A DNA stretch of 64,000 nt from Paraglaciecola sp. T6c. Lineage in GTDB: Bacteria; Pseudomonadota; Gammaproteobacteria; Enterobacterales; Alteromonadaceae. Below the pieces are notes generated by a model. It was not told the DNA's origin. It saw only the letters and a program-made list of their open reading frames with translations, and searched no databases. How positions within the stretch are numbered: the stretch's first letter is position 1; every line of letters begins with the position of its first letter. Both the position numbers and the translations under genes were made by a program. Shown piece by piece: positions 1 to 64,000 of this stretch. The stretch is taken from positions 62,001 to 126,000 of the forward strand of contig NC_008228.1 in NCBI RefSeq assembly GCF_000014225.1. Reading direction: 5' to 3'.

Positions 1-912
1 GTCGTCTAATTTATCCATCAACTCAGGCGGCCTAGTTAATGCGTATTCTATGCTTTCTTCAATTTTTTCAGCATCGGTAACATTAATAAAATGCGGCTTA
101 GGATGCTCATTTTTCATGGTCACCACAGGTTTGTTCAACATTAAAAACTCAACCAGCATAGATGAATTATCCCCAAGCATTAAGTCAGCCTCGAGCATTA
201 ATGGCATGGCATTATCGGTTTCGATAAAAGTTAAATTCTCATGTTGAGCGGCTTTATAGGCATCCACCGTACTTTGTGCCATTTTAGGATGGAAGGTCAC
301 TAACCAACGCCATTTAGTATCTTGAGATAAGCGCTTAATGGTTGGCAAAAGCGCTTCGGCTTGAGACATTCGAGGAGAAAATGTGGATGAAAATAACACC
401 ACTGGGCGCTCGTCCCTTTGTGCTGTTGTGTTAGCGGCAGCGTCCTTCTCAGCAACCATTGAACGATCAAAAAACGGGTCCATTTTACAAAACCCTGTTT
501 CGACTACTTTGAAGAACTGATGCTTTTGCTCCAGTAATTTGAATGTGTCGGTCATTGATGGCCCATGCGTACAATACAAATCAAAACAATCTCGAATAAT
601 AAACGAATAGTTCAAACCGTCTTTTTTACGAGTTTTAAAACCAATGAAGCCATGGCGGACACAGACTTTCAAGCCAGGGATAAATGACGGAATCATATTA
701 CCAGGAACAAATACGGCAATAGGGTGAAAATCAATGACGGCCTGAACATCAGGTAGTTGCGTTTCATGGGGCTTGAAATAAGCTCTGTTGACGTTGTTAC
801 CTTCTACAAACCAAGCGACGGTATCGCCTCTTCTTTGAATTTCGTCCTGCAAGGGGCGCAGTATTTGAAATGCATAATTTTCGGAGATGTAAAAAAGGTA
901 ATGTTTTGCCAT
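1..912 (-). CDS. CDP-glycerol glycerophosphotransferase-like protein (3' end outside window)
   Basis: Continuous minus-strand frame of 304 codons that starts with ATG at 912 (MAKHYLFYISENYAF) and runs off the window edge, so the C-terminus is missing. The segment near the open end, GDNSSMLVEFLMLNKPVV, resembles the donor-site region of the TagB/TagF-like CDP-glycerol:polyol glycerophosphotransferase superfamily (GT-B fold), in which an S-S-x-x-x-E-F run is typical. A cytoplasmic role in transferring a glycerophosphate-like or sugar unit to a surface polymer is inferred from family and from the LPS genes that follow. It lies downstream of coaD on the same strand. The substrate cannot be told from sequence. 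Confidence 0.72.
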   Translation of the reverse strand, partial: MAKHYLFYISENYAFQILRPLQDEIQRRGDTVAWFVEGNNVNRAYFKPHETQLPDVQAVIDFHPIAVFVPGNMIPSFIPGLKVCVRHGFIGFKTRKKDGLNYSFIIRDCFDLYCTHGPSMTDTFKLLEQKHQFFKVVETGFCKMDPFFDRSMVAEKDAAANTTAQRDERPVVLFSSTFSPRMSQAEALLPTIKRLSQDTKWRWLVTFHPKMAQSTVDAYKAAQHENLTFIETDNAMPLMLEADLMLGDNSSMLVEFLMLNKPVVTMKNEHPKPHFINVTDAEKIEESIEYALTRPPELMDKLDD

Positions 913-1016
913 GGTTTCTCAATTGTATTGTTAATGACGCGCTTAGAGGATAAGCGCGCGATGGTATATTACTTTGCTGTTCTCGCTCTGTTTGATGCAA
1001 CAAAAGCGAGTATAGG

Positions 1017-1547
<531 letters not shown>

Positions 1548-2951
1548 TTACCAGCGGTAAAATGCACTTACTCGTTTAAATTGTTCGCCAAAACGATCTT
1601 CACCTACATCAAGATCAATACCCCAGAAACCGTATTGTGTCGCGTAACTATAACGCACCGTTAATTCCTTGAATGCTTGTTCCGTGTTTGAGTTCATGTC
1701 GCTATCTGCACTTCTGAATGTGATATCAATAACCTGATCAGACGCAAATTTCCAATTCATGTTGACCGAATGCGTTGTCTTTTGAACCTGATCTTGGGAA
1801 GCAAAAAGATCGCTCGCCCAATGACCAAGTGATAAGCCTTCATTGGTGTAACCTGTGGTGTAGAAGCTGGATTGGTAGAAAAGCTCGTCTAAGCGAGTGA
1901 ATTCATATCGCAAAGACAGGTTGTTGGTTACCATAGGGAAATAGACCCCAAAAGCAAGGGCTTTGTCATCTGCTTCTTGATCCTTGCTTTCAGGAGCGTG
2001 GTCAAAGGCAATCTCGCCATAAAGAGATACAGGGAAAGCGAAGGGTAAATTAATTTTACTGGAAATTGCCGTTTTCTGATCGCTTGCTAACGCTTGAGGA
2101 TAAAGTTCAGGTGTTTTATCTTCACCTGAGGGGCTGAATAAATCTTGGAAAGCATCACCAACACTCAAGTTGTTATTCGCTCCAGCATATTTCAGGGTGC
2201 GGCTGTAGCCTATGGTCCACGCTTCAACAGGGGATACACTCAAGTGAAAGCCTAATAGATTGGGTTCACCACTGAACAATTCACCTTGTTGGCTAACGCC
2301 CAGCGTATCTTCAAGCTTCGAATAAAACAGCTCATATCGGATACCCCAATCTGTGATAGGGGTGGCGTTACTCACAGTAACAGACAGGCTTGGCTCGGCG
2401 TTGGTACTACTTAATAAAGCTGAATCTTGCATTGGCGATAACCAGTGTTCTCGGTAACCCGCTTCGATTTGTGCGTACTCATAACCAAAGGCGACATGGG
2501 TGTTATACAATATGGCATCTTCGCCATCAGCATACAAGGCACCGCCTGCCACATAGGCATAAGGTGAGATAAAAGCCACGCCAGAAGCCGAGATTTGGTA
2601 GCTGGAGTCGCGTTTAATACCTCTTTGATTCGGCACAGGGCTGCTTTCATCGTCACCTGCCGATATTGATGCGCTCACATGGGTTAACGCTAACGTATCT
2701 TTAAACCGGGCTAAATAAGCGTCAACCGAGCGGTGAAGCTCAGGAAATCGTGTGGCAATAAGTTTGTTGCGGCGCATAATATCAACCGCTTTGTACGGCT
2801 TGGTAAGGGGTGCCCCAGGGGTCAGTGCCATGACTTTTTCTATCTGAGATTCAATTTCAGGTGAAATTTGTAGCGGAAGGTAGGGGGAAAGTCCTTTCGC
2901 CCATCCTTGTGACGCGACTAGCAAAAAGCCGATTACCCAATAACGTGACAT
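1548..2951 (-). CDS. Uncharacterised outer-membrane beta-barrel protein
   Basis: A 467-residue protein with a short signal peptide (positively charged start, hydrophobic to about residue 18, AKG). Next comes a small segment with YLPLQISPEIESQIEKVMALT, then a long region rich in alternating hydrophobic/polar strands with Gly, Tyr, Ser and Asp. It ends in an aromatic residue (AFYRW), as outer-membrane barrels usually do. The N-terminal segment recalls proteins found beside capsule/LPS genes (Wzi-like), but I cannot assign a family firmly. It lies 48 nt upstream of coaD on the same strand and may be cotranscribed. An envelope role is inferred from the barrel signature and the LPS context. Confidence 0.72.
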   Translation of the reverse strand: MSRYWVIGFLLVASQGWAKGLSPYLPLQISPEIESQIEKVMALTPGAPLTKPYKAVDIMRRNKLIATRFPELHRSVDAYLARFKDTLALTHVSASISAGDDESSPVPNQRGIKRDSSYQISASGVAFISPYAYVAGGALYADGEDAILYNTHVAFGYEYAQIEAGYREHWLSPMQDSALLSSTNAEPSLSVTVSNATPITDWGIRYELFYSKLEDTLGVSQQGELFSGEPNLLGFHLSVSPVEAWTIGYSRTLKYAGANNNLSVGDAFQDLFSPSGEDKTPELYPQALASDQKTAISSKINLPFAFPVSLYGEIAFDHAPESKDQEADDKALAFGVYFPMVTNNLSLRYEFTRLDELFYQSSFYTTGYTNEGLSLGHWASDLFASQDQVQKTTHSVNMNWKFASDQVIDITFRSADSDMNSNTEQAFKELTVRYSYATQYGFWGIDLDVGEDRFGEQFKRVSAFYRW

Positions 2952-3077
2952 GTATTATTTCATTCCAAAACGGCAGGTGACAAAAAATCGAGTGTAACAA
3001 TTCAAGATTAAATTGTATTGTGCTTTGTAATGAGTATTCACCAGATCAATCAGTGATGTCGTCACAGGTTGCCTTCA

Positions 3078-3797
3078 TTAAGCTGGCTCACCGTAGGCGG
3101 ACAGCAAAACTTGCCAATTTTGCTCATTGAAATGGAAGGTTTGTTGTTTGGCTTGCTCTTTATGCAATGAGCGTAAGAGTCGGTCTAAATTAGCTTTTTT
3201 CCAATTATTGCTAGCATGTATGGCACATTTATCAAAATCGATAAGCCAAATTTTACCTGCACCATCGAGCATAACATTGTGAATGTTTAAGTCGTGATGA
3301 TATACATTGTGATCATGAAATTGGCGAATGCAGGTGCCAATGGCTTGCCAAGTGGTTTGAGGTTGCGGCGCTTCACATAAATGGCTAAACATATCTTGGC
3401 TATTGGGAATACGCTTTATAATGATGTCGCCTCGGTACATCACATTGTGTCGTGTTACTTGTGCTGCGACAGGCTCAGGTACGGGCAAACCAAGACTGTG
3501 CATCTGTTCTAGAAGAGTAAACTCGCGCCATGCTCTCGTGCGTGACAGACCTCTAAAAAGATAGCTGTCTTCAATTAACTTGCCGATTAAGCCACCGCGT
3601 CGATAATGGCGCAAAACATATTCGTTATTTTTATGCCTAAAAAAATACGTTGTGCCGCGTCCGGTAGCACTGCCGGTTAATTGCTGTTTCGATTGCCAGT
3701 AGTGACCATCAAAAATATGCAAATCAGGGGCTGCGAATATTTCAGCATCAAATATAATGGTGCTGCGCTCTTTAGATGTTTGCTGAATGTTTGGCAT
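3078..3797 (-). CDS. kdkA: 3-deoxy-D-manno-octulosonic acid (Kdo) kinase
   Basis: Phosphorylates Kdo attached to lipid A, using ATP, at the inner face of the cytoplasmic membrane. The 239-residue protein has the family's N-terminal GRGTTYFF and VLRHYRRGGL segments, the DSYLFRGLSRTRAWREFTLL stretch, and the protein-kinase-like catalytic HHDLNIHNVMLD and metal-binding IDFDKC motifs. These match KdkA of Haemophilus and Vibrio. Its presence beside waaA suggests an inner core with a single phosphorylated Kdo, as in those genera; that is inference. No strong ribosome-binding site is visible before the ATG at 3797. Confidence 0.93.
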   Translation of the reverse strand: MPNIQQTSKERSTIIFDAEIFAAPDLHIFDGHYWQSKQQLTGSATGRGTTYFFRHKNNEYVLRHYRRGGLIGKLIEDSYLFRGLSRTRAWREFTLLEQMHSLGLPVPEPVAAQVTRHNVMYRGDIIIKRIPNSQDMFSHLCEAPQPQTTWQAIGTCIRQFHDHNVYHHDLNIHNVMLDGAGKIWLIDFDKCAIHASNNWKKANLDRLLRSLHKEQAKQQTFHFNEQNWQVLLSAYGEPA

Positions 3798-3950
3798 TTA
3801 ACACGATGTAATTGCAAAATTTGGCTTAGTGTATACCTGTATCGCTGATGAATGCGAGCTTCTACACCCATGGCTCGCGCCAAATGTGTAACGATTGATT
3901 CTGAATAAATGCATAACAATTAATTTTAAATAAGTGAGTACCCATTAACT

Positions 3951-5027
3951 ATGGAAAATGATGTGACGAAAACCAGTAAGCAAGATGAAGTTGAGTTGAT
4001 TCTGGGAAATTCGAATTCCAATTTTTCGGGTGTGACTTCAACCATGTTGCAGGTCATGTCTTATCAACAAAAGTTGATTAATTTGCGTGTCATGGGTAAG
4101 CATTTTTTACCTGATCAGAGTCAAGCTATGACATTCTGGCAGGTGGTGAAGATGTGTCGTAAGCCGCTGAGCAATGGTAAGTACCGTGTTTTTCATGCTC
4201 GCCGTGTAGATGAAATGATCCAAGCTGTGCTGTTGAAATATGTATTCGGTGCCAAAATAAAAATGGTCTTCAGTTCTGCTGCTCAGCGCTTTCGTTCAGG
4301 CTCTACCTTATGGTTAACCCGCAAAATGGACGCTGTGGTGGCCATTAGTCAGTCATCAGCAAAGTATTTGGCTGAGCCACCCGATGCGATTATTCCTCAC
4401 GGTATTCAAATTGAGAACTTCGCCCCAGCTCCGAACAAAGGGCAAGCATGGCAGGATTTAGGCTATGGTGGAAAATACGGTATCGGTATTTTAGGCCGTG
4501 TGCGCAAACAAAAAGGTGTTCATCTGTTCGTCGATGCGTGCATCGAAGTGCTGCCGAAATACCCGGACTACACAGCGGTTGTAGTGGGGGCTATCTCATC
4601 TAGTCATCAAGAATTTGTTGATGAATTAAAAGCAAAAATCGATAAAGCAGGTTTGAGCGAGCGTATCATCTTTACTGGTGAACTGCCGTTTGAGCGCATT
4701 CCGCCCATTTTTAGTGCTTTATCTATGGTATCTGCGTTGAGCGACAATGAAGGCTTTGGTTTAACTGTACTTGAAGCCATGAGTTGCAGTGCTGCGGTGT
4801 TAGCGACGCAAGCAGGCGCGTGGGAAGAGATCATTCGCGAAGACATAGATGGCCACGTAGTGCCTGTGAATGATTTACCCGCGGTGACAGCAAAAATGGA
4901 TTCACTACTATCAGATCCAGAAAAATTGAAACAAAAAGGCTTAGCTGGCCGTGAACGGGTATTGGCTCATTACACGGTAGAGCGGGAAGCGAAAGCCTTG
5001 GTTGATTTGTTTAAAGGGTTGCAATAG
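3951..5027 (+). CDS. Family 4 glycosyltransferase, probable LPS core
   Basis: A 358-residue GT-B fold enzyme. The C-terminal Rossmann half is clear: a GILGRVRKQKGVHLFVDA donor-domain entry and the EGFGLTVLEAMSC segment carrying the E-x7-E signature of GT4 enzymes. The N-terminal half (VFHARRVDEMIQAVLL) resembles the WaaG-like/RfaG group. It is divergent from kdkA and convergent with waaA, whose stop lies 6 nt away, so it sits inside an LPS inner-core locus. Transfer of a heptose or hexose to the Kdo-lipid A core is inferred; donor and acceptor are not readable from sequence. Confidence 0.85.
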   Translation: MENDVTKTSKQDEVELILGNSNSNFSGVTSTMLQVMSYQQKLINLRVMGKHFLPDQSQAMTFWQVVKMCRKPLSNGKYRVFHARRVDEMIQAVLLKYVFGAKIKMVFSSAAQRFRSGSTLWLTRKMDAVVAISQSSAKYLAEPPDAIIPHGIQIENFAPAPNKGQAWQDLGYGGKYGIGILGRVRKQKGVHLFVDACIEVLPKYPDYTAVVVGAISSSHQEFVDELKAKIDKAGLSERIIFTGELPFERIPPIFSALSMVSALSDNEGFGLTVLEAMSCSAAVLATQAGAWEEIIREDIDGHVVPVNDLPAVTAKMDSLLSDPEKLKQKGLAGRERVLAHYTVEREAKALVDLFKGLQ

Positions 5028-5033
5028 CACTCG

Positions 5034-6350
5034 TTAATGATTGCTCATAGCAAATCCTAACGCCTGCAACGTGGCGCTAACAGCGCCACTGTTTTCCTGT
5101 AAAACTTGTTTTCCTGCTTTGCCTGCATGTTTACGTAGTGTCTCATTCCTTAACCACAGCATGACTTTTTGGCTTATTTGTTCTGGGGTATTAGCTTCGA
5201 ATAACGCGCCATTGTCACTGAGCACTTGGCATATTGCTGGGTTGTTATACCGGTGCACTCCCATCAATATGGGGACTTCAAAGGCCGCAGGTTCAAGGGC
5301 GTTATGCCCGCCTCTATCTGCAATACTGCCCCCTACAAAGGCAATTGTAGCCAGAGCATACAAGGCTTGCAGTTTGCCCATTTCATCAACTAGCAAGACT
5401 TGGGTGTCTGTATCACAAGGCCTTTCGTCAGAGCTTCGCAGGCTGCATAAGCCACTTAATTTACATATCTGATAGACATCGTCAAAACGCTGGGGGTGGC
5501 GAGGTACTATGATAAGCAGTGCGTCAGGAATGTGTTGCAGAATTAATTTGTGAGCATCAAGGAGTACATCTTCTTCTGGAGCGTGAGAGCTACCAGCGAC
5601 AATAATCGGCCGACTTGCAATATTGAACATCTGAGAAAATTCTTTGGCCTGCTGGTGAGCTTCGGGACGAGCAGGCTGCTCAAACTTAATATTATTGGTC
5701 AGTACCAACGTTTGCTCAGGAGCATGGAGTTGCTGGTAGTTGTGGTAGTCGCGCTCTCCTTGGGCGCAAACTTTATGTAATTTATGCAGCATGGGGCTAA
5801 AAAGAGCCGATATTTTGGCATATGTGCGCATAGAGCTGTCAGTCATACGTGCATTAATCACCGACACGGGAATATTTAGACGCCAACATTGGTCGATCAT
5901 ATTCGGCCAAAGCTCCACTTCAGTAATGATGACGTGAGTGGGCGCGGCTTGCTTAAGGATGCGGCGCATCATCCATGGAATATCGATTGGCAAATAGCAA
6001 TGAGTGATTGAGTCGTTGAATAAGTCGGTCGCTTGCTTTGCACCAGTCGCCGTTGTAGTAGTAATAGTGACAGGTATCTCAGGTTGAAATTGGCGAATTC
6101 TTTTAATGACATTGGCAGCGGCAACCACCTCACCTACTGACACACAATGAAAGAGCAACCCACCAGTTTTTGCCGTGCATATATTCACACCAAAGCGTTG
6201 GATCCGAGCCCAAGGCGTGGTAGGTTTTTTCGTCAAGTATTGATAACAAAAATGTAAAAACACAAAGGGTAACAAAATACACAACAGCAAGGTGTATCCC
6301 CACAGGCTGTAATTTTCTTTTGCTTTAGGAGTGAAAGTGGACTTCATCAT
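5034..6350 (-). CDS. waaA: 3-deoxy-D-manno-octulosonic-acid (Kdo) transferase
   Basis: Transfers Kdo from CMP-Kdo to lipid A precursor at the inner membrane, essential for LPS. The 438-residue protein has an N-terminal membrane anchor (about residues 18-40, LWGYTLLLCILLPFVFLHF), the FHCVSVGEVVAA motif with the catalytic Glu, ITEVELWPN, and the donor-site segments VGGSIADRGGHNALEPAAF and ILMGVHRYNN. All are diagnostic for WaaA/KdtA. The N-terminal extension is slightly long. Together with KdkA it predicts a Kdo-phosphate inner core. Tail-to-tail with the glycosyltransferase. Confidence 0.96.
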   Translation of the reverse strand: MMKSTFTPKAKENYSLWGYTLLLCILLPFVFLHFCYQYLTKKPTTPWARIQRFGVNICTAKTGGLLFHCVSVGEVVAAANVIKRIRQFQPEIPVTITTTTATGAKQATDLFNDSITHCYLPIDIPWMMRRILKQAAPTHVIITEVELWPNMIDQCWRLNIPVSVINARMTDSSMRTYAKISALFSPMLHKLHKVCAQGERDYHNYQQLHAPEQTLVLTNNIKFEQPARPEAHQQAKEFSQMFNIASRPIIVAGSSHAPEEDVLLDAHKLILQHIPDALLIIVPRHPQRFDDVYQICKLSGLCSLRSSDERPCDTDTQVLLVDEMGKLQALYALATIAFVGGSIADRGGHNALEPAAFEVPILMGVHRYNNPAICQVLSDNGALFEANTPEQISQKVMLWLRNETLRKHAGKAGKQVLQENSGAVSATLQALGFAMSNH

Positions 6351-6576
6351 ACCGCCATCAATTAGATTCAGCGGGTATTTTAACAGTATTTCGTTGATTT
6401 TCGACTAAGCTTGAGACCATCAGAGCCCTCGCAATACATTGAATAGGATAAAAAATTTCCTGTAATAAAATACAATAACAAGTAATACTTACCCCATACC
6501 GTATCAAGAAGACAAGGAGTTGTGCTCCCAGTTGTTTTTTGTCGCACAAAAAATGGTATTTAATTAGGAGTGTTTT

Positions 6577-7029
6577 TTGCTAAATATCCACCGCATAGGT
6601 TTGCGCCTTATGCTCGCTCTAGTGATGCTATTTGGCGTAAATTATGCTTACGCTGAGCAATCCCAATTGCGTGTTATCGTGAATGATAACGTCAAGGTGA
6701 ATTCCTTGAGCGAGAGTAGTGTGCGTTGGATTTTTTCGATGCGTCAAACCACTTGGGAAGACGGAAGTGCGATTAAAGTCTATGTTCTTCATCAGCAAGA
6801 CCCAGCCCACCAAAATTTTTGTAAAGATGTCCTCAGCATGTTTCCTTATCAACTTGAACGAACGTGGAATAAGTTGGCTTATTCAGGCTTAGGAGAAAAA
6901 CCCACTTTGGTCAGAGATAGCCAAGAGATGATTGATATGGTGAGTCAAGAGCCCGGCGCAATAGGATACGTGCTTTCATCATCGCTACCGCCCAACCTGC
7001 ATGAATTGCACATTAGCAAGGAGGGTTAA
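6577..7029 (+). CDS. Small secreted PstS-like (phosphate-binding-like) protein
   Basis: A 150-residue protein with a signal peptide (hydrophobic residues about 8-26, cleavage near AYA-EQ). It starts with TTG at 6577, supported by a TAGGAG ribosome-binding site 6 nt upstream. The mature part (VNSLSESSVRWIFSMRQTTWEDGSAIKVYVL, later PGAIGYVLSS) resembles half of a PstS-type periplasmic binding protein, the short form often annotated 'phosphate ABC transporter substrate-binding protein'. At about 125 mature residues it is only one lobe, so classic ligand transport is doubtful. It is followed at once by an outer-membrane protein and a GGDEF-EAL enzyme, suggesting a sensory rather than a transport role (inference). 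Confidence 0.75.
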   Translation: MLNIHRIGLRLMLALVMLFGVNYAYAEQSQLRVIVNDNVKVNSLSESSVRWIFSMRQTTWEDGSAIKVYVLHQQDPAHQNFCKDVLSMFPYQLERTWNKLAYSGLGEKPTLVRDSQEMIDMVSQEPGAIGYVLSSSLPPNLHELHISKEG

Positions 7030-7030
7030 T

Positions 7031-8212
7031 ATGACCAAATCGCGCGTAATGTATCTTCTTTGTACTTTTAGCTTTTTCCTGACGAACGTAAGTCACGCAG
7101 GGGATTTCGTTTGGCACGGATTCGGCGCCCAAGGCGTCATTCAATCCAGCGATAGTAACTATATAAATGAAAGCGGTGACGTGTCGTTTAGTCTGACCGA
7201 GGTGGGACTTAATACGTCGTATCGGATCAATCAAAAACTACGGGTCTCTGCGCAGGGCATTTATATTAACGATGGCAATCGTTTTAATGAAGGGCTGCGC
7301 TTGGATTACTTATTTTTGGATTATCAATTGCTGAGCACGCAAAGTTGGAAGGTTAATGCTCATTTAGGGCGATATAAGAACTATCACTGGTTATATTCTG
7401 CCACCCGTGATGTGCCCCATACCATGCCAACCATTGTATTGCCCCAGTCCTCTTATTTTGATGCATTTCGTGACGCATCACTTGGCAGTGATGGCATTTC
7501 ACTTATCGCTCAACATCACAACAATTTAGGTGAGTGGGACATGCGTTGGAGTTACGGCAATACGTCAGTAGACCAAGAGCAAACTGAAAATTTAATGTCC
7601 GAATTTGCCACCGGTGAGTTAGAGCATGATTTTGATACGCAATTCAGTCTCTCATTTAGCCCATTTAGTTCGGGTATCGCAATGGGCGTCAGCTTGCTAA
7701 GAACAGATTTTAGCTACGACGCCGGTAGCAATGACGTATTCATTGATGGTAAAGCGAAGTTGTTTCGCCTGATGCTAAATTTAACCTACAGTGCTGAGTT
7801 TTGGGATATTAACGCCGAAGCGATGCGGGAGCGAACAGACTTTATAGGGCTGTTACCTAACGGCGGCATCAAGGATACTGCCGCTGAAGGGATATATGTA
7901 CAAGGACGTCTATTTCTTACCCCTCAAGTCACCTTGCTGGCAAGAATTGACATGTTTGATGTAGATAAAGACGATCGCTCTGGTCGGCTTTTACAGCAGA
8001 ATTCAGGGGGGACGGTGCCGGATTATTTTGCCTATCGAGATCAAATTACATTTGGCGCTTCATGGGATTTCCATGCTAACTGGCGAGTACGCGCTGAATT
8101 TCACAAAGTAAAAGGTCGTGCACGCTTAGCACCTGTGTTTATTCCCGATACGGTGACAAATGATTCTGAATATTGGGACATTTGGGCGCTGCAAGTGATT
8201 TACTGGTTTTAA
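7031..8212 (+). CDS. Outer-membrane channel/porin-like protein
   Basis: A 393-residue protein with a signal peptide (to about residue 24, VSHAGDF), then alternating barrel-like strands and a terminal aromatic (VIYWF), the usual sorting end of outer-membrane barrels. The start at 7031 (MTKSRVMYLL) is chosen over a longer in-frame start at 7001 because a strong AAGGAGGGT ribosome-binding site lies just upstream. It follows the PstS-like gene with 1 nt between stop and start, and the next gene begins 2 nt after its stop, so the three form an operon. I do not recognise a characterised porin family; function is unknown. Confidence 0.75.
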   Translation: MTKSRVMYLLCTFSFFLTNVSHAGDFVWHGFGAQGVIQSSDSNYINESGDVSFSLTEVGLNTSYRINQKLRVSAQGIYINDGNRFNEGLRLDYLFLDYQLLSTQSWKVNAHLGRYKNYHWLYSATRDVPHTMPTIVLPQSSYFDAFRDASLGSDGISLIAQHHNNLGEWDMRWSYGNTSVDQEQTENLMSEFATGELEHDFDTQFSLSFSPFSSGIAMGVSLLRTDFSYDAGSNDVFIDGKAKLFRLMLNLTYSAEFWDINAEAMRERTDFIGLLPNGGIKDTAAEGIYVQGRLFLTPQVTLLARIDMFDVDKDDRSGRLLQQNSGGTVPDYFAYRDQITFGASWDFHANWRVRAEFHKVKGRARLAPVFIPDTVTNDSEYWDIWALQVIYWF

Positions 8213-8214
8213 GC

Positions 8215-10662
8215 ATGCGAATCTTCGTCAGTTTACCGTGGAAAATCATGGGTCTATTGATTGGTTTTTTACTGATTGCCAGCGTGTTGTTGACCTTCAT
8301 TTGGATTGATAAAAATAACCAGGATTATCTAAGTCAGCATCAGGCGTTACATGATGAAGATCTAAGTCAAATGCACCTGATCCGCGACATGTTGAGTAAT
8401 CGTCTCGAGTTATGGTTTGAGTCGTTTATTCACCTGCATGAAGACATCACTGATAATCCGCAAGCGACTGCCGATTTTATTAACGAAGAATTTGATTACT
8501 TACAGTTGAATTGGCAAGTTAAGGATCTTTGGTTGCTCGACAGCGAGTACAAAGTCATATTCGCTAATCATCAACATGTGCCAGAATATGTAACGGCGAG
8601 TGCACAGCAAACACTGCAAAATCAATCATCTACGTCCAATATTTTATGTGCACAGTCATGTTTTCAGCTTATAAGCATGCCAATTTTGGCTGCCAACGGT
8701 GAGCTTCTGGTATTGACCGCTACCACCTCTTTGCTGGAAATGATGGCTGCCTTGAATCGTTCAACGCTGGCTGAACTTGCCTTAGTCGCAAATATACATT
8801 CCCTCGAGCTGGCTTCTCTTCGAGACGCACAGATACAGCCGCCCATCTCAAATATTAGACGCCAAGAACTTAGCGCATTACTCAAGCTAATTCCTGGGGG
8901 TATTACATTCGATATGGTGCTGGATAAAGGCTACCGATTGGTGGTCAATGAGCAGGCATATTTGATTAATTTACTGCCCGTTGATGAAAAGGTGACTGAC
9001 CCTGCATATCTGCTTGCCGTGCACGATATCAGCGACGAGTGGGCAAGGCATGATAGTTATCAATTCGGTGTCATTATCATCTCAGCTATTACAGTGGCAC
9101 TTTGTATTCTGACGTTCTTTTTAATGGCCGAGCGGCTGCGTAGACGCCTACTTATCGTTGCAAAGCGTTTACCGCTTTTAGCACAGAAGGAATACGACGA
9201 ATTTAACGCCATGCAATTTCCACATAGTAGACTGTTTTTAGATGAAATAGATGAGGTCCAACGCTCTTCAAATTTATTGGGTGAACAGCTTGAGTCGATG
9301 GATGTCAAGATAGAACAAAACACCCGAGAACTTGAAAATATAGCCATGTACGACCGGCTTACGGGGCTTCCAAATCGAAATATGCTGAATTTTGTGCTGC
9401 GCAAAAAAATAGCGTCTTTAGCGCGTAACCCTGAACCTTTGGTCGTTATTCTATTGGACTTCGATAATTTTAGGAAAATTAATGACAGTTATGGTCACGG
9501 CATTGGTGATGAGTTCTTGATTATCGTCGCCCAGCGATTGCGCAGCAATCTGCGCGAATCAGACGTGATCAGCCGCTTCGGTGGTGATGAATTCGTCATT
9601 GTGCTGCAAGAGGTTGATGAGGTCAGTAATGCCATGACCTTAGCCGAAAAGCTGGTGACTAAGTTTAGAGAGCCTATTGAGATCGGCGCTCAACGTTTTT
9701 ATACCTCTGTGAGTTTGGGGATCACCTCTTGTGACGAACAACATCTCACTGTGGATGACTTGGTGCGCCAAGCGGATATTGCTATGTATGCTTCAAAAGA
9801 TGCTGGCGGAGACCGCTTTACACTTTTCAATGAAGGCATGAGCACGCGGGTCATGCGCCATATTGAAATTGAGCATGATATTCGAGACGCACTGCAGCAA
9901 GAACAGTTCAAGTTCGCGCTACAAGCACAAATAGACATTGGTACCGGCAAGCTGGTGGGATTCGAGGCACTGATCCGTTGGCTGCATCCGAAAAATGGTT
10001 ACATCATGCCTGATGAATTTATTCCTATTATGGAAAATTCTGAAAGCATGATCACCTTAGGTTACTGGGGTATAAAGCGCGCGTTTGCTATTTTGGCACA
10101 TCTTGAAAGCATGGGACTGAGTGGGTTGAGAGTAGCAGTAAACTTATCTGCGAGTCAGTTTTTAGATCCTAATTTAATCAATTTTATGCGCGAACAATTA
10201 GCAAAAAGCGAGCAAGGTGCAGAGCAAATTGAATTGGAATTGACTGAGCGCACAGTGGTTGCTGACATCAGTCATACGCTGCGGATCATGTATCAGCTCA
10301 AGGAATTAGGGTTTAGTTTTTCTATTGATGATTTTGGCACAGGGTATTCGTCTCTCGCATACCTATCTCAGCTACCGGTAGATATTATTAAAATCGACCG
10401 CAGCTTTATATCCGGTATGAGTGTAAATAGCGCAGACAAGCAGATCGTGAAATCAACCATCGCTATGGTCAGAAAACTAGGTATGAAGGTTGTCGCTGAA
10501 GGAGTAGAGACAGCGGAGCAATTGAATACATTAGGCGATATGCATTGTGATATTGCCCAAGGTTATTATATTTCAAAACCCCTTTTAGAGGATGATTTGT
10601 ACCAAAAGCTCCCTTCAAAAATAAAGGAAGGTGTCTGGAAGAACTTCGATTTGTCATTTTAA
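8215..10662 (+). CDS. Membrane GGDEF-EAL cyclic-di-GMP enzyme
   Basis: An 815-residue inner-membrane protein: TM1 at about residues 8-30, a periplasmic sensor region to about 280, TM2 at about 283-305, a linker, then GGDEF (RFGGDEFVIVL near 455) and EAL (FEALIRWLHP near 583). The EAL domain keeps NLSASQF, ELTER, DDFGTGYSSL, KIDRSF and AEGVET, so both synthesis and hydrolysis of c-di-GMP look possible. The ATG at 8215 avoids overlap with the upstream gene; in-frame upstream starts exist. Third gene of an operon with a PstS-like protein and an outer-membrane protein, which may feed signal to its periplasmic domain (inference). Confidence 0.92.
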   Translation: MRIFVSLPWKIMGLLIGFLLIASVLLTFIWIDKNNQDYLSQHQALHDEDLSQMHLIRDMLSNRLELWFESFIHLHEDITDNPQATADFINEEFDYLQLNWQVKDLWLLDSEYKVIFANHQHVPEYVTASAQQTLQNQSSTSNILCAQSCFQLISMPILAANGELLVLTATTSLLEMMAALNRSTLAELALVANIHSLELASLRDAQIQPPISNIRRQELSALLKLIPGGITFDMVLDKGYRLVVNEQAYLINLLPVDEKVTDPAYLLAVHDISDEWARHDSYQFGVIIISAITVALCILTFFLMAERLRRRLLIVAKRLPLLAQKEYDEFNAMQFPHSRLFLDEIDEVQRSSNLLGEQLESMDVKIEQNTRELENIAMYDRLTGLPNRNMLNFVLRKKIASLARNPEPLVVILLDFDNFRKINDSYGHGIGDEFLIIVAQRLRSNLRESDVISRFGGDEFVIVLQEVDEVSNAMTLAEKLVTKFREPIEIGAQRFYTSVSLGITSCDEQHLTVDDLVRQADIAMYASKDAGGDRFTLFNEGMSTRVMRHIEIEHDIRDALQQEQFKFALQAQIDIGTGKLVGFEALIRWLHPKNGYIMPDEFIPIMENSESMITLGYWGIKRAFAILAHLESMGLSGLRVAVNLSASQFLDPNLINFMREQLAKSEQGAEQIELELTERTVVADISHTLRIMYQLKELGFSFSIDDFGTGYSSLAYLSQLPVDIIKIDRSFISGMSVNSADKQIVKSTIAMVRKLGMKVVAEGVETAEQLNTLGDMHCDIAQGYYISKPLLEDDLYQKLPSKIKEGVWKNFDLSF

Positions 10663-10808
10663 CGCTCATTTGCGTTTATACAGTATTAATGTAAAAAAAC
10701 GATGACGTTCCCGGCAATCCTAAATCACAGGAATTGCCTTGATTATTCGCGTCAAGGCTAGATTATCCTTTATCATTCGCGCATCTTACTATTCTTTGAG
10801 GACAACTC

Positions 10809-12005
10809 ATGAAACAAGCCTTTTATGATCGCTTAGCACAGCAAATTAGTGACACTAAAGCACAAGGCCTTTATAAAACTGAACGGGTGATTCAGTCGCA
10901 ACAAAGTGCAGATATTCAAGTGGGTGATAACCAGCAAGTGCTAAATTTTTGTGCCAATAATTACCTTGGCTTAGCGAACAACGCCGAACTAATTGATGCT
11001 GCGAAAGAAGGGTTGGATAGTCATGGATTTGGTATGGCATCGGTACGTTTTATCTGCGGAACCCAAGATATTCATAAAGCATTGGAAGAGAAAATTAGCG
11101 CCTTTTTAGGCATGCAAGATACCATTTTGTACCCCTCATGTTTTGATGCTAATGGTGGCCTATTTGAAACAATTTTAGGGCCAGAGGATGCCATCATCTC
11201 TGACGCACTTAATCATGCCAGTATCATCGATGGTGTGCGCTTGTGTAAGGCTAAGCGTTACCGGTACGCTAACAACGACATGCAAGCGCTGTCGGTGCAA
11301 CTTGAAAAAGCGAAAAATGATGGTGCGCAAACCATAGTGATCGCGACCGACGGTGTGTTTTCAATGGATGGCGTTATTGCTGATCTGGCTGGAATTTGTG
11401 ATCTAGCGGATCAATATGGCGCGTTAGTTATGGTTGACGACTGTCATGCGACAGGCTTTGTCGGTGAGAACGGTCGAGGCAGTCACGAATATTGTGAGGT
11501 GATGGGCCGAGTCGATATAATCACCGGCACATTGGGTAAAGCGTTAGGCGGTGCGTCTGGCGGTTATACGTCAGGCAAAAAAGAAGTTGTTGAATGGCTG
11601 CGCCAACGCTCTCGCCCTTATCTTTTCTCTAATTCAGTTGCCCCGCCAATTGTTTCAGCGTCCCTAAAAGTATTTGATATGTTGGCAGATGGGCATGCGT
11701 TGCGTGCGCAATTAAAACGCAACAGCGCTCACTTTCGAAGCCGCATGGAGCAAGCCGGTTTCACTATGTCAGGCAAAGACCATGCAATTATTCCAGTGAT
11801 GCTGGGGGATGCTAAATTAGCCAGTGAAATGGCAGATAAAATGCTCCAAAAGGGGATTTACGTCGTTGGCTTTTCCTTCCCTGTAGTGCCAAAAGGTCAA
11901 GCGCGAATTCGCACGCAAATGTCAGCTGCTCACAGTATTGGACAGATTGATCGCGCCGTTGATGCCTTCATCGAAGTGGGTAAAGAGTTAGGAGTGATTA
12001 AATGA
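10809..12005 (+). CDS. kbl: 2-amino-3-ketobutyrate CoA ligase (glycine C-acetyltransferase)
   Basis: Second step of threonine breakdown: cleaves 2-amino-3-oxobutanoate with CoA to glycine and acetyl-CoA, using PLP in the cytoplasm. The 398-residue protein is full length. It shows the alpha-oxoamine synthase family hallmarks [21 protein letters not shown] and the PLP-lysine motif [13 protein letters not shown]. Its stop overlaps the tdh start by 4 nt (ATGA at 12002), so the two are translationally coupled, as in E. coli. Confidence 0.97.
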
Positions 12006-13024
12006 AGTCACTCGCCAAGCTCAAGTCAGAAAAAGGCATTTGGTTGCATGATAGCGAAATGCCTACTGTTGGTCATAACGACATACTGATTAAAATTCGT
12101 AAAACCGCTATTTGCGGTACGGATATGCACATTTATAACTGGGACGAGTGGTCTCAAAACACCATACCCGTGCCTATGGTAGTGGGACATGAGTACGTGG
12201 GTGAAGTGGTTGAAATAGGTGAGGAAGTGCGCGGTTTTGCTATTGGCGATCGCGTATCTGGTGAAGGGCATATTACTTGTGGGCATTGCCGTAACTGTCG
12301 TGCTGGGCGTCGTCACTTGTGTCGTAATACCTCTGGCGTTGGCGTCAACCGAGCGGGTGCTTTTGCAGAGTATTTGTCTATTCCTGCATTCAATGCATTT
12401 AAGATCCCAGACAATATCTCTGATGACCTCGCTGCTATTTTTGACCCCTTTGGTAATGCCGTACATACCGCATTGTCGTTTGATTTAGTCGGTGAAGATG
12501 TACTAATAACAGGGGCTGGGCCCATCGGCATTATGGCTGCTGCTGTTGCGCAACATGTAGGCGCACGTCACGTCGTCATTACTGATGTAAATGAATACCG
12601 CCTAGATTTGGCTCGTAAAATGGGTGCCTCGCGCGCTGTGAACGTGGCTAAAGAGAGCCTGAAAGACGTTATGAATGATTTAGGCATGTCTGAAGGCTTC
12701 GACGTTGGGCTTGAAATGTCGGGCGTGCCAGCAGCATTTCGCGATATGCTCGATAAAATGAATCACGGCGGAAAAGTGGCCATGTTAGGTATTCCTTCAG
12801 GCGATGTGGCTGTTGATTGGAATAAAGTCATTTTTAAAGGGCTAGTGATCAAAGGCATTTATGGCCGAGAGATGTTCGAAACCTGGTACAAGATGGCGAG
12901 CCTCATTCAAGGTGGTTTAAACTTGGCGCCAATTATTACCCATCAATTTAATATCGATGAGTTTCAGCAAGGATTTGATACCATGGGCTCCGGCCAATCT
13001 GGCAAAGTCATATTAAACTGGTAA
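12002..13024 (+). CDS. tdh: L-threonine 3-dehydrogenase
   Basis: Oxidises L-threonine to 2-amino-3-oxobutanoate with NAD+. A zinc-dependent medium-chain dehydrogenase of 340 residues. Visible are the catalytic-zinc region ([23 protein letters not shown]), the structural-zinc cluster [15 protein letters not shown], and the Rossmann segment [16 protein letters not shown]. It overlaps kbl by 4 nt; glpE follows after 15 nt, so the transcript may continue into glpE-glpG. Confidence 0.97.
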
Positions 13025-13039
13025 GCAAAAGGTAAAGTA

Positions 13040-13360
13040 ATGGAGCAATTCGCACATATTTCAGTGCAGGAAACACAGCAAAAACTTGCAGCGAAAGAAG
13101 CCCGTTTAGTGGATATTCGCGATGAACAATCGTTTGTTGCAGGACATATTGAAGGCGCGGTTCATTTAACCAATGGTACCTTGGTGAATTTCACTCAAGA
13201 GACAGACTTCGATACACCTGTGATAGTGTGTTGTTACCATGGGGTCAGCAGTCAACAGGCCGCTCAGTTCCTACTTCATCAAGGATTTGAGGAAGTGTAC
13301 AGCATGGATGGTGGCTTCGAAGCATGGCGCCAGAGTCTGCCTTTTGTTAGTGGTGAGTAA
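13040..13360 (+). CDS. glpE: Thiosulfate sulfurtransferase (single-domain rhodanese)
   Basis: A 106-residue cytoplasmic single-domain rhodanese that moves sulfane sulfur from thiosulfate to cyanide or thiol acceptors. It has the rhodanese N-terminal [19 protein letters not shown] and the active-site loop [16 protein letters not shown] with the catalytic Cys, and ends [12 protein letters not shown]. Same length as E. coli GlpE. It is followed after 3 nt by the rhomboid gene, the glpE-glpG order known from enterobacteria, but here without glpR or glpD and behind kbl-tdh. Confidence 0.95.
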
Positions 13361-13363
13361 ACT

Positions 13364-14242
13364 ATGTCAGCGCCTTTTTTACTGGTTAGCTTTAATCAAG
13401 AACGTGCCGCTCGATTACTCATAAACTATTTGAATAGTCAGGGAATAGCCGCTCAATATTACGTCGATAAAAATGACGTAAATAGTGCTGAACATGGTGT
13501 ACAACTGCTCAGCGAAGCCGACAAAGACGTTGCTAGCCATATTGCCAGCGAATTTGTTCAGTCCCCCCAAGACGAAAAATACCAGCAAGCCGCTTGGGAT
13601 AGCGGCGAGACGGTTAGGCTGCGTGATAAAAATTCGGGAATTTCTGCTAGCGGTATTTGGCAACAACTGCGTGATATTCCCTTTACAACCAGTGTGTTAC
13701 TCACCTGTATGATTGTGTATCTGCTGGCGATGGTAGGCTTTTTTTGGCCGTACAAGGTATTGGCGATCGAGCCACTTCCTCAGCTAATGGAAAATCATCA
13801 ATGGTGGCGGTTAATCGGGCCCGCACTCATTCATTTCTCGGTACTGCATATTGTATTCAATTTGTTGTGGTGGTGGACACTCGGCGGACAAATAGAAAGG
13901 CTTTTAGGGAAAACTACGCTTATCATCTTATTCTTATCCTCAGCGTTACTATCCAATGTTGGCCAGCTATTGGTTAGTGGCGAGCATTTTGGTGGCCTGT
14001 CAGGTGTGGTTTATGCTTTGGTTGGTTGCGTGTGGTGGTTAGGGTGGCTGCGCCCATCTTGGGGGCTTATGATGCCTAAGCCTATGGTCGGTTTCTTGTT
14101 AGTATGGTTGGTGGTGGGTTATGCAGATGTATTGTGGGTTAGCATGGCAAATACTGCGCATACTGTCGGCTTAATCAGTGGCTGTGCCTTTGCTTTTATA
14201 CTCAGCCGATCTGCAGTAAATAAACGAAGTATTAACAGCTAA
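13364..14242 (+). CDS. glpG: Rhomboid intramembrane serine protease
   Basis: Cleaves transmembrane helices within the inner membrane. The 292-residue protein has a soluble N-terminal domain (to about residue 95) and a six-helix rhomboid core. The catalytic Ser sits in GGLSGVVYALVG (about residue 210) and the catalytic His in NTAHTVGLISG (about 265), forming the Ser-His dyad. HFSVLHIVFNLLWWWTLG is the conserved H-x-x-x-N stretch of helix 2. Directly downstream of glpE, probably coexpressed. Confidence 0.95.
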   Translation: MSAPFLLVSFNQERAARLLINYLNSQGIAAQYYVDKNDVNSAEHGVQLLSEADKDVASHIASEFVQSPQDEKYQQAAWDSGETVRLRDKNSGISASGIWQQLRDIPFTTSVLLTCMIVYLLAMVGFFWPYKVLAIEPLPQLMENHQWWRLIGPALIHFSVLHIVFNLLWWWTLGGQIERLLGKTTLIILFLSSALLSNVGQLLVSGEHFGGLSGVVYALVGCVWWLGWLRPSWGLMMPKPMVGFLLVWLVVGYADVLWVSMANTAHTVGLISGCAFAFILSRSAVNKRSINS

Positions 14243-14248
14243 TTACAC

Positions 14249-14662
14249 TTAACCGTAATAGATGTATTTTGTGAAAATAACATCTTTGATCATGTTCGAG
14301 CCGGTTTCTTTTTTCATTAACTTGCGCATGGTATCAAGAAAAGTGCGGCGAATATCTTCTCGGCCGGTGAGCGATTTTACCCGCTCCTCGGGCTGGCGAC
14401 CTAAGATCTCAATGGCAGTGGCGCGTAGTAACGGTGAGTGATGATCTGCTTGTTCTAGAGCGTCCACATCTTCAAGCATTAACTCAACAGTAATCCGCAC
14501 ATAACCGAGCTTACGATTACTGGTCCCAAGGTAGTTTGTTACTATGTCGGGTTCCAAGCCAAAATAGGCGAATTGCTTGCTTGGTGCTTCTTGAGCAAAA
14601 GAGGGACTGAGCAGAGTACTAAGCAATACTAGGCAAGTACCAAATAATCTGACAATGCTCAT
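14249..14662 (-). CDS. FliL-like secreted/periplasmic protein
   Basis: A 137-residue protein with a signal peptide (to about residue 23, SFAQEA). Its mature part (YVRITVELMLEDVDALEQADHHSPLLRATAIEILGRQ, then LTGREDIRRTFLDTMRKLM) matches the FliL family of flagellar basal-body-associated proteins. Unlike flagellar FliL it is not in a flagellar operon and appears to have a cleavable signal rather than a membrane anchor. Such orphan FliL-like proteins are common in marine Alteromonadales; their role is unclear. A GAGGTAG ribosome-binding site precedes the ATG at 14662. Convergent with glpG. Confidence 0.8.
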   Translation of the reverse strand: MSIVRLFGTCLVLLSTLLSPSFAQEAPSKQFAYFGLEPDIVTNYLGTSNRKLGYVRITVELMLEDVDALEQADHHSPLLRATAIEILGRQPEERVKSLTGREDIRRTFLDTMRKLMKKETGSNMIKDVIFTKYIYYG

Positions 14663-14789
14663 TTCTACCTCTTGAATTTGCGTAATATTAATTTCCTTTG
14701 TGTCAATAGCTTATCAAGATTTCACAGAATCGTTAAAACTATTTATTCACTCTTTAGTCTAGCTACTTCAGTTGATATTATGGTGAGTT

Positions 14790-15368
14790 ATGCAAAAGAC
14801 TATCTCACATGCTTTCCCTTTAGGCGACGTTACTTGGAGTAATCAAGGGCGGTTGTCGATCCCTAATGCTCATTTAGAAAGTTGGCTACTGAATACAGGC
14901 TCATTAACGCAACGCCTGCAAACGCGTTGTAACGACTTCAAAGTGCAGCTTGTTAGCCAGCGTCAGGAGTTAGCGACACCTGCAGAGTATATTCAGCTCG
15001 GCGTTTCTAAAATGTCTCAACAAAAAGAGAACTGGCAGGTCCGAGAGGTTATTTTACATGGAGATAATCAACCGTGGGTATTTGCCCGCTCGATTATTCC
15101 TCAAGCTTTGTGTGAGGCTGACTTTTTAGAGCTCGGTGATAAACCTTTGGGGCATTTAATTTTTAATGACGATCGCTTTAAGCGTCAGCCTTTTCAATTA
15201 ATGTGCTTACAACCGGACGAAGCCTTTTTACACGAATACGGTTTGCCGCCATTAACGGAGATTTGGGGGCGGCGCTCGGTGTTTTGCTACCAACAATATG
15301 CCATGATGGTTGCTGAATTGTTTTTACCTAAGGCTCCGGCATACAGAGATTCAAATTTTGACCGATAA
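14790..15368 (+). CDS. ubiC: Chorismate--pyruvate lyase
   Basis: First committed step of ubiquinone synthesis: removes pyruvate from chorismate, leaving 4-hydroxybenzoate. The 192-residue protein keeps the family's [21 protein letters not shown] segment, the [11 protein letters not shown] stretch and the C-terminal WGRRSVF motif with ligand-binding Arg residues. Somewhat longer than the E. coli enzyme at the N-terminus. Its 3' end overlaps the proposed ubiA start, so the two are coupled. Confidence 0.93.
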
Positions 15369-16230
15369 ATTATTGAGTCGCTCGGTATTACAAGGCTTCT
15401 GGCTATTAATGCGAGCGGATAAACCGGTAGGGAGTTACCTGCTACTGTGGCCGACGCTATGGGCGTTAATGATCGCGGCACAAGGATTACCACCTTGGCA
15501 TATTACCGGCATTTTTATGGCTGGTGTTTTTGTTATGCGCTCAGCAGGGTGTGTCATCAACGATTATGCAGATCGCAAGGTAGATGGCAAAGTTGACCGA
15601 ACCAAAGCTCGGCCGCTAGTCAGTGGTGTAGTGACTGAGAAACAAGCCTTAGGGTTATTTGCGACTTTAGTCGGGGTGGCTTTTTTACTCGTACTGGCCT
15701 TAAATTGGCAGACCATTGTTTTGTCTTTAGGGGCGCTCGCGTTAGCCAGTGTTTATCCCTTTATGAAACGCTATACCCATTTCCCCCAGGTGGTGTTGGG
15801 TGCAGCGTTTGGTTGGGCAATTCCTATGGCTTTTATGGCGGTAACTGAGGCGGTACCCGCTATTGCTTGGTGGTTGTTTGCCATTAACGTCTTGTGGACT
15901 GTGGCTTACGATACCCAGTATGCCATGGTCGATAGAAATGACGATTTGCAAATTGGGGTGAAATCAACTGCGGTGTTGTTCGGTCAATACGATAGGTTGA
16001 TCATTGGCTTGCTGCAACTAAGCGTTGTCGTGATGTTGTTAGGAATGGGCCAATACTTAGGTTTTACGCTGTCGTTTTACGTGGGAGTGTTGCTGGCCTC
16101 AGTGTTGTTTATCCATCAACAACGCTTGATTAGTGGACGTGCAAGGCAAGCCTGTTTTAGCGCGTTTCTAAACAATAATTATGTGGGCATGGCTATCGCC
16201 CTTGGCATAGCTGGACATTATTTTATGTAA
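15358..16230 (+). CDS. ubiA: 4-hydroxybenzoate polyprenyltransferase
   Basis: Attaches the polyprenyl tail to 4-hydroxybenzoate in the inner membrane. The two Asp-rich motifs are present, [19 protein letters not shown] and [12 protein letters not shown], in a protein of multiple transmembrane helices. I place the start at TTG 15358 ([14 protein letters not shown]), inside the last codons of ubiC (11-nt overlap). That gives 290 residues, the same as E. coli UbiA, with an AGAG site 8 nt upstream. A longer in-frame ATG at 15310 would overlap ubiC by 59 nt and seems less likely. Confidence 0.95.
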
Positions 16231-16267
16231 CTTCTTAATTGACATCACACGTACTGGAGATAGTGAT

Positions 16268-18214
16268 ATGAGTAACTTAGTGGGCACTATTTGCCATCCG
16301 GCCAAAACGTTAATGTCGCAATTTCGTTATTCAGTCAAATTTACCATTATCAGTTTTATTTTTCTGGTACCACTGATTTTAAGCTTAGCGTTGCTGCAAT
16401 ATGAGTATGGCGATGATATTCGTTTTATGAGCAAAGAACGCCAAGGCGTAGCGCTTGTTAGTGCACTGCAAGATGAACAACATGCATTGGCGGTGAGCCT
16501 CATTGATACCCATTCTTCGTTCACCACTTCCCTAAGCGATCATCAGGCATCTCTGAGCGCCTTGGCATCTAAGCGCGTGAATAGCGCTGCTGAACATTAT
16601 CAACAAGCCTTGGAAAAGGCAGATTTGCAAGAGGCGATTAAATCTCTTGCTGGTTTATCTCAAGCGATTGCCGACGCCACTAACCTAGAGTTAGATTTGG
16701 CGTTGGATACCAGCTATTTGATTACTACCTTGGTGCGCAGCTTACCGTTAATGCAAGATCAATTGTCCATGACCGCCGCGTTAGCGTTAAAGGTGACTCA
16801 AGCCGGTAGCTTTACCCCTGATACCTACATTGGCTTGTCTAACGCAAATCAAAAACTACCTGTTATGCTAAAAGGACTTGAGCAAAGTATTCAAGTAAGT
16901 TTGCAAGCTAATCAAGAGATTGAAAAAACGGCAGGGGAGCAATGGTTATCGCTGCAGCGCAATTTAGTCGCATATCAGCGCACTGTTCAGCAGCAAATTC
17001 TTGATCCAGATAATATCAATATCGCTACCAATACGTTGCTTTTGTCGAGCACATCACTCAATCAGCAACTGAGTGACTTTGCTACTTCTCTCGTGCCGAT
17101 CCTTGATGGTTTGCTGGAACACAGAATTGAGCAAGCGCAGTTTAAAAACAATGTGATTTTGAGCGTCTCAGTGATTGCGGTATTGCTAGCCGTGTATTTA
17201 TTTATCGGCATGTATTTGTCCGTTACTGAGAACATTAAAAACGTAGTGCATGCGGTGCACAGTGTCGCTGATGGGGATTTAAGTTCAAGAGTCAGCGTGT
17301 CAGGCAAAGATGAAATGCGTGATATCGCCAGTGATATGAATCACATGACTGAGAACTTACAAACATTAGTTGCTCGCATCAGTGATGCGATAGATGCCCT
17401 GAGCCAATCTGCTCTAAATTTGAAAGGGATCACAGCAAAAACCAAAGTCGATGTAACGGAGCAAAAATCCGGCACCGAACTTATTTCTCACTCCATGACA
17501 CAATTGACCGAAGTGGCACAAGCCGTGGATAACAACTCAGGTACTGCCACCGAATCAGCTGAGGTTGCCCACAATGAAGCGCAGCAGGGCAAGCAACTCG
17601 TTAGTCGCTTACAATCAGTGATGCGTGATATGCAAACGGAGTCTAGCCGCTCACAAGAAGCGTTAAATAGATTGGTGGAAGACAGCAAAAATATAGGTCA
17701 GGTATCCAGTGCGATTAACGGAATTGCTGAACAAACTAATTTACTGGCGCTAAACGCCGCAATCGAAGCCGCACGGGCGGGGGAGCATGGTCGGGGTTTT
17801 GCGGTCGTAGCAGATGAAGTGAGAACGTTGGCTCAACGCACGCAAGACCAAACGAATCAAATTCATGACATCATTAGCAAGCTACAACAAGCAACAAAAG
17901 ACACCGAGCTGAGCATGGAGCAAAGCCGTGTTCAAATGGATGTCAGCGTTGAAGAAAGCGCTGTGGTTGAAGCATCCTTACAGCGTATCACTGAGGTGAT
18001 AAGCACCATTAATGATATGAGCGGTGAAATTTCACATTTGGCAACACAGCAGTCTGACGTAACCTGCTCTGTTGCATCGCAAGTGGCCGAGATAACGGCG
18101 ATTTCTGAGTCCACTATGCGTGGGGCTCAGGAGACTGAACATTCAGCAGAAGATTTACTCGTTGTGGTCAACAGCCTTAAAAACGAGTTGGGCCAACTAC
18201 AAAAGGGCCGTTAA
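16268..18214 (+). CDS. Methyl-accepting chemotaxis protein
   Basis: A 648-residue chemoreceptor: TM1 at about residues 22-45, a periplasmic helical sensor domain to about 295, TM2 at about 296-318, a HAMP domain ([21 protein letters not shown]), then a cytoplasmic methyl-accepting coiled coil. The signalling tip [20 protein letters not shown] near residue 484 is intact. It relays a ligand signal to CheA/CheW; the ligand is unknown. A GGAG site precedes the ATG. It sits between ubiA and ubiK with no chemotaxis genes nearby. Confidence 0.95.
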
Positions 18215-18219
18215 TAGGC

Positions 18220-18471
18220 CTATTTTTCTTGTAGACTTTTTTCTAGCGCCTCAAGCTTAGCTTCTAATACGGCAAGCTTTTCTCTGGTGCGAATAAGTAC
18301 ATTGCTTTGAATCTCAAACTCTTCACGGCTGACAAAATCCAATTTGTTCAGCTGACTTTGTAAAACCTGCTTTACCTTCGACTCTGCACCTTCAGCCATG
18401 GTTTTTACACCAGGAGGAATAGCTTCGGTAATTTGTTTGGCAATATCCTCTAATTTTTTAGGATCAAGCAT
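18220..18471 (-). CDS. ubiK: Ubiquinone biosynthesis accessory factor (YqiC family)
   Basis: A small helical protein (83 residues from the chosen start) assisting late ubiquinone hydroxylation/methylation with UbiJ in E. coli. It starts MLDPKKLEDIAKQI, closely matching E. coli UbiK. The VSREEFEIQSNVLIRTREKLAVLEAKLEALE segment is the C-terminal coiled coil that trimerises. The start at 18471 is preferred to an in-frame start at 18483 because of homology and a GGAG site 6 nt upstream. Tail-to-tail with the chemoreceptor. Confidence 0.93.
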   Translation of the reverse strand: MLDPKKLEDIAKQITEAIPPGVKTMAEGAESKVKQVLQSQLNKLDFVSREEFEIQSNVLIRTREKLAVLEAKLEALEKSLQEK

Positions 18472-18653
18472 CGGTGGCTCCATGATAATGATGATGCCTT
18501 ATTGTAGCGAATACCAAAGCGCTTAGCAGCATAAAAACGATACGCTCAGTTAATCAACTATCAGTTTTCATACAGACAGATTTTGTTGCGGATTATTCGC
18601 CTTCATAGGGGGTTTAATATTACAATTCGCTGCCCAATACAAAAGTGAATTGC

Positions 18654-20669
18654 ATGAAACTCAACCCCGGCCAAAACGACGCGGTAAATTACATCTCTGG
18701 CCCTTGCTTAGTGCTGGCGGGCGCTGGTAGTGGTAAAACCCGTGTTATTACCAATAAGATTGCGTATCTAGTGCGCGAATGCGATATTCCTGCGCGCTAT
18801 ATCGCCGCCGTTACCTTTACCAATAAAGCTTCGCGAGAAATGAAAGAGCGTGTGGCGCAAACGCTTGGGCGAAAAGAAGCTCGTGGGCTAAAGGTCTCTA
18901 CTTTCCATACTTTGGGCCTGAGAATTATCAAAACTGAAGTAAAAACCCTAGGCTTAAAAGCAGGGTTTTCCTTATTTGATGATAAAGACAGTATGGCGCT
19001 GCTCAAGGATTTGACCGATGTGGAGCTGGGCGGCGACAAAGAACAACTGCAACTATTGCAAAGCTGCATTTCTAATTGGAAGAATGATTTGTTGCTGCCA
19101 GAGCAATTACTTAAACGCACGTCCTCAGCGGGGGAAGCGGAGTTTGCTGAGTTTTACCAGCGTTATCAAAATCACTTACGGGCGTACAATGCGTTAGATT
19201 TTGATGATTTGATCCTGTTACCGACTTTATTGCTCAAGCACAATGAAACAGTGCGCCAGAAATGGCAAAGCCGAATTCGTTATTTGTTGGTGGATGAATA
19301 TCAGGATACCAACACCAGTCAATACGAGTTAGTGCGCTTATTGGTGGGTCAGCGTGCGCGCTTCACCGTGGTTGGGGACGATGATCAGTCGATTTATTCG
19401 TGGCGTGGGGCTAGGCCACAGAACTTGGTGTTATTGAGCAAAGATTTCCCTGACTTGAGGGTGATTAAGCTTGAGCAAAACTATCGTTCATCAGGGCGCA
19501 TTTTGCATTGCGCCAATATTCTGATCCAAAACAACCCGCATGTGTTTGAGAAGAAGTTATTCTCTGAATTAGGCTACGGTAGTGAGCTTCGCATCATCAC
19601 TGCTAAAAATGAAGAACATGAGGCCGAGAGGGTGGTCGCTGAACTTATTGCTCACAAGTTTATGCAAGGTACAAGTTTCAAAGATTACGCCATTTTATAT
19701 CGAGGAAACTTCCAATCTCGCTTGTTTGAAAAAGTCCTTATGGCCAACCGTATCCCTTATAAAATAAATGGTGGCACTTCGTTTTTTGGGCGGACTGAAG
19801 TGAAAGACATCATGGCGTACTTACGCCTATTGGTGAATCAAGATGATGATAATGCCCTGTTGCGCATCATCAACACACCCACCCGCGGTATAGGACGCGT
19901 CACGTTAGAAAAGCTTGGAAATTACGCGAACGAAAATCACATTAGTATGTTTGAAGCGGCGTGTTCGCCGATGTTGAGCACCGTGATATCCGGTAAGTCT
20001 CTTGAGTCGGTAGAGCGATTCGCCCGCTGGATAGTGGAACTGTCTGATGAAATAAAACGAAGCGACAGTATTGCAGCCATCCGCCAAATGATTAAAGACA
20101 TGGGTTACGAAGAGTGGCTCTATGAAAGCAGTACCAGCCCTAAAGCGGCCGAAATGGGCATGGGCAACATCAGTACGTTATTTGGCTGGGTTAGCGATAT
20201 GCTTGAAGGTGGAGAGCTAGACCCACCTATGAGCCTACAAGAGGTGGTCAACAGACTCATTCTGCGCGACATGATGGAGCGCGGAGAAGACACAGAAGAA
20301 ACGGATCAGGTGCAACTTATGACGTTGCACTCATCTAAAGGGTTAGAGTTTCCTTACGTATTTATGGTGGGTATGGAAGAGGGGTTGTTGCCCCATCAAA
20401 GTAGTATCGATGAGGACAATATCGAGGAAGAGCGTCGTTTAGCCTACGTGGGGATCACGCGGGCTCAGAAGGAGTTGTTTTTCACCTTAGCCAAAGAGCG
20501 TCGCCAATATGGTGAAGTGATACAACCTGAGCCTAGTCGCTTTTTACACGAACTACCCGCTGATGATATTCACTGGGAAGTGAAGAAACCTAAAGTGAGC
20601 GCCGAGGCCCGCCAGCAAAAGGGCCAAACAGGCATTGCTCACCTGCGGGATATGATGAACAAAAAGTAA
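18654..20669 (+). CDS. rep: ATP-dependent DNA helicase Rep
   Basis: A 3'-5' superfamily 1A helicase that clears protein roadblocks and restarts replication forks. The protein has 671 residues from ATG 18654 ([14 protein letters not shown], aligned with E. coli Rep). Helicase motifs are visible in order: Q motif and Walker A (AGAGSGKT), Ia ([10 protein letters not shown]), II (VDEYQDTN), III ([13 protein letters not shown]), IV (LEQNYRSS), V ([16 protein letters not shown]) and VI ([11 protein letters not shown]). The in-frame start at 18645 would add three residues. Convergent with the next gene, stop to stop 3 nt. Confidence 0.97.
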
Positions 20670-20672
20670 GCT

Positions 20673-23291
20673 CTAAATCGGCAGTGTTACTTGAGATGGG
20701 GCTTCTAAATAGGGTCCTTGACCCAATTGACAGCCAACTGAGCGCAGTAGGTCTACTTGCTCTTTGTCACTGATCCCTGAGACGATTAACCTAAAGCTGA
20801 GTTGTTCCGACATGGCGTATACGGATTGTATGAGTTTTAAATTTCGCTCTGATCTTGGGATAGTCTTCACAAAGCGATGATCGACTTTGACAAAATCAAA
20901 CGGATAAGAATACAAGTAACTTAGCGATGCCAAGCCACTGCCAAAATTGTCCAGCACCAACTTAATGCCTGATCGTTTTAAATGCTTAATCGCTGGCAGA
21001 CTAAATTGGGAGCGTCGATTTAAATCGTTCTCGTCAAACTCAAAAATTAGCCGCTTAGGATCAATTCCCCTATCCCTAATATCTTGAATAAGCTGCACAG
21101 CAGCTTCGCTATGGGTTAAATAATGGATTGATAAATTAACGGCTACTTTATAATACTCGTTGTTAGCATAAGAGGTCAGTGGCTGGCTCAACATCGCATA
21201 CGCAGCTCTAAGCATGTAGTTGTCCATTTCAACCACCAGGCCACTATGTTCAGCAATTTGCCAAAAGCTGTCACGATCCATGATACCCAGTTTAGGGTGT
21301 ACCCAGCGAACTCTGCATTCATCGTATAAGTGCGTACTATCTGTCATATTAAAGACTGGATGTGAGTAGACATCAAAGGCTTCATTTTTGAGTGCTTTAC
21401 GAAATTCAGTTTCAATTTCTAACTCTTCAAGCAGCTTCTTGCGCATGGTTAAATCAAACACTACGTACTGACCGCGGCCTTGAGACTTTGCTTGGTACAT
21501 AGCGGCGTCAGCATCTCGCACTATTTCACTCGCTGAGCGGTAACCACTTTCAAGGTATGCGATACCAATACTGGCGCCAGAGAAAATTTCTCGGCCATCT
21601 AAAACAAATGGTGTGGCAATTGATTCGATAATACGTGTAGAGATAATCTCAACGTCTTCTGGGGAGTCGAAATTATCCAGCAAAATCACAAACTCATCGC
21701 CCCCTAAACGAGCAAGCAAATCATGGCCTCGAATACAGTGGTTGATTCGACTAGCGACCTCTATCAAGAATGAATCACCTGCGTGATGGCCGATGGTGTC
21801 GTTAATTTGTTTGAAACGGTCTAAATCAATAAACACTACCGCAAAATTATTATGTTGATAGCGCTTCTTATTGGCCAAAGCCTGACTCAATCGAGCATTA
21901 AACATGGTGCGGTTAGGTAAATCTGTTAAGGCATCGTGATGAGCATCGTGTACCAGTTTCTGCTGAATGGCTTTGCGCTCTTCGATTTGCTTCTGTAGAT
22001 ATTGATTGGCTTTGTTAAGCTCTTCAGTGCGCTCTTTAACTTTCTCAGTAAGTTGCTGGTTATACGCCTGGATCGCGTCTGACGAGCGTTTACGCTCTAA
22101 TGCAACGGCAATATGATGGGAAACAAAACGCAGCAGTTCCAGATCACGTAACGAGTAATGCTCAGTTTGGCTATAGCTTTGGATCGCAATAACACCCGAT
22201 ATCTCACCGTCTACCACAAGTGGAGAGCCTAGCCACGAATTGTTCTGTTCAATCATATTCTTGGCGGTAATGGCATCTATTTCATTATTTGCAGTGAGCT
22301 CTTTCACCTTAGAAGGGTTAATCAGCTCAGCACTGCCAGAGCGAAGCACGAATTCAGTGAGACCAAAACCGATTTCTCTTGATTCTATGACGGTGTTGAT
22401 TTCATCAGAATAATAAGGAAATTCAAGACGGGTATTATCCGCGCTAATAGTGGCAATATAACAGTTGGGTGCACTGATAAGCCGAGCAATAATTTCATGC
22501 AATGAAGCGTAAAAATCCGCCATGTTGCCGTCTACCGAGGCTGACAACTCTGATATCTCGAACAGAGCATTTTGCAGCGATTCTACTTTTTGGCGCTCGT
22601 TAATTTCTTCTTGTAATTCTTCGTTAATGTTCTGAAGTTGCTTGGTGCGCTCACGAATAGTTTGCTCATTCATTTCGCGGCTTTTTACCCTGTCGACGGT
22701 ATTAACGATATGCTGCGAAACAAACAGCAGAATGTCTAAATCTTCTTGGTTATAGCGAATAGATTTATCGTAACTTTGCACCACCATGGCGCCAATCACT
22801 TGGTTACCACGCTTTAAAGGTACGCCAATCCAATCAACAGGACCGGAACCTATCTGTTTTACGTTAATTTGATTGAGCTGAGTCTCGCGGGTTTCTTCAG
22901 TTAAAAATAAATAGTCACCGGTGCGTAACACATAGCCTGTAAAACCTTCCATTAATTCACTTGCGGGGATTTGACGCAACGCTACTTCGTCAAACTGGTC
23001 TACAAAATACACGAAGTCGACAACTTCATCGACTTGATCGTAGAACGCCACATAAAAGTTCTGGGCATTCATAAAGCGACCAATGATGTCGTGGATAGCG
23101 GGGTATAGACGTGACAACTCTCCTACTGAGCTCGCTAATTCAGAGATATCAAAAAGGGATTTTTGAATGGCTTCTGAATGCTTATATTTTTCAGTAAGTT
23201 GTTGTAATTGAGGAACTAATTCACGTAACTCTTCAATGGATAAGTTATCGGGAATATTGCTCATTTGAATATGGGTTGAGGACGCGTGCAC
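20673..23291 (-). CDS. GAF-GAF-GGDEF-(degenerate EAL) signalling protein
   Basis: An 872-residue soluble protein: an N-terminal helical stretch, GAF 1 (about residues 45-205), a coiled coil, GAF 2 (about 240-395), another coiled coil, GGDEF (RLGGDEFVILL near 529), then an EAL-like domain from about 640. The two GAF domains repeat an ALFDISELASSV / ALFEISELSASV element. The diguanylate cyclase motif is intact. The EAL domain has lost key residues: EAL is replaced by ECR, ELTE by EFDE, DDFGTG by DNFGSG, and EGVE by SGIS. It is therefore probably a cyclase with a non-catalytic EAL fold. No membrane segment seen; the GAF ligands are unknown. Confidence 0.93.
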   Translation of the reverse strand: MHASSTHIQMSNIPDNLSIEELRELVPQLQQLTEKYKHSEAIQKSLFDISELASSVGELSRLYPAIHDIIGRFMNAQNFYVAFYDQVDEVVDFVYFVDQFDEVALRQIPASELMEGFTGYVLRTGDYLFLTEETRETQLNQINVKQIGSGPVDWIGVPLKRGNQVIGAMVVQSYDKSIRYNQEDLDILLFVSQHIVNTVDRVKSREMNEQTIRERTKQLQNINEELQEEINERQKVESLQNALFEISELSASVDGNMADFYASLHEIIARLISAPNCYIATISADNTRLEFPYYSDEINTVIESREIGFGLTEFVLRSGSAELINPSKVKELTANNEIDAITAKNMIEQNNSWLGSPLVVDGEISGVIAIQSYSQTEHYSLRDLELLRFVSHHIAVALERKRSSDAIQAYNQQLTEKVKERTEELNKANQYLQKQIEERKAIQQKLVHDAHHDALTDLPNRTMFNARLSQALANKKRYQHNNFAVVFIDLDRFKQINDTIGHHAGDSFLIEVASRINHCIRGHDLLARLGGDEFVILLDNFDSPEDVEIISTRIIESIATPFVLDGREIFSGASIGIAYLESGYRSASEIVRDADAAMYQAKSQGRGQYVVFDLTMRKKLLEELEIETEFRKALKNEAFDVYSHPVFNMTDSTHLYDECRVRWVHPKLGIMDRDSFWQIAEHSGLVVEMDNYMLRAAYAMLSQPLTSYANNEYYKVAVNLSIHYLTHSEAAVQLIQDIRDRGIDPKRLIFEFDENDLNRRSQFSLPAIKHLKRSGIKLVLDNFGSGLASLSYLYSYPFDFVKVDHRFVKTIPRSERNLKLIQSVYAMSEQLSFRLIVSGISDKEQVDLLRSVGCQLGQGPYLEAPSQVTLPI

Positions 23292-23343
23292 AAACAGTCT
23301 ATTTATAGTTATTTTTATGCGTTCAAAATAAACTATTCGTTAC

Positions 23344-23373
23344 AAAAAGGCCACCCTTAAGGTGGCCTTTTTA
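23344..23373. terminator. Rho-independent terminator (cytochrome c5)
   Basis: AAGGCCACC stem paired with GGTGGCCTT, flanked by A-run and T-run so it can act in both directions. It lies just below the stop of the cytochrome gene on the minus strand. Confidence 0.85.
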
Positions 23374-23400
23374 TGAACAAATTTTTACAAAAACAACTAA

Positions 23401-23799
23401 TTACAGACCTTCTGTCATGTGTTCGATAGCTGCTTTTATCTCGTCATCTGAACAATCAGCGCACGTTCCACGAGGAGGCATCGCATTAATACCGTTAATG
23501 GCATTTTGCCATACAGTATCGAAGCCTTTTTCTAAGCGAGGTGCCCAATCAGCAGCATTTTGGAATTTTGGTGCACCCAAAACACCAGAGCTATGACACG
23601 CCACACACGCAGCTCCATAAACGTCAGCGCCAGAACGAGGTCCGCCAGCAGATGCTGTTTCAGCTTTGGCGCCGGCAACATGCACTTTGCCAACCGGGGC
23701 AATACGTGATTTTATTTCATCATCAGAGTTAACCGCTGCATTAGCTGTGAAAATCGATGCTAAGCCTAAAAACATGCACAATAAAAATTTACGTTTCAC
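23401..23799 (-). CDS. Cytochrome c5
   Basis: A small periplasmic monoheme cytochrome c. Signal peptide MKRKFLLCMFLGLASIFTANA, a low-complexity linker, then the heme site CVACH, the distal Met region (INAMPPRG) and the second cysteine pair CADC typical of c5 cytochromes. The start is taken as GTG at 23799 because a GGAG site lies 6 nt upstream and the signal peptide then begins correctly; an in-frame ATG at 23823 adds eight residues. It carries electrons between bc1-type complexes and terminal oxidases (family knowledge). Followed by a strong terminator. Confidence 0.92.
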   Translation of the reverse strand: MKRKFLLCMFLGLASIFTANAAVNSDDEIKSRIAPVGKVHVAGAKAETASAGGPRSGADVYGAACVACHSSGVLGAPKFQNAADWAPRLEKGFDTVWQNAINGINAMPPRGTCADCSDDEIKAAIEHMTEGL

Positions 23800-23908
23800 T
23801 ATTTTCTCCACGTCAGGGATCACCCTGCTTATCGTTGCTGCTAAATAATCTGCTGAGATTATAACGACTAATTAAGTGTGAACAACCATTTATGTAATAC
23901 GTAAGATT

Positions 23909-24748
23909 TTAATAGCTTGGTTTTTGGCGAATATAACTGGCGAATTTGGGGATCCCGTTAATGGTTAAATCGTAATATTTGAAAGTGATCACTGCCCCAA
24001 TGGGCGGTGGTGACAAGCGTTCTTGATCAGAAAAGCCGCTGCCGATTTTAAATACTTTACCATTGCTCATTTGCACACGAATAGAGCCCATCATTCCTTG
24101 GTACTTGCCATTACCTGGTAAATGCGCCAACACTATGGCTTCAGCATCTTGATGCTTCTTAAGCTTTAACACATTGTCACTCCGTGAGGGCGTATATAGC
24201 GCATCTTCGTGGTGCAGCATTAATCCTTCGCCACCACCATCAATTACTTGATCAAGCAACTGCATAAGCGCTGATTTACTATGGAGCTTTTGTTGAGGGA
24301 TGACTTGCAAGTGAGGTAGGTTCGCTTGTTGCACTAATACTTCCAGCATTCGCAAACGTTCACTAAAGGCGCCTGTAAACTCGGGTAAATCAAACAACAT
24401 AAATTTTACCTCTCGCCAGTCATCCCCTGGCTCGTGGGTTAACACCACTGAAGCCGTTTTTTCAAAGCGTTGCCTGGCAATCCATAATTCACCATCAAAA
24501 ATATGTTTGGGTAAGCCGTTGGTAAACCATTGCGGGGCAAATATGGGGTTACCCGTGCGTGTGAGTAGTCTACTACCATCCCAACGAGCCCGAATGCCGT
24601 CTAGCTTTTCACTCACAAGATAGTCAGAGACGTTAACAGCATCATTGAAACGATTGGCTAACTCGATTTCTGGCTTGGTTAAGGCAAGTACCGTAGAGCT
24701 GTGAATGCTTATTAAGAAAATTAAAATAGGGGGCGTGAACACTGACAT
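23909..24748 (-). CDS. Periplasmic ATP-dependent DNA ligase (LigE type)
   Basis: A minimal ATP-dependent DNA ligase of 279 residues with an N-terminal signal peptide (to about residue 22, VLA-L). It has the adenylation motif I SEKLDGIRARWDG with the nucleophilic Lys, motif III-like FDGELW, motif IV GGEGLMLHH and motif V LKLKK, followed by an OB domain ending in FASYIRQKPSY. LigE enzymes of this type seal nicks outside the cytoplasm, and a role in DNA uptake has been proposed. The start at ATG 24748 is preferred to TTG 24769 on signal-peptide form. Stands alone. Confidence 0.9.
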   Translation of the reverse strand: MSVFTPPILIFLISIHSSTVLALTKPEIELANRFNDAVNVSDYLVSEKLDGIRARWDGSRLLTRTGNPIFAPQWFTNGLPKHIFDGELWIARQRFEKTASVVLTHEPGDDWREVKFMLFDLPEFTGAFSERLRMLEVLVQQANLPHLQVIPQQKLHSKSALMQLLDQVIDGGGEGLMLHHEDALYTPSRSDNVLKLKKHQDAEAIVLAHLPGNGKYQGMMGSIRVQMSNGKVFKIGSGFSDQERLSPPPIGAVITFKYYDLTINGIPKFASYIRQKPSY

Positions 24749-25002
24749 AATGAGATCGCCTTTCAACAAAAATTAGCTTACAGCTTAGTTCATAAGTGTG
24801 AGCCATGATTTGTTGTCACAAAGGGCCTCGGAATTAAGGCTAATTACAGAGTCAAAGATCGAGGGATTGCCGGATATAGCACCAAAATAGGTAAACTAGT
24901 GACGGGCTAAAGTGGACTGTTGCCGGTAGGCCTATCGACTGTCATCGCGGCGCTCGCTCCGAGCCTTCGCTTGGAGCGAGTTATTGTGGCCTTCTAATCA
25001 GG

Positions 25003-25830
25003 TCAGTGATTTTCAGTTTGTTGCAAGAAGTCACTGATCAGTTTTGTGACCTTCTCCGGTTGCTCGTCAATAGACCAGTGGCCTGCGTTCTCCAACCATA
25101 CTAGGGATGCATTAGGAATGGTCTGTGCTAATTGAGGAGCATATTCAGGCTTTTGAAAATTATCGTGATCGCCCCACAGTATTAGCGTTTTATGGGGCAG
25201 GTGTTTGAGCTCGCCCGCAATGGCTTGAGTATACTCTTTGTTAAGCCTTCTTAAATTACGAAACATGGCCGCTTTACCTTGATCGCTACTCCACTGGCCC
25301 ACATACAAGCGAACCAGTTCTTCGGTCATTACACTTTGGTCATAGACGCCCTTAGGCAAGAAATCTTTCAGAATACTCACTAACTCGTCGGTAGTGGTTT
25401 TTTCCTCCACGCCGGGCTCTAAAAGAGGAGTAAATTCCGGGATAGGCCAGGAATCGAAACACACACTGTCTATTAGTACGATCGCATCCACCTTCTCCGG
25501 ATGTTTAACGGCCATAAGCTGAGCTACACCACCGCCGATGTCGTGGCCGGCGATATTGGCACGTGAAATCCCCAGCGCCCCCATAAATTTACTCATGATC
25601 CTGCTCTGAGCATTTATAGAAACATCAGTGTCTTGTGGCATGTCTGACTCACCGTAATTGAGCAAATCGGGTGCTATTACTCGATACTGGGAGGAAAGTT
25701 GTGGCATAACGTTTCGCCACAACGTCCTGTTCGTCGGTATACCATGGAATAACAACAATGGAGTACCTTCTCCCATTTCTTCATATGCTATTTGATGTCC
25801 TTCAACGGTAACGTATTTTGTCGTGCTCAT
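25003..25830 (-). CDS. Alpha/beta-fold hydrolase with Asp nucleophile
   Basis: A 275-residue cytoplasmic alpha/beta hydrolase. HGIPTNRTLWRNV carries the oxyanion loop, AGHDIGGGVAQL is the nucleophile elbow with Asp in place of Ser, WGDHDNF holds the acid, and NAGHWSIDEQP holds the catalytic His. An Asp nucleophile puts it with the haloalkane/haloacetate dehalogenase and epoxide hydrolase groups; the real substrate cannot be read. Monocistronic: more than 200 nt separate it from the ligase gene downstream. Confidence 0.87.
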   Translation of the reverse strand: MSTTKYVTVEGHQIAYEEMGEGTPLLLFHGIPTNRTLWRNVMPQLSSQYRVIAPDLLNYGESDMPQDTDVSINAQSRIMSKFMGALGISRANIAGHDIGGGVAQLMAVKHPEKVDAIVLIDSVCFDSWPIPEFTPLLEPGVEEKTTTDELVSILKDFLPKGVYDQSVMTEELVRLYVGQWSSDQGKAAMFRNLRRLNKEYTQAIAGELKHLPHKTLILWGDHDNFQKPEYAPQLAQTIPNASLVWLENAGHWSIDEQPEKVTKLISDFLQQTENH

Positions 25831-26540
25831 ATTAGCTTCTCCTTTTAGTCAAAATTCGAGATGGCACTTCCTCTTTCTAAATCTTCGTTCCTTTTCACCA
25901 ACTGAGCTAACTAACGCAGCGTTATTCCGCATAAAGCCAACTTAGAATGAAGTGCTTGAAACTTACCTAAACAGACAAAGCAAATTCCATCCCAATAAGC
26001 TCGGATGAATGTTTGTCTGTAACAGGTCGCCGCTGTTAATTATTGTTAAACCTTGGGAGGGCTTGCCGTAGCTGGTTGGAGGAGGTACCCGAAAGAACGT
26101 GATTATTTTACTCAATAGTGGAAAGGCTGTGTGTGGGGAAGGTGAGCGGTAAAGACGATCGAGAAATTAAGGACATTCAAGAGAAATAATTACATTGCTC
26201 TACATCATTTCGCTGCTCCCTGTGACAGACCAGTTTTTTTGAAATATGGAAGGTTGATGAGCGTTCCGTCTTGGTACGACCAAAAATAAAAAAAAGCCCC
26301 AACGGACGACGTTGAACTAATGAAAAAGCGCGACGATGCAAAACGCGCAAGAAAAGACGAAAAAGTATAAAAACGTGAAAGTCTAGAGGAGCATGGCGGT
26401 GTGGATGTAACATCCCATCCATAGTGTTTGTTACCAGCCCTGCCATCCTTGCCAGCTCGTTCTGCCAGATGCTGCTGCGCAGCTAAAGAGACTGGCTTTA
26501 CCCCAGTCGCGGTACCCGCGTTTTGAGACTATCTAAAAAC
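25831..26540. other. Gene-free stretch with tRNA-like and terminator-like fragments
   Basis: No convincing coding sequence on either strand. It contains a 13-nt match to the D-arm part of the tRNA-Phe gene (ACCAACTGAGCTA near 25899) and, at about 26286-26315, a copy of the left arm and loop of the tRNA-Phe terminator without its right arm. This looks like debris from past duplication or integration beside a tRNA gene (inference). Confidence 0.5.
26286..26315. repeat. Partial duplicate of the tRNA-Phe terminator
   Basis: The run AAAAAGCCCCAACGGACGAC followed by GTTGA matches the terminator at 26541-26578 base for base, but the closing GGCTTTTT arm is missing, so this copy no longer folds fully. 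The two copies lie about 255 bp apart. Confidence 0.75.
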
Positions 26541-26578
26541 AAAAAAGCCCCAACGGACGACGTTGAGGCTTTTTCGTT
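26541..26578. terminator. Terminator downstream of tRNA-Phe
   Basis: Hairpin AAAAAGCC..CAACG (GACGA loop) CGTTG..GGCTTTTT, with T-rich ends on both strands. Placed 9-46 nt beyond the CCA end of the minus-strand tRNA-Phe, so it most likely ends that transcript. Confidence 0.82.
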
Positions 26579-26586
26579 TTTAATAA

Positions 26587-26662
26587 TGGTGCCCAGACGC
26601 GGAATCGAACCACGGACACGAGGATTTTCAATCCTCTGCTCTACCAACTGAGCTATCTGGGC
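26587..26662 (-). tRNA. tRNA-Phe (anticodon GAA)
   Basis: A 76-nt minus-strand tRNA with encoded CCA. It reads GCCCAGATAGCTCAGTTGGT at the 5' end, the anticodon stem-loop AGGATTGAAAATCCT with GAA at its centre, the TTCGATTC T-loop, and an acceptor stem closing on TCTGGGC. It closely matches bacterial tRNA-Phe. Single gene with its own promoter and terminator. Confidence 0.97.
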
Positions 26663-26709
26663 AAATCTGTTAACGTTGCTGGCTTGTGCCTGCTTCGTTG
26701 TGGGTGCGT

Positions 26710-26738
26710 ATTAAACGGATTCTCGGCATTCAAGTCAA
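26710..26738 (-). promoter_or_regulatory. Probable sigma-70 promoter of tRNA-Phe
   Basis: On the minus strand TTGACT (complement of 26733-26738) and TTTAAT (complement of 26710-26715) are separated by exactly 17 nt. They are followed by a GC-rich stretch (ACGCACCC), as in stringently controlled stable-RNA promoters. The predicted start lies about 40 nt before the tRNA 5' end. Confidence 0.6.
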
Positions 26739-26839
26739 CTACTTTATGCGATTTATTTTCGCTTTATTGACTGTTTGCTTGAAAAATGTGCACCACTGGT
26801 TGAGTTGCGCACGATTTTATCGAAAATCCACATATATGG

Positions 26840-27112
26840 TTATGATTTTGGCGGAACGTAACCTTCAATATCAGGCTCTTTTCCTTCGAACAAATACGCC
26901 TGCATTTGTGTTTCAAGGAAATTACGTGCAGTGGGCTCCATCATATTTAACTTTTTCTCGTTAATTAGCATAGTTTGTTTCTTTTGCCACTCAGTCCATG
27001 CTTCTTTGGAAATATTGTCGAATATCTTTTTACCGAGTTCACCTGGGTAAAGTTGAAAGTCTAAACCGTCAGCTTCTTTGTTTAAGTGCTGGCAAAATAC
27101 CGTTCTGCTCAT
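26840..27112 (-). CDS. yggX: Probable Fe(2+)-trafficking / oxidative-damage protection protein
   Basis: A 90-residue cytoplasmic protein matching Ygg[20 protein letters not shown] at the start with the conserved Cys7, then [17 protein letters not shown] and [17 protein letters not shown]. In E. coli it protects iron-sulfur clusters. The start at 27112 is preferred to 27124 because the family begins MSRTVFC and an AAGGTG site precedes it. It lies 113 nt downstream of mutY, the conserved mutY-yggX order. Confidence 0.96.
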
Positions 27113-27225
27113 GCTAATTCTCACCTTGTGTATGAAAAGCCAGCTAATACCGACCTTGTTTCGCGCATTCTAGCAAATTCAACGCTGCGTGCTAAGCAAT
27201 GTATCGCGTTGATTCAACATGCTCT

Positions 27226-28290
27226 TTAAAGTTGGGTCTGACATACCGTAAGTAATTTTTTGGTGGGGGCCGCTAAGCCAACATTGGGTTGATTGAGTAA
27301 GTCATACCAGATTTGCTGCTTCTCATTAATCTGTAATGATGTAGGTTGTGCAAGTTGCAAAATAACAGGCTGAATATCCAAATGAAAATGGCTGAATGTA
27401 TGGCGAAAAGGCTCAAGCGTAACGCGTGTATAATCGCTTAGTCCTAGTTGCTGAGCCGTCTTGTCTAGTGCTTCTAATGTGTCGGCTTCATAAAATCCCC
27501 ACAACCCCCCCCACAAGCCTGTGGAGGGTCTTTGATAAATCAATACCTGAGACTGCCACATAGGTATGAGCATGACAGTAGTGCGCACTGGAATGTCTTT
27601 TTTAGGCTTTTTGCCGGGTAATTCACTTTGGCGACCTTGGGCGAAAGCCAAACAGCTTTGTTGTAAAGGGCAGTTATCGCATTTTGGTTTACTGCGAGTG
27701 CAAATAGTGGCACCCATGTCCATCATCGCTTGTGTGTAATCACCGGTACGTGAGCTTGGGGTAAGCGAATCGGCGTATTGCCATAGCGCTTGTTCAACGT
27801 CTTTTTTACCCGGCCAACCATCAACTGCAAAATAGCGAGCTAACACCCGCTTCACGTTGCCATCTAATATGCTGTGATGTTGCCCGCAGGCTAATGACAG
27901 AACTGCACCAGCAGTAGAGCGACCAATACCTGGTAAAGCGACTACATCGTTTATGTCTGGCGGAAAAACTCCACCATACTCATCTCGAATAACTTGTGCT
28001 GCTTTTTGTAAATTTCTGGCGCGAGCGTAGTAACCTAAACCCGTCCAGTGGTGCAATACTTCATCTTGCGGGGCATTGGCCAAGCTTAAAATGTCAGGGA
28101 AGCGCAGCATGAATTTTTGATAATAGGGAATAACCGTTTTGACTTGGGTTTGTTGAAGCATAATTTCTGACACCCAAACAGAGTAAGGGGTTTTCCCTTG
28201 CTGCCAGGGTAAGTCTTTGCGACCATGGCTATCAAACCAAGTCAATATTCGGTTTGCAAAAGATGATGTTAGCTGAGACTGAGATTGCAC
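27226..28290 (-). CDS. mutY: Adenine DNA glycosylase
   Basis: Removes adenine mispaired with 8-oxoguanine. The 354-residue protein has the catalytic-Glu helix [13 protein letters not shown], the helix-hairpin-helix region [16 protein letters not shown] and [16 protein letters not shown], the [14 protein letters not shown] segment, and the 4Fe-4S ligands C-x6-C-x2-C-x5-C ([17 protein letters not shown]). The C-terminal NUDIX-like domain recognises 8-oxoG ([10 protein letters not shown]). Upstream of yggX in a probable operon. Confidence 0.97.
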
Positions 28291-28366
28291 GGGTTGATAT
28301 ACTGCTTATGCACTTTTAAGTTATGCCTTGATCATACCTCAATTACAGATAAATGGTTCATTTGAA

Positions 28367-29098
28367 ATGACAACAACTCTTCCCCCAGTGGCATCCCCAG
28401 TGACTCTTGAACAACCAGTGATTTTTTATCCCGGCACCTTGTGTGATGAGCGAGTATTTATGCCTTGCTGGCGGGCCATTGATATTCCTAAACGCGCGTT
28501 CGTACCGCTGCAATGGGCTGAATCTTTGGATCAAATGTTGGCGCTGAGTCGCGACCGTTTAGATTACTTTGATGAACCCGTACATTTGGTTGGTTTTTCC
28601 ATGGGCGGTTACGTCGCCGCATTAACGGCCTTAGAGCAACCTAACAGAGTCGCCTCACTGACATTGATTGGCAGTTACCCTGGCCAATTTAATCAGCAGG
28701 AACGCCAAGCACGCAACAGCATCATTCAGGCAATAAAGAATAAAAAATATCAGGGCATGAGTGACAGCCGCTTGAAGCAATTCGTATTCTCCATAGATAA
28801 TACCCAAGTTGTAGACATCATTAAGTCAATGGAAAGCGATTTAGGACCTGCTGTTTTGGCCGCACAAATGGCGGCGTTGAGTGAGCGTGAAGATTTAACA
28901 GCCCGTCTAGCAAACGCCAATTTTACGCTACATTTGTTAGTGGGTGAACAAGATAAAATAGCGCCACCTAGCAAGATAACAGCTTTGGGCGAGGGTTTAA
29001 GTGACAGTCGCCTGCATATTTTTGACGACGCCGCACATATGTTGCCTTTAGAGCAGCCTGCAGCGCTGGCCCAGTATTTTGCTGAAAATTTCAGCTAA
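28367..29098 (+). CDS. Alpha/beta hydrolase (BioH/esterase-like)
   Basis: A 243-residue alpha/beta hydrolase with a Ser nucleophile in VGFSMGGYVAAL, an acid Asp in VGEQDKIAPP and a His in DDAAHMLPLEQPAAL. It resembles short carboxylesterases near BioH/MenH, but no substrate is evident. The start is placed at ATG 28367 (MTTTLPPVAS); an in-frame TTG at 28328 is possible and neither has a strong ribosome-binding site. Divergent from mutY and upstream of trmB. Confidence 0.82.
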   Translation: MTTTLPPVASPVTLEQPVIFYPGTLCDERVFMPCWRAIDIPKRAFVPLQWAESLDQMLALSRDRLDYFDEPVHLVGFSMGGYVAALTALEQPNRVASLTLIGSYPGQFNQQERQARNSIIQAIKNKKYQGMSDSRLKQFVFSIDNTQVVDIIKSMESDLGPAVLAAQMAALSEREDLTARLANANFTLHLLVGEQDKIAPPSKITALGEGLSDSRLHIFDDAAHMLPLEQPAALAQYFAENFS

Positions 29099-29178
29099 AT
29101 TACCCTTATAGCCTTGCAATACCTGTAGTGGGCGGCATAATGCGCGGCTGCTAAGTACAGCGAGATACGAGAAGAATC

Positions 29179-29898
29179 ATGAGCCAATTTAAATCCAAAG
29201 AAGAAGCAGCCGAATCCGGCGTTTATATCCGTAAAATCCAGAGCTTTGTTAAGCGCGAAGGTCGTTTAACCAAGGGCCAAGAAAAGGCAATTGAAAGCAA
29301 TTGGGAAACCATGGGCTTAGAGCATAAATCTGGTTTGCTCGATATGAACGAAGTGTTTGGTCGCACGGCACCAGTGGTGTTAGAAATTGGTTTTGGTATG
29401 GGCAAATCATTGGTCACTATGGCAAAAAATGAGCCCGACAAGGATTTTATCGGCATTGAAGTGCATCGCCCGGGTATTGGTGCATGTTTGGCTGACGCCC
29501 AAGAGCAAGGTGTCACCAATTTGCGTGTTTATGAACATGATGCTGTTGAAGTCTTGGCTGATTGTATTGCTGATGGCAGCTTAAGCCGCATGCAGTTGTT
29601 CTTTCCAGATCCTTGGCACAAAAAGCGTCACCACAAACGCCGTATTGTTCAGCCTGAGTTTGTTGAAAAATTACGCGGTAAATTAGCGATTGGCGGTGTC
29701 TTTCACATGGCGACAGACTGGGAAAACTACGCAGAGCATATGCTAGAAATCATGGCGGTCGCGCCGGGTTATAAGAACTTGTCTTCTACCAGTGATTATG
29801 TGCCACGCCCAGAGCAACGGCCGTTGACTAAGTTTGAACAGCGCGGCCATCGTTTAGGTCATGGTGTGTGGGATTTGATGTTTGAGAGAGTCGCATAA
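29179..29898 (+). CDS. trmB: tRNA (guanine-46-N7)-methyltransferase
   Basis: Methylates G46 of tRNA with S-adenosylmethionine. The 239-residue protein has the SAM-binding loop [14 protein letters not shown], the ribose-binding [10 protein letters not shown] and the family signature [17 protein letters not shown], ending in [12 protein letters not shown]. Overlaps rsmC by one nucleotide (TAATG), so the two RNA methyltransferases are coupled. Confidence 0.97.
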
Positions 29899-30929
29899 TG
29901 TTAAGTGCAGCAAGCCAAGTATTATTGCGTAGTGAAGAGCTACTCGAGCAAGGAAAATGGTTGCTTGTAAATCCCACCGATGGCCATGTTTTTTCAGCGC
30001 TTTCGAATCCAGAGGTTTATGGTTTTCATCAGTTTTTTGATATTTATGAGCAAAGTATTGCATCGGCGAAAGCGCAAGGGCGCGACACTCAGCATCAATT
30101 TGTAGCTGCATATGATACTGATGCCTCGTTTGATGGTGCAGTATTGTATTTACCCAAAGCGAAAGCTCATGGGCAAATGTTGCTCGCGAATATTGTGGCG
30201 TGTTTGAAACCTGGCGGTACCTTGTTGGTGGTAGGTGAGAACAAAGGTGGTATCAAAAGTGCGGCTAAGCTTTTAACCCCATACTCAGATAATGTGAATA
30301 AAATTGACTCTGCTCGTCACTGCGCCATGTTTGCCGCTGTGGTTGATAAACCTGTTGCGTCATTTGATATCACAAAATGGCAAGATGTCTCAGAACACCA
30401 AGTCGCTGATATTAGCTTTAAAGTGTGCTCATTGCCGGGGGTATTCAGTCATGGTGAATTGGATACAGGTACGCAATTATTGCTTGATAACATCGACAGG
30501 GTGGTGTCAGGTCGTATTTTAGATTTTGCTTGCGGTGCGGGTATTATCGGTTGCTTCGCGGGCCTTAAAAATCCACAAGCTCAGGTCGTGATGAGTGACG
30601 TGAGTGCATTAGCCATATATTGCTCGCAGAAAAGTGCTGAGTTAAATGGTGTAAAAGCACAGGTTATTCCCTCAAACGGGCTTGGTGCATTAACGGGTAA
30701 ATTTGCCCAAGTCTTTACCAATCCACCGTTTCACACGGGTATTAAAACAGATTACTCGGTTACGGAGGGTTTTATGCAGCAGCTTAAAAACCACTTACAA
30801 GACCGAGGCAGTCTGATTTTGGTGGCCAATAAGTTTTTGCGCTACGCGGATGAACTCGACAAACAGTTCAAATCCGTTCAGACGTTAACAGAAACGACTA
30901 AATTTAGTGTTTATTGTTGTCGTCGTTGA
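29898..30929 (+). CDS. rsmC: 16S rRNA (guanine-1207-N2)-methyltransferase
   Basis: A 343-residue tandem-methyltransferase-fold protein. The degenerate N-terminal domain is followed by an active C-terminal domain with the SAM loop LDFACGAGIIGCFA and the catalytic NPPF motif (FTNPPFHTGIKTDYSV). This arrangement defines RsmC/RlmG; the length and FHTG fit RsmC best. Start ATG at 29898 overlaps the trmB stop. Confidence 0.93.
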   Translation: MLSAASQVLLRSEELLEQGKWLLVNPTDGHVFSALSNPEVYGFHQFFDIYEQSIASAKAQGRDTQHQFVAAYDTDASFDGAVLYLPKAKAHGQMLLANIVACLKPGGTLLVVGENKGGIKSAAKLLTPYSDNVNKIDSARHCAMFAAVVDKPVASFDITKWQDVSEHQVADISFKVCSLPGVFSHGELDTGTQLLLDNIDRVVSGRILDFACGAGIIGCFAGLKNPQAQVVMSDVSALAIYCSQKSAELNGVKAQVIPSNGLGALTGKFAQVFTNPPFHTGIKTDYSVTEGFMQQLKNHLQDRGSLILVANKFLRYADELDKQFKSVQTLTETTKFSVYCCRR

Positions 30930-31047
30930 TTGCAGTTATATTAATGCGTTAATAGAGCAAGCATGTGTCTTTGAGTCCACGTTAATCAGTATCGCTATGA
31001 TTTTCCGATAGGGCAGTGAATCGAGAAACCAATGGGGTATAGTGTTG

Positions 31048-32478
31048 ATGAAAGTATTATTCGTTGTATCTGAGGTTGAAGATCTGGTTAAAACGGGTGG
31101 GCTGGCAGATGTCGCTAAAGCGCTCCCCATTGCATTAAGCGAAATGGGCCACGAAGTGTGTATTGTTATGCCTTACTACAAAATGTTGGCAGAGCAACAC
31201 CCCGGTGAAGACTGCGCTGAGCCTCAGGCACTTTTTGCCAGCCGCAAACCCTACGATTTTACGATTAAACGTCTACAGATTGGCAATGTGCCTGTTTACG
31301 CAATAGATTACCCAGCTTACTTTGCACGTGATGGGTTATATTCTGATAGCTATCACGCTTATCCTGATAACGCTGAGCGTTTTGCTTTTTTTGCCCAAGG
31401 CGCATTACAAGTCGCTAAAGCGTTAGATTTCCAGCCAGATATTGTGCATTGCAACGATTGGCATACGGCGCTAACGCCTTATTTTATGAGCATTGATGAC
31501 AGTGGTTTCTTTGATCGAAGTCGCAGCATCTTTACTATTCACAATGGCGCATATCAGGGCACACATCGTTTTTCAGATATTCCTTTTTTGCAGCCGCATT
31601 ATTTACTTCATTCGCAATTAGACGGTGATGCGTTGAATTTTGTACGCATGGGTATTCGCTATGCGCATAAAATTAATGCGGTGAGTCCAAATTATGCTCA
31701 AGAACTGTTAACACCTTTGGGCTCGCATCATTTGTACCATGAGTTTCAGCAGCGCCGGAATGATCTAAGCGGTATTCTAAATGGTTGTGACTACACCCAG
31801 TGGGATCCCATCAATGACCCGCATATTATTCAAACCTATACCGCTGATGATATGAGCGGTAAAGAGAAGTGCAAAATTGATTTACAGCGAGAAGCACAAA
31901 TACCGCAAGATTTGGGTATACCGCTGGTGGGCATGGTCTGTCGATTAACTGAACAAAAAGGGTTTGGCTACATACTACCTATGCTTGAGCAACTCATGCA
32001 GCATAATGTTCAGTTGGTGATTATTGGCACTGGCGACCCGCAAATAAGCCATACATTGCGCAGTGTTGCACAGCGACACCCAGAAAAGCTCGCGTTTATC
32101 GAAGCATTCAGTGTACAAAAAGCCCATATGCTCGAAGCGGGCAGTGACTTTTTCTTAATGCCATCATTATTCGAGCCTTGCGGCCTAAATCAAATGTATA
32201 GCCTTGCCTTTGGTACCTTGCCAATTGTACGTGGGGTTGGAGGTTTAAAGGATACTGTTACTGACCTTGCAGATAACCCAGAGCAAGCAACTGGCTTCGT
32301 GTTCGAGCATCCAGACAGCGACGCCTTGCTTGCCTGTATTCAACGCGCGCTATTGTTCTACCGTGAATATCCAGAGCGTTTTAAAGCTACGCAAATGCGT
32401 GCCATGCACAGCCGATTCACTTGGCAGCAAGCTGCCCAGCAGTATTTAGCTTTATACCATGAAGCAATTGGCGGTTAA
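31048..32478 (+). CDS. glgA: Glycogen synthase (ADP-glucose)
   Basis: Transfers glucose from ADP-glucose to growing alpha-1,4-glucan. The 476-residue GT5 protein has an N-terminal VSEVEDLVKTGGLADVAKALP containing the KTGGL ADP-glucose motif, HCNDWHTAL, and a C-terminal FEPCGLNQMYSLAFGTLPIVRGVGGLKDTV. The start is set at ATG 31048; GTG 31042 and TTG 31045 are in frame immediately before. No other glg genes are in the window, so it stands apart from a complete glycogen operon here. Confidence 0.95.
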   Translation: MKVLFVVSEVEDLVKTGGLADVAKALPIALSEMGHEVCIVMPYYKMLAEQHPGEDCAEPQALFASRKPYDFTIKRLQIGNVPVYAIDYPAYFARDGLYSDSYHAYPDNAERFAFFAQGALQVAKALDFQPDIVHCNDWHTALTPYFMSIDDSGFFDRSRSIFTIHNGAYQGTHRFSDIPFLQPHYLLHSQLDGDALNFVRMGIRYAHKINAVSPNYAQELLTPLGSHHLYHEFQQRRNDLSGILNGCDYTQWDPINDPHIIQTYTADDMSGKEKCKIDLQREAQIPQDLGIPLVGMVCRLTEQKGFGYILPMLEQLMQHNVQLVIIGTGDPQISHTLRSVAQRHPEKLAFIEAFSVQKAHMLEAGSDFFLMPSLFEPCGLNQMYSLAFGTLPIVRGVGGLKDTVTDLADNPEQATGFVFEHPDSDALLACIQRALLFYREYPERFKATQMRAMHSRFTWQQAAQQYLALYHEAIGG

Positions 32479-32502
32479 TGCTGAGTGAGGCGCACGAGAG
32501 AT

Positions 32503-32823
32503 ATGTTTTTTAGGGGCATTTGGGGCTTGGCTGTAGGTATGCTGTTTGCCGTAAAATTGCAGGCAATGCCCGAACAATGTTTGCAATCGAGTGCGCGGGA
32601 CGAGGCTTGCCCGCACCTGATCTACAAGAAATCACCTGTCGATATAAAAAAGCTAAGCGTGAAATCTGGTGACATGATTTGTTTATGTTTGTCAGATCTG
32701 CCTGATGTGCGAGGGGCATCGGAAAAAGATCTACGCAGTCCAGAATTACAGGTAACCCTAAGCCGATTTGCAAATGATTGGGGTTTGTCTGAATCAGAAT
32801 TGTTACTTCTGATACGAAAATAG
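32503..32823 (+). CDS. Small secreted protein of unknown function
   Basis: A 106-residue product with a clear signal peptide (MFFRGIWGLAVGMLFAVKLQAMP) and a short mature part with Cys residues (EQC, EACPHL, ICLCL). I do not recognise a family. It begins 24 nt after glgA and may be cotranscribed. An in-frame GTG at 32485 is an alternative start; the ATG gives a better signal peptide. Exported by prediction only. Confidence 0.6.
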   Translation: MFFRGIWGLAVGMLFAVKLQAMPEQCLQSSARDEACPHLIYKKSPVDIKKLSVKSGDMICLCLSDLPDVRGASEKDLRSPELQVTLSRFANDWGLSESELLLLIRK

Positions 32824-32932
32824 AAACGCAGTGGGAGTAATAAAGTCCCCTCTAATAAGATTAACTGTTTCATTTTTCACTGGTTTAGCTCAATATGTTG
32901 CATAGACTCTGCTAAGGTTTCATTTTTAAAAT

Positions 32933-34576
32933 ATGCATGCTAAAAGTAATTTTTTGTCTATTAAAAGCCTAATTATTTGGGTTGTAATGGCGATTACCTC
33001 GTTAGCATTGCTTTTGGCAACCTGCATCAATTTATACGGTCAAATCAGCAGCTACCGTCTTCAACTCATCAACAACGTCAACATCTTTTCCGAGCTCATC
33101 AGCCGTAATGCGGTTGCCACAATCGAAGATGAGCTCAATTTCAATGAAGAGCGTAATCTCAGCACACTCAGTGCATCGGATATATTAGAAAATGTGCATA
33201 TTTATCGCTTTGTGGAAGACGGTAAATTAGAATTTTTCGCCAGCTACAACAAAGACGGTGTCGCCCCTGTAAATGCCAAATTTGATCGTATTGAAGCACT
33301 ATCTCAAGCGGCTATTGATGGCAGTACCGTTGAGGTGATACGTGAAATTAATCGCGATGATGGTCAGTTATTAGGTTATACCTATGTGCGCGCTTCAGCT
33401 GATGGCCTTGAGAGATTAATTTCTCGCTCAGTAGGTATAGCGGTGGGCGTGCTGCTTTTGTCTTTACTACTGTGCTTCTTGCTCACCTTAAAGTTGCAGA
33501 ACACGATCACCGCGCCGATCCGCAATTTAGCACACTTGGTGCAACGCATTTCTCGTCACAAAGATTATTCAGGCCGAGCTCAGCCGAGCAACATCAAAGA
33601 ACTGGATATTCTCAGCGATGCATTTAATGCCATGATGCAGCGCACTCAAGAGCATCTGCAGCGGCAAAATGAGGCTGAAGAAGAGCACAGACGACTCAAC
33701 AGTAGCCTCGAGGAAAAGGTCACTCAGCGTACGCTTGCTTTAAAAGAAGCAAACAACGAACTCATTCAAACCTTAGAGAAACTGCATCAATTTCAGCGTC
33801 AAATGGTGCAGAACGAGAAAATGGCTTCCCTTGGAGATATGGTGGCGGGGGTTGCTCACGAGGTAAACACACCTATTGGTCTTGGTGTGACTGCGTCAAC
33901 GATGATGCTCGACCGCTTAGCGGGCATGCAGAAAGACTTTGAGAATAAAACGCTAAAAGCCAGTTCGTTATCCAAGTTTATCTCAGAAGGCCAAGAAAAC
34001 CTCAATATCATCTATCGCAACTTAAATCGAGCGGCGGAGCTGATATCTAGCTTTAAGCAAGTTGCGGTAGACCAATCATCAGAGGTCGACAGGGTTTTCT
34101 CATTTTCAAAACTGATGGATGAAATTTTGTTATCCATGCGCCCAAAACTGAAAAGCATGAAGCACGTCATTCATGTCGAATGTCCTGAAAATTTATATAT
34201 TGAGTCTAAAGCGGGCCCAATTAACCAGATTATGATCAACTTGATTATGAATTCCATTATTCACGGCTTCGAGAACAAAGACCAAGGCGAAATTAACATC
34301 AAAATCAGTTTGATTGCCGAGAAAAAAATCAGCGTAGTATTTTCAGATGATGGTGCGGGTATCCCCGAGTATTTACGTAAGCGTATTTTTGATCCCTTTG
34401 TCACCACCAAGCGTGGACAGGGCGGGAGTGGCTTAGGTATGCATCTGGTGTACAACTTAGTCACTCAAGCGCTAAATGGTTCAATAGCTTTAACCAGCGA
34501 AGAAGGGCAGGGGGTCGAGTTCACCATCTTGTTTCCGGTAAAAAAAGCTACCCAAACGTTGGCGCGCAAAAACTAA
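32933..34576 (+). CDS. Sensor histidine kinase with HAMP domain
   Basis: A 547-residue membrane kinase: TM1 at about residues 13-37, a periplasmic domain to about 163, TM2 at about 165-187, HAMP, a coiled coil, and a HisKA-like helix with phospho-acceptor His in GVAHEVNTPIG (near residue 308). The HATPase domain has NSIIHG, DDGAGIP and GGSGLGMHLV. No receiver or HPt domain, so it is not an ArcB-type hybrid. It lies 216 nt upstream of arcA on the same strand; whether it signals to ArcA is unknown. The ligand is also unknown. Confidence 0.92.
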   Translation: MHAKSNFLSIKSLIIWVVMAITSLALLLATCINLYGQISSYRLQLINNVNIFSELISRNAVATIEDELNFNEERNLSTLSASDILENVHIYRFVEDGKLEFFASYNKDGVAPVNAKFDRIEALSQAAIDGSTVEVIREINRDDGQLLGYTYVRASADGLERLISRSVGIAVGVLLLSLLLCFLLTLKLQNTITAPIRNLAHLVQRISRHKDYSGRAQPSNIKELDILSDAFNAMMQRTQEHLQRQNEAEEEHRRLNSSLEEKVTQRTLALKEANNELIQTLEKLHQFQRQMVQNEKMASLGDMVAGVAHEVNTPIGLGVTASTMMLDRLAGMQKDFENKTLKASSLSKFISEGQENLNIIYRNLNRAAELISSFKQVAVDQSSEVDRVFSFSKLMDEILLSMRPKLKSMKHVIHVECPENLYIESKAGPINQIMINLIMNSIIHGFENKDQGEINIKISLIAEKKISVVFSDDGAGIPEYLRKRIFDPFVTTKRGQGGSGLGMHLVYNLVTQALNGSIALTSEEGQGVEFTILFPVKKATQTLARKN

Positions 34577-34792
34577 TCAGCTATTTTGTGTTTGCAATTT
34601 TCATTTATATCCCCACATACTTTGCGTAGTGGAAAATATCTTCAATACAACGGATGTAGTCATTTTTCGGCATATTATTTGTCGTGTTTGGCGGGTTGTT
34701 TGCATTAGCTAAAATTTAATCTAGATAAAACCCTGATTTTTAGATATTTTCTGATAAACTTTTATCCATATTTTTAACATGGTGTGAATACG

Positions 34793-35500
34793 ATGCTGAC
34801 GCCCAATATTTTGATTGTAGAAGATGAAGTTGTTACTAGAACAACCCTCAAGAGCCTGTTTGAAGCAGAAGGCTATAATGTGTTTGAAGCCGAAAACGGT
34901 AGCGAAATGCATGAGTTTTTTGAAAATCACGCAATAAATTTAGTGATCATGGACATTAACTTACCGGGTAAAAATGGTTTGATTTTGGCCCGTGAAGTAC
35001 GTGATCGTAAAAATATCGGTCTAATCTTTTTAACCGGTCGCGATAACGATGTTGACCGTATATTAGGTCTTGAAATCGGCGCAGACGATTATTTAACTAA
35101 ACCGTTTAATCCGCGTGAGTTGACCATTAGAGCCAGAAACTTATTAACGCGTACATTGAACAACGCAGAAGACGACGACTTGCCAAGTCGAGTTAGCTTT
35201 AACGGTTGGACACTAGATGGCGACAGCCGTAGTTTGATTTCTCCTAGTAAGAAGGAATTCAGACTACCACGCAGTGAATTCCGTGCGTTGCATTTATTCT
35301 TAAGCAACCCGGGCAAAATTTTAACTCGTGAACAGCTGATTATGGAAATGACAGGTCGTGAATTACGCCCGAATGACCGTACTGTTGATGTCACCATTCG
35401 CCGTATCCGTAAGCACTTCGAATCAGAAGTAAATGCTGACGAATTGATCGTGACTATTCACGGTGAAGGTTACCGTTTCTGCGGTACCGTTGACGTATAA
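34793..35500 (+). CDS. arcA: Response regulator ArcA (OmpR family)
   Basis: A global redox/anaerobic regulator. The 235-residue protein has a receiver domain ([23 protein letters not shown], phospho-Asp in [12 protein letters not shown], Lys in [18 protein letters not shown]) and a winged-helix DNA-binding domain with [17 protein letters not shown] and [10 protein letters not shown]. Identity to E. coli ArcA is high by eye. The ATG at 34793 is taken as start; a GTG at 34784 adds three residues. Followed by a strong terminator. Confidence 0.95.
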
Positions 35501-35518
35501 GTCACAACAACTCAAACA

Positions 35519-35549
35519 CAAAAAAAAGCGGCTTAAGCCGCTTTTTTTA
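35519..35549. terminator. Bidirectional terminator between arcA and fxsA
   Basis: Perfect palindrome AAGCGGCTTAAGCCGCTT flanked by A7 and T7 runs, lying between two convergent genes and able to end both transcripts. Confidence 0.9.
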
Positions 35550-35567
35550 TGTCTGTTACATGAGTAT

Positions 35568-36071
35568 CTAGTCCGGTTTGTTAAGCCTTTCTGACTCAGG
35601 CTTAATTTCATCTTTGCGCTCGTATTCGCCTTCAATGATATCGTCGTTCGAGGATTGGCGACTGTCAAAGCCTTGTCTAGACTGCCCCGCAAAACCACCT
35701 TGTGCTTGATTAACCACCTGTACTGATAATTTTGCCAGCAAGCCTTTAGCAATCAACGGTCGGGTCATAGGTAGGCAGAATAAAAAACCCAACGCGTCAG
35801 TGACAAAACCAGGCGTAACAAGCATGACACCTGCAATGACGAGTAATAAACCTTCGGCGACTTCTTGGCCCGGGATCGTGCCCTGTTGCATTTTTTGTTG
35901 CGCATGAATTAATGTACTGACGCCCTGTTGGCGAACCAAATACGAGCCTATCATAGCGGTGGCGACTACGATTGCGACTGTGTTCCAGCCGCCAATTTGC
36001 TCGCCTACACTGATCAAGAGTGATATCTCAACGATAGGCAGCAAAACAAACAATAAGAATAATTTACCCAA
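35568..36071 (-). CDS. fxsA: FxsA family inner-membrane protein
   Basis: A 167-residue membrane protein with hydrophobic helices at about residues 3-20, 27-45 and 73-100 (GLLLVIAGVMLVTPGFVTDALGFLFCLP). The VEISLLISVGEQIGGWNT and TPGFVTDALG segments are FxsA signatures. In E. coli overproduction relieves phage T7 exclusion by the F plasmid; its native role is unknown. The polar C-terminal tail is cytoplasmic. Convergent with arcA across the terminator. Confidence 0.92.
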   Translation of the reverse strand: MGKLFLLFVLLPIVEISLLISVGEQIGGWNTVAIVVATAMIGSYLVRQQGVSTLIHAQQKMQQGTIPGQEVAEGLLLVIAGVMLVTPGFVTDALGFLFCLPMTRPLIAKGLLAKLSVQVVNQAQGGFAGQSRQGFDSRQSSNDDIIEGEYERKDEIKPESERLNKPD

Positions 36072-36332
36072 AACTGTCTCTTTAATTACTTTATGAATGA
36101 ATATAATGGCGTCGAAAGGCCGATAACCAAGGGTAACAGTGTTACAAAGTATGGCAACTGCTCTTTGTTGAGGGTCTTAATGGTAAGCTTTGAAAGATGA
36201 TGACATTTTTGAAAGACATCTATTACTAATTAGGTCTATATTGGCCTACCGTAGGGTCACTTAATATTGTATTAAGTATGTTACCTTATTTTATTTTTTA
36301 ACTGTTGAACTGCAAAAAAGAAGTCGTTTTAA

Positions 36333-38111
36333 ATGAAGTTAATAGCATCGTTTTCCATTTTTATGCTCATGTCCATTTGGTCATTCGCCAGCTTAGGCCA
36401 AAGCAATTCCTTCGATTCTTTGTTTAGCAATGAACCTGAGTTTCTAAAGGTGGATCAAGCTTTCGTGTTTGATTATGTGCAAAATGGTGACCAACTAGTG
36501 GTCACTTGGGACATTGCCGATGACTACTACCTTTATCAGCAACAATTCAAAGCCGTTTCGAAAAACGCCTCGTTAGGTGAGCCTATTTTTCCTACAGGAA
36601 AAATGAAAGAGGATGAATTTTTTGATGAGCCTCAAGAAGTTTATTACCACAAGGTCTCAGTCACCTATCCTATCCTACAGTCACAAGATGATTCTGCGGT
36701 TAAAATTCGCTACCAAGGCTGTGCAGAAGCGGGACTGTGTTACCCCCCAACAACGCAGGTCGTTTATCTAAATGCAGTCAATGCCAGTGATGATCTTTCT
36801 AATACCGACGAAGCTAGTGTTGAAAGTAGCGGCTCTGTCTCACAACAATTTGAGCTGGCAGATTTACTCACGGGCGACCAGAGCCTGATATGGGTGTTAT
36901 TAATATTTCTAGCGTTAGGTGTGGGCCTAGCGTTTACTCCGTGTGTCTTCCCTATGTATCCGATCTTATCTGGCATAGTCATAGGTCAAGGGAAGAGTAT
37001 CAGTACATCGCGAGCGTTCGTTCTATCCTTTGTGTACGTGCAAGGTATGGCGTTGACGTACTCTTTACTGGGGTTAGTTGTTGCATCGGCGGGCGTGCAG
37101 TTTCAAGCGGCGTTGCAGCATCCCATTATATTAGGTGCGTTGATCGTCGTTTTTGCACTGCTGGCGTTGGTGATGTTCGGTGCTTGGGAATTTCAGCTAC
37201 CCTCAAGCTGGCAAGAAAAGCTCAATGGCGTGAGTAACCAACAGAAAAGTGGAAGTTACTTAGGCGTGCTTTTGATGGGGGCAATATCAGGGCTGGTTGC
37301 ATCCCCGTGTACCACCGCGCCGTTAACCGGAATATTATTGTACATAGCGCAAACGAGCGATTTATTGCTGGGCTTCAGTGCACTTTATGCACTAAGTTTG
37401 GGCATGGGAATACCATTGATATTGTTTGGCATAACAGGCGGTAAATTACTGCCTAAAGCAGGTGCATGGATGAACATCATCAAAGTCACTTTTGGCTTCA
37501 TGATGCTGGCCGTCGCGTTAATGTTTGTAGAGCGTTTAGTCAGCCATATGGCAACAGATATTTTGTGGTCGTTGTTAGGGCTAGTGACTTTTAGCTATTT
37601 TTATGTGATGAATCAAGCCAGTTCAGTGACCTTTGGTAAGGGTGTTCGCGCGCTAGTTATTTTTATCGGTTTGTTTGCGTCTGCCATGTATGGCTATCAG
37701 ACTATTTTTGGCCAGACATCGTCTGTTGCCGGGCATACAGAACAAAGCCATCCTCGGTTTGAAGTGGTTAAAAACCTTGATGATTTTGAGCAAAAATTAG
37801 CTGCTGCCAACGCGCAAGGTAAAACCGTGATGGTCGATTTATATGCGGACTGGTGTGTTGCCTGTAAAGAGTTCGAAAAATACACCTTTCCTGATACGCA
37901 AGTGGTAGACGCGCTTAGTAACACTGTGTGGATGCAAATTGATTTAACCGATAACACGGCGACTAACATTGCATTTCAAGAGCATTTTTCAATTTTAGGC
38001 TTGCCGACTATCTTGTTCTTTGATCTGCAAGGTAAAGAGATTAGCGGCTCTCGGGTCACCGGATTTATGCAAGCGTCAGCGTTTGCCGCCCATGCAAAAA
38101 ATATCTTATAA
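36333..38111 (+). CDS. dsbD: Thiol:disulfide interchange protein DsbD
   Basis: Passes electrons from cytoplasmic thioredoxin to the periplasm. The 592-residue protein has all three parts: signal peptide and periplasmic alpha domain with CAEAGLCYPP, an eight-helix membrane domain with the paired cysteines in LAFTPCVFPMYPILSG and ASPCTTAPLTG, and a C-terminal thioredoxin-like gamma domain with CVAC (YADWCVACKEFEKYTF). Length is typical. The next gene starts 46 nt downstream. Confidence 0.96.
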   Translation: MKLIASFSIFMLMSIWSFASLGQSNSFDSLFSNEPEFLKVDQAFVFDYVQNGDQLVVTWDIADDYYLYQQQFKAVSKNASLGEPIFPTGKMKEDEFFDEPQEVYYHKVSVTYPILQSQDDSAVKIRYQGCAEAGLCYPPTTQVVYLNAVNASDDLSNTDEASVESSGSVSQQFELADLLTGDQSLIWVLLIFLALGVGLAFTPCVFPMYPILSGIVIGQGKSISTSRAFVLSFVYVQGMALTYSLLGLVVASAGVQFQAALQHPIILGALIVVFALLALVMFGAWEFQLPSSWQEKLNGVSNQQKSGSYLGVLLMGAISGLVASPCTTAPLTGILLYIAQTSDLLLGFSALYALSLGMGIPLILFGITGGKLLPKAGAWMNIIKVTFGFMMLAVALMFVERLVSHMATDILWSLLGLVTFSYFYVMNQASSVTFGKGVRALVIFIGLFASAMYGYQTIFGQTSSVAGHTEQSHPRFEVVKNLDDFEQKLAAANAQGKTVMVDLYADWCVACKEFEKYTFPDTQVVDALSNTVWMQIDLTDNTATNIAFQEHFSILGLPTILFFDLQGKEISGSRVTGFMQASAFAAHAKNIL

Positions 38112-38157
38112 CTCAGGTAGAGCCCATCAAACTCAAGGCATTAGAAGGATGAATCAC

Positions 38158-39012
38158 ATGTTAGCCCGCCGTTTTAATCGTTATATCGTTAGTATGTTGT
38201 TGTCCTTGATGTGTTTCGCGTCGAGCGCTGCTACTGCCGAAACAGAACGCGTTATTACTCTAGAAAATGACATGCAAGCCACCCATACTCAGGCGCGAGG
38301 TGAGGCAATTGCGAGTGTGTTACTCATTCATGGCTGGGCAGGCAACATGAATGAAGTGGGCGATATGTATAAGCGCTTAGCGGCGCAGCTGGCAGAGCAG
38401 CATATTGCCTCCCTTAGAATCAATATACGCGGCGAAAGTGAACGCGAAAAAAGCGGATATCGACTCACCAGTACTTTTTCGTCTCGGGTAACCGATGCTG
38501 AAACGGGGTTGATGTTTTTACGTCAGCAATATCCTGAAACTCCCACTGGTGTGGTCGGTTTTAGTCTTGGGGGGTCGACTACCATAAGGCTTATGGGACT
38601 GCACCCTACAGATATTGACAGTGTCGTGCTGTGGTCAAGCGCGGGAGACCCAGCGCTGGTAGGGCAAAGCATCCTATCCCCGGCACAAATGCGTGAAGTG
38701 CTTGATAACGGTGAAGTAAAAGTGCCTACATGGGAAACGCTAACCGTCACCAAAACGCATGTTTTGGGTATGATGGGGCACGACATTTATCAGAATATTA
38801 ACGCTTATAGCGGGCCCCTGTTGTCCATTCGAGGCAGCGAAGACTACGTTAAACCTATTGAGAAAACCTTACTCCCATTAACCTCATCAGTACTTGCTGA
38901 GGCCCGTGTCATTCAAGGAGCGGATCATATATTCGATTCGTTTAACCCCGAAAGCCAATACGATGAGCGGGTGATAAAGCAGACGTTGGACTGGTTAATC
39001 GATACGCTCTAA
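38158..39012 (+). CDS. Secreted alpha/beta hydrolase
   Basis: A 284-residue hydrolase with a signal peptide (to about residue 28, SSAATAE). It has an LIHGWAGNMNEV oxyanion loop, a nucleophile Ser in VGFSLGGSTTIRL, and a late IQGADHIFDSFNP His. It resembles prolyl-oligopeptidase-like or dienelactone-hydrolase-like exported esterases; substrate unknown. The start at 38158 has a GAAGG site 9 nt upstream. ATG 38149 and starts within dsbD are in frame but abut or lack such a site. Probably cotranscribed with dsbD. Confidence 0.8.
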   Translation: MLARRFNRYIVSMLLSLMCFASSAATAETERVITLENDMQATHTQARGEAIASVLLIHGWAGNMNEVGDMYKRLAAQLAEQHIASLRINIRGESEREKSGYRLTSTFSSRVTDAETGLMFLRQQYPETPTGVVGFSLGGSTTIRLMGLHPTDIDSVVLWSSAGDPALVGQSILSPAQMREVLDNGEVKVPTWETLTVTKTHVLGMMGHDIYQNINAYSGPLLSIRGSEDYVKPIEKTLLPLTSSVLAEARVIQGADHIFDSFNPESQYDERVIKQTLDWLIDTL

Positions 39013-39095
39013 GGCGTTATTCCACGGGGCAATGGCTAAGTACCATCTGCGCAATGTAATAACGCATTAGGGAAGGGGGCTATATAAGCTAGCGT

Positions 39096-39725
39096 TTATC
39101 GTGTACCGAATATTTTGTCTCCGGCATCACCTAAGCCTGGTAAAATGTAACCGTGCTCGTTGAGTTTGTCATCTACGGCTGCGGTATAAATGTCTACATC
39201 TGGGTGTTTGCTCACAACCGCTTCTATGCCTTCTGGTGCCGCGACCAAGAATAAGCCCATTATGTGTTGGCAACCTTTTTCTTTCAGTAAATCGATGGTC
39301 GCGATTAACGTACCGCCGGTGGCGAGCATAGGGTCAACTATTAGCGCAGTGCGCTCTTCCACATCTTTTACCACTTTGTCGAAATAAGCCACCGGCTGCA
39401 GCGTTTCTTCATCACGATACAAACCTACCACGCTGACCTTTGCATTTGGGATAAGCTGCATAACACCGTCTAACATGCCAAGACCGGCACGCAGAATAGG
39501 GACTATGGTGATTTTCTTGCCTTTGATCTTTTTGACTTTAATCGGCTGATCGTTCCAGCCGTTAATCTCAACAGTCTCGGTTTCTAACTCTCGGGTCGCT
39601 TCGTAGGTCAGCAGATTACCCACTTCACTGGCAAGCTCTCTAAAATTTTTGCTGCTGATGCCAGCCTCGCGCATCAAACCTAATTTATGTTGCACTAAGG
39701 GGTGATTGATTTCTTTGACTGACAC
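39096..39725 (-). CDS. upp: Uracil phosphoribosyltransferase
   Basis: Pyrimidine salvage: uracil plus PRPP to UMP. The 209-residue protein has the N-terminal [25 protein letters not shown], the PRPP loop [13 protein letters not shown] and the C-terminal uracil-binding [16 protein letters not shown]. All match Upp exactly in order and spacing. No uraA permease gene is adjacent, unlike in enterobacteria. Confidence 0.97.
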
Positions 39726-39750
39726 AAGGTACCTCGAATGTAGAATGGAT

Positions 39751-40350
39751 TTATTTAATCAGTTTACTGACAAATAGCTCACTGTGCCTAAGTAAATCAG
39801 GATAAAAATGTAAAAAAGACTGTCTTAACTCACTGTCATTTTCGCTGATGTAGCCCATGGCTTGTTGAGCAAACTGGGTTGGACGACTGAAGCGTTTTTC
39901 AATGGTTTGCATAGCGCGCAAACAGGCGCTGAGGTTTTCATAGTCTGCTAACCATTGATGACTGATAAGCCCAGCCCTGACTCGGGCGAAATGAGGGCTG
40001 ACCTTATAATTAAGCTGCTCTAAGTCTCGATAAAATTGTTTAAACAAGGTGTGCATAGGTAATTTAGGCGCCGAAAATTGTTGCCAATGCTGGATCAACA
40101 AGTGGTCAAAATACACATCAAGCGCAATGCCTGCATAACGTCGTATCGGTCTAGGGAAATCTCGTTTTAAAGCCACTACCCGGGGATGAGAGTCAGTGAA
40201 AGTGTCAATTTGGCGATGCAAGCGCACACCAAGTTGTATATTTAGGGGGAAGTCAGCCAAGGCACTGCCTTTTACAAAATCCCCCAAAAAATTACCAACC
40301 AAACTGGTTTGAGTGTGTTTAGCAAGATGTAAATGTGCAATGTAGTTCAT
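39751..40350 (-). CDS. acpH: Acyl-carrier-protein phosphodiesterase
   Basis: Removes the 4'-phosphopantetheine arm from ACP. The 199-residue protein opens with [10 protein letters not shown] and [11 protein letters not shown], with the [12 protein letters not shown] and [10 protein letters not shown] motifs whose His/Asp residues bind metal in the HD-like AcpH family. It lies 25 nt upstream of upp on the same strand, perhaps cotranscribed. Confidence 0.93.
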
Positions 40351-40606
40351 GCTTGTATTTGAACGCGATACCGACTTGGGGTCAAATGGCTTATCAGTAT
40401 ACCTAGCACTGAGATTAAATACGTAAACTTGGGGGCAATCTTCGCTGATAAGACCAGTATTTTGCTGCTAATTTGTAAGTTAGCTCTATAATGGCCTCAA
40501 TTGAGTGCGATGAGTTGAAAATTTAAGCGAAATTAGTCGCTAATCGGATACTTATTTGCTAATAATGAAAGATAATTATCATTTTAACGAAGATAGCGGC
40601 GTATTC

Positions 40607-41050
40607 TTGAAAGTTTTATTAATTAATGGACCCAACCTCAATATGTTGGGCAAACGTGAACCCGAAGTTTATGGCTCACGTAGCCTACAAGATATTGTTA
40701 ACACCTTAAATGTGCAAGCAAAAGGCATGGGGATCGAGTTAGATCATGTGCAATCAAATGCTGAGCACGAGTTAATCGATGCTATTCACAGCGCTTATCA
40801 AAAAGTCGACTTTATAATGATCAATCCTGGTGCCTTTACGCATACCAGCGTTGCCTTACGCGATGCTTTACTCAGTGTATCGATTCCTTTCATCGAAGTG
40901 CATTTATCCAATGTTCATGCTCGCGAACCTTTTCGCCATCACTCGTACTTATCAGACGTAGCAGTGGGGGTGATATGTGGTTTGGGTGAACAGGGTTATG
41001 CGTTTGCACTCAATGCAGCTCAACAACATGTAAATAACCAAACGAATTAG
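40607..41050 (+). CDS. aroQ: 3-dehydroquinate dehydratase, type II
   Basis: Third step of the shikimate pathway. The 147-residue dodecameric type II enzyme has [36 protein letters not shown] and [18 protein letters not shown], including the catalytic Tyr and His. The start is uncertain: TTG 40607 ([10 protein letters not shown]) gives the normal family length, while ATG 40565 and TTG 40556 would add 14 or 17 residues not seen in most homologues. None has a clear ribosome-binding site. It precedes accB-accC, a conserved order. Confidence 0.93.
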
Positions 41051-41109
41051 TTGCCGTGGTCGGTGTGCTACCGGTCGCTTATGTATACAAATCAAAAAGA
41101 GATAACATC

Positions 41110-41556
41110 ATGGATATACGCAAAATTAAGAAACTCATCGAGTTAGTAGAAGAATCAGGTATTTCTGAGTTAGAAATTACTGAAGGTGAAGAATCTGTAC
41201 GAATCCATCGTAGCGGCCAGCCGGCAGCGCAAGTACAGTACTCTGCCCCTATCCAACAAGCTGCACCTGTAGCAGCTGCTCCCGTCGTTGAAGCAGCACC
41301 TGCAGCCGTTGCTGAAACCAGTGGACACCGTGTTAAGTCTCCAATGGTCGGTACTTTCTACCGTTCATCTTCTCCAGGTTCAAAACCTTTTGCTGAAGTG
41401 GGCCAAAGCGTCAAAGTAGGCGACACTTTATGTATCATCGAAGCCATGAAAATGATGAATCAAATTGAGTCGGACAAAGCTGGCGTTATCAAAGAAATCC
41501 TAATCGACAACCAAGAGCCGGTTGAATTCGATCAGCCCCTATTCATCATTGAATAA
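41110..41556 (+). CDS. accB: Biotin carboxyl carrier protein of acetyl-CoA carboxylase
   Basis: Carries the biotin of acetyl-CoA carboxylase. The 148-residue protein starts [18 protein letters not shown], has an Ala/Pro-rich linker at about residues 45-75, and a C-terminal biotinyl domain with the biotinylated Lys in [10 protein letters not shown]. The ATG at 41110 follows from homology; longer in-frame starts lack a homologue match. It is 14 nt upstream of accC. Confidence 0.97.
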
Positions 41557-41570
41557 GCAGGTTACTGAAA

Positions 41571-42920
41571 ATGCTTGATAAAGTACTGATTGCCAATCGC
41601 GGTGAAATTGCGCTTCGCATCTTGCGTGCCTGTAAAGAGTTAGGCATCAAGACAGTCGCAGTGCACTCCACCGCAGATGAAAGTTTAAAGCACGTGCTTT
41701 TGGCTGACGAAACCATTTGTATCGGTAAGCCATCTGCAACCGAAAGTTACTTAAACATTCCGCGTATTATCGCAGCGGCAGAAGTCACTAACTCAGTGGC
41801 TATTCACCCTGGTTACGGCTTTTTAGCAGAGAATGCTGATTTTGCCGAAGCGGTTGAACGTAGCGGGTTTATTTTCATTGGACCAAAAGCTGAAACCATA
41901 AATTTGATGGGCGACAAAGTGTCGGCAATCAAATCGATGAAGGCGGCCGGAGTACCTTGTGTACCGGGTTCTGATGGGCCATTGAATGATGATGAAGCGC
42001 GCAATAAAAAGTTAGCCCAAGGCATCGGTTATCCGATTATTGTCAAAGCCGCTGGTGGCGGTGGCGGCCGTGGTATGCGCGTTGTTCGCAGTGAAGAAGA
42101 GCTAATCGGTGCTATTGCAGCAACGAAAGGCGAAGCAGCCGCCGCGTTCAACAACGATGTGGTTTACATGGAGAAGTTCCTTGAAAACCCTCGCCACGTT
42201 GAAATTCAAATTTTGGCTGATGGTCAAGGTAGCGCAATTCATTTAGGTGAGCGTGACTGCTCTATGCAGCGTCGTCACCAAAAGGTGGTTGAAGAAGCGC
42301 CAGCGCCAGGCATTACTGAAGAAATGCGCGCCAAAATTGGTGCCCGTTGTTGCCAAGCATGTATCGATATCGGATACCGCGGAGCAGGTACGTTTGAATT
42401 CTTGTTCGAAAATGGTGAGTTTTATTTCATTGAAATGAACACCAGAATTCAGGTTGAGCATCCAGTATCAGAAATGATCACGGGTGTCGATTTGATCAAA
42501 GAGCAATTGCGTATTGCGGACGGCCAAAAGCTAACGATTTCTCAAGAGCAGATCCAAGTGCGTGGGCATGCGATTGAATGTCGTATTAATGCTGAAGATC
42601 CAGACACTTTCATACCAAGCCCAGGTAAAATTAATATGTTTCACCCACCTGGTGGCTTAGGTGTGCGTTGGGATTCACATATTTATGCGGGTTATTCCGT
42701 ACCGCCTAACTATGACTCTATGATTGGTAAGTTGATTACATACGGTGAAACCCGTGAAGTGGCGATTGCTAGAATGCGCCACGCATTAGGCGAGCTGGTC
42801 ATTGAAGGTATAAAAACCAATATTCCATTACAACAGCGTATTATGGCCGATGAAGCCTTTGCCGCTGGTGGTGCGAATATTCACTATCTTGAGAAGAAAC
42901 TAGGCCTTGGTGGTCACTAG
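41571..42920 (+). CDS. accC: Biotin carboxylase subunit of acetyl-CoA carboxylase
   Basis: Carboxylates biotin on AccB using ATP and bicarbonate. The 449-residue ATP-grasp protein has [20 protein letters not shown], the glycine-rich [36 protein letters not shown] and [24 protein letters not shown]. Full length. Followed by a strong terminator, ending the aroQ-accB-accC operon. Confidence 0.98.
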
Positions 42921-42943
42921 TTTAGGTCTTTCGAGATAAATCG

Positions 42944-42973
42944 AAAAAGAGTGCTTATGCACTCTTTTTTTTT
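42944..42973 (+). terminator. Terminator of the aroQ-accBC operon
   Basis: Hairpin AAAAAGAGTGC-TTAT-GCACTCTTTTT followed by further T residues, 23 nt after the accC stop. Confidence 0.9.
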
Positions 42974-42986
42974 GAGCTGTATATGG

Positions 42987-44351
42987 TTAACCTGGTGCGT
43001 CAGCCGTTTCTTTAGCTTGAATACGGTTTAGCCTCCAAAGTGAATACCAACCTATTGCAATGCCTGATACAACATTAGCGACGGCGATACCAAAAAAGGC
43101 ATAATCGATTTGCGCAAATGTGGCGCCAAGCCAAGATAAAGGGACATAAAATAACGCAGAGCGAACCACGTAAAACCCCAGCCCCACTTTAGCCTTGCCA
43201 ATAGAGTTGAAGGCAGCAGCAGCTACAATTACGATACCGTAACCCCAGACACTCAAGGGAATGATGCGCAGATAACTCAACGCCTGGGCTGATACTTTGC
43301 CGTCGTCCGTAAAAGCACCGACAATAAACGGCCCGGTAAACCATAAAAACGCACTCAACATCAACGCCCATACAATACACACCCAATAGCTAATCTTGAG
43401 TCCATCAATAATGCGTTGAACTTTGCCCGCGCCCCAATTTTGTCCCGCCAATGGGCCAATGGCAGAAGACAAAGCAAGCATGGGTATCACCGCAAAAAAC
43501 TCGATTCGTGTTGCCACGCCGAATGCAGCAACTGATTTCTCGCCAAACCACGCCACAATAGCGGTGACAATGGCGATCGATAAAGGATTGACCATATTAC
43601 CCGCGGCGGCAGGCACAGCAATAGAAAGCAAGTAGCGCCACGAAGCCACTAGTTGCTCTTTGGAGGCAAGCTGAAAACTCAGTAATTTTTCACGCATAAC
43701 CAGTATGGCTAGTGATGCGAACAGAGTCAGTACTTGGGCCAGTAAAGTGCCGTAAGCTGCTCCTTCAATATTAAAGGCCGGAATAACGCCCCAACCAAAA
43801 ATTAAGATAGGTGTGGCCACAATATTGACCAGCGCAGAGCCAATCATCATTAAGCTTGGCCAGAATGCATCCCCTACCGAACGGATCAAAGCGTTTGCAA
43901 TCATGGGCACAACTAAGAACGGCACAGAGATAAACCAGATACGCATATAGCGCGCACCTAACTCCAACACTTGCCCTGTTGCACCTAATAAACTCAGTAA
44001 CGGTTTCACGTATGTATAACCAAGAATAGCCACAAACATAACCACCAATATACCGAGTAATAAACTATCGGTAGACAAACGCTTGGCCTGTTCTTTGTCA
44101 TTTGAGCCCACGGCGCGGGAGACCGCTGATGCCGCTCCAACCCCCAAGCCGATGGCTAAACTTGATATGCTCATAGTGATGGGAAAGCTGAATGACAAAG
44201 CGGCAAGGTGTTCGGTACCTAATTGGCTAACAAAATAGGTATCGATTAACGACACTGACAGCACCGCGATAATGCCAAAAATCATGGGTAAGGTGAGTTT
44301 CACTAATACCTGATGAACAGGTGGGACAGTTAAGTCGCGAGATGTAGGCAA
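42987..44351 (-). CDS. MATE family multidrug/Na+ efflux transporter
   Basis: An inner-membrane antiporter of 454 residues with twelve predicted helices in two homologous halves. The first half starts LPMIFGIIAVLSVSLIDTYFVSQLGTEHLAALSFSFPI, typical of MATE (DinF/NorM-like) proteins. I set the start at TTG 44351 (MPTSRDLTVPP) because a GGGAG site lies 5 nt upstream; an in-frame start at 44414 would add a hydrophobic, poorly conserved 21-residue stretch. Placed between accC and prmA on the opposite strand. Substrate unknown. Confidence 0.9.
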   Translation of the reverse strand: MPTSRDLTVPPVHQVLVKLTLPMIFGIIAVLSVSLIDTYFVSQLGTEHLAALSFSFPITMSISSLAIGLGVGAASAVSRAVGSNDKEQAKRLSTDSLLLGILVVMFVAILGYTYVKPLLSLLGATGQVLELGARYMRIWFISVPFLVVPMIANALIRSVGDAFWPSLMMIGSALVNIVATPILIFGWGVIPAFNIEGAAYGTLLAQVLTLFASLAILVMREKLLSFQLASKEQLVASWRYLLSIAVPAAAGNMVNPLSIAIVTAIVAWFGEKSVAAFGVATRIEFFAVIPMLALSSAIGPLAGQNWGAGKVQRIIDGLKISYWVCIVWALMLSAFLWFTGPFIVGAFTDDGKVSAQALSYLRIIPLSVWGYGIVIVAAAAFNSIGKAKVGLGFYVVRSALFYVPLSWLGATFAQIDYAFFGIAVANVVSGIAIGWYSLWRLNRIQAKETADAPG

Positions 44352-44491
44352 GATAGCTCCCAAAAAATAAACACAGACAATAACAAGAACGCAATTATCT
44401 ATGCAAAAGTTCAACGTGATCGGTGAACACGTTAGTTTACGCTAATTAACTAATGTTATACTGGCTTCTTTGCCATTAGATAAGACCTACC

Positions 44492-45370
44492 ATGCCTTGG
44501 ATCCAACTCATCATCGACACCAAAGCCAAATATGCCGAACAAGTAGGCGATATGTTAAGTGCCAATGGTGCACAAGCAGTCACCTTTGTTGACGCCAAAG
44601 ACACCCCTATGTACGAGCCCAAGCCAGGAGAGGTGATGTTATGGCCTGAAACGCAAGTCATGGGCTTATACGAAGCGGATTATGATATGGACGGCGTCGT
44701 GGCAAGAATGAGTAAATCAAAGGTGCTAGGGGCAGATTTCCCTCACAAGCTTGACCAACTAGAAGACAAAGATTGGGAGCGAGAATGGATGGACAACTTT
44801 CACCCTATGCGTTTTGGTCAGCGCCTGTGGATTTGCCCAAGTTGGCGCGACGTGCCTGACCCAAGCGCGGTGAATGTTATGCTCGACCCAGGACTCGCAT
44901 TCGGCACGGGTACGCACCCAACAACCGCCTTGTGTTTACGTTGGTTAGATGCGCTAGAGTTAAGCGATAAGTTAGTGGTCGATTTTGGCTGTGGCTCCGG
45001 AATACTGGGGATAGCGGCAATTAAGTTAGGCGCGAAGCGGGTGGTAGGCATCGATATTGACCCTCAAGCCCTACTGTCGAGCCAAACCAATGCCGATCGT
45101 AATCACATAGGCGACAAAATAGAGCTGTATTTGCCCGAGCATCAACCTGAATTAAAGGCTGATGTCGTGCTGGCGAATATACTCGCAGGACCACTTCGGG
45201 ATTTACGTGAAGTGATCACTGCGTATTGTAAATCTGGTGGCAAATTGGTTCTATCTGGCATCTTGGCCGAACAGGCTCAAGGGATCAACGATTTATACAG
45301 TCAAGACTTTCACATGGAGCCGATTGAAATTGACGGTGAATGGGCCAGGGTATCAGGTAAGCGCAAATAG
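44492..45370 (+). CDS. prmA: Ribosomal protein L11 methyltransferase
   Basis: Trimethylates ribosomal protein L11 with SAM. The 292-residue protein has the N-terminal [10 protein letters not shown] substrate domain, the linker [18 protein letters not shown], the SAM loop [20 protein letters not shown] and [13 protein letters not shown]. Commonly followed in gammaproteobacteria by dusB-fis; here those genes are absent and a HxlR regulator on the other strand follows. Confidence 0.97.
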
Positions 45371-45393
45371 CGAAGCCTGCGGCTAAAAGGTTG

Positions 45394-45906
45394 TCACGAA
45401 TTACCGGCGTAAATATCAAGTTTAATGCCGGTTTCTTCCCCTCTTTCCACTTTGTTTAAAATGCCTGCCCCTAACGCTCCTGAGGTATTATTCACATTCA
45501 TGGCCTCCCCACATATCGAGCAAGCTACATGTGCTGTGCCAGCTTCGCCACAAGTCGTATGAAAATAATGAACAGGAGGGCCATCCAGATCTCCCTCCCA
45601 CTTGTCTCCCCAGTGGACAATCGCCAGCATGATAGGGTAGAGGTCAAGGCCCTTCTCGGTAAGCTTATATTCAAAGTGTTGTCTGTTTTCATCATATAAG
45701 TCTTTATACAGTACCCCTGAATCGACTAAACGATTGAGGCGGTCAGATAGGCGATGCTTGGTTATCCCTAATGATTTCTGCAATTCGGAAAACTTAGTGA
45801 CTTTCCAAAAGATATCTCTGAGGATAAGCAGTGTCCAGCGATCGCCGAATATCGCAGCTGAACGCGCGATAGAGCAAGATTGCTCGTTTATTTGGCTCCA
45901 TTTCAT
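45394..45906 (-). CDS. HxlR-type winged-helix transcriptional regulator
   Basis: A 170-residue DNA-binding protein. The N-terminal winged helix (CSIARSAAIFGDRWTLLILRDIF, FSELQKSLGITKHRLSDRLNRLV, YKLTEKGLDLYPI) is HxlR family, with the conserved Cys11 often used as a thiol sensor. A C-terminal extension has a Cys/His cluster (HTTCGEAGTAHVACSICGEAM) that could bind metal. No obvious target gene is adjacent; the upstream side is a long non-coding stretch. Confidence 0.88.
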   Translation of the reverse strand: MKWSQINEQSCSIARSAAIFGDRWTLLILRDIFWKVTKFSELQKSLGITKHRLSDRLNRLVDSGVLYKDLYDENRQHFEYKLTEKGLDLYPIMLAIVHWGDKWEGDLDGPPVHYFHTTCGEAGTAHVACSICGEAMNVNNTSGALGAGILNKVERGEETGIKLDIYAGNS

Positions 45907-46324
45907 AACGTAAATTCTTTTTCTTATTTTAATGACTGTGTTAATTCACAACATAGGTTGAAACGTTTGGCAAAAGAGGTGTTTGCACATCAGGTTTATT
46001 TGTCGTTCCGAATAAGAACGGGCTGCAATTATTCCAAGTACGTGTCGGTAACCCATGGACTAATTGACCGGAAAACACAGAAAAATCATTCTTTTTAACT
46101 TCAACGAGTTAACAGATTAACAGTAATTCCACTGACGAGAATGAAAATAATTGAAAAATTCCTTACCAAAATTTATCTAAATTAGACCCTATAAATATAA
46201 CCTTTTATTTCTCGGTAATTATTTTCAACGCAGTGTTGTGACTGTGCTGGGCGCTTTTTTACCTCAATAAAATCGCTCTAATGCACATGCTGAATTTGCA
46301 TGATAAGTTTATAAATATACCTCT
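45907..46324. other. AT-rich stretch without a gene
   Basis: No supportable coding sequence, RNA or repeat. It lies between the HxlR gene and a gene remnant and is more AT-rich than its neighbours by eye. The upstream part of the broken gene at 46325 was probably lost from here. Confidence 0.45.
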
Positions 46325-46507
46325 TTGCGTGCGTTTGATACGAGTACTGAGAACGACATCGTGTTCATCTTGTCGGATGCAGCTGTGACCATTAATTTAG
46401 CGTATGTACCGCTAAACCTGTCTAATCTGACCCAAATCGCCATTTTCGGGGTTGGCGGAGATCAAGGTAACAGCATTTACATTACTGACATGAACCTTAG
46501 CAAGTAG
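46325..46507 (+). pseudogene. 3' remnant of a larger, probably secreted, beta-sandwich protein
   Basis: An open stretch of 60 codons ending in TAG with no ribosome-binding site or sensible start (the first usable codon is TTG). Its translation (NLSNLTQIAIFGVGGDQGNS then IYITDMNLSK) looks like the last strands of a beta-sandwich domain of the kind at the C-terminus of exported polysaccharide-active enzymes. A proper terminator follows 13 nt later, as expected for the end of a real gene. I cannot name the parent protein. Confidence 0.45.
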
Positions 46508-46519
46508 CAAAAGCAACTG

Positions 46520-46563
46520 GACCACAGGTTAAATGTGCTTAACCTGTGGTTTAGGTTTTTTTA
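46520..46563 (+). terminator. Terminator behind the gene remnant
   Basis: ACCACAGGTTAA and TTAACCTGTGGT form a 12-bp stem around a 6-nt loop, followed by TTAGGTTTTTTT. Confidence 0.85.
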
Positions 46564-46791
46564 TGCGCAATTTACAACAGTTTCTATACGCTATTTGCAA
46601 TAGTGTGCAGACATAATAAGAAGTGTATTTACCTAATGGTGCAATGTCTAATGCGGTGGTGCAGATAAGCACGTTGATGAATTGTTATATAGGTTGTAAA
46701 GCCCTGAATTTAAAGGCTTGTTTATAAAGAGAAATGTGGTGTTGTTTTTGCTACATTTGCGCTCCTTTTATAATTTGTTATTGGTATTGAG

Positions 46792-47910
46792 ATGTTCCAA
46801 GGTTTTTCCTGCTTATCTAATGCGTCACTGCTCTTCGTATTTTCTATTTTTTGTTCCACTGCATCTGCTGAAAAAGTCATTTATGATACCGACATGGGGA
46901 TCGACGATTGGTCGGCCATGCTGGTGGTAGCGAATCACCCAGAGATTGAATTGCTCGGAGTGACATCAAATGGCGTAGGGGAAGGTCACTGCGCTGATAA
47001 TATGGTGAATATTCCGGGCTTGTTGGCGCTGTCAAATTCGCCAGATGTGCCCTTTGCGTGTGGTGATGATTTCCCGATGGATGGTTACTATGCCTTTCCG
47101 GCCCCGTGGCGGCAACAAGCGGATACCTTGTCAGGGGTGCCTGTGCCCAAAACCAACCGTAAGCCAACAGAGCTTGATGCTGTTGATTTGATTCATCAGC
47201 TGCTTAGCCAGCAAAATGAGCAAGTAGTATTACTCAGTGCTGGTAGCTTAACGAATATCGCCCAGTGGCTGCAGAAATACCCGCAAGATATACCCAAAGT
47301 TTCGCGCTTAGTGATGATGGGGGGCGGTTTCGATGCCCCAGGCAATATTATTGTGCCTGGCTTTACGGGGGATCACCCCAACAAAAAAGCTGAGTGGAAC
47401 ATATATGTAGATGCGGTGGCAGCTGATATCGTATTTGCATCTGATTTAGCGGTAGAAGTAGTCGGGCTCGATTTAACCAATCAGGTCATGGTGACCCCAG
47501 AATACGCCAAGCGTTTTAAGTCACAGGTTAAAACCCAAGCAGCAGAGTTTTGGGATAAAGTATTAGACGACAACGACTGGTTTATCGAATCGGATGAGTA
47601 TTACTTTTGGGACGTGCTAGCCGCACTCGTGGTGGTTGAACCTGAGCTATGCCAAGGCGAAATGCAGTCGGTATGGGTTGAATATACCAAGGTGGCCGCT
47701 GGGGATAAATGGGTAGATACCAGCATGCCAGACGTCACTGAAGCCGGTCTACCTCGCTCTCATTACGACCCCGCTACATTTGGTATTACCCGCATTGGCG
47801 GTGACAATCCAAAAGTGAAAATATGCCGCCACACCCAGCCACAAAGAGCGTTCGATGCGTTGATTGAAATACTTAATATTGAAAAGCAATCAGGCAACAA
47901 GGCCATCTGA
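46792..47910 (+). CDS. Exported nucleoside hydrolase-like protein
   Basis: A 372-residue protein with a signal peptide (to about residue 28, STASAEK). The mature part opens with VIYDTDMGIDDWSAMLVVA, the Ca-binding Asp cluster of inosine-uridine nucleoside hydrolases, and continues with LLSAGSLTNIAQWL, VMMGGGFDAPGN and EWNIYVDAVAADIVF. The usual catalytic HD of the C-terminal part is WD here (YYFWDVLAAL), so activity may differ. Expected to split nucleosides or a related N-riboside outside the cytoplasm. No clear ribosome-binding site before ATG 46792. In an otherwise decaying region. Confidence 0.87.
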   Translation: MFQGFSCLSNASLLFVFSIFCSTASAEKVIYDTDMGIDDWSAMLVVANHPEIELLGVTSNGVGEGHCADNMVNIPGLLALSNSPDVPFACGDDFPMDGYYAFPAPWRQQADTLSGVPVPKTNRKPTELDAVDLIHQLLSQQNEQVVLLSAGSLTNIAQWLQKYPQDIPKVSRLVMMGGGFDAPGNIIVPGFTGDHPNKKAEWNIYVDAVAADIVFASDLAVEVVGLDLTNQVMVTPEYAKRFKSQVKTQAAEFWDKVLDDNDWFIESDEYYFWDVLAALVVVEPELCQGEMQSVWVEYTKVAAGDKWVDTSMPDVTEAGLPRSHYDPATFGITRIGGDNPKVKICRHTQPQRAFDALIEILNIEKQSGNKAI

Positions 47911-47925
47911 TGCGCTAGTACGTTC

Positions 47926-47965
47926 AAAGCCGTTAGCCGGTTCGCTCAAGCTAACGGTCTTTGAT
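47926..47965 (+). terminator. Probable terminator of the nucleoside hydrolase gene
   Basis: CCGTTAGC (47930-47937) pairs with GCTAACGG (47950-47957) around a 12-nt loop, followed by TCTTTGATTGCTTT. The T-tract is imperfect. Confidence 0.55.
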
Positions 47966-48015
47966 TGCTTTACTCGCTTATCTATTCGATTAATGACTGA
48001 ATCAGCCTGGCTTAG

Positions 48016-49287
48016 TTAAGCAAAGTCAGGAATATCCTTAGCAAGTTTCTTGGCTAATGGCAGGGATATAGACACCGAACTTAGGGTATTTTTGCGGCTT
48101 AGGTCCAGCGGTTGAGCGCTCGCTTGTTTTTTAAAAAAACCTTTGTCTCTGAGTTTAAATACCCGAGTGACAGTAGGCAGTAAACTATTTTCAGCCAGCC
48201 ACAGCAGACCTGCTGTTACAGGGCCTCCTGCCACCAAACCAAGGCCTAAAAAGCCAATACTCAGGGCCACTTTTTTTATGCCCCCGTCTGGCTCGTCGCT
48301 TTCGAAATGCTCAGACAAGGCTCTTGAGTATTTTATTGAAACTTCTTCAACCAGTTTGGCATTGGCTTGGCCGGCAAAAAACTGCTCCATGACATCTTGA
48401 TATTCCTTTTGAACACCCGCGACTTCACTAAATGGGTCGACCAGCTCTTTCCATAACTGAGGGCGGTCAAAGCGTAGTTTCTGCGGTATTTGAATTGAAG
48501 GAATATCTACCAGTTCAGACTCAGTTGGTTGACCGAGCTGAATGAGATCTGCAAAAGCACGGCTATAGCGGGTCTCGACCAAAATTTTACGCTCACTAAA
48601 CTGAGAGCTTAAGCACACAGCAAAGTTGTAATGGTAAGCCTCGGTGGCCAACCCCATTAACTCATTTATTTTTGCTTTGGCATCAGGTGCATCACCCAAA
48701 ATGCTTAAACACGCTTGCTCCCAGCGGGTGCGCGTCGCTTCTTTGTCGGTTTTGTTTTTCGCAGTATATAAATCGAATACTCGCTGAAAGTCATCGTTGG
48801 ACACAGCAGTCATGCCGAGGTTTTCAACCTGCAAATGGCGACTACGCCCGAGCATATTGTCAAAGCCGTGGCTAATGTGCTTCTTAGGCCAAGGAATGAA
48901 GTTTTCGATGCGTTGTAACCCTGGCTCCCACTGCTTTAACATCGACTGTAACGCAGGCCACTCAGAACTTTTTTGCAGGGCTTGAAAACTCTCAACACCT
49001 TGGGCTGACATTTTCTCAGCCACGTCTAACAATCAGCCACTACGGGACATAATTTGTACAAAGTTTGCTTCAATTAAGGCTTTTAATGGGGAAGAACTAG
49101 GGTTAAGCAAAGCGTGGCGAGCAAAAGGATGATTTAGCAAGTAACCATCGTTAATAATGACTTTTTCACCTAATAGAGCTTTACGGACCAGCATCTGATT
49201 AAACTGCGGCTGACCCATTTCTATATTCCAAGGGTAACGTTGCACCACATCATCAAGGGTGCCCAAATAAGTTAATGCCTGTTGCAA
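48016..49287 (-). pseudogene. Uncharacterised gene interrupted by one in-frame TGA
   Basis: One continuous minus-strand reading frame of about 423 codons is split by a single TGA (complement of 49033-49035). The 84 residues before the stop (from ATG 49287, ending VQIMSRSG) continue in the same frame with LLDVAEKMSAQGVES for another 338 residues. No frameshift is needed; a TGG-to-TGA change would explain it. The protein has a charged helical body and one hydrophobic stretch near its C-terminus (VALSIGFLGLGLVAGGPVTAGLLWLAE). I do not recognise a family. A shorter product might start at TTG 49032, but no ribosome-binding site supports it. Confidence 0.75.
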
Positions 49288-49379
49288 ACCAGACCTGCCA
49301 AATTAAAGAGTAAAGGTGTACTGAGTGTACCTCTTTAGTGATTGATTTATATAATAATTATTGTTTTATAAGTTCGCGT

Positions 49380-50201
49380 TCATTCACTGGCAGAAGCTAG
49401 ATAACTGACAGCAATATAGACTACATAAGCGATAAACAAGATGCCGCCTTCAGTACGGCTAAGCCGCCGTCCAGTATATTGCCCACCGCCACCTCGGCAT
49501 GTTTACGTAGAGCGGAGATAATCGATATAGTGAGTTCAGGTAATGAGGTACCGAAGGCGACAAGTGTTAATCCAATAACTGCCTCGGAAACACCTAAACC
49601 GTGCGCAATGCCACAGCACCTTTGTGCAAAATCTGCGAGCCAGCTATTAATAATCCTAATCCAACCACCGATTGTACTACAGACCAAAACATACTTTGCG
49701 GCACATTTTCTATTTCTTGGCCCCCGGCAGCGTGAAGTTCAGCGGCAGGCGCGGATTGGCCCTTCTTACTAAGATACGTCCAGGTTAAATAGGCAGCCAA
49801 TGCACCCAGTAAGAATAGCCCTTCCACAAAACTGGTCACACCTTCGCTACTTAGTGCTATGCATAGCACACTAGCGGCAACTACCACGAGCGCATCGCGG
49901 CGCAAGGATATAGTGGCAACTGTAAGTGGCATGATCATCGCGCACAGCCCCAAGATAAGCAGTACATTGGCAATGTTGCGGCCGATAACATTGCCAATGG
50001 CGATATCTGGCTGGTTGTTTAAAGCAGCGTTTACCGAGACGAATAGTTCCGGCATGGACGTACCAAAGCCAATAATCACTAGGCCACAAAAAAGAGCTGA
50101 CAACCCCACTTTTTAGCTAACCTTAGAGCACCCCGAATAAACCCCTAGCCACCGGCCGTAAGCAGCGTCCCACCAACAAATAAATATAAAATATTGAGCA
50201 T
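49380..50201 (-). pseudogene. Broken sodium/calcium antiporter gene (CaCA, YrbG-like)
   Basis: Reading from ATG 50201, MLNILYLFVGGTLLTAGG is followed by an in-frame TAG where GEGF is expected. A one-base frameshift in an A-run (near 50110-50117) leads to LSALFCGLVIIGFGTSMPELFVS, the alpha-1 repeat. A further frame change leads to IGLTLVAFGTSLPELTISI, the alpha-2 repeat. After AVGNIL the usual helices are missing, and the sequence joins directly to LSRTEGGILFIAYVVYIAVS and LASASE, stop at 49380. One nonsense codon, at least one frameshift and an internal deletion show it is dead. Confidence 0.88.
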
Positions 50202-50603
50202 ATAGAGATGTTTCCAGAGGTGTCGACAACAGTGGTCAACACGCGACGTGAGAATAGCGCACCATCGTATGGATTTTTAAAGTCTCAAAGCAATTATTTG
50301 AGACTAAATGTAAGAGAAGATATCCAATATAAAGTAGGTCAGATGCGTTTAGTTTGGCTGTTAATACTGTAATTCATGTGAGTTACATCCTCTCATACTC
50401 GGAAAACTTCTTTGCAATGAGGAAATCCCTGGTCTTAGCCAAGAGTTGGGCTTCAAAGCGACAGTTAGGTAAAGCCAATTATCAATGATGATTTTCACTT
50501 AGTGCAGCTTTGAGTCTTAAAACCTGTCGTTTTACTGTTTGTGATTTACTCAATAATTTAATATCCTCGTACATTATCCAGTTGTAATTAAAGGGAATTT
50601 TTG
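50202..50603. other. Intergenic stretch with one hairpin
   Basis: No coding sequence found. AGTCTCAAA-GCAATTA-TTTGAGACT (50279-50303) is a perfect 9-bp stem without a T-tract, so a protein-binding site or mRNA hairpin rather than a standard terminator. The last 30 nt hold the ribosome-binding site of the next gene. Confidence 0.45.
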
Positions 50604-52013
50604 ATGTTTAAAGGGTCAGTATTATTAGGTGTTGGCATATTGTTAGCGGGCTGTGGTGGTGGCAGTGGTTCATCGAGCACACCGTCAAGTGGCTCAACCG
50701 GTGGCGGTACAACACCTGTGGCCAAAAATGTCAGTGCTGCTTTGGAGTATGTAAACGCGTGCGGTATGTCGATCCCTGCAACCGATGCTGCCGTGATTGT
50801 TCATAACAATGACATGTCCAACAAAGACGTATTTTTTGCTGATCAAAGCGGAAATGTAACGATTGAAAATAGCCAAGATACCTTAACGCTTTCCGTTGTT
50901 TTCCGAGGGCAGTCTGAAGTAGCAGGCGTCAAGCCTGTTCACATGAAGACTTATATTGACCATCCCGCCATTGAACTTGGCACGTTGAAGCATTTTACAA
51001 AAGATGCTTCAACGTGTGAATGTCAGACAACAAATGTGGTTGTTAACTTGCCAGATTCTTCACTGTTTCCAAGTTCAAGCTCATTGAGAAATTACAAAAG
51101 CATAGGCGGAAAAAGTTCTGATTTTGGCAGGGTTGCCTTCTCTGACGTCGAATATTGTAAAGATCAGGACGATAAATGGCCTGTTCTCACCGCCTTTGTC
51201 AAAGTGACTGATGATGAAACTTATGGTGCGGTGCTCGATAATATTAGCGCAGTGAGTGAAGTGGATGCCACCTTGACTGGCCAAGCATTGAGTGTGAATA
51301 CGAGAGCACCATATAAACAATACAGTGCACGGATAGGGAATGCGCAGCATTTCAGCAATTCCGTTTACAGCTCACAGGAAAGTATTCATTCGTTTAATTC
51401 AGACCTGATAGAGCAGCACTATGTGTCGGCTTACTCTATTCAAAATCTGGACAATATCCCTGAAGCTGAGGATGCCTTCGAATTAAGTATTGTAGAAAAA
51501 AGAACCCAAGATGTTAATCAAACTTTCGACTTAACACTTCCGATCCTGGATTATCCAGCACTAGGAGCAATATTAGAAGAATCTGGCAGCTACTCTATCA
51601 CTCACAATCGCGATTTTGACTTCGTTTTCTTAGCCGTAGAAGCCATTCATGATGATAAACCTCTGCTAGATTGGCAGGTGCTGGCGCCTTTATCAGGACG
51701 TTCAATCCCGATAGATAATATTGATATTGAGCAATTTATTCCTGAAGCGTCGCTTGATCAATCTGTTGATAGTGTTTTGATAACCCTTGCAGCAGAAGGG
51801 TATGATTACATTAATAGCTACGACGAATTTCTCAGAACGGATATTGCACAGCGCAATAGCCAAGCAGAGCCAGAAGAATCGATGTATTACTTTTCGCAGC
51901 GCTCGTTCGTCATGTCAGAGCTAGATTTTAGTGCAAAAGCCGCTAAGGTCATCTCAACTGACATGCCTCGGGCAAAATCAACAATAAGTGCTAAAGCTTT
52001 GCCTATACGCTAG
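50604..52013 (+). CDS. Lipoprotein of unknown function
   Basis: A 469-residue lipoprotein: signal MFKGSVLLGVGILLAGC with the lipobox Cys at 17, then a Gly/Ser/Thr-rich linker (GGGSGSSSTPSSGSTGGG) and a globular part of unknown type with a Cys pair (STCECQ). The style (CGGGSGS linker) is common for surface lipoproteins of marine Alteromonadales. An AAGGGAA ribosome-binding site supports ATG 50604 over TTG 50601. No recognisable domain. Single gene. Confidence 0.8.
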   Translation: MFKGSVLLGVGILLAGCGGGSGSSSTPSSGSTGGGTTPVAKNVSAALEYVNACGMSIPATDAAVIVHNNDMSNKDVFFADQSGNVTIENSQDTLTLSVVFRGQSEVAGVKPVHMKTYIDHPAIELGTLKHFTKDASTCECQTTNVVVNLPDSSLFPSSSSLRNYKSIGGKSSDFGRVAFSDVEYCKDQDDKWPVLTAFVKVTDDETYGAVLDNISAVSEVDATLTGQALSVNTRAPYKQYSARIGNAQHFSNSVYSSQESIHSFNSDLIEQHYVSAYSIQNLDNIPEAEDAFELSIVEKRTQDVNQTFDLTLPILDYPALGAILEESGSYSITHNRDFDFVFLAVEAIHDDKPLLDWQVLAPLSGRSIPIDNIDIEQFIPEASLDQSVDSVLITLAAEGYDYINSYDEFLRTDIAQRNSQAEPEESMYYFSQRSFVMSELDFSAKAAKVISTDMPRAKSTISAKALPIR

Positions 52014-52099
52014 TACTTTTTCGTTCAAGGCAGCCTTCCATTATCTAATAAGTATGGGGGGCTTGTCATCTAGGTGTAGCCTACCTACTTAAAATATAG

Positions 52100-52525
52100 T
52101 TAAACGGCCACAACCAAATCAAGCAAATCCATTAGCTGTTTACTTTGTGCTGGGGTAATCGCTGCAAATTGACACAATACTTTGTCGGGGACGTCAGTGG
52201 CTTTAAGCTTTAACGCTTGGCCTGAGTCACTGAGCTTTATTACCCGTTTTCGTTTGTCTTGCTCGTCTTTAATGATGTTAAGCAGCTCTTTGTCTGCCAT
52301 CTTTTTCAAAATTTGCGTCATCGCGCCACCATCGATAGCGGTTTGCTCGATGAGTTGGGCGATGGTGATCCCGTCCTTTTCCCATAACGCCATCATCACC
52401 ACATATTGCGGGTAGGTCAGATTCAGTGCAAGTAAAGGCTCGCGATAGGCACGGGCGATATTATTGGAAGCCATGTACAAGCGATGACATAGCTGATTTT
52501 TTAACTGTAAGTTTTCAAACGACAT
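52100..52525 (-). CDS. ohrR: Organic hydroperoxide regulator, MarR family
   Basis: A thiol-based repressor of ohr. The 141-residue MarR protein begins NLQLKNQLCHRLYMASNNIARAYREPLLALNLTYPQYVVMMALWE. The Cys in NQLC is the peroxide-sensing residue of OhrR, and AMTQILKKMADKELL is the DNA-recognition helix. Divergent from ohr, with two palindromes between them. Oxidation of the Cys by organic peroxide should release DNA (family knowledge). Confidence 0.92.
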   Translation of the reverse strand: MSFENLQLKNQLCHRLYMASNNIARAYREPLLALNLTYPQYVVMMALWEKDGITIAQLIEQTAIDGGAMTQILKKMADKELLNIIKDEQDKRKRVIKLSDSGQALKLKATDVPDKVLCQFAAITPAQSKQLMDLLDLVVAV

Positions 52526-52547
52526 AATTTACCTCGAAGTGCATTTT

Positions 52548-52563
52548 AATTTGCATGCAAATT
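52548..52563. promoter_or_regulatory. Probable OhrR operator 1
   Basis: Perfect 16-bp palindrome AATTTGCATGCAAATT, 22 nt upstream of the ohrR start. Its core TTGCATGCAA recurs in the second palindrome 44 bp away. Placement between divergent ohrR and ohr points to OhrR binding. Confidence 0.75.
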
Positions 52564-52591
52564 ATTTGCAAAGAGTATTTATTCGGCCTAA

Positions 52592-52609
52592 TATTTTGCA
52601 TGCAAAATA
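52592..52609. promoter_or_regulatory. Probable OhrR operator 2
   Basis: Perfect 18-bp palindrome TATTTTGCATGCAAAATA, 45 nt upstream of the ohr start, with the same TTGCATGCAA core as operator 1. The 44-bp centre-to-centre distance is close to four helical turns, so both sites face the same side of the DNA. Confidence 0.75.
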
Positions 52610-52654
52610 AATTCATCGTTTAACTTTACTAAAAACCTCACCGCGGAGAAATTT

Positions 52655-53083
52655 ATGAACGTATTACAAAATGTCGCATACACTGCAAAAGCCACTGCAA
52701 CAGGGGGCCGTGCTGGTTCAGCAAAATCTGATGATGGTCGTTTAGATGTCACGCTATCGACGCCTAAAGGGTTAGGGGGTGATGACGGGCAGGGCACAAA
52801 TCCTGAGCAATTATTTGCAGCGGGTTATGCCGCGTGTTTTATCGGCGCGTTAAAAGCGGTGGCCGGCCAAGCCAAAATCGCCTTGCCTAGTGATGTGTAC
52901 ATTAATTCAGAGGTATCTATTGGTGGTATCGAAAATGGTTTTGGTATTGCCGCAAAATTGGCGGTATCACTAGGGGACATGGACAAAAGGCAAGCCCAAG
53001 CTTTGGTGGAGAAAGCACATCATGTGTGCCCTTATTCAAATGCTACCCGTGGCAATATCGAAGTGGAAATTTCAGTTATTTAG
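52655..53083 (+). CDS. ohr: Organic hydroperoxide resistance peroxidase
   Basis: A 142-residue OsmC/Ohr family thiol peroxidase that reduces organic and fatty-acid hydroperoxides. The two catalytic Cys lie in AAGYAACFIGALKAVA and AHHVCPYSNATRGN, and the GTNPEQLFAAGYAACF signature is complete. Divergent from ohrR, whose operators lie in the shared promoter region. A GCGGAG site precedes the ATG. Confidence 0.96.
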   Translation: MNVLQNVAYTAKATATGGRAGSAKSDDGRLDVTLSTPKGLGGDDGQGTNPEQLFAAGYAACFIGALKAVAGQAKIALPSDVYINSEVSIGGIENGFGIAAKLAVSLGDMDKRQAQALVEKAHHVCPYSNATRGNIEVEISVI

Positions 53084-53102
53084 TACTGCCACGCAGCAAT
53101 AA

Positions 53103-53128
53103 TAAGCCAGCTTTTTTTAGCTGGCTTA
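53103..53128. terminator. Hairpin between convergent ohr and the small membrane gene
   Basis: TAAGCCAGCT and AGCTGGCTTA form a perfect 10-bp stem around a T6 loop. The T-tract after the stem is weak on either strand, so termination is likely but not certain. Confidence 0.6.
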
Positions 53129-53139
53129 AAAAATATTCG

Positions 53140-53256
53140 CTATTCTAATCCGTCTTTATGATCATTTAGAGGGTCGTCGTGTTTTAGTCTCGAGGCCATC
53201 CAAATACTGCCAAGCACAAACATCGTCACAGGTATTAAAAACCACAGTTGGTCCAT
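53140..53256 (-). CDS. Small single-pass membrane protein, 38 residues
   Basis: Found by hand. ATG (complement of 53254-53256) has an AAGGA ribosome-binding site 8 nt upstream and opens a 38-codon frame ending TAG at 53140. The product begins MDQLWFLIPVTMFVLGSIWM, a single transmembrane helix, and ends with a polar tail (RLKHDDPLNDHKDGLE). Size and form recall small subunits attached to membrane complexes such as oxidases, but no family is recognised. It is flanked downstream by a hairpin. Whether it is translated needs proof. Confidence 0.6.
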   Translation of the reverse strand: MDQLWFLIPVTMFVLGSIWMASRLKHDDPLNDHKDGLE

Positions 53257-53462
53257 AGCGTTATTCCTTATTATCTATTTATGACGCAGCACATTTCCTG
53301 TTCAGATTAATGATATTAAGCGGATTTACAACGCTTGTTTCATGTTTACGTTTTGCCTAACTATTAAACTAATTGATTGCGCATCAACAGCCATAACGAT
53401 TTGCATTTGCCCAAGCCTTACACAAATAATGCCCAATAATTTCCCTAAGACGCTGGATACTC

Positions 53463-54398
53463 GTGATCATTAAACACCAAGAAAAAATAGCTTCCCCAGA
53501 GGTAATTCAACGTCAGTTCGAGGCCTTAGGCTACATTTGCAGCCCCTCTGTGGCGACGGCCATTTACTTAGCGTGTCACTTACAAAAGCCTATCTTGATT
53601 GAAGGACCGCCTGGTGTGGGTAAAACCGAGCTCGCTAAAATCACCGCTGCGTATCTCAATGCACCACTTATTCGCATGCAGTGCTATGAAGGGCTGGATG
53701 AGTCAAAAGCCTTATACGAGTGGAAGTACGGCAAGCAATTGCTCTACACCCAAGTGCTAAAAGAACAGTTGGGGGATGTGCTTAGGGGCGCGCGGGGATT
53801 GGATGAGTCCATCGCTCGATTACATGATTTTGGTGATATTTTTTATTCACAGGATTTTTTAGAGCCCAGGCCCTTGTTACAAGCTTTGCAAAGCGAAGAA
53901 GGCGCTGTGTTGCTGGTGGATGAAATTGACAAGGCAGATCAGGAGTTTGAGGCCTTCTTACTTGAGTTACTGTCGGATTATCAAGTGTCTATACCCGAAA
54001 TTGGCACGGTAAAAGCCTGTTCAACGCCCATCGTGATGTTGACTAGCAACAATACGCGTGAGCTTGGGGATGCGTTGAAACGCCGCTGCTTACACCTGTA
54101 TATTCCTTTCCCCGACACTGAGCTGGAAAGTCGTATTTTGGCTGCTCAAGTGGATAATTTAGACGCCCAGTTACGAGAGCAAATTGTGGCGCTGATGGCC
54201 AAGCTACGCGACATGCCTTTGAAGAAATCCCCCGCGGTTAGCGAAACGATCGATTGGGCAAGGGCGCTACTGCTTTTAAACGTAGAAGAGCTTGACCCGC
54301 ACTGGGTTAAAGAAACGCTTAACCTACTGTTAAAATTTCAGGATGACATCGAGTTAGTCGAGCCAGAGATCACCAATTTGCTTAAAGGTTTGGCTTAA
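53463..54398 (+). CDS. MoxR-type AAA+ ATPase
   Basis: A 311-residue AAA+ ATPase with Walker A IEGPPGVGKTEL (about residues 46-57), Walker B VLLVDEIDKAD, sensor 1 MLTSNNTRELGDALKRRC and an arginine-finger region. MoxR proteins pair with VWA-domain partners as chaperones that insert metals or mature enzyme complexes, and a VWA protein follows at once (stop and start abut at 54398/54399). It starts with GTG at 53463. The target of the pair is not visible in the window. Confidence 0.92.
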   Translation: MIIKHQEKIASPEVIQRQFEALGYICSPSVATAIYLACHLQKPILIEGPPGVGKTELAKITAAYLNAPLIRMQCYEGLDESKALYEWKYGKQLLYTQVLKEQLGDVLRGARGLDESIARLHDFGDIFYSQDFLEPRPLLQALQSEEGAVLLVDEIDKADQEFEAFLLELLSDYQVSIPEIGTVKACSTPIVMLTSNNTRELGDALKRRCLHLYIPFPDTELESRILAAQVDNLDAQLREQIVALMAKLRDMPLKKSPAVSETIDWARALLLLNVEELDPHWVKETLNLLLKFQDDIELVEPEITNLLKGLA

Positions 54399-55769
54399 GT
54401 GCGTTTTATCGCTGATTTTATTGGTGCACTGCGTGAAGCGGGTTTGCCTATATCCCCGGCCGAATCGTTAGATGCGATAAAGGCGATTGGGCTGTTGGGG
54501 CTTGGGTCGCGAGCAACAGCCAAATCCGTATTGGCGCTCACGCTAGTGAAGCGCCAGCAAGACCAAGCCACGTACCACGAATTGTTTGAGTTGTATTTTG
54601 CTAATATCGAAAATGAGAAAGACGGCGACGACGGTACGCTTGAATCGCCAGCAGCGACAGACAAGCAGCAAAAACAAAATCGAGAAAACGCTGAGGCAAA
54701 AGGCGGGTCGGTAGCCACTGCTAGCTCTGCATTAGGACAGTTTCTCGCACAACAACAAGATATGGCGTTAGCCATTGCACAAGCGGCGAAAGCCGAAGAT
54801 CTATCTTCTATTGTTTTCTTTACTCAAAAGAATCACTTCGCTTACAAAATAATGCAACGCCTTGGGGGGGATGAATTAAGCGCTGAACTTCGCGCTACGC
54901 CAGATAGCCCAGAACAAAAAAGACTGCAAGATCAACTAACACAGGCCCGTGCACGTTTGCTTGAGCAAGTGAAAGACTATGTAGAGCAGCAATACCTTAT
55001 TTTCGCTCGGCACAAGGGGGCGAAGTTTCGTGAAGATCACCTACAGCAAGCAAAATTAAGCCAACTTGAGCATACCGATTACGCACTAATGCAGCGCTTA
55101 GTGCAAAAGGCGGCGCGCAAACTAGCCACCCAGCACAGCCGTAGGCGCCTAACACGTAAGCGCGGGCAATTGGATGTTCGTAAAACCATTGCGGCAAATG
55201 CAGCGTTTGATGGTGCCTTGTTTCACACTCGCTGGAAGGCAACGCGCGTAGAGCGACCTAAAATCATGGTGATTTGTGACGTCAGTGGTTCAGTGAGTCG
55301 CGTGGCGCGTTTCTTGTTATTGTTTTTGTATTCACTGCAAGACGTTATCCCCAAAGTACGCTCGTTCGTGTTTGCCTCAGATATGATTGAAGTCACCACG
55401 CTATTACAACAAGAAGACATAGAATCTGCACTGGAAAAAATTATGCAACGTTGGGGCGGCCTGTCGACCGATTATGGCAAGGCGCTGGCAGGCTTTCAGG
55501 ATCAAGCCCTAACCAGTATCGATAAAAAAACCACGGTTATTTTGCTCGGAGATGCACGCAATAACGACGGGGATGGGCGCACCGACATTTGGCAAAAAGT
55601 GTATCGCCAAAGTAAACGGGTGCTGTGGCTAAACCCAGAGCAACACAACAGCTGGGACACGGGCGATTCAATCATGTCTGAGTATTCGCCTTGGTGTAGT
55701 AGCGTTGAGCCATGCCGTAACCTGAAAGACATTGAAGGTATATTTGGCCGAATTTTAAAGTATTCGTAA
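54399..55769 (+). CDS. VWA-domain protein, CoxE-like partner of MoxR
   Basis: A 456-residue protein with an N-terminal helical domain, a charged low-complexity linker (about residues 70-110), and a C-terminal von Willebrand A domain carrying the MIDAS motif VICDVSGSVS (about residue 290). The form is that of CoxE-like proteins paired with MoxR ATPases. It starts with GTG directly after the MoxR stop, so the two are coupled. Its function outside such pairs is unknown. Confidence 0.9.
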   Translation: MRFIADFIGALREAGLPISPAESLDAIKAIGLLGLGSRATAKSVLALTLVKRQQDQATYHELFELYFANIENEKDGDDGTLESPAATDKQQKQNRENAEAKGGSVATASSALGQFLAQQQDMALAIAQAAKAEDLSSIVFFTQKNHFAYKIMQRLGGDELSAELRATPDSPEQKRLQDQLTQARARLLEQVKDYVEQQYLIFARHKGAKFREDHLQQAKLSQLEHTDYALMQRLVQKAARKLATQHSRRRLTRKRGQLDVRKTIAANAAFDGALFHTRWKATRVERPKIMVICDVSGSVSRVARFLLLFLYSLQDVIPKVRSFVFASDMIEVTTLLQQEDIESALEKIMQRWGGLSTDYGKALAGFQDQALTSIDKKTTVILLGDARNNDGDGRTDIWQKVYRQSKRVLWLNPEQHNSWDTGDSIMSEYSPWCSSVEPCRNLKDIEGIFGRILKYS

Positions 55770-55773
55770 TACG

Positions 55774-56760
55774 CTAAGCCTGCGTTTTAGTGTCCGTTGG
55801 GCGCAAACGCTGGCGATATTCCCTCGGGGTAACATCTGTCAAAGACTTAAACACCTTCGAAAATGAGCTGATATCCCGATAACCCACACCCATTCCAATG
55901 GTTTTAATGCTGTCTTGGGTATTGCCTAAGCGGTGCTTAGCGGCTTCTATTCGCAGTCGTTGTAAATAGCGAGAGGGTAGCTCACCGGTTGCTTTTTGAA
56001 ATCGGCGAATAAAGGTGCGTCTGCTCATGCCAATTTGATTAGCCAACGCTTGTAGCTCAACGCTTTGGGTAAAATGCTCGTCTAGCCAGTCTTGTGCCCG
56101 GTGAATACCCACGTCTCGATGCTGACGAAACCCCGCGATATTGATCAAATTTAAATCATAAGTACGACGACTATCAAAGCTGATGTCTCGGGCCAAGCCA
56201 GCAGCAATGGATGCGCCGCAAAACTTCTCAACCAAGTGTAAGCTTAAATCCATCGACGCATTCTGCCCGTTTGAGCTATAAATTCTGGCATGCTCAACAC
56301 TGGCTTGGTTAGCCTGCCACTGCACCTTTGGGTATCGCAGTTCGAACTCGCGCAAATGTCGCCAATAGGTAGTGGCACGTCCGCCATCTAACAGCCCCGC
56401 TTCTGCCGCCCAAAAAATACCGCTGTTAACCCCTGCTATGCGTGCTCCCTTTGCATGCTGTTTAGCCAGCCACGGGGGAATGCTTGGGTATTGCTCGGTA
56501 AGATGCTGAAAATCCCCCCAGTAATGGGCCAGCATGATCAGGTTATATGGCTCATCACCAATAACGGCATCACCTTGAATTGACTGCCCGCCATACAGTT
56601 GCACTGGCTGGCTATCAGCACTTACCAAATCGCAGTGAAACTGCTGATCTTTGGGGCGGCGCAAATTAACGCTGTGAAATAGCTCCATTGAGCCATACAC
56701 AGTGGACGCCCAAGCGCCGTTAAAAATCAGTAAGGCTACCCGCCATTTCGCATCTGCCAC
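55774..56760 (-). CDS. GlxA-type AraC family regulator (DJ-1/PfpI-like N-domain)
   Basis: A transcription factor of about 328 residues: an N-terminal class I glutamine-amidotransferase-like domain (VALLIFNGAWASTVYGSMELF) and a C-terminal AraC helix-turn-helix pair (LANQIGMSRRTFIRRFQKATGELPSRYLQRLRIEAAKHRL, GYRDISSFSKVFKSLTDVTPREYRQRL). The start is taken as GTG 56760 with a GGAG site 8 nt upstream; GTG 56769 abuts that site. Divergent from the acyl-CoA dehydrogenases, which it may control (inference from position). Confidence 0.9.
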   Translation of the reverse strand: MADAKWRVALLIFNGAWASTVYGSMELFHSVNLRRPKDQQFHCDLVSADSQPVQLYGGQSIQGDAVIGDEPYNLIMLAHYWGDFQHLTEQYPSIPPWLAKQHAKGARIAGVNSGIFWAAEAGLLDGGRATTYWRHLREFELRYPKVQWQANQASVEHARIYSSNGQNASMDLSLHLVEKFCGASIAAGLARDISFDSRRTYDLNLINIAGFRQHRDVGIHRAQDWLDEHFTQSVELQALANQIGMSRRTFIRRFQKATGELPSRYLQRLRIEAAKHRLGNTQDSIKTIGMGVGYRDISSFSKVFKSLTDVTPREYRQRLRPTDTKTQA

Positions 56761-56965
56761 AGTATTCACTCCGCTTTATTATTTATCCGCCATTGGCTGA
56801 GAGCATCATTTTTTGCATACGTGTTATTTGGCACATATGCCAGATTAAGTGGCATTTTACCCTAAGTACAAAAAGAAGGAAGGGGCGTACAGTAGTGGTA
56901 TGCAGTATTAAAATGCGGTGGCTACTTATTAGCTACAAATGATCAATTGAACGAGGATGCAGCAA

Positions 56966-58147
56966 GTGGATATTACCTTTTCGGCTGAGGAATTAGCCTT
57001 TCGTGACCAAGTGCGCGAATTTTTAGCAGAGAATTGGACCGAAGATTTAGCACGCAGGATCCGTGGTGAAGATGAAGAGTTCAAAGCGGCGCAAATCGAG
57101 TGGCAGAACAAACTAAATGACAAAGGCTGGTTAGCCCCAGGCTGGCCAGTAGAGCATGGCGGTGTTGCTTGGTCAGTGACTGAAAACTTCATTTTTGAGA
57201 CCGAGCGTTCACTTGCAGGCGCCCCTGATGTGGTGCCTTTTGGCCTAAAAATGGTTGCACCGGTTATTTATGGCTTCGGTAACGACGAACAGAAAAAACG
57301 CTTTTTACCACGCATTCTTAAAAGCCAAGATTGGTGGTGTCAAGGTTACTCAGAGCCAGGTGCAGGTTCTGATTTAGCCGCACTAAAAACAAAAGCAGAA
57401 TTAGACGGTGATGATTACATTGTTAACGGCGCTAAGGTGTGGACTACCTACGCCCAATACGCCGACTGGATTTTCTGTCTCGTGCGCACCGACTCATCAG
57501 GTAAGCGTCAAGACGGTATCAGTTTCTTACTGATTGATATGAAGAGCCCAGGCATTACCGTGAATAAAATCTCCTCCATTGACGATCATCACAGCTTGAA
57601 TGAAGTGGTGTTCGACAACGTGCGCGTTCCCGTGGCTAATCGCATCGGCGAGCAAGATAAAGGTTGGACCTACGCCAAAGCCTTGTTAGCACACGAGCGT
57701 ACTTCGATTGCTGCTGTGGCTGACTCAAAGCGCCGTTTGCGTGACTTGCGCAAGTTACTCAGTGAAGAAATCAGCGGCGGGCGCCCACTGATCGAAGACG
57801 TGCAATTCCAAAATCGCTTGTCGAACACAGAAATAGAGTTGATGGCATTGGAATACACCGAGCTTCGCGTTCTGGCGTCAACAGCAGATGGCAAAGGGCC
57901 GGGCGTGGAATCTTCGTTGCTAAAAATTAAAGGTACCGAAATTCAACAAGCTATCCAACAGATGTACATGGACTTAGCGGGTTATTACAGCGGTGTGCTA
58001 CACGGCGATGAAACCGCTGAAAGTATTGGTCACGCCTTTGGTCACGACGCAAGAAAAGCATATATGTACGGACGAGCCGCCACTATCTACGGTGGTTCAA
58101 ACGAAGTGCAGAAAAACATTACCGCTAAATACGTACTGGGTCTTTAA
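56966..58147 (+). CDS. Acyl-CoA dehydrogenase
   Basis: An FAD flavoprotein of 393 residues from the chosen start. It has WWCQGYSEPGAGSDLAALKT, the ACAD signature with substrate-contacting residues, KVWTTYAQYADWIFCLVRT, and the C-terminal GRAATIYGGSNEVQKNITAKYVLGL typical of medium/long-chain or isobutyryl-type family members. The start at GTG 56966 (MDITFSAEELAF) has a GAGG site 9 nt upstream, whereas ATG 56957 abuts it. Coupled to a second dehydrogenase 2 nt downstream; substrate unknown. Confidence 0.93.
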   Translation: MDITFSAEELAFRDQVREFLAENWTEDLARRIRGEDEEFKAAQIEWQNKLNDKGWLAPGWPVEHGGVAWSVTENFIFETERSLAGAPDVVPFGLKMVAPVIYGFGNDEQKKRFLPRILKSQDWWCQGYSEPGAGSDLAALKTKAELDGDDYIVNGAKVWTTYAQYADWIFCLVRTDSSGKRQDGISFLLIDMKSPGITVNKISSIDDHHSLNEVVFDNVRVPVANRIGEQDKGWTYAKALLAHERTSIAAVADSKRRLRDLRKLLSEEISGGRPLIEDVQFQNRLSNTEIELMALEYTELRVLASTADGKGPGVESSLLKIKGTEIQQAIQQMYMDLAGYYSGVLHGDETAESIGHAFGHDARKAYMYGRAATIYGGSNEVQKNITAKYVLGL

Positions 58148-58149
58148 TC

Positions 58150-59289
58150 ATGAATTTTAATTTATCTGAAGAACAAAACATGCTCAAAGACAGCGTTGCG
58201 CGCTTTGTGCAAGACGAATACGACTTTGAAGCACGCCGCAGCAATGCCGCCAATGCATTAGGGTTTAATCCTGACAATTGGCAAACTTTCGCAGAGTTGG
58301 GTTGGTTGTCTATTCCATTTGAAGAAGCTTACGGTGGTTTTGGTGGTGGTCCCACTGACGTCATGGCCGTTATGGAAGAAATGGGCAAAGGCCTAGTGGT
58401 TGAACCGTTTGTGGCAACCGTGCTGATGTTCGGTGGTTTATTGAGTAAAAGCGGCAACGCAGCACTGAAAGATGCGAATATTGAAAAGATCATTGATGGC
58501 TCACTGCAAGGCGCATTTGCTTATGTTGAGCGTCAAAGCCGTTTTGAACTAGCGGACGTGAAAACCCAAGCAAAGCGTGACGGTGATGACTTTGTACTTA
58601 GCGGTGAAAAAACCGTTGTGTTCAATGGTGCAGCCGCCAACAAGATGATTGTGTCAGCCAGAACCTCAGGCGATCAGTGCGATGAAGCAGGTATCACTCT
58701 GTTTTTGATTGATGCAGATGCACCGGGTGTACAACGTACGGCTTACCGCTTAATGGACGGTCAGTTAGTCGCTAACATTAAACTCACCGATGTACGCGTA
58801 GCGGCAAACCACGTCGTTGGTGAAGTCGACGATGGTTACCAGCTGATAGATGCTGTGGTTAGCGACGTGACGATTGCCCTGTGTGCAGAAGCTATGGGTA
58901 TTATGCAAAAGCTCAATACCACCACCATTGAATACACTAAAACGCGTCAACAATTCGGTGTGGCGATCAGTAGCTTTCAAGCGTTGCAACATCGCATGGT
59001 GGATATGTTTATGGCGGGCGAACAAGCCAAGTCCATTTTATACCGTGCAGTGTGTGCTGCAGAAAGCGGAGCCGAAGATTTAGCTAAAAATATCGCTGCA
59101 CTGAAAGTGATGATTGGGCGCAACGGTAAATTGATTGGTGATGAAGCCATTCAATTGCATGGCGGTATGGGGTTAACGGATGAGTTAGATGTAGGCCATT
59201 ACGTTAAGCGCCTGATGATGATTAACACCACCTTCGGTGATGCAGATTATCAGCAACAGAAGTTTAACCGTTTAGCTTATACAGACTAA
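58150..59289 (+). CDS. Acyl-CoA dehydrogenase (second of pair)
   Basis: A 379-residue ACAD, more divergent than its neighbour: MNFNLSEEQNMLKDSVARFV opens it, the ERQSRFEL segment replaces the usual TEP loop, and TRQQFGVAISSFQALQHRMVDM and QLHGGMGLTDELDVGHYVKRL remain. Such uneven pairs are frequent in operons for sterol, aromatic or branched acyl-CoA oxidation, where they form heteromers (family knowledge). No other beta-oxidation genes are adjacent. Followed by a terminator. Confidence 0.93.
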   Translation: MNFNLSEEQNMLKDSVARFVQDEYDFEARRSNAANALGFNPDNWQTFAELGWLSIPFEEAYGGFGGGPTDVMAVMEEMGKGLVVEPFVATVLMFGGLLSKSGNAALKDANIEKIIDGSLQGAFAYVERQSRFELADVKTQAKRDGDDFVLSGEKTVVFNGAAANKMIVSARTSGDQCDEAGITLFLIDADAPGVQRTAYRLMDGQLVANIKLTDVRVAANHVVGEVDDGYQLIDAVVSDVTIALCAEAMGIMQKLNTTTIEYTKTRQQFGVAISSFQALQHRMVDMFMAGEQAKSILYRAVCAAESGAEDLAKNIAALKVMIGRNGKLIGDEAIQLHGGMGLTDELDVGHYVKRLMMINTTFGDADYQQQKFNRLAYTD

Positions 59290-59314
59290 TGGTTTATTTT
59301 TAGAGTCGATATTA

Positions 59315-59345
59315 AAGCCAGCTGACATAGCTGGCTTCTTTGTTG
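59315..59345 (+). terminator. Terminator behind the acyl-CoA dehydrogenase pair
   Basis: AAGCCAGCT-GACAT-AGCTGGCTT followed by CTTTGTTGTT. The stem sequence is the same as in the hairpin at 53103-53128. Confidence 0.8.
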
Positions 59346-59367
59346 TTACCGCATGGATTTATAAGCT

Positions 59368-59396
59368 GCGCTTCGCTTATTCATGGCCTACGGCCA
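59368..59396. repeat. Partial copy of the island repeat unit
   Basis: A 29-bp exact match to the beginning of the unit at 59467 (GCGCTTCGCTTATTCATGGC and the following CTACGGCCA), then the sequences diverge. It marks a third, truncated member. Confidence 0.75.
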
Positions 59397-59466
59397 GATA
59401 GCACAGCTTCGCTGCGTTATACACTGCGTTATACACTGCGTGTGCTAAGCATTCACGTTGTTCACT

Positions 59467-59594
59467 ATGCGCTTCGCTTATTCATGGCCTACGGCCACTA
59501 GAGCATACGCTTCGCGTACCAGCATCCATGCTGGGTATGACAGACCATCCATGGTCAGCCAGTCACTTCTTTCCAACAGCCGAAAGAAGTAACC
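59467..59594. repeat. Island repeat unit, copy A
   Basis: About 128 bp from ATGCGCTTCGC to AAGTAACC. Nearly the same sequence recurs 360 bp further on as copy B, with changes mainly in the first 35 bp and in the loop of the last hairpin. It includes AGCATCCATGCT, GACCATCCATGGTC and a GTCACTT..AAGTAAC stem. Confidence 0.82.
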
Positions 59595-59826
59595 AAGACA
59601 AAATGGTCGGGAACCATTTTGAACATCCGAAGGATGGCCCGTAGGGCAAAGTACAGGACGTACTTTGTAAAGGCCGCCCTCCAGTAAGTCACTTATTCCC
59701 TGTGCGTCTCGTCTAACACAGGTCGTGAAAACGCGTTCCCGACGCGGCTTTCACTTGAATTGCATCCATGCAATTAATCCAACGTTAGCCTTCGATGCTC
59801 GGTGTGACTTGAGTCGGAAATAAAAC

Positions 59827-59952
59827 ATGCGCTACGCTTATTTATGGCCTGCGGGCACTAGAGCATACGCTTCGCTTACCAGCATCCATGCTGGGTATGA
59901 CAGACCATCCATGGTCAGCCAGTCACTTTTTCAAAAGACGACAAAGTAACCA
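59827..59952. repeat. Island repeat unit, copy B
   Basis: Matches copy A at a constant 360-bp offset for most of its length, including the central 55 bp with both CATCCATG hairpins. Its final hairpin is GTCACTTTTTCAAAAGACGA then CAAAGTAAC. Confidence 0.82.
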
Positions 59953-60470
59953 AAAAGTCTCTTGCTTCAGCAAACTTCCAAAACCGCTAAAAGCCACGCT
60001 TTTTTGTCATACCGGCGTGAGAAAACATCTCGGCAACTGCTCCTGCGTTGCTCTACCTTTCTGCATCCTTGCAGATCGCCTGTAAAGCACTTCGCTAACT
60101 TAGCTCTTCGAAAAGGTATAATACAAAGCTGAGTTTAAACCCCTCCTTGGTGGCTCTCCCCATAACGGAGTTATAGCTTCGCCATCCATGGCGAATCGTT
60201 CACTCGATAGGAGCGATGCTCCTAAAATCCTCGGCTTCATCCTTGTCTGGCCATCTGACAAGCCACGGCTTTTACACGGAAAGTGTGAGTCGCCTATTGA
60301 TTCGCTACGCTCACTAAAGCATGCGCTTCGTGTACAGAGTAAGATCTTGGAACTACCCTGTATTCCCATAAGTGAAAAGCAAAAAACTGGAAAAATTCAA
60401 CCTGTATCCTAGGTTACCGATTATGCTAAAAAAGACATGCATTGAAAGACGGAAATTTTCTGGATAATAC

Positions 60471-60737
60471 TAGGGCGTGTTGATCTTTTCTGTTCATTTT
60501 TGCAGCGGTCTGTGTACTGTTTAGGCAAGGCGAATGTTTGAAGGTCTAGTGGGCTAAATCAAAAGCATTCAACGCGGTATAAACAGTACACAGGCGCTGC
60601 CCGAAGGGGTCGTCATGGAAGTATTTTACTCTTTGTCACAGTCCTTTGACTTAGCCCACTAGGCCCGCAGGACTGTTTCGCGATTAAAACGCTTCCATTT
60701 AGACCAAAATTCGTTCAGCAAAGATCAACACGCCCTA
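60471..60737. mobile_element. MITE-like element, 267 bp, no transposase
   Basis: Terminal inverted repeats of 18 bp match perfectly: TAGGGCGTGTTGATCTTT at the left and its complement AAAGATCAACACGCCCTA at the right; similarity continues for a few bases. Inside are nested inverted repeats: CTGTGTACTGTTTA (60510-60523) with TAAACAGTACACAG (60580-60593), and CTAGTGGGCTAA (60546-60557) with TTAGCCCACTAG (60651-60662). A TA at each end may be the target duplication, as for IS630/Tc1-type elements. No protein is encoded, so mobility would need a transposase elsewhere. Confidence 0.8.
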
Positions 60738-60778
60738 ATGTTATTTATCTTCAAACCGCAGTTAATAGAGGGAGTCCA

Positions 60779-60954
60779 ATGAATGAGCATTTAGGTTCTT
60801 GTCTTTGTGAAACGGTCAGCTTTGCGATAAAAGGAGAGTTTGACAGTTTTTATTTGTGTCGTTGTCACCGACTGCCCAAATTTTTTCAGCCAGCAAAGCT
60901 TATTGGGATACTGAGTTAGAGGGAATCATAGTGTTTGAGGGGTTACCGGAGTGA
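60779..60954 (+). pseudogene. Broken GFA-family gene (glutathione-dependent formaldehyde-activating-like)
   Basis: A GAGGGAG ribosome-binding site and ATG start a frame reading MNEHLGSCLCETVSFAIKGE then FDSFYLCRCHRLPKF, the metal-binding N-terminus of GFA (DUF636-type) proteins. After CHR the frame slips, and a second frame reads FSASKAYWDTELEGIIVFEG before a stop at 60952. Roughly the last half of the usual protein, including its C-terminal Cys pair, is absent. It lies directly beside the MITE-like element. Confidence 0.75.
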
Positions 60955-61036
60955 GCAGCCATTACATGACCTAATGATTCAATAATTCATCCGGTAGTTT
61001 ACAAAAAGGTTCGAGCAAGGAGCGGGTTGTTCGACG

Positions 61037-61513
61037 CTATTTTTTATATTCAATCGAGGTGACGTACCAGTCTTTGTAGCCGGTGGGGGTTTTGACACTG
61101 GCGACATCATCTACTTCTTTCTTGATTAACGCTCTGGCCATGGGGGAGTCGATAGAAATGTAGCCTTTAGCATCGCCGTAGATTTCTTCTGGGCCGACAA
61201 TGCGAAATTGCTTTGTTTCGCCTTCATCGTTTTCAATCTCTACCCAGGCACCAAAGAATACTTTACCCGCTTGCTGAGGGGAGTAATTAACGATTTGTAG
61301 TTCAGGCAGGAGCTTGCGTAGGTAGCGAACGCGTCTGTCGATTTCTCGCAACTTTCGCTTGTTGTATTGGTAATCCGCATTTTCACTTCTGTCACCCAAG
61401 CTGGCTGCCCATGTGACGATTTTAGTGATCTCTGGGCGTTGTTTTAGCCACAGTTCATCATGCTCGTCGTTGAGTTTTTTGTAGCCTTCAGGGGTAATGA
61501 GTTTTGTTTTCAA
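61037..61513 (-). CDS. greB: Transcription elongation factor GreB
   Basis: Rescues backtracked RNA polymerase by stimulating transcript cleavage. The 158-residue protein has the N-terminal coiled coil MKTKLITPEGYKKLNDEHDEL, the acidic tip ASLGDRSENADYQYNKRKLREID with the catalytic Asp/Glu, and a C-terminal FKBP-like domain (ISIDSPMARALIKKEVDD). The RKLREIDRRVRYLRK basic patch separates GreB from GreA. Monocistronic. Confidence 0.96.
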   Translation of the reverse strand: MKTKLITPEGYKKLNDEHDELWLKQRPEITKIVTWAASLGDRSENADYQYNKRKLREIDRRVRYLRKLLPELQIVNYSPQQAGKVFFGAWVEIENDEGETKQFRIVGPEEIYGDAKGYISIDSPMARALIKKEVDDVASVKTPTGYKDWYVTSIEYKK

Positions 61514-61892
61514 TGCTTGTCCTTTTAAAACAGATACTTGTATTTAGACGTGAGAAAAATTGCGATATGGTATGCGATTCTCTTAAAGCCAGCAGGAATA
61601 AAAACCATTTTGTTAGCGCAATTTATTACAAAAATATGACCTTTGCCAGCTTCTGTTTTTATCGACTTTAGTCTAGTCTTAAGTCATCAAATAGTTAACA
61701 CGCAGCCGCGATGGTTAGCTGTCTGATTAGATCAAATTTACCCTTATTTTTTGGTGCTAAGGTAGGGCATCTGCAGAGATACAGCATACCAAATTCAAAA
61801 AATTACCCGGATATTCTGGGCCAAATAACCCTTTCGAAGGGTAGAAAACCGAGGGAATAAGGTTCAGCAAGGAAAGAGGCTGATGAGTAAAG
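61514..61892. other. Intergenic stretch between greB and the fkpA terminator
   Basis: No gene or repeat recognised. The segment right before the terminator contains a strong ribosome-binding-site-like GGAAAGAGG and a nine-codon frame (61883-61912) that runs into the terminator stem; its meaning is unclear and it is discussed as an observation. Confidence 0.4.
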
Positions 61893-61927
61893 AAAAAACC
61901 GAACATCAATGATGTTCGGTTTTTTTA
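61893..61927. terminator. Terminator of fkpA
   Basis: AAAACCGAACATC-AAT-GATGTTCGGTTTT with A and T runs on both sides, 43 nt beyond the fkpA stop on the minus strand; it can act both ways. Confidence 0.9.
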
Positions 61928-61969
61928 TGTCTGTGCATTTATTACCTATATGGCACTAAACGCGGGGGC

Positions 61970-62719
61970 TTATTCAGCAGCACCTTCAGCAGAAGCAACA
62001 TCTAATAGCTCTACTTCAAATACTAGCGTGGAATTAGGCGTAATTTTTCCAGTCGCGCGCTCGCCGTAAGCCAGCTCAGATGGAATGAAGAATTTGAACT
62101 TAGAGCCCACTTTCATCAACTGCACACCTTCGGTCCAACCAGGAATGACGCGCGAAAGAGGGAAGGTTGCTGGCTCGCCGCGGCTATAAGATGAGTCAAA
62201 CTCAGTGCCATCTAGCAATGTGCCTTTGTAATGTACGGTTACAGTGTCTTCAGCAGTAGGAGATGCACCTTCGCCTTCGCTCATGACTTCGTACTGTAAA
62301 CCTGAATCGGTCACTGTTACGCCTTCACGCTCTGCGTTTTCAGTAAGGAATTTCTCGCCATCAGCAATGTTTGTTTCTGCTTTTGCATCAGAAATAGCTT
62401 TTTGCTTTTCACGTGAAGCCGCTTCCATAGCTAATGTAAGCGTTTGAATCTCTTTCATATCAAGCTGAGACTGACCCTGTAGCGCCGCTACAAATCCTTT
62501 AACCACTAAGTCTTTATCGAGGTTAACGTCTAGTGCTTCTTGTTCATTCATTTTTTGCTCGATGAACTGTCCCACGCTCGCGCCCATTGCATAAGCTTGC
62601 TGCTGTGCTTCTGTTTCAAGCTTTTGCTCTTCAACTTTTAGTAAATCCGTGTCTTGTTGACCACAGGCGGTAAGGCCAATGGCTGAGGTAATTAGAATCG
62701 CGATAGCGGTTTTTTTCAT
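61970..62719 (-). CDS. fkpA: FKBP-type peptidyl-prolyl isomerase, lipoprotein
   Basis: A periplasmic folding catalyst. The 249-residue protein has a lipobox signal (ITSAIGLTAC, Cys19), unlike E. coli FkpA which is soluble, then a helical dimerisation domain (about residues 30-120) and a C-terminal FKBP domain (DTVTVHYKGTLLDGTEFDSSYSRGEPATFPLSRVIPGWTEGVQLM, FFIPSELAYGE). The order fkpA-slyX is also found in E. coli. Divergent from the WD40 lipoprotein gene. Confidence 0.95.
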   Translation of the reverse strand: MKKTAIAILITSAIGLTACGQQDTDLLKVEEQKLETEAQQQAYAMGASVGQFIEQKMNEQEALDVNLDKDLVVKGFVAALQGQSQLDMKEIQTLTLAMEAASREKQKAISDAKAETNIADGEKFLTENAEREGVTVTDSGLQYEVMSEGEGASPTAEDTVTVHYKGTLLDGTEFDSSYSRGEPATFPLSRVIPGWTEGVQLMKVGSKFKFFIPSELAYGERATGKITPNSTLVFEVELLDVASAEGAAE

Positions 62720-62837
62720 TTACTTCTCCCCTGAGATAATATGTGTCGAATACGTGACTTGTGAAGTGTTTCAACTTGATAAAGCGCTTATACTAAACGC
62801 CCTGAGTGAAAAGAGAAACCCAATTAGGAACAATCCA

Positions 62838-63812
62838 TTGACCGTCTTGTTACGATTAAGTTTAATTTTATTATTGCTAACTGGCTGTAGCGGGCAATCG
62901 TCAACACCAGTAACCTCGTGGCGACATGCTGATGATGGCGCCTATGCCGCTGATATATCAGCGGATGCGTCGCTAGCTGTGGTGTCGAGCGTTACGGGGG
63001 GCATAGCGGTTTGGGACCTGAAAAAAAATGAAAAACGCTACACTTGGCAGCACCAAGGCGAGGGAAATAATTTAGTCGCTAATGTACACATCGCTTTTGA
63101 TAATAGTTATGTGGTGACATCTGACCGTGACGCCTTTGCCCTTTGGAATGTGGCCAGTGGCGAGCCAGAAGGCTTCTGGCGTATCGATGAGTCAAGTATT
63201 CGTGATGTGGCGGTATCAAACCAAGGGCGGGGGATACTGGTTGGCCGAGGCAATGGTAAGGTAATGTTTTTTGAGCCCAAAACCGGTCGGCGTTTAGAGT
63301 TTTTAGGGCATCAAGAAAAAGTGAACAGTGTGGATTTGTCTCCTAATGGTTTTTACGCCCTTACCGGTGGCAATGATTACACTGCTTATCTGTGGGATAC
63401 CCGAACAGGTCAGGTTATTCATAGTTTCACCCATTCAAGTCGCGTGACCAAAGTGGCGTTAGACGATGAAGGGCGCTACGGCTTTACCGCCGATAGTAAG
63501 CGTGATGCTAGGGTGTGGGACTTAGTCACAGGTGAAGAAGTGAGTAATTTGCATTACCTTGCCCGGCAGAAAATATTCAGCAGCGCCGCGTTTTCACAAG
63601 ACGGCCAGTACTTGTTAACGGGCTCACCCGCTAAGCGATTAAATTTGTGGCGCGTGACCGATGGAAAAGAAATACAAGAATGGCAGGTGTCACCCAGAGA
63701 AGGCAGCCGTCCGCAGACCGCAGTGGTATACGGGGTGGGATTTGCTAAAGACAAACAAATTGTGTCAGAAAGCAGCAGTGGTTTAGCTGAATTTTGGCAA
63801 ATAAATCAGTAA
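62838..63812 (+). CDS. WD40-repeat lipoprotein
   Basis: A 325-residue lipoprotein: MTVLLRLSLILLLLTGC gives a lipobox with Cys17, followed by about six or seven WD40-type blades (units ending IAVWD, FALWN, AYLWD, ARVWD, LNLWR, AEFWQ), so a seven-bladed propeller on the inner or outer membrane. The start is set at TTG 62838 with an AGGA site 8 nt upstream; a longer frame from 62679 would remove the signal and overlap fkpA. It leads into slyX 12 nt downstream. Function unknown; propellers usually hold protein partners. Confidence 0.87.
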   Translation: MTVLLRLSLILLLLTGCSGQSSTPVTSWRHADDGAYAADISADASLAVVSSVTGGIAVWDLKKNEKRYTWQHQGEGNNLVANVHIAFDNSYVVTSDRDAFALWNVASGEPEGFWRIDESSIRDVAVSNQGRGILVGRGNGKVMFFEPKTGRRLEFLGHQEKVNSVDLSPNGFYALTGGNDYTAYLWDTRTGQVIHSFTHSSRVTKVALDDEGRYGFTADSKRDARVWDLVTGEEVSNLHYLARQKIFSSAAFSQDGQYLLTGSPAKRLNLWRVTDGKEIQEWQVSPREGSRPQTAVVYGVGFAKDKQIVSESSSGLAEFWQINQ

Positions 63813-63824
63813 TTAGAGTAGGTT

Positions 63825-64000
63825 ATGCAACACATAGAAGCAGATATAGAGCAGCTACAAATGAAGGTGGCTTTTCAAGAGGACACCATAGAAGAACTAA
63901 ACAAAGCCTTGATCAAGCAACAGAAGCAACTCGAACTGTTAGAGTTTCAGTTGTCTCATGTCATTAACAAGGTCAAAGAAATTGATGTGCCCAGCGGCGA
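63825..64000 (+). CDS. slyX: SlyX family protein (3' end outside window)
   Basis: The first 58 codons of a small coiled-coil protein, MQHIEADIEQLQMKVAFQEDTIEELNKALIKQQKQLELLEFQLSHVIN, matching SlyX of E. coli along its whole visible length. An AGTAGG site precedes the ATG. Function unknown even in E. coli. Cut by the window end, and probably in an operon with the WD40 lipoprotein. Confidence 0.93.
   Translation, partial: MQHIEADIEQLQMKVAFQEDTIEELNKALIKQQKQLELLEFQLSHVINKVKEIDVPSG

Follow-up and report, generated by a model that had tools for sequence, protein, structure and literature searches.

The window, i.e. the whole 64-kb stretch of Paraglaciecola sp. T6c DNA that we analyzed, contains an array of short hairpins in a region flanked by an acyl-CoA dehydrogenase gene (plus strand, ending at 59289) and a greB-type gene (minus strand, 61037–61513). 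A terminator-like hairpin (59315–59337, plus strand) is located 3′ of the acyl-CoA dehydrogenase gene and ahead of the array, which itself extends from 59346 to 60430 and for which the hairpin strand count designates the minus strand as the RNA-like (GGA) strand. Inspection of the open reading frames gave no convincing candidate, and a coding explanation was rejected. The first-pass annotation had described at least six short palindromes with a common core and differing arms at this place. All six CATCCATG cores were recovered on the plus strand (59523, 59546, 59763, 59883, 59906 and 60183), with arms that differ and are complementary at each of them (CCAG/CTGG and GAC/GTC, twice each, AATTG/CAATT and TTCGC/GCGAA). 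Similarly, the reported 360-bp spacing of a duplicated unit was reproduced, but not its reported length of 128 bp: the repeat comprises 105 bp at 94% identity (59467–59571 and 59827–59931, strand not assigned), whereas 128 bp are only 80–84% identical.

A lead on the RNA strand came from the TwoAYGGAY family (RF01731): the AYGGAY of its loops is reverse-complementary to the core given in the first-pass annotation. Read on the minus strand, CATCCATG becomes CAUGGAUG, an AUGGAU hexaloop with a C-G closing pair that matches the CsrA/RsmE site CANGGANG exactly, the published CsrA/RsmE consensus being A/U-CANGGANG-U/A (PMC5864733).

On this strand, the array can be dissected as follows. A series of C(GNA)G triloop hairpins (59346–59505) lies toward its 3′ end. 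Unit 1 contains hairpin D, a C(GAA)G triloop (UACGCGAAGCGUA, 59506–59518), the CsrA-type hairpins C (CCAGCAUGGAUGCUGG, 59519–59534) and B (GACCAUGGAUGGUC, 59543–59556), whose cores are exactly 23 nt apart, and the 12-bp hairpin A (59562–59593). Hairpins C and B recur in unit 2 (CCAGCAUGGAUGCUGG, 59879–59894; GACCAUGGAUGGUC, 59903–59916), and between the units lie the hairpin CGCGU-CGGGA-ACGCG, with GGA in its loop (59732–59746), and the CsrA-type hairpin AAUUGCAUGGAUGCAAUU (59758–59775). Two further CsrA-type hairpins are UCUGCAAGGAUGCAGA (60060–60075; N = A), which was absent from the first-pass annotation, and UUCGCCAUGGAUGGCGAA (60178–60195); they are followed by a block (60240–60265, minus strand) with 88–92% identity to RF01731 loci located elsewhere in this genome. 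In total, seven ANGGAY hairpins with at least four of five pairs are present in the array, all seven on the minus strand. In most arrays of the genus, the GGA hairpins come together with runs of C(GNA)G triloops whose arms vary.

Adjoining the array, 60464–60744 is taken up by an element whose 29-nt inverted ends are 90% complementary and which contains nested inverted repeats. The closest relative (G002) lacks this element there, position 60433 almost abutting 60760, and the element has the appearance of a recent MITE-type insertion. No terminal inverted repeats border the array itself, the inverted-repeat search giving long-arm pairs only beyond 60464.

The core is not a peculiarity of this locus. 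CATCCATG occurs nine times in the window (2.3 expected), and a pattern search of the complete 5.19-Mb genome, requiring outer flanking bases that are both S or both W, listed 137 sites. Perfect 4-bp arms are found at 28 of these, using 15 different arm sequences, as compared to a mean of 1.1 (maximum 6) when the 3′ arms were re-dealt among sites as a shuffled control. CATCCATG palindromes are thus well above chance and lie at many loci besides the window, so that the single-locus objection fails.

To define the loop, we used an unbiased hairpin list from ten arrays of this genome and 39 loci of relatives (∼50 array loci). The commonest loops were ATGGAT (41), AGGGAT (15), CATGGACG (10), TCGGGAA (10) and AAGGAT (7), and these top loops were close to zero in Markov sequence. 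In the substitution spectrum of single-base neighbours of ATGGAT (hexaloops with at least five perfect pairs), the second position (T 33, G 10, A 4, C 3) and the last (T 33, C 12, A 2) are free, and the intervening and leading A, G, G and A are constant except for five ATGAAT loops and one other. The loop consensus is ANGGAY, with N free and GGA fixed, which, judged by its sequence, is the CsrA/RsmA binding motif; hairpin loops with ANGGA and an invariant GGA, as found in CsrA-binding RNAs, are what the array displays. Accordingly, the fixed core of the first-pass annotation stood, but the conserved part is the minus-strand ANGGAY loop and not the CATCCATG palindrome as such.

We then considered the stems. 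Distinct ANGGAY hairpins (n = 151) carry 92 different 5-nt arms, and their mismatches, read on the GGA strand, are predominantly G•U (31 versus 4 A•C; p = 3e-6), also when related hairpins are collapsed (23 versus 4; p = 3e-4). As the stem mismatches of the GGA strand are G•U and not A•C, this strand is taken to be the RNA. As a control, the C(GNA)G triloop hairpins from these arrays, most of which share that orientation, gave 23:19 and 13:13, making a mutational strand bias an unlikely cause. A larger set of C(GNA)G hairpins showed no wobble asymmetry either, and we therefore make no RNA claim for these triloops. Support for the asymmetry comes from the genus arrays and from further loci within the order, the counts for Lachnospiraceae (2:1) and for the cross-taxon pair set (22:13) being too few or mixed.

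A four-hairpin unit, A-B-C-D, recurs across the genus. Of the 47 hairpin pairs found, 37 have a distance of exactly 23 nt between their two GGA cores. Alignment of 25 units showed pairing of 99% for helix B and 98% for helix C, with changes on both sides at every one of their eight pairs and far lower values in shuffled and slid controls. As these units were picked by their loops, the constancy of the loops in this alignment cannot serve as independent evidence, unlike the pairing of the outer arms, for which only three pairs (wobble allowed) had been demanded. Taken together, hairpins, covariation and strand asymmetry point to selection for RNA structure in the arrays. The initial proposal of a dispersed family with a constant core, compensatory arms and selection for structure is hence borne out by arm counts and covariation.

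TwoAYGGAY is known from gammaproteobacteria and Clostridiales (PMC2864571) and was proposed from motif matches to bind CsrA, which was left untested there (PMC4333381). In this genome, RF01731 has four matching sites with E below 0.001, of which three exceed the gathering score, and the covariance model finds no match in the window array (59250–60800) at E up to 1. Like TwoAYGGAY (RF01731, clan CL00106), the array has adjacent AYGGAY-loop hairpins with variable, covarying stems, present as two tandem pairs with a 23-nt core spacing on the minus strand. Unlike TwoAYGGAY, it is longer and made of several modules, with at least seven GGA hairpins plus triloop hairpins, and misses the 168-position model. 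It shares blocks of 17–218 bp (70–100% identity) with stretches around RF01731 matches of this genome, some of which score under the gathering score. Because it is homologous in blocks yet fails the model, we regard the array as a variant, not a member, of TwoAYGGAY. The earlier statement that no named element matches must be amended for the sibling loci, which do match TwoAYGGAY, and holds for the window array, which remains below that model. In Lachnospiraceae loci (L280–L302), the number of TwoAYGGAY copies rises to at least 13 in a genome; some copies form divergent pairs ∼300–460 bp apart and some are situated within long imperfect inverted repeats, with arms differing from copy to copy.

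A single, canonical csrA gene was identified in this genome, with a product that over 58 residues is almost identical to a CsrA of solved structure (PDB 1y00). A CsrB-like sRNA lies away from the arrays at 3831387–3831723, and the matches to RF00018 (CsrB) in this genome are confined to 3831387–3831815, the window array not being among them. The CsrB-like match (L310, L311; G000:C1:3831387–3831815) is under the gathering score with an E value of 2.9e-12; it is adjoined by a second partial CsrB match, and 27 GGA occur on the strand of the sRNA. Across taxa, csrA is present in 17 of 18 genomes with the hairpin-pair pattern, a set comprising Gammaproteobacteria, Lachnospiraceae, spirochaete groups and one deltaproteobacterial bin. 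Lachnospiraceae offer the stronger test, because csrA is patchy there (98 of 200 genomes): it was found in 30 of 31 genomes with RF01731 versus 68 of 169 without (Fisher p = 7e-10, kinship ignored), a co-occurrence that concerns RF01731 and not the exact window array. This provides independent genomic support for the CsrA-binding proposal of 2014, which had been left open. In addition, the hairpin block is carried by a replicon of Pseudoalteromonas sp. Bsw20308, taken by its name to be P. fuliginea BSW20308, for which CsrA RIP-seq yielded the motif AuGGA (PMC11882849).

Places resembling the array region number 34 in this genome, and, counting this one, 21 of the genus's 22 genomes gave matches. 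The same sequence is present in the sister species Paraglaciecola mesophila. In G002, an array occupies the corresponding position and is built from identical modules in a different order; the remaining relatives examined lack such an array there and, where this could be seen, have different neighbours. The arrays of this genome have genes for transposases, toxin-antitoxin systems and ATPases in their vicinity and also occur behind 5S rRNA. CsrA-type hairpins directly follow 5S rRNA in at least three of the rRNA operons (464550–465026, 1614945–1615420 and 4832308–4832957; L054, L055 and L072, all on G000:C1), with the GGA strand antisense to the operon and a repeated piece of the 5S end plus terminator between the hairpins. 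Beyond the genus, an exact-pattern scan of GTDB genomes returned at least 119 stretches as compared to an estimated ∼5 by chance; about half of these cross-taxon matches overlap open frames, some being probably coding or due to chance, and the scan is read as a measure of spread, not of counts. In Pseudoalteromonas, a block of AUGGAU hairpins is embedded in a 211-bp MITE with TATACCAATYCGC ends, 98% identical at two different sites (L312, 1421–1631; L313, 1422–1630), and this MITE has 77 matching places in 11 plasmid records. Ends of its TATACCAAT type were not found in the window array. Two other origins were dismissed: phage (no matches in 50,697 phage records, and only two pattern matches in viral contigs) and integron attC sites or gene cassettes, considered since the arrays alternate with small genes and unlike them in spacing and order.

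We favour, with a probability of roughly 0.6, an interpretation in which the array encodes a minus-strand modular hairpin RNA that offers docking sites to CsrA and acts as a CsrA decoy (sponge); minus-strand transcription, CsrA binding and titration are inferred. According to this model, the minus strand of the intergenic region would give rise to an RNA of modular hairpins with ANGGA(Y) loops, each a putative CsrA docking site (at least seven in the window array). One CsrA dimer could be held by each pair of sites 23 nt apart, of which the array has two, and the RNA would thereby lower free CsrA, with many such arrays scattered through the genome alongside an ordinary CsrB-like sRNA. Given this separate sRNA, the arrays need not be the sole CsrA antagonist. 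Neither a minus-strand promoter-like site nor a strong terminator was detected near the array, so independent transcription is without sequence support, and no convincing GacA-type boxes were seen upstream of the arrays. In 8 of 13 arrays of this genome, the GGA strand heads at its 3′ end toward a convergent gene, which would call for efficient termination. When the 1.1-kb strand is folded in isolation, only 6 of its 22 GGA triplets are predicted to be more than 70% unpaired.

The same hairpins might instead bind CsrA in cis, within mRNA untranslated regions that have received copies of arrays (here the greB 3′ region), and alter mRNA stability or translation with no global titration. The position of greB, which is the first gene upstream of the array on the GGA strand, lies 606 nt off in the same orientation and is transcribed toward the array, would suit such a role, as would the classification of TwoAYGGAY as cis-reg in Rfam and the inclusion of 3′ UTRs among Pseudoalteromonas CsrA RIP-seq peaks (PMC11882849). 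However, the 5′ neighbour is divergent, not co-oriented, in most arrays of this genome, and neighbours vary among relatives with no constant gene partner, which leaves the cis explanation rather unlikely. Somewhat less probable still is a selfish, MITE-like repeat whose hairpins serve its own RNA or DNA, any effect on CsrA being a by-product or an exploitation of the host. The setting of the arrays in variable regions that also harbour genes for transposases, toxin-antitoxin systems and ATPases, the shuffled module order between the two closest relatives and the Pseudoalteromonas MITE, found at different sites in two members of that group and matched in the plasmid records described above, all speak for mobility; yet the arrays of this genome lack such MITE ends at their borders, and MITE copying alone would not preserve ANGGAY loops amid freely changing, covarying arms.

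C(GNA)G-type triloops are very stable in single-stranded DNA, and this stability was counted in favour of palindromes acting at the DNA level (REP/BIME-like, cruciform or protein-binding sites) with no role as RNA, as were the mostly intergenic position of the arrays and the absence of strand asymmetry in these triloops. Against this, the excess of G•U over A•C at the ANGGAY hairpins, the non-palindromic loop consensus with its free N and the co-occurrence of RF01731 with csrA in Lachnospiraceae render a purely DNA-based function highly improbable. Dispersed intergenic palindromes in many copies are also typical of REP/BIME elements, but unlike those, the core and loop of the arrays fit the site of an RNA-binding protein, the arms vary freely and the wobble pairs are strand-asymmetric; a REP-type explanation is not needed.

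As a CsrA decoy, the array would resemble CsrB/CsrC, RsmX/Y/Z, Aln1a-c and Pf1-3 in its repeated GGA-loop hairpins, variable arms and expected protein target (PMC11882849, PMC5864184). Those sRNAs are encoded by one to few compact genes, with their own promoters where mapped, whereas here at least a dozen dispersed, rearranging arrays carry mostly AUGGAU loops and no recognised promoter. The CsrA-binding sRNAs RrA/RrB/RrF of E. coli are located behind 5S rRNA (PMC8144298), as are some of the CsrA-type hairpins described above, although the GGA strand of the latter is antisense to the rRNA operon. The loop chemistry is already known from CsrA sponges and TwoAYGGAY; going by the literature searched, it is new that multi-hairpin arrays of this kind are dispersed and rearrange, that they are strand-asymmetric, that there is co-occurrence with csrA and that copies are borne by a MITE.

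Overall, these results suggest that the many clusters of this genome constitute a large, scattered and possibly mobile CsrA-decoy reserve, undescribed in this form. More tentatively, and with odds well below even, they may belong to a cross-phylum family of dispersed, partly MITE-borne CsrA-decoy RNAs, in which modular arrays multiplying and rearranging in genomes and islands would couple the activity of CsrA, the global post-transcriptional regulator of the host, to mobile-DNA copy number. CsrA regulation is usually explained by one to few sponge RNAs; if at least a dozen scattered arrays present CsrA sites, the whole Csr balance would depend on the copy number of a repeat, which differs among sister species.
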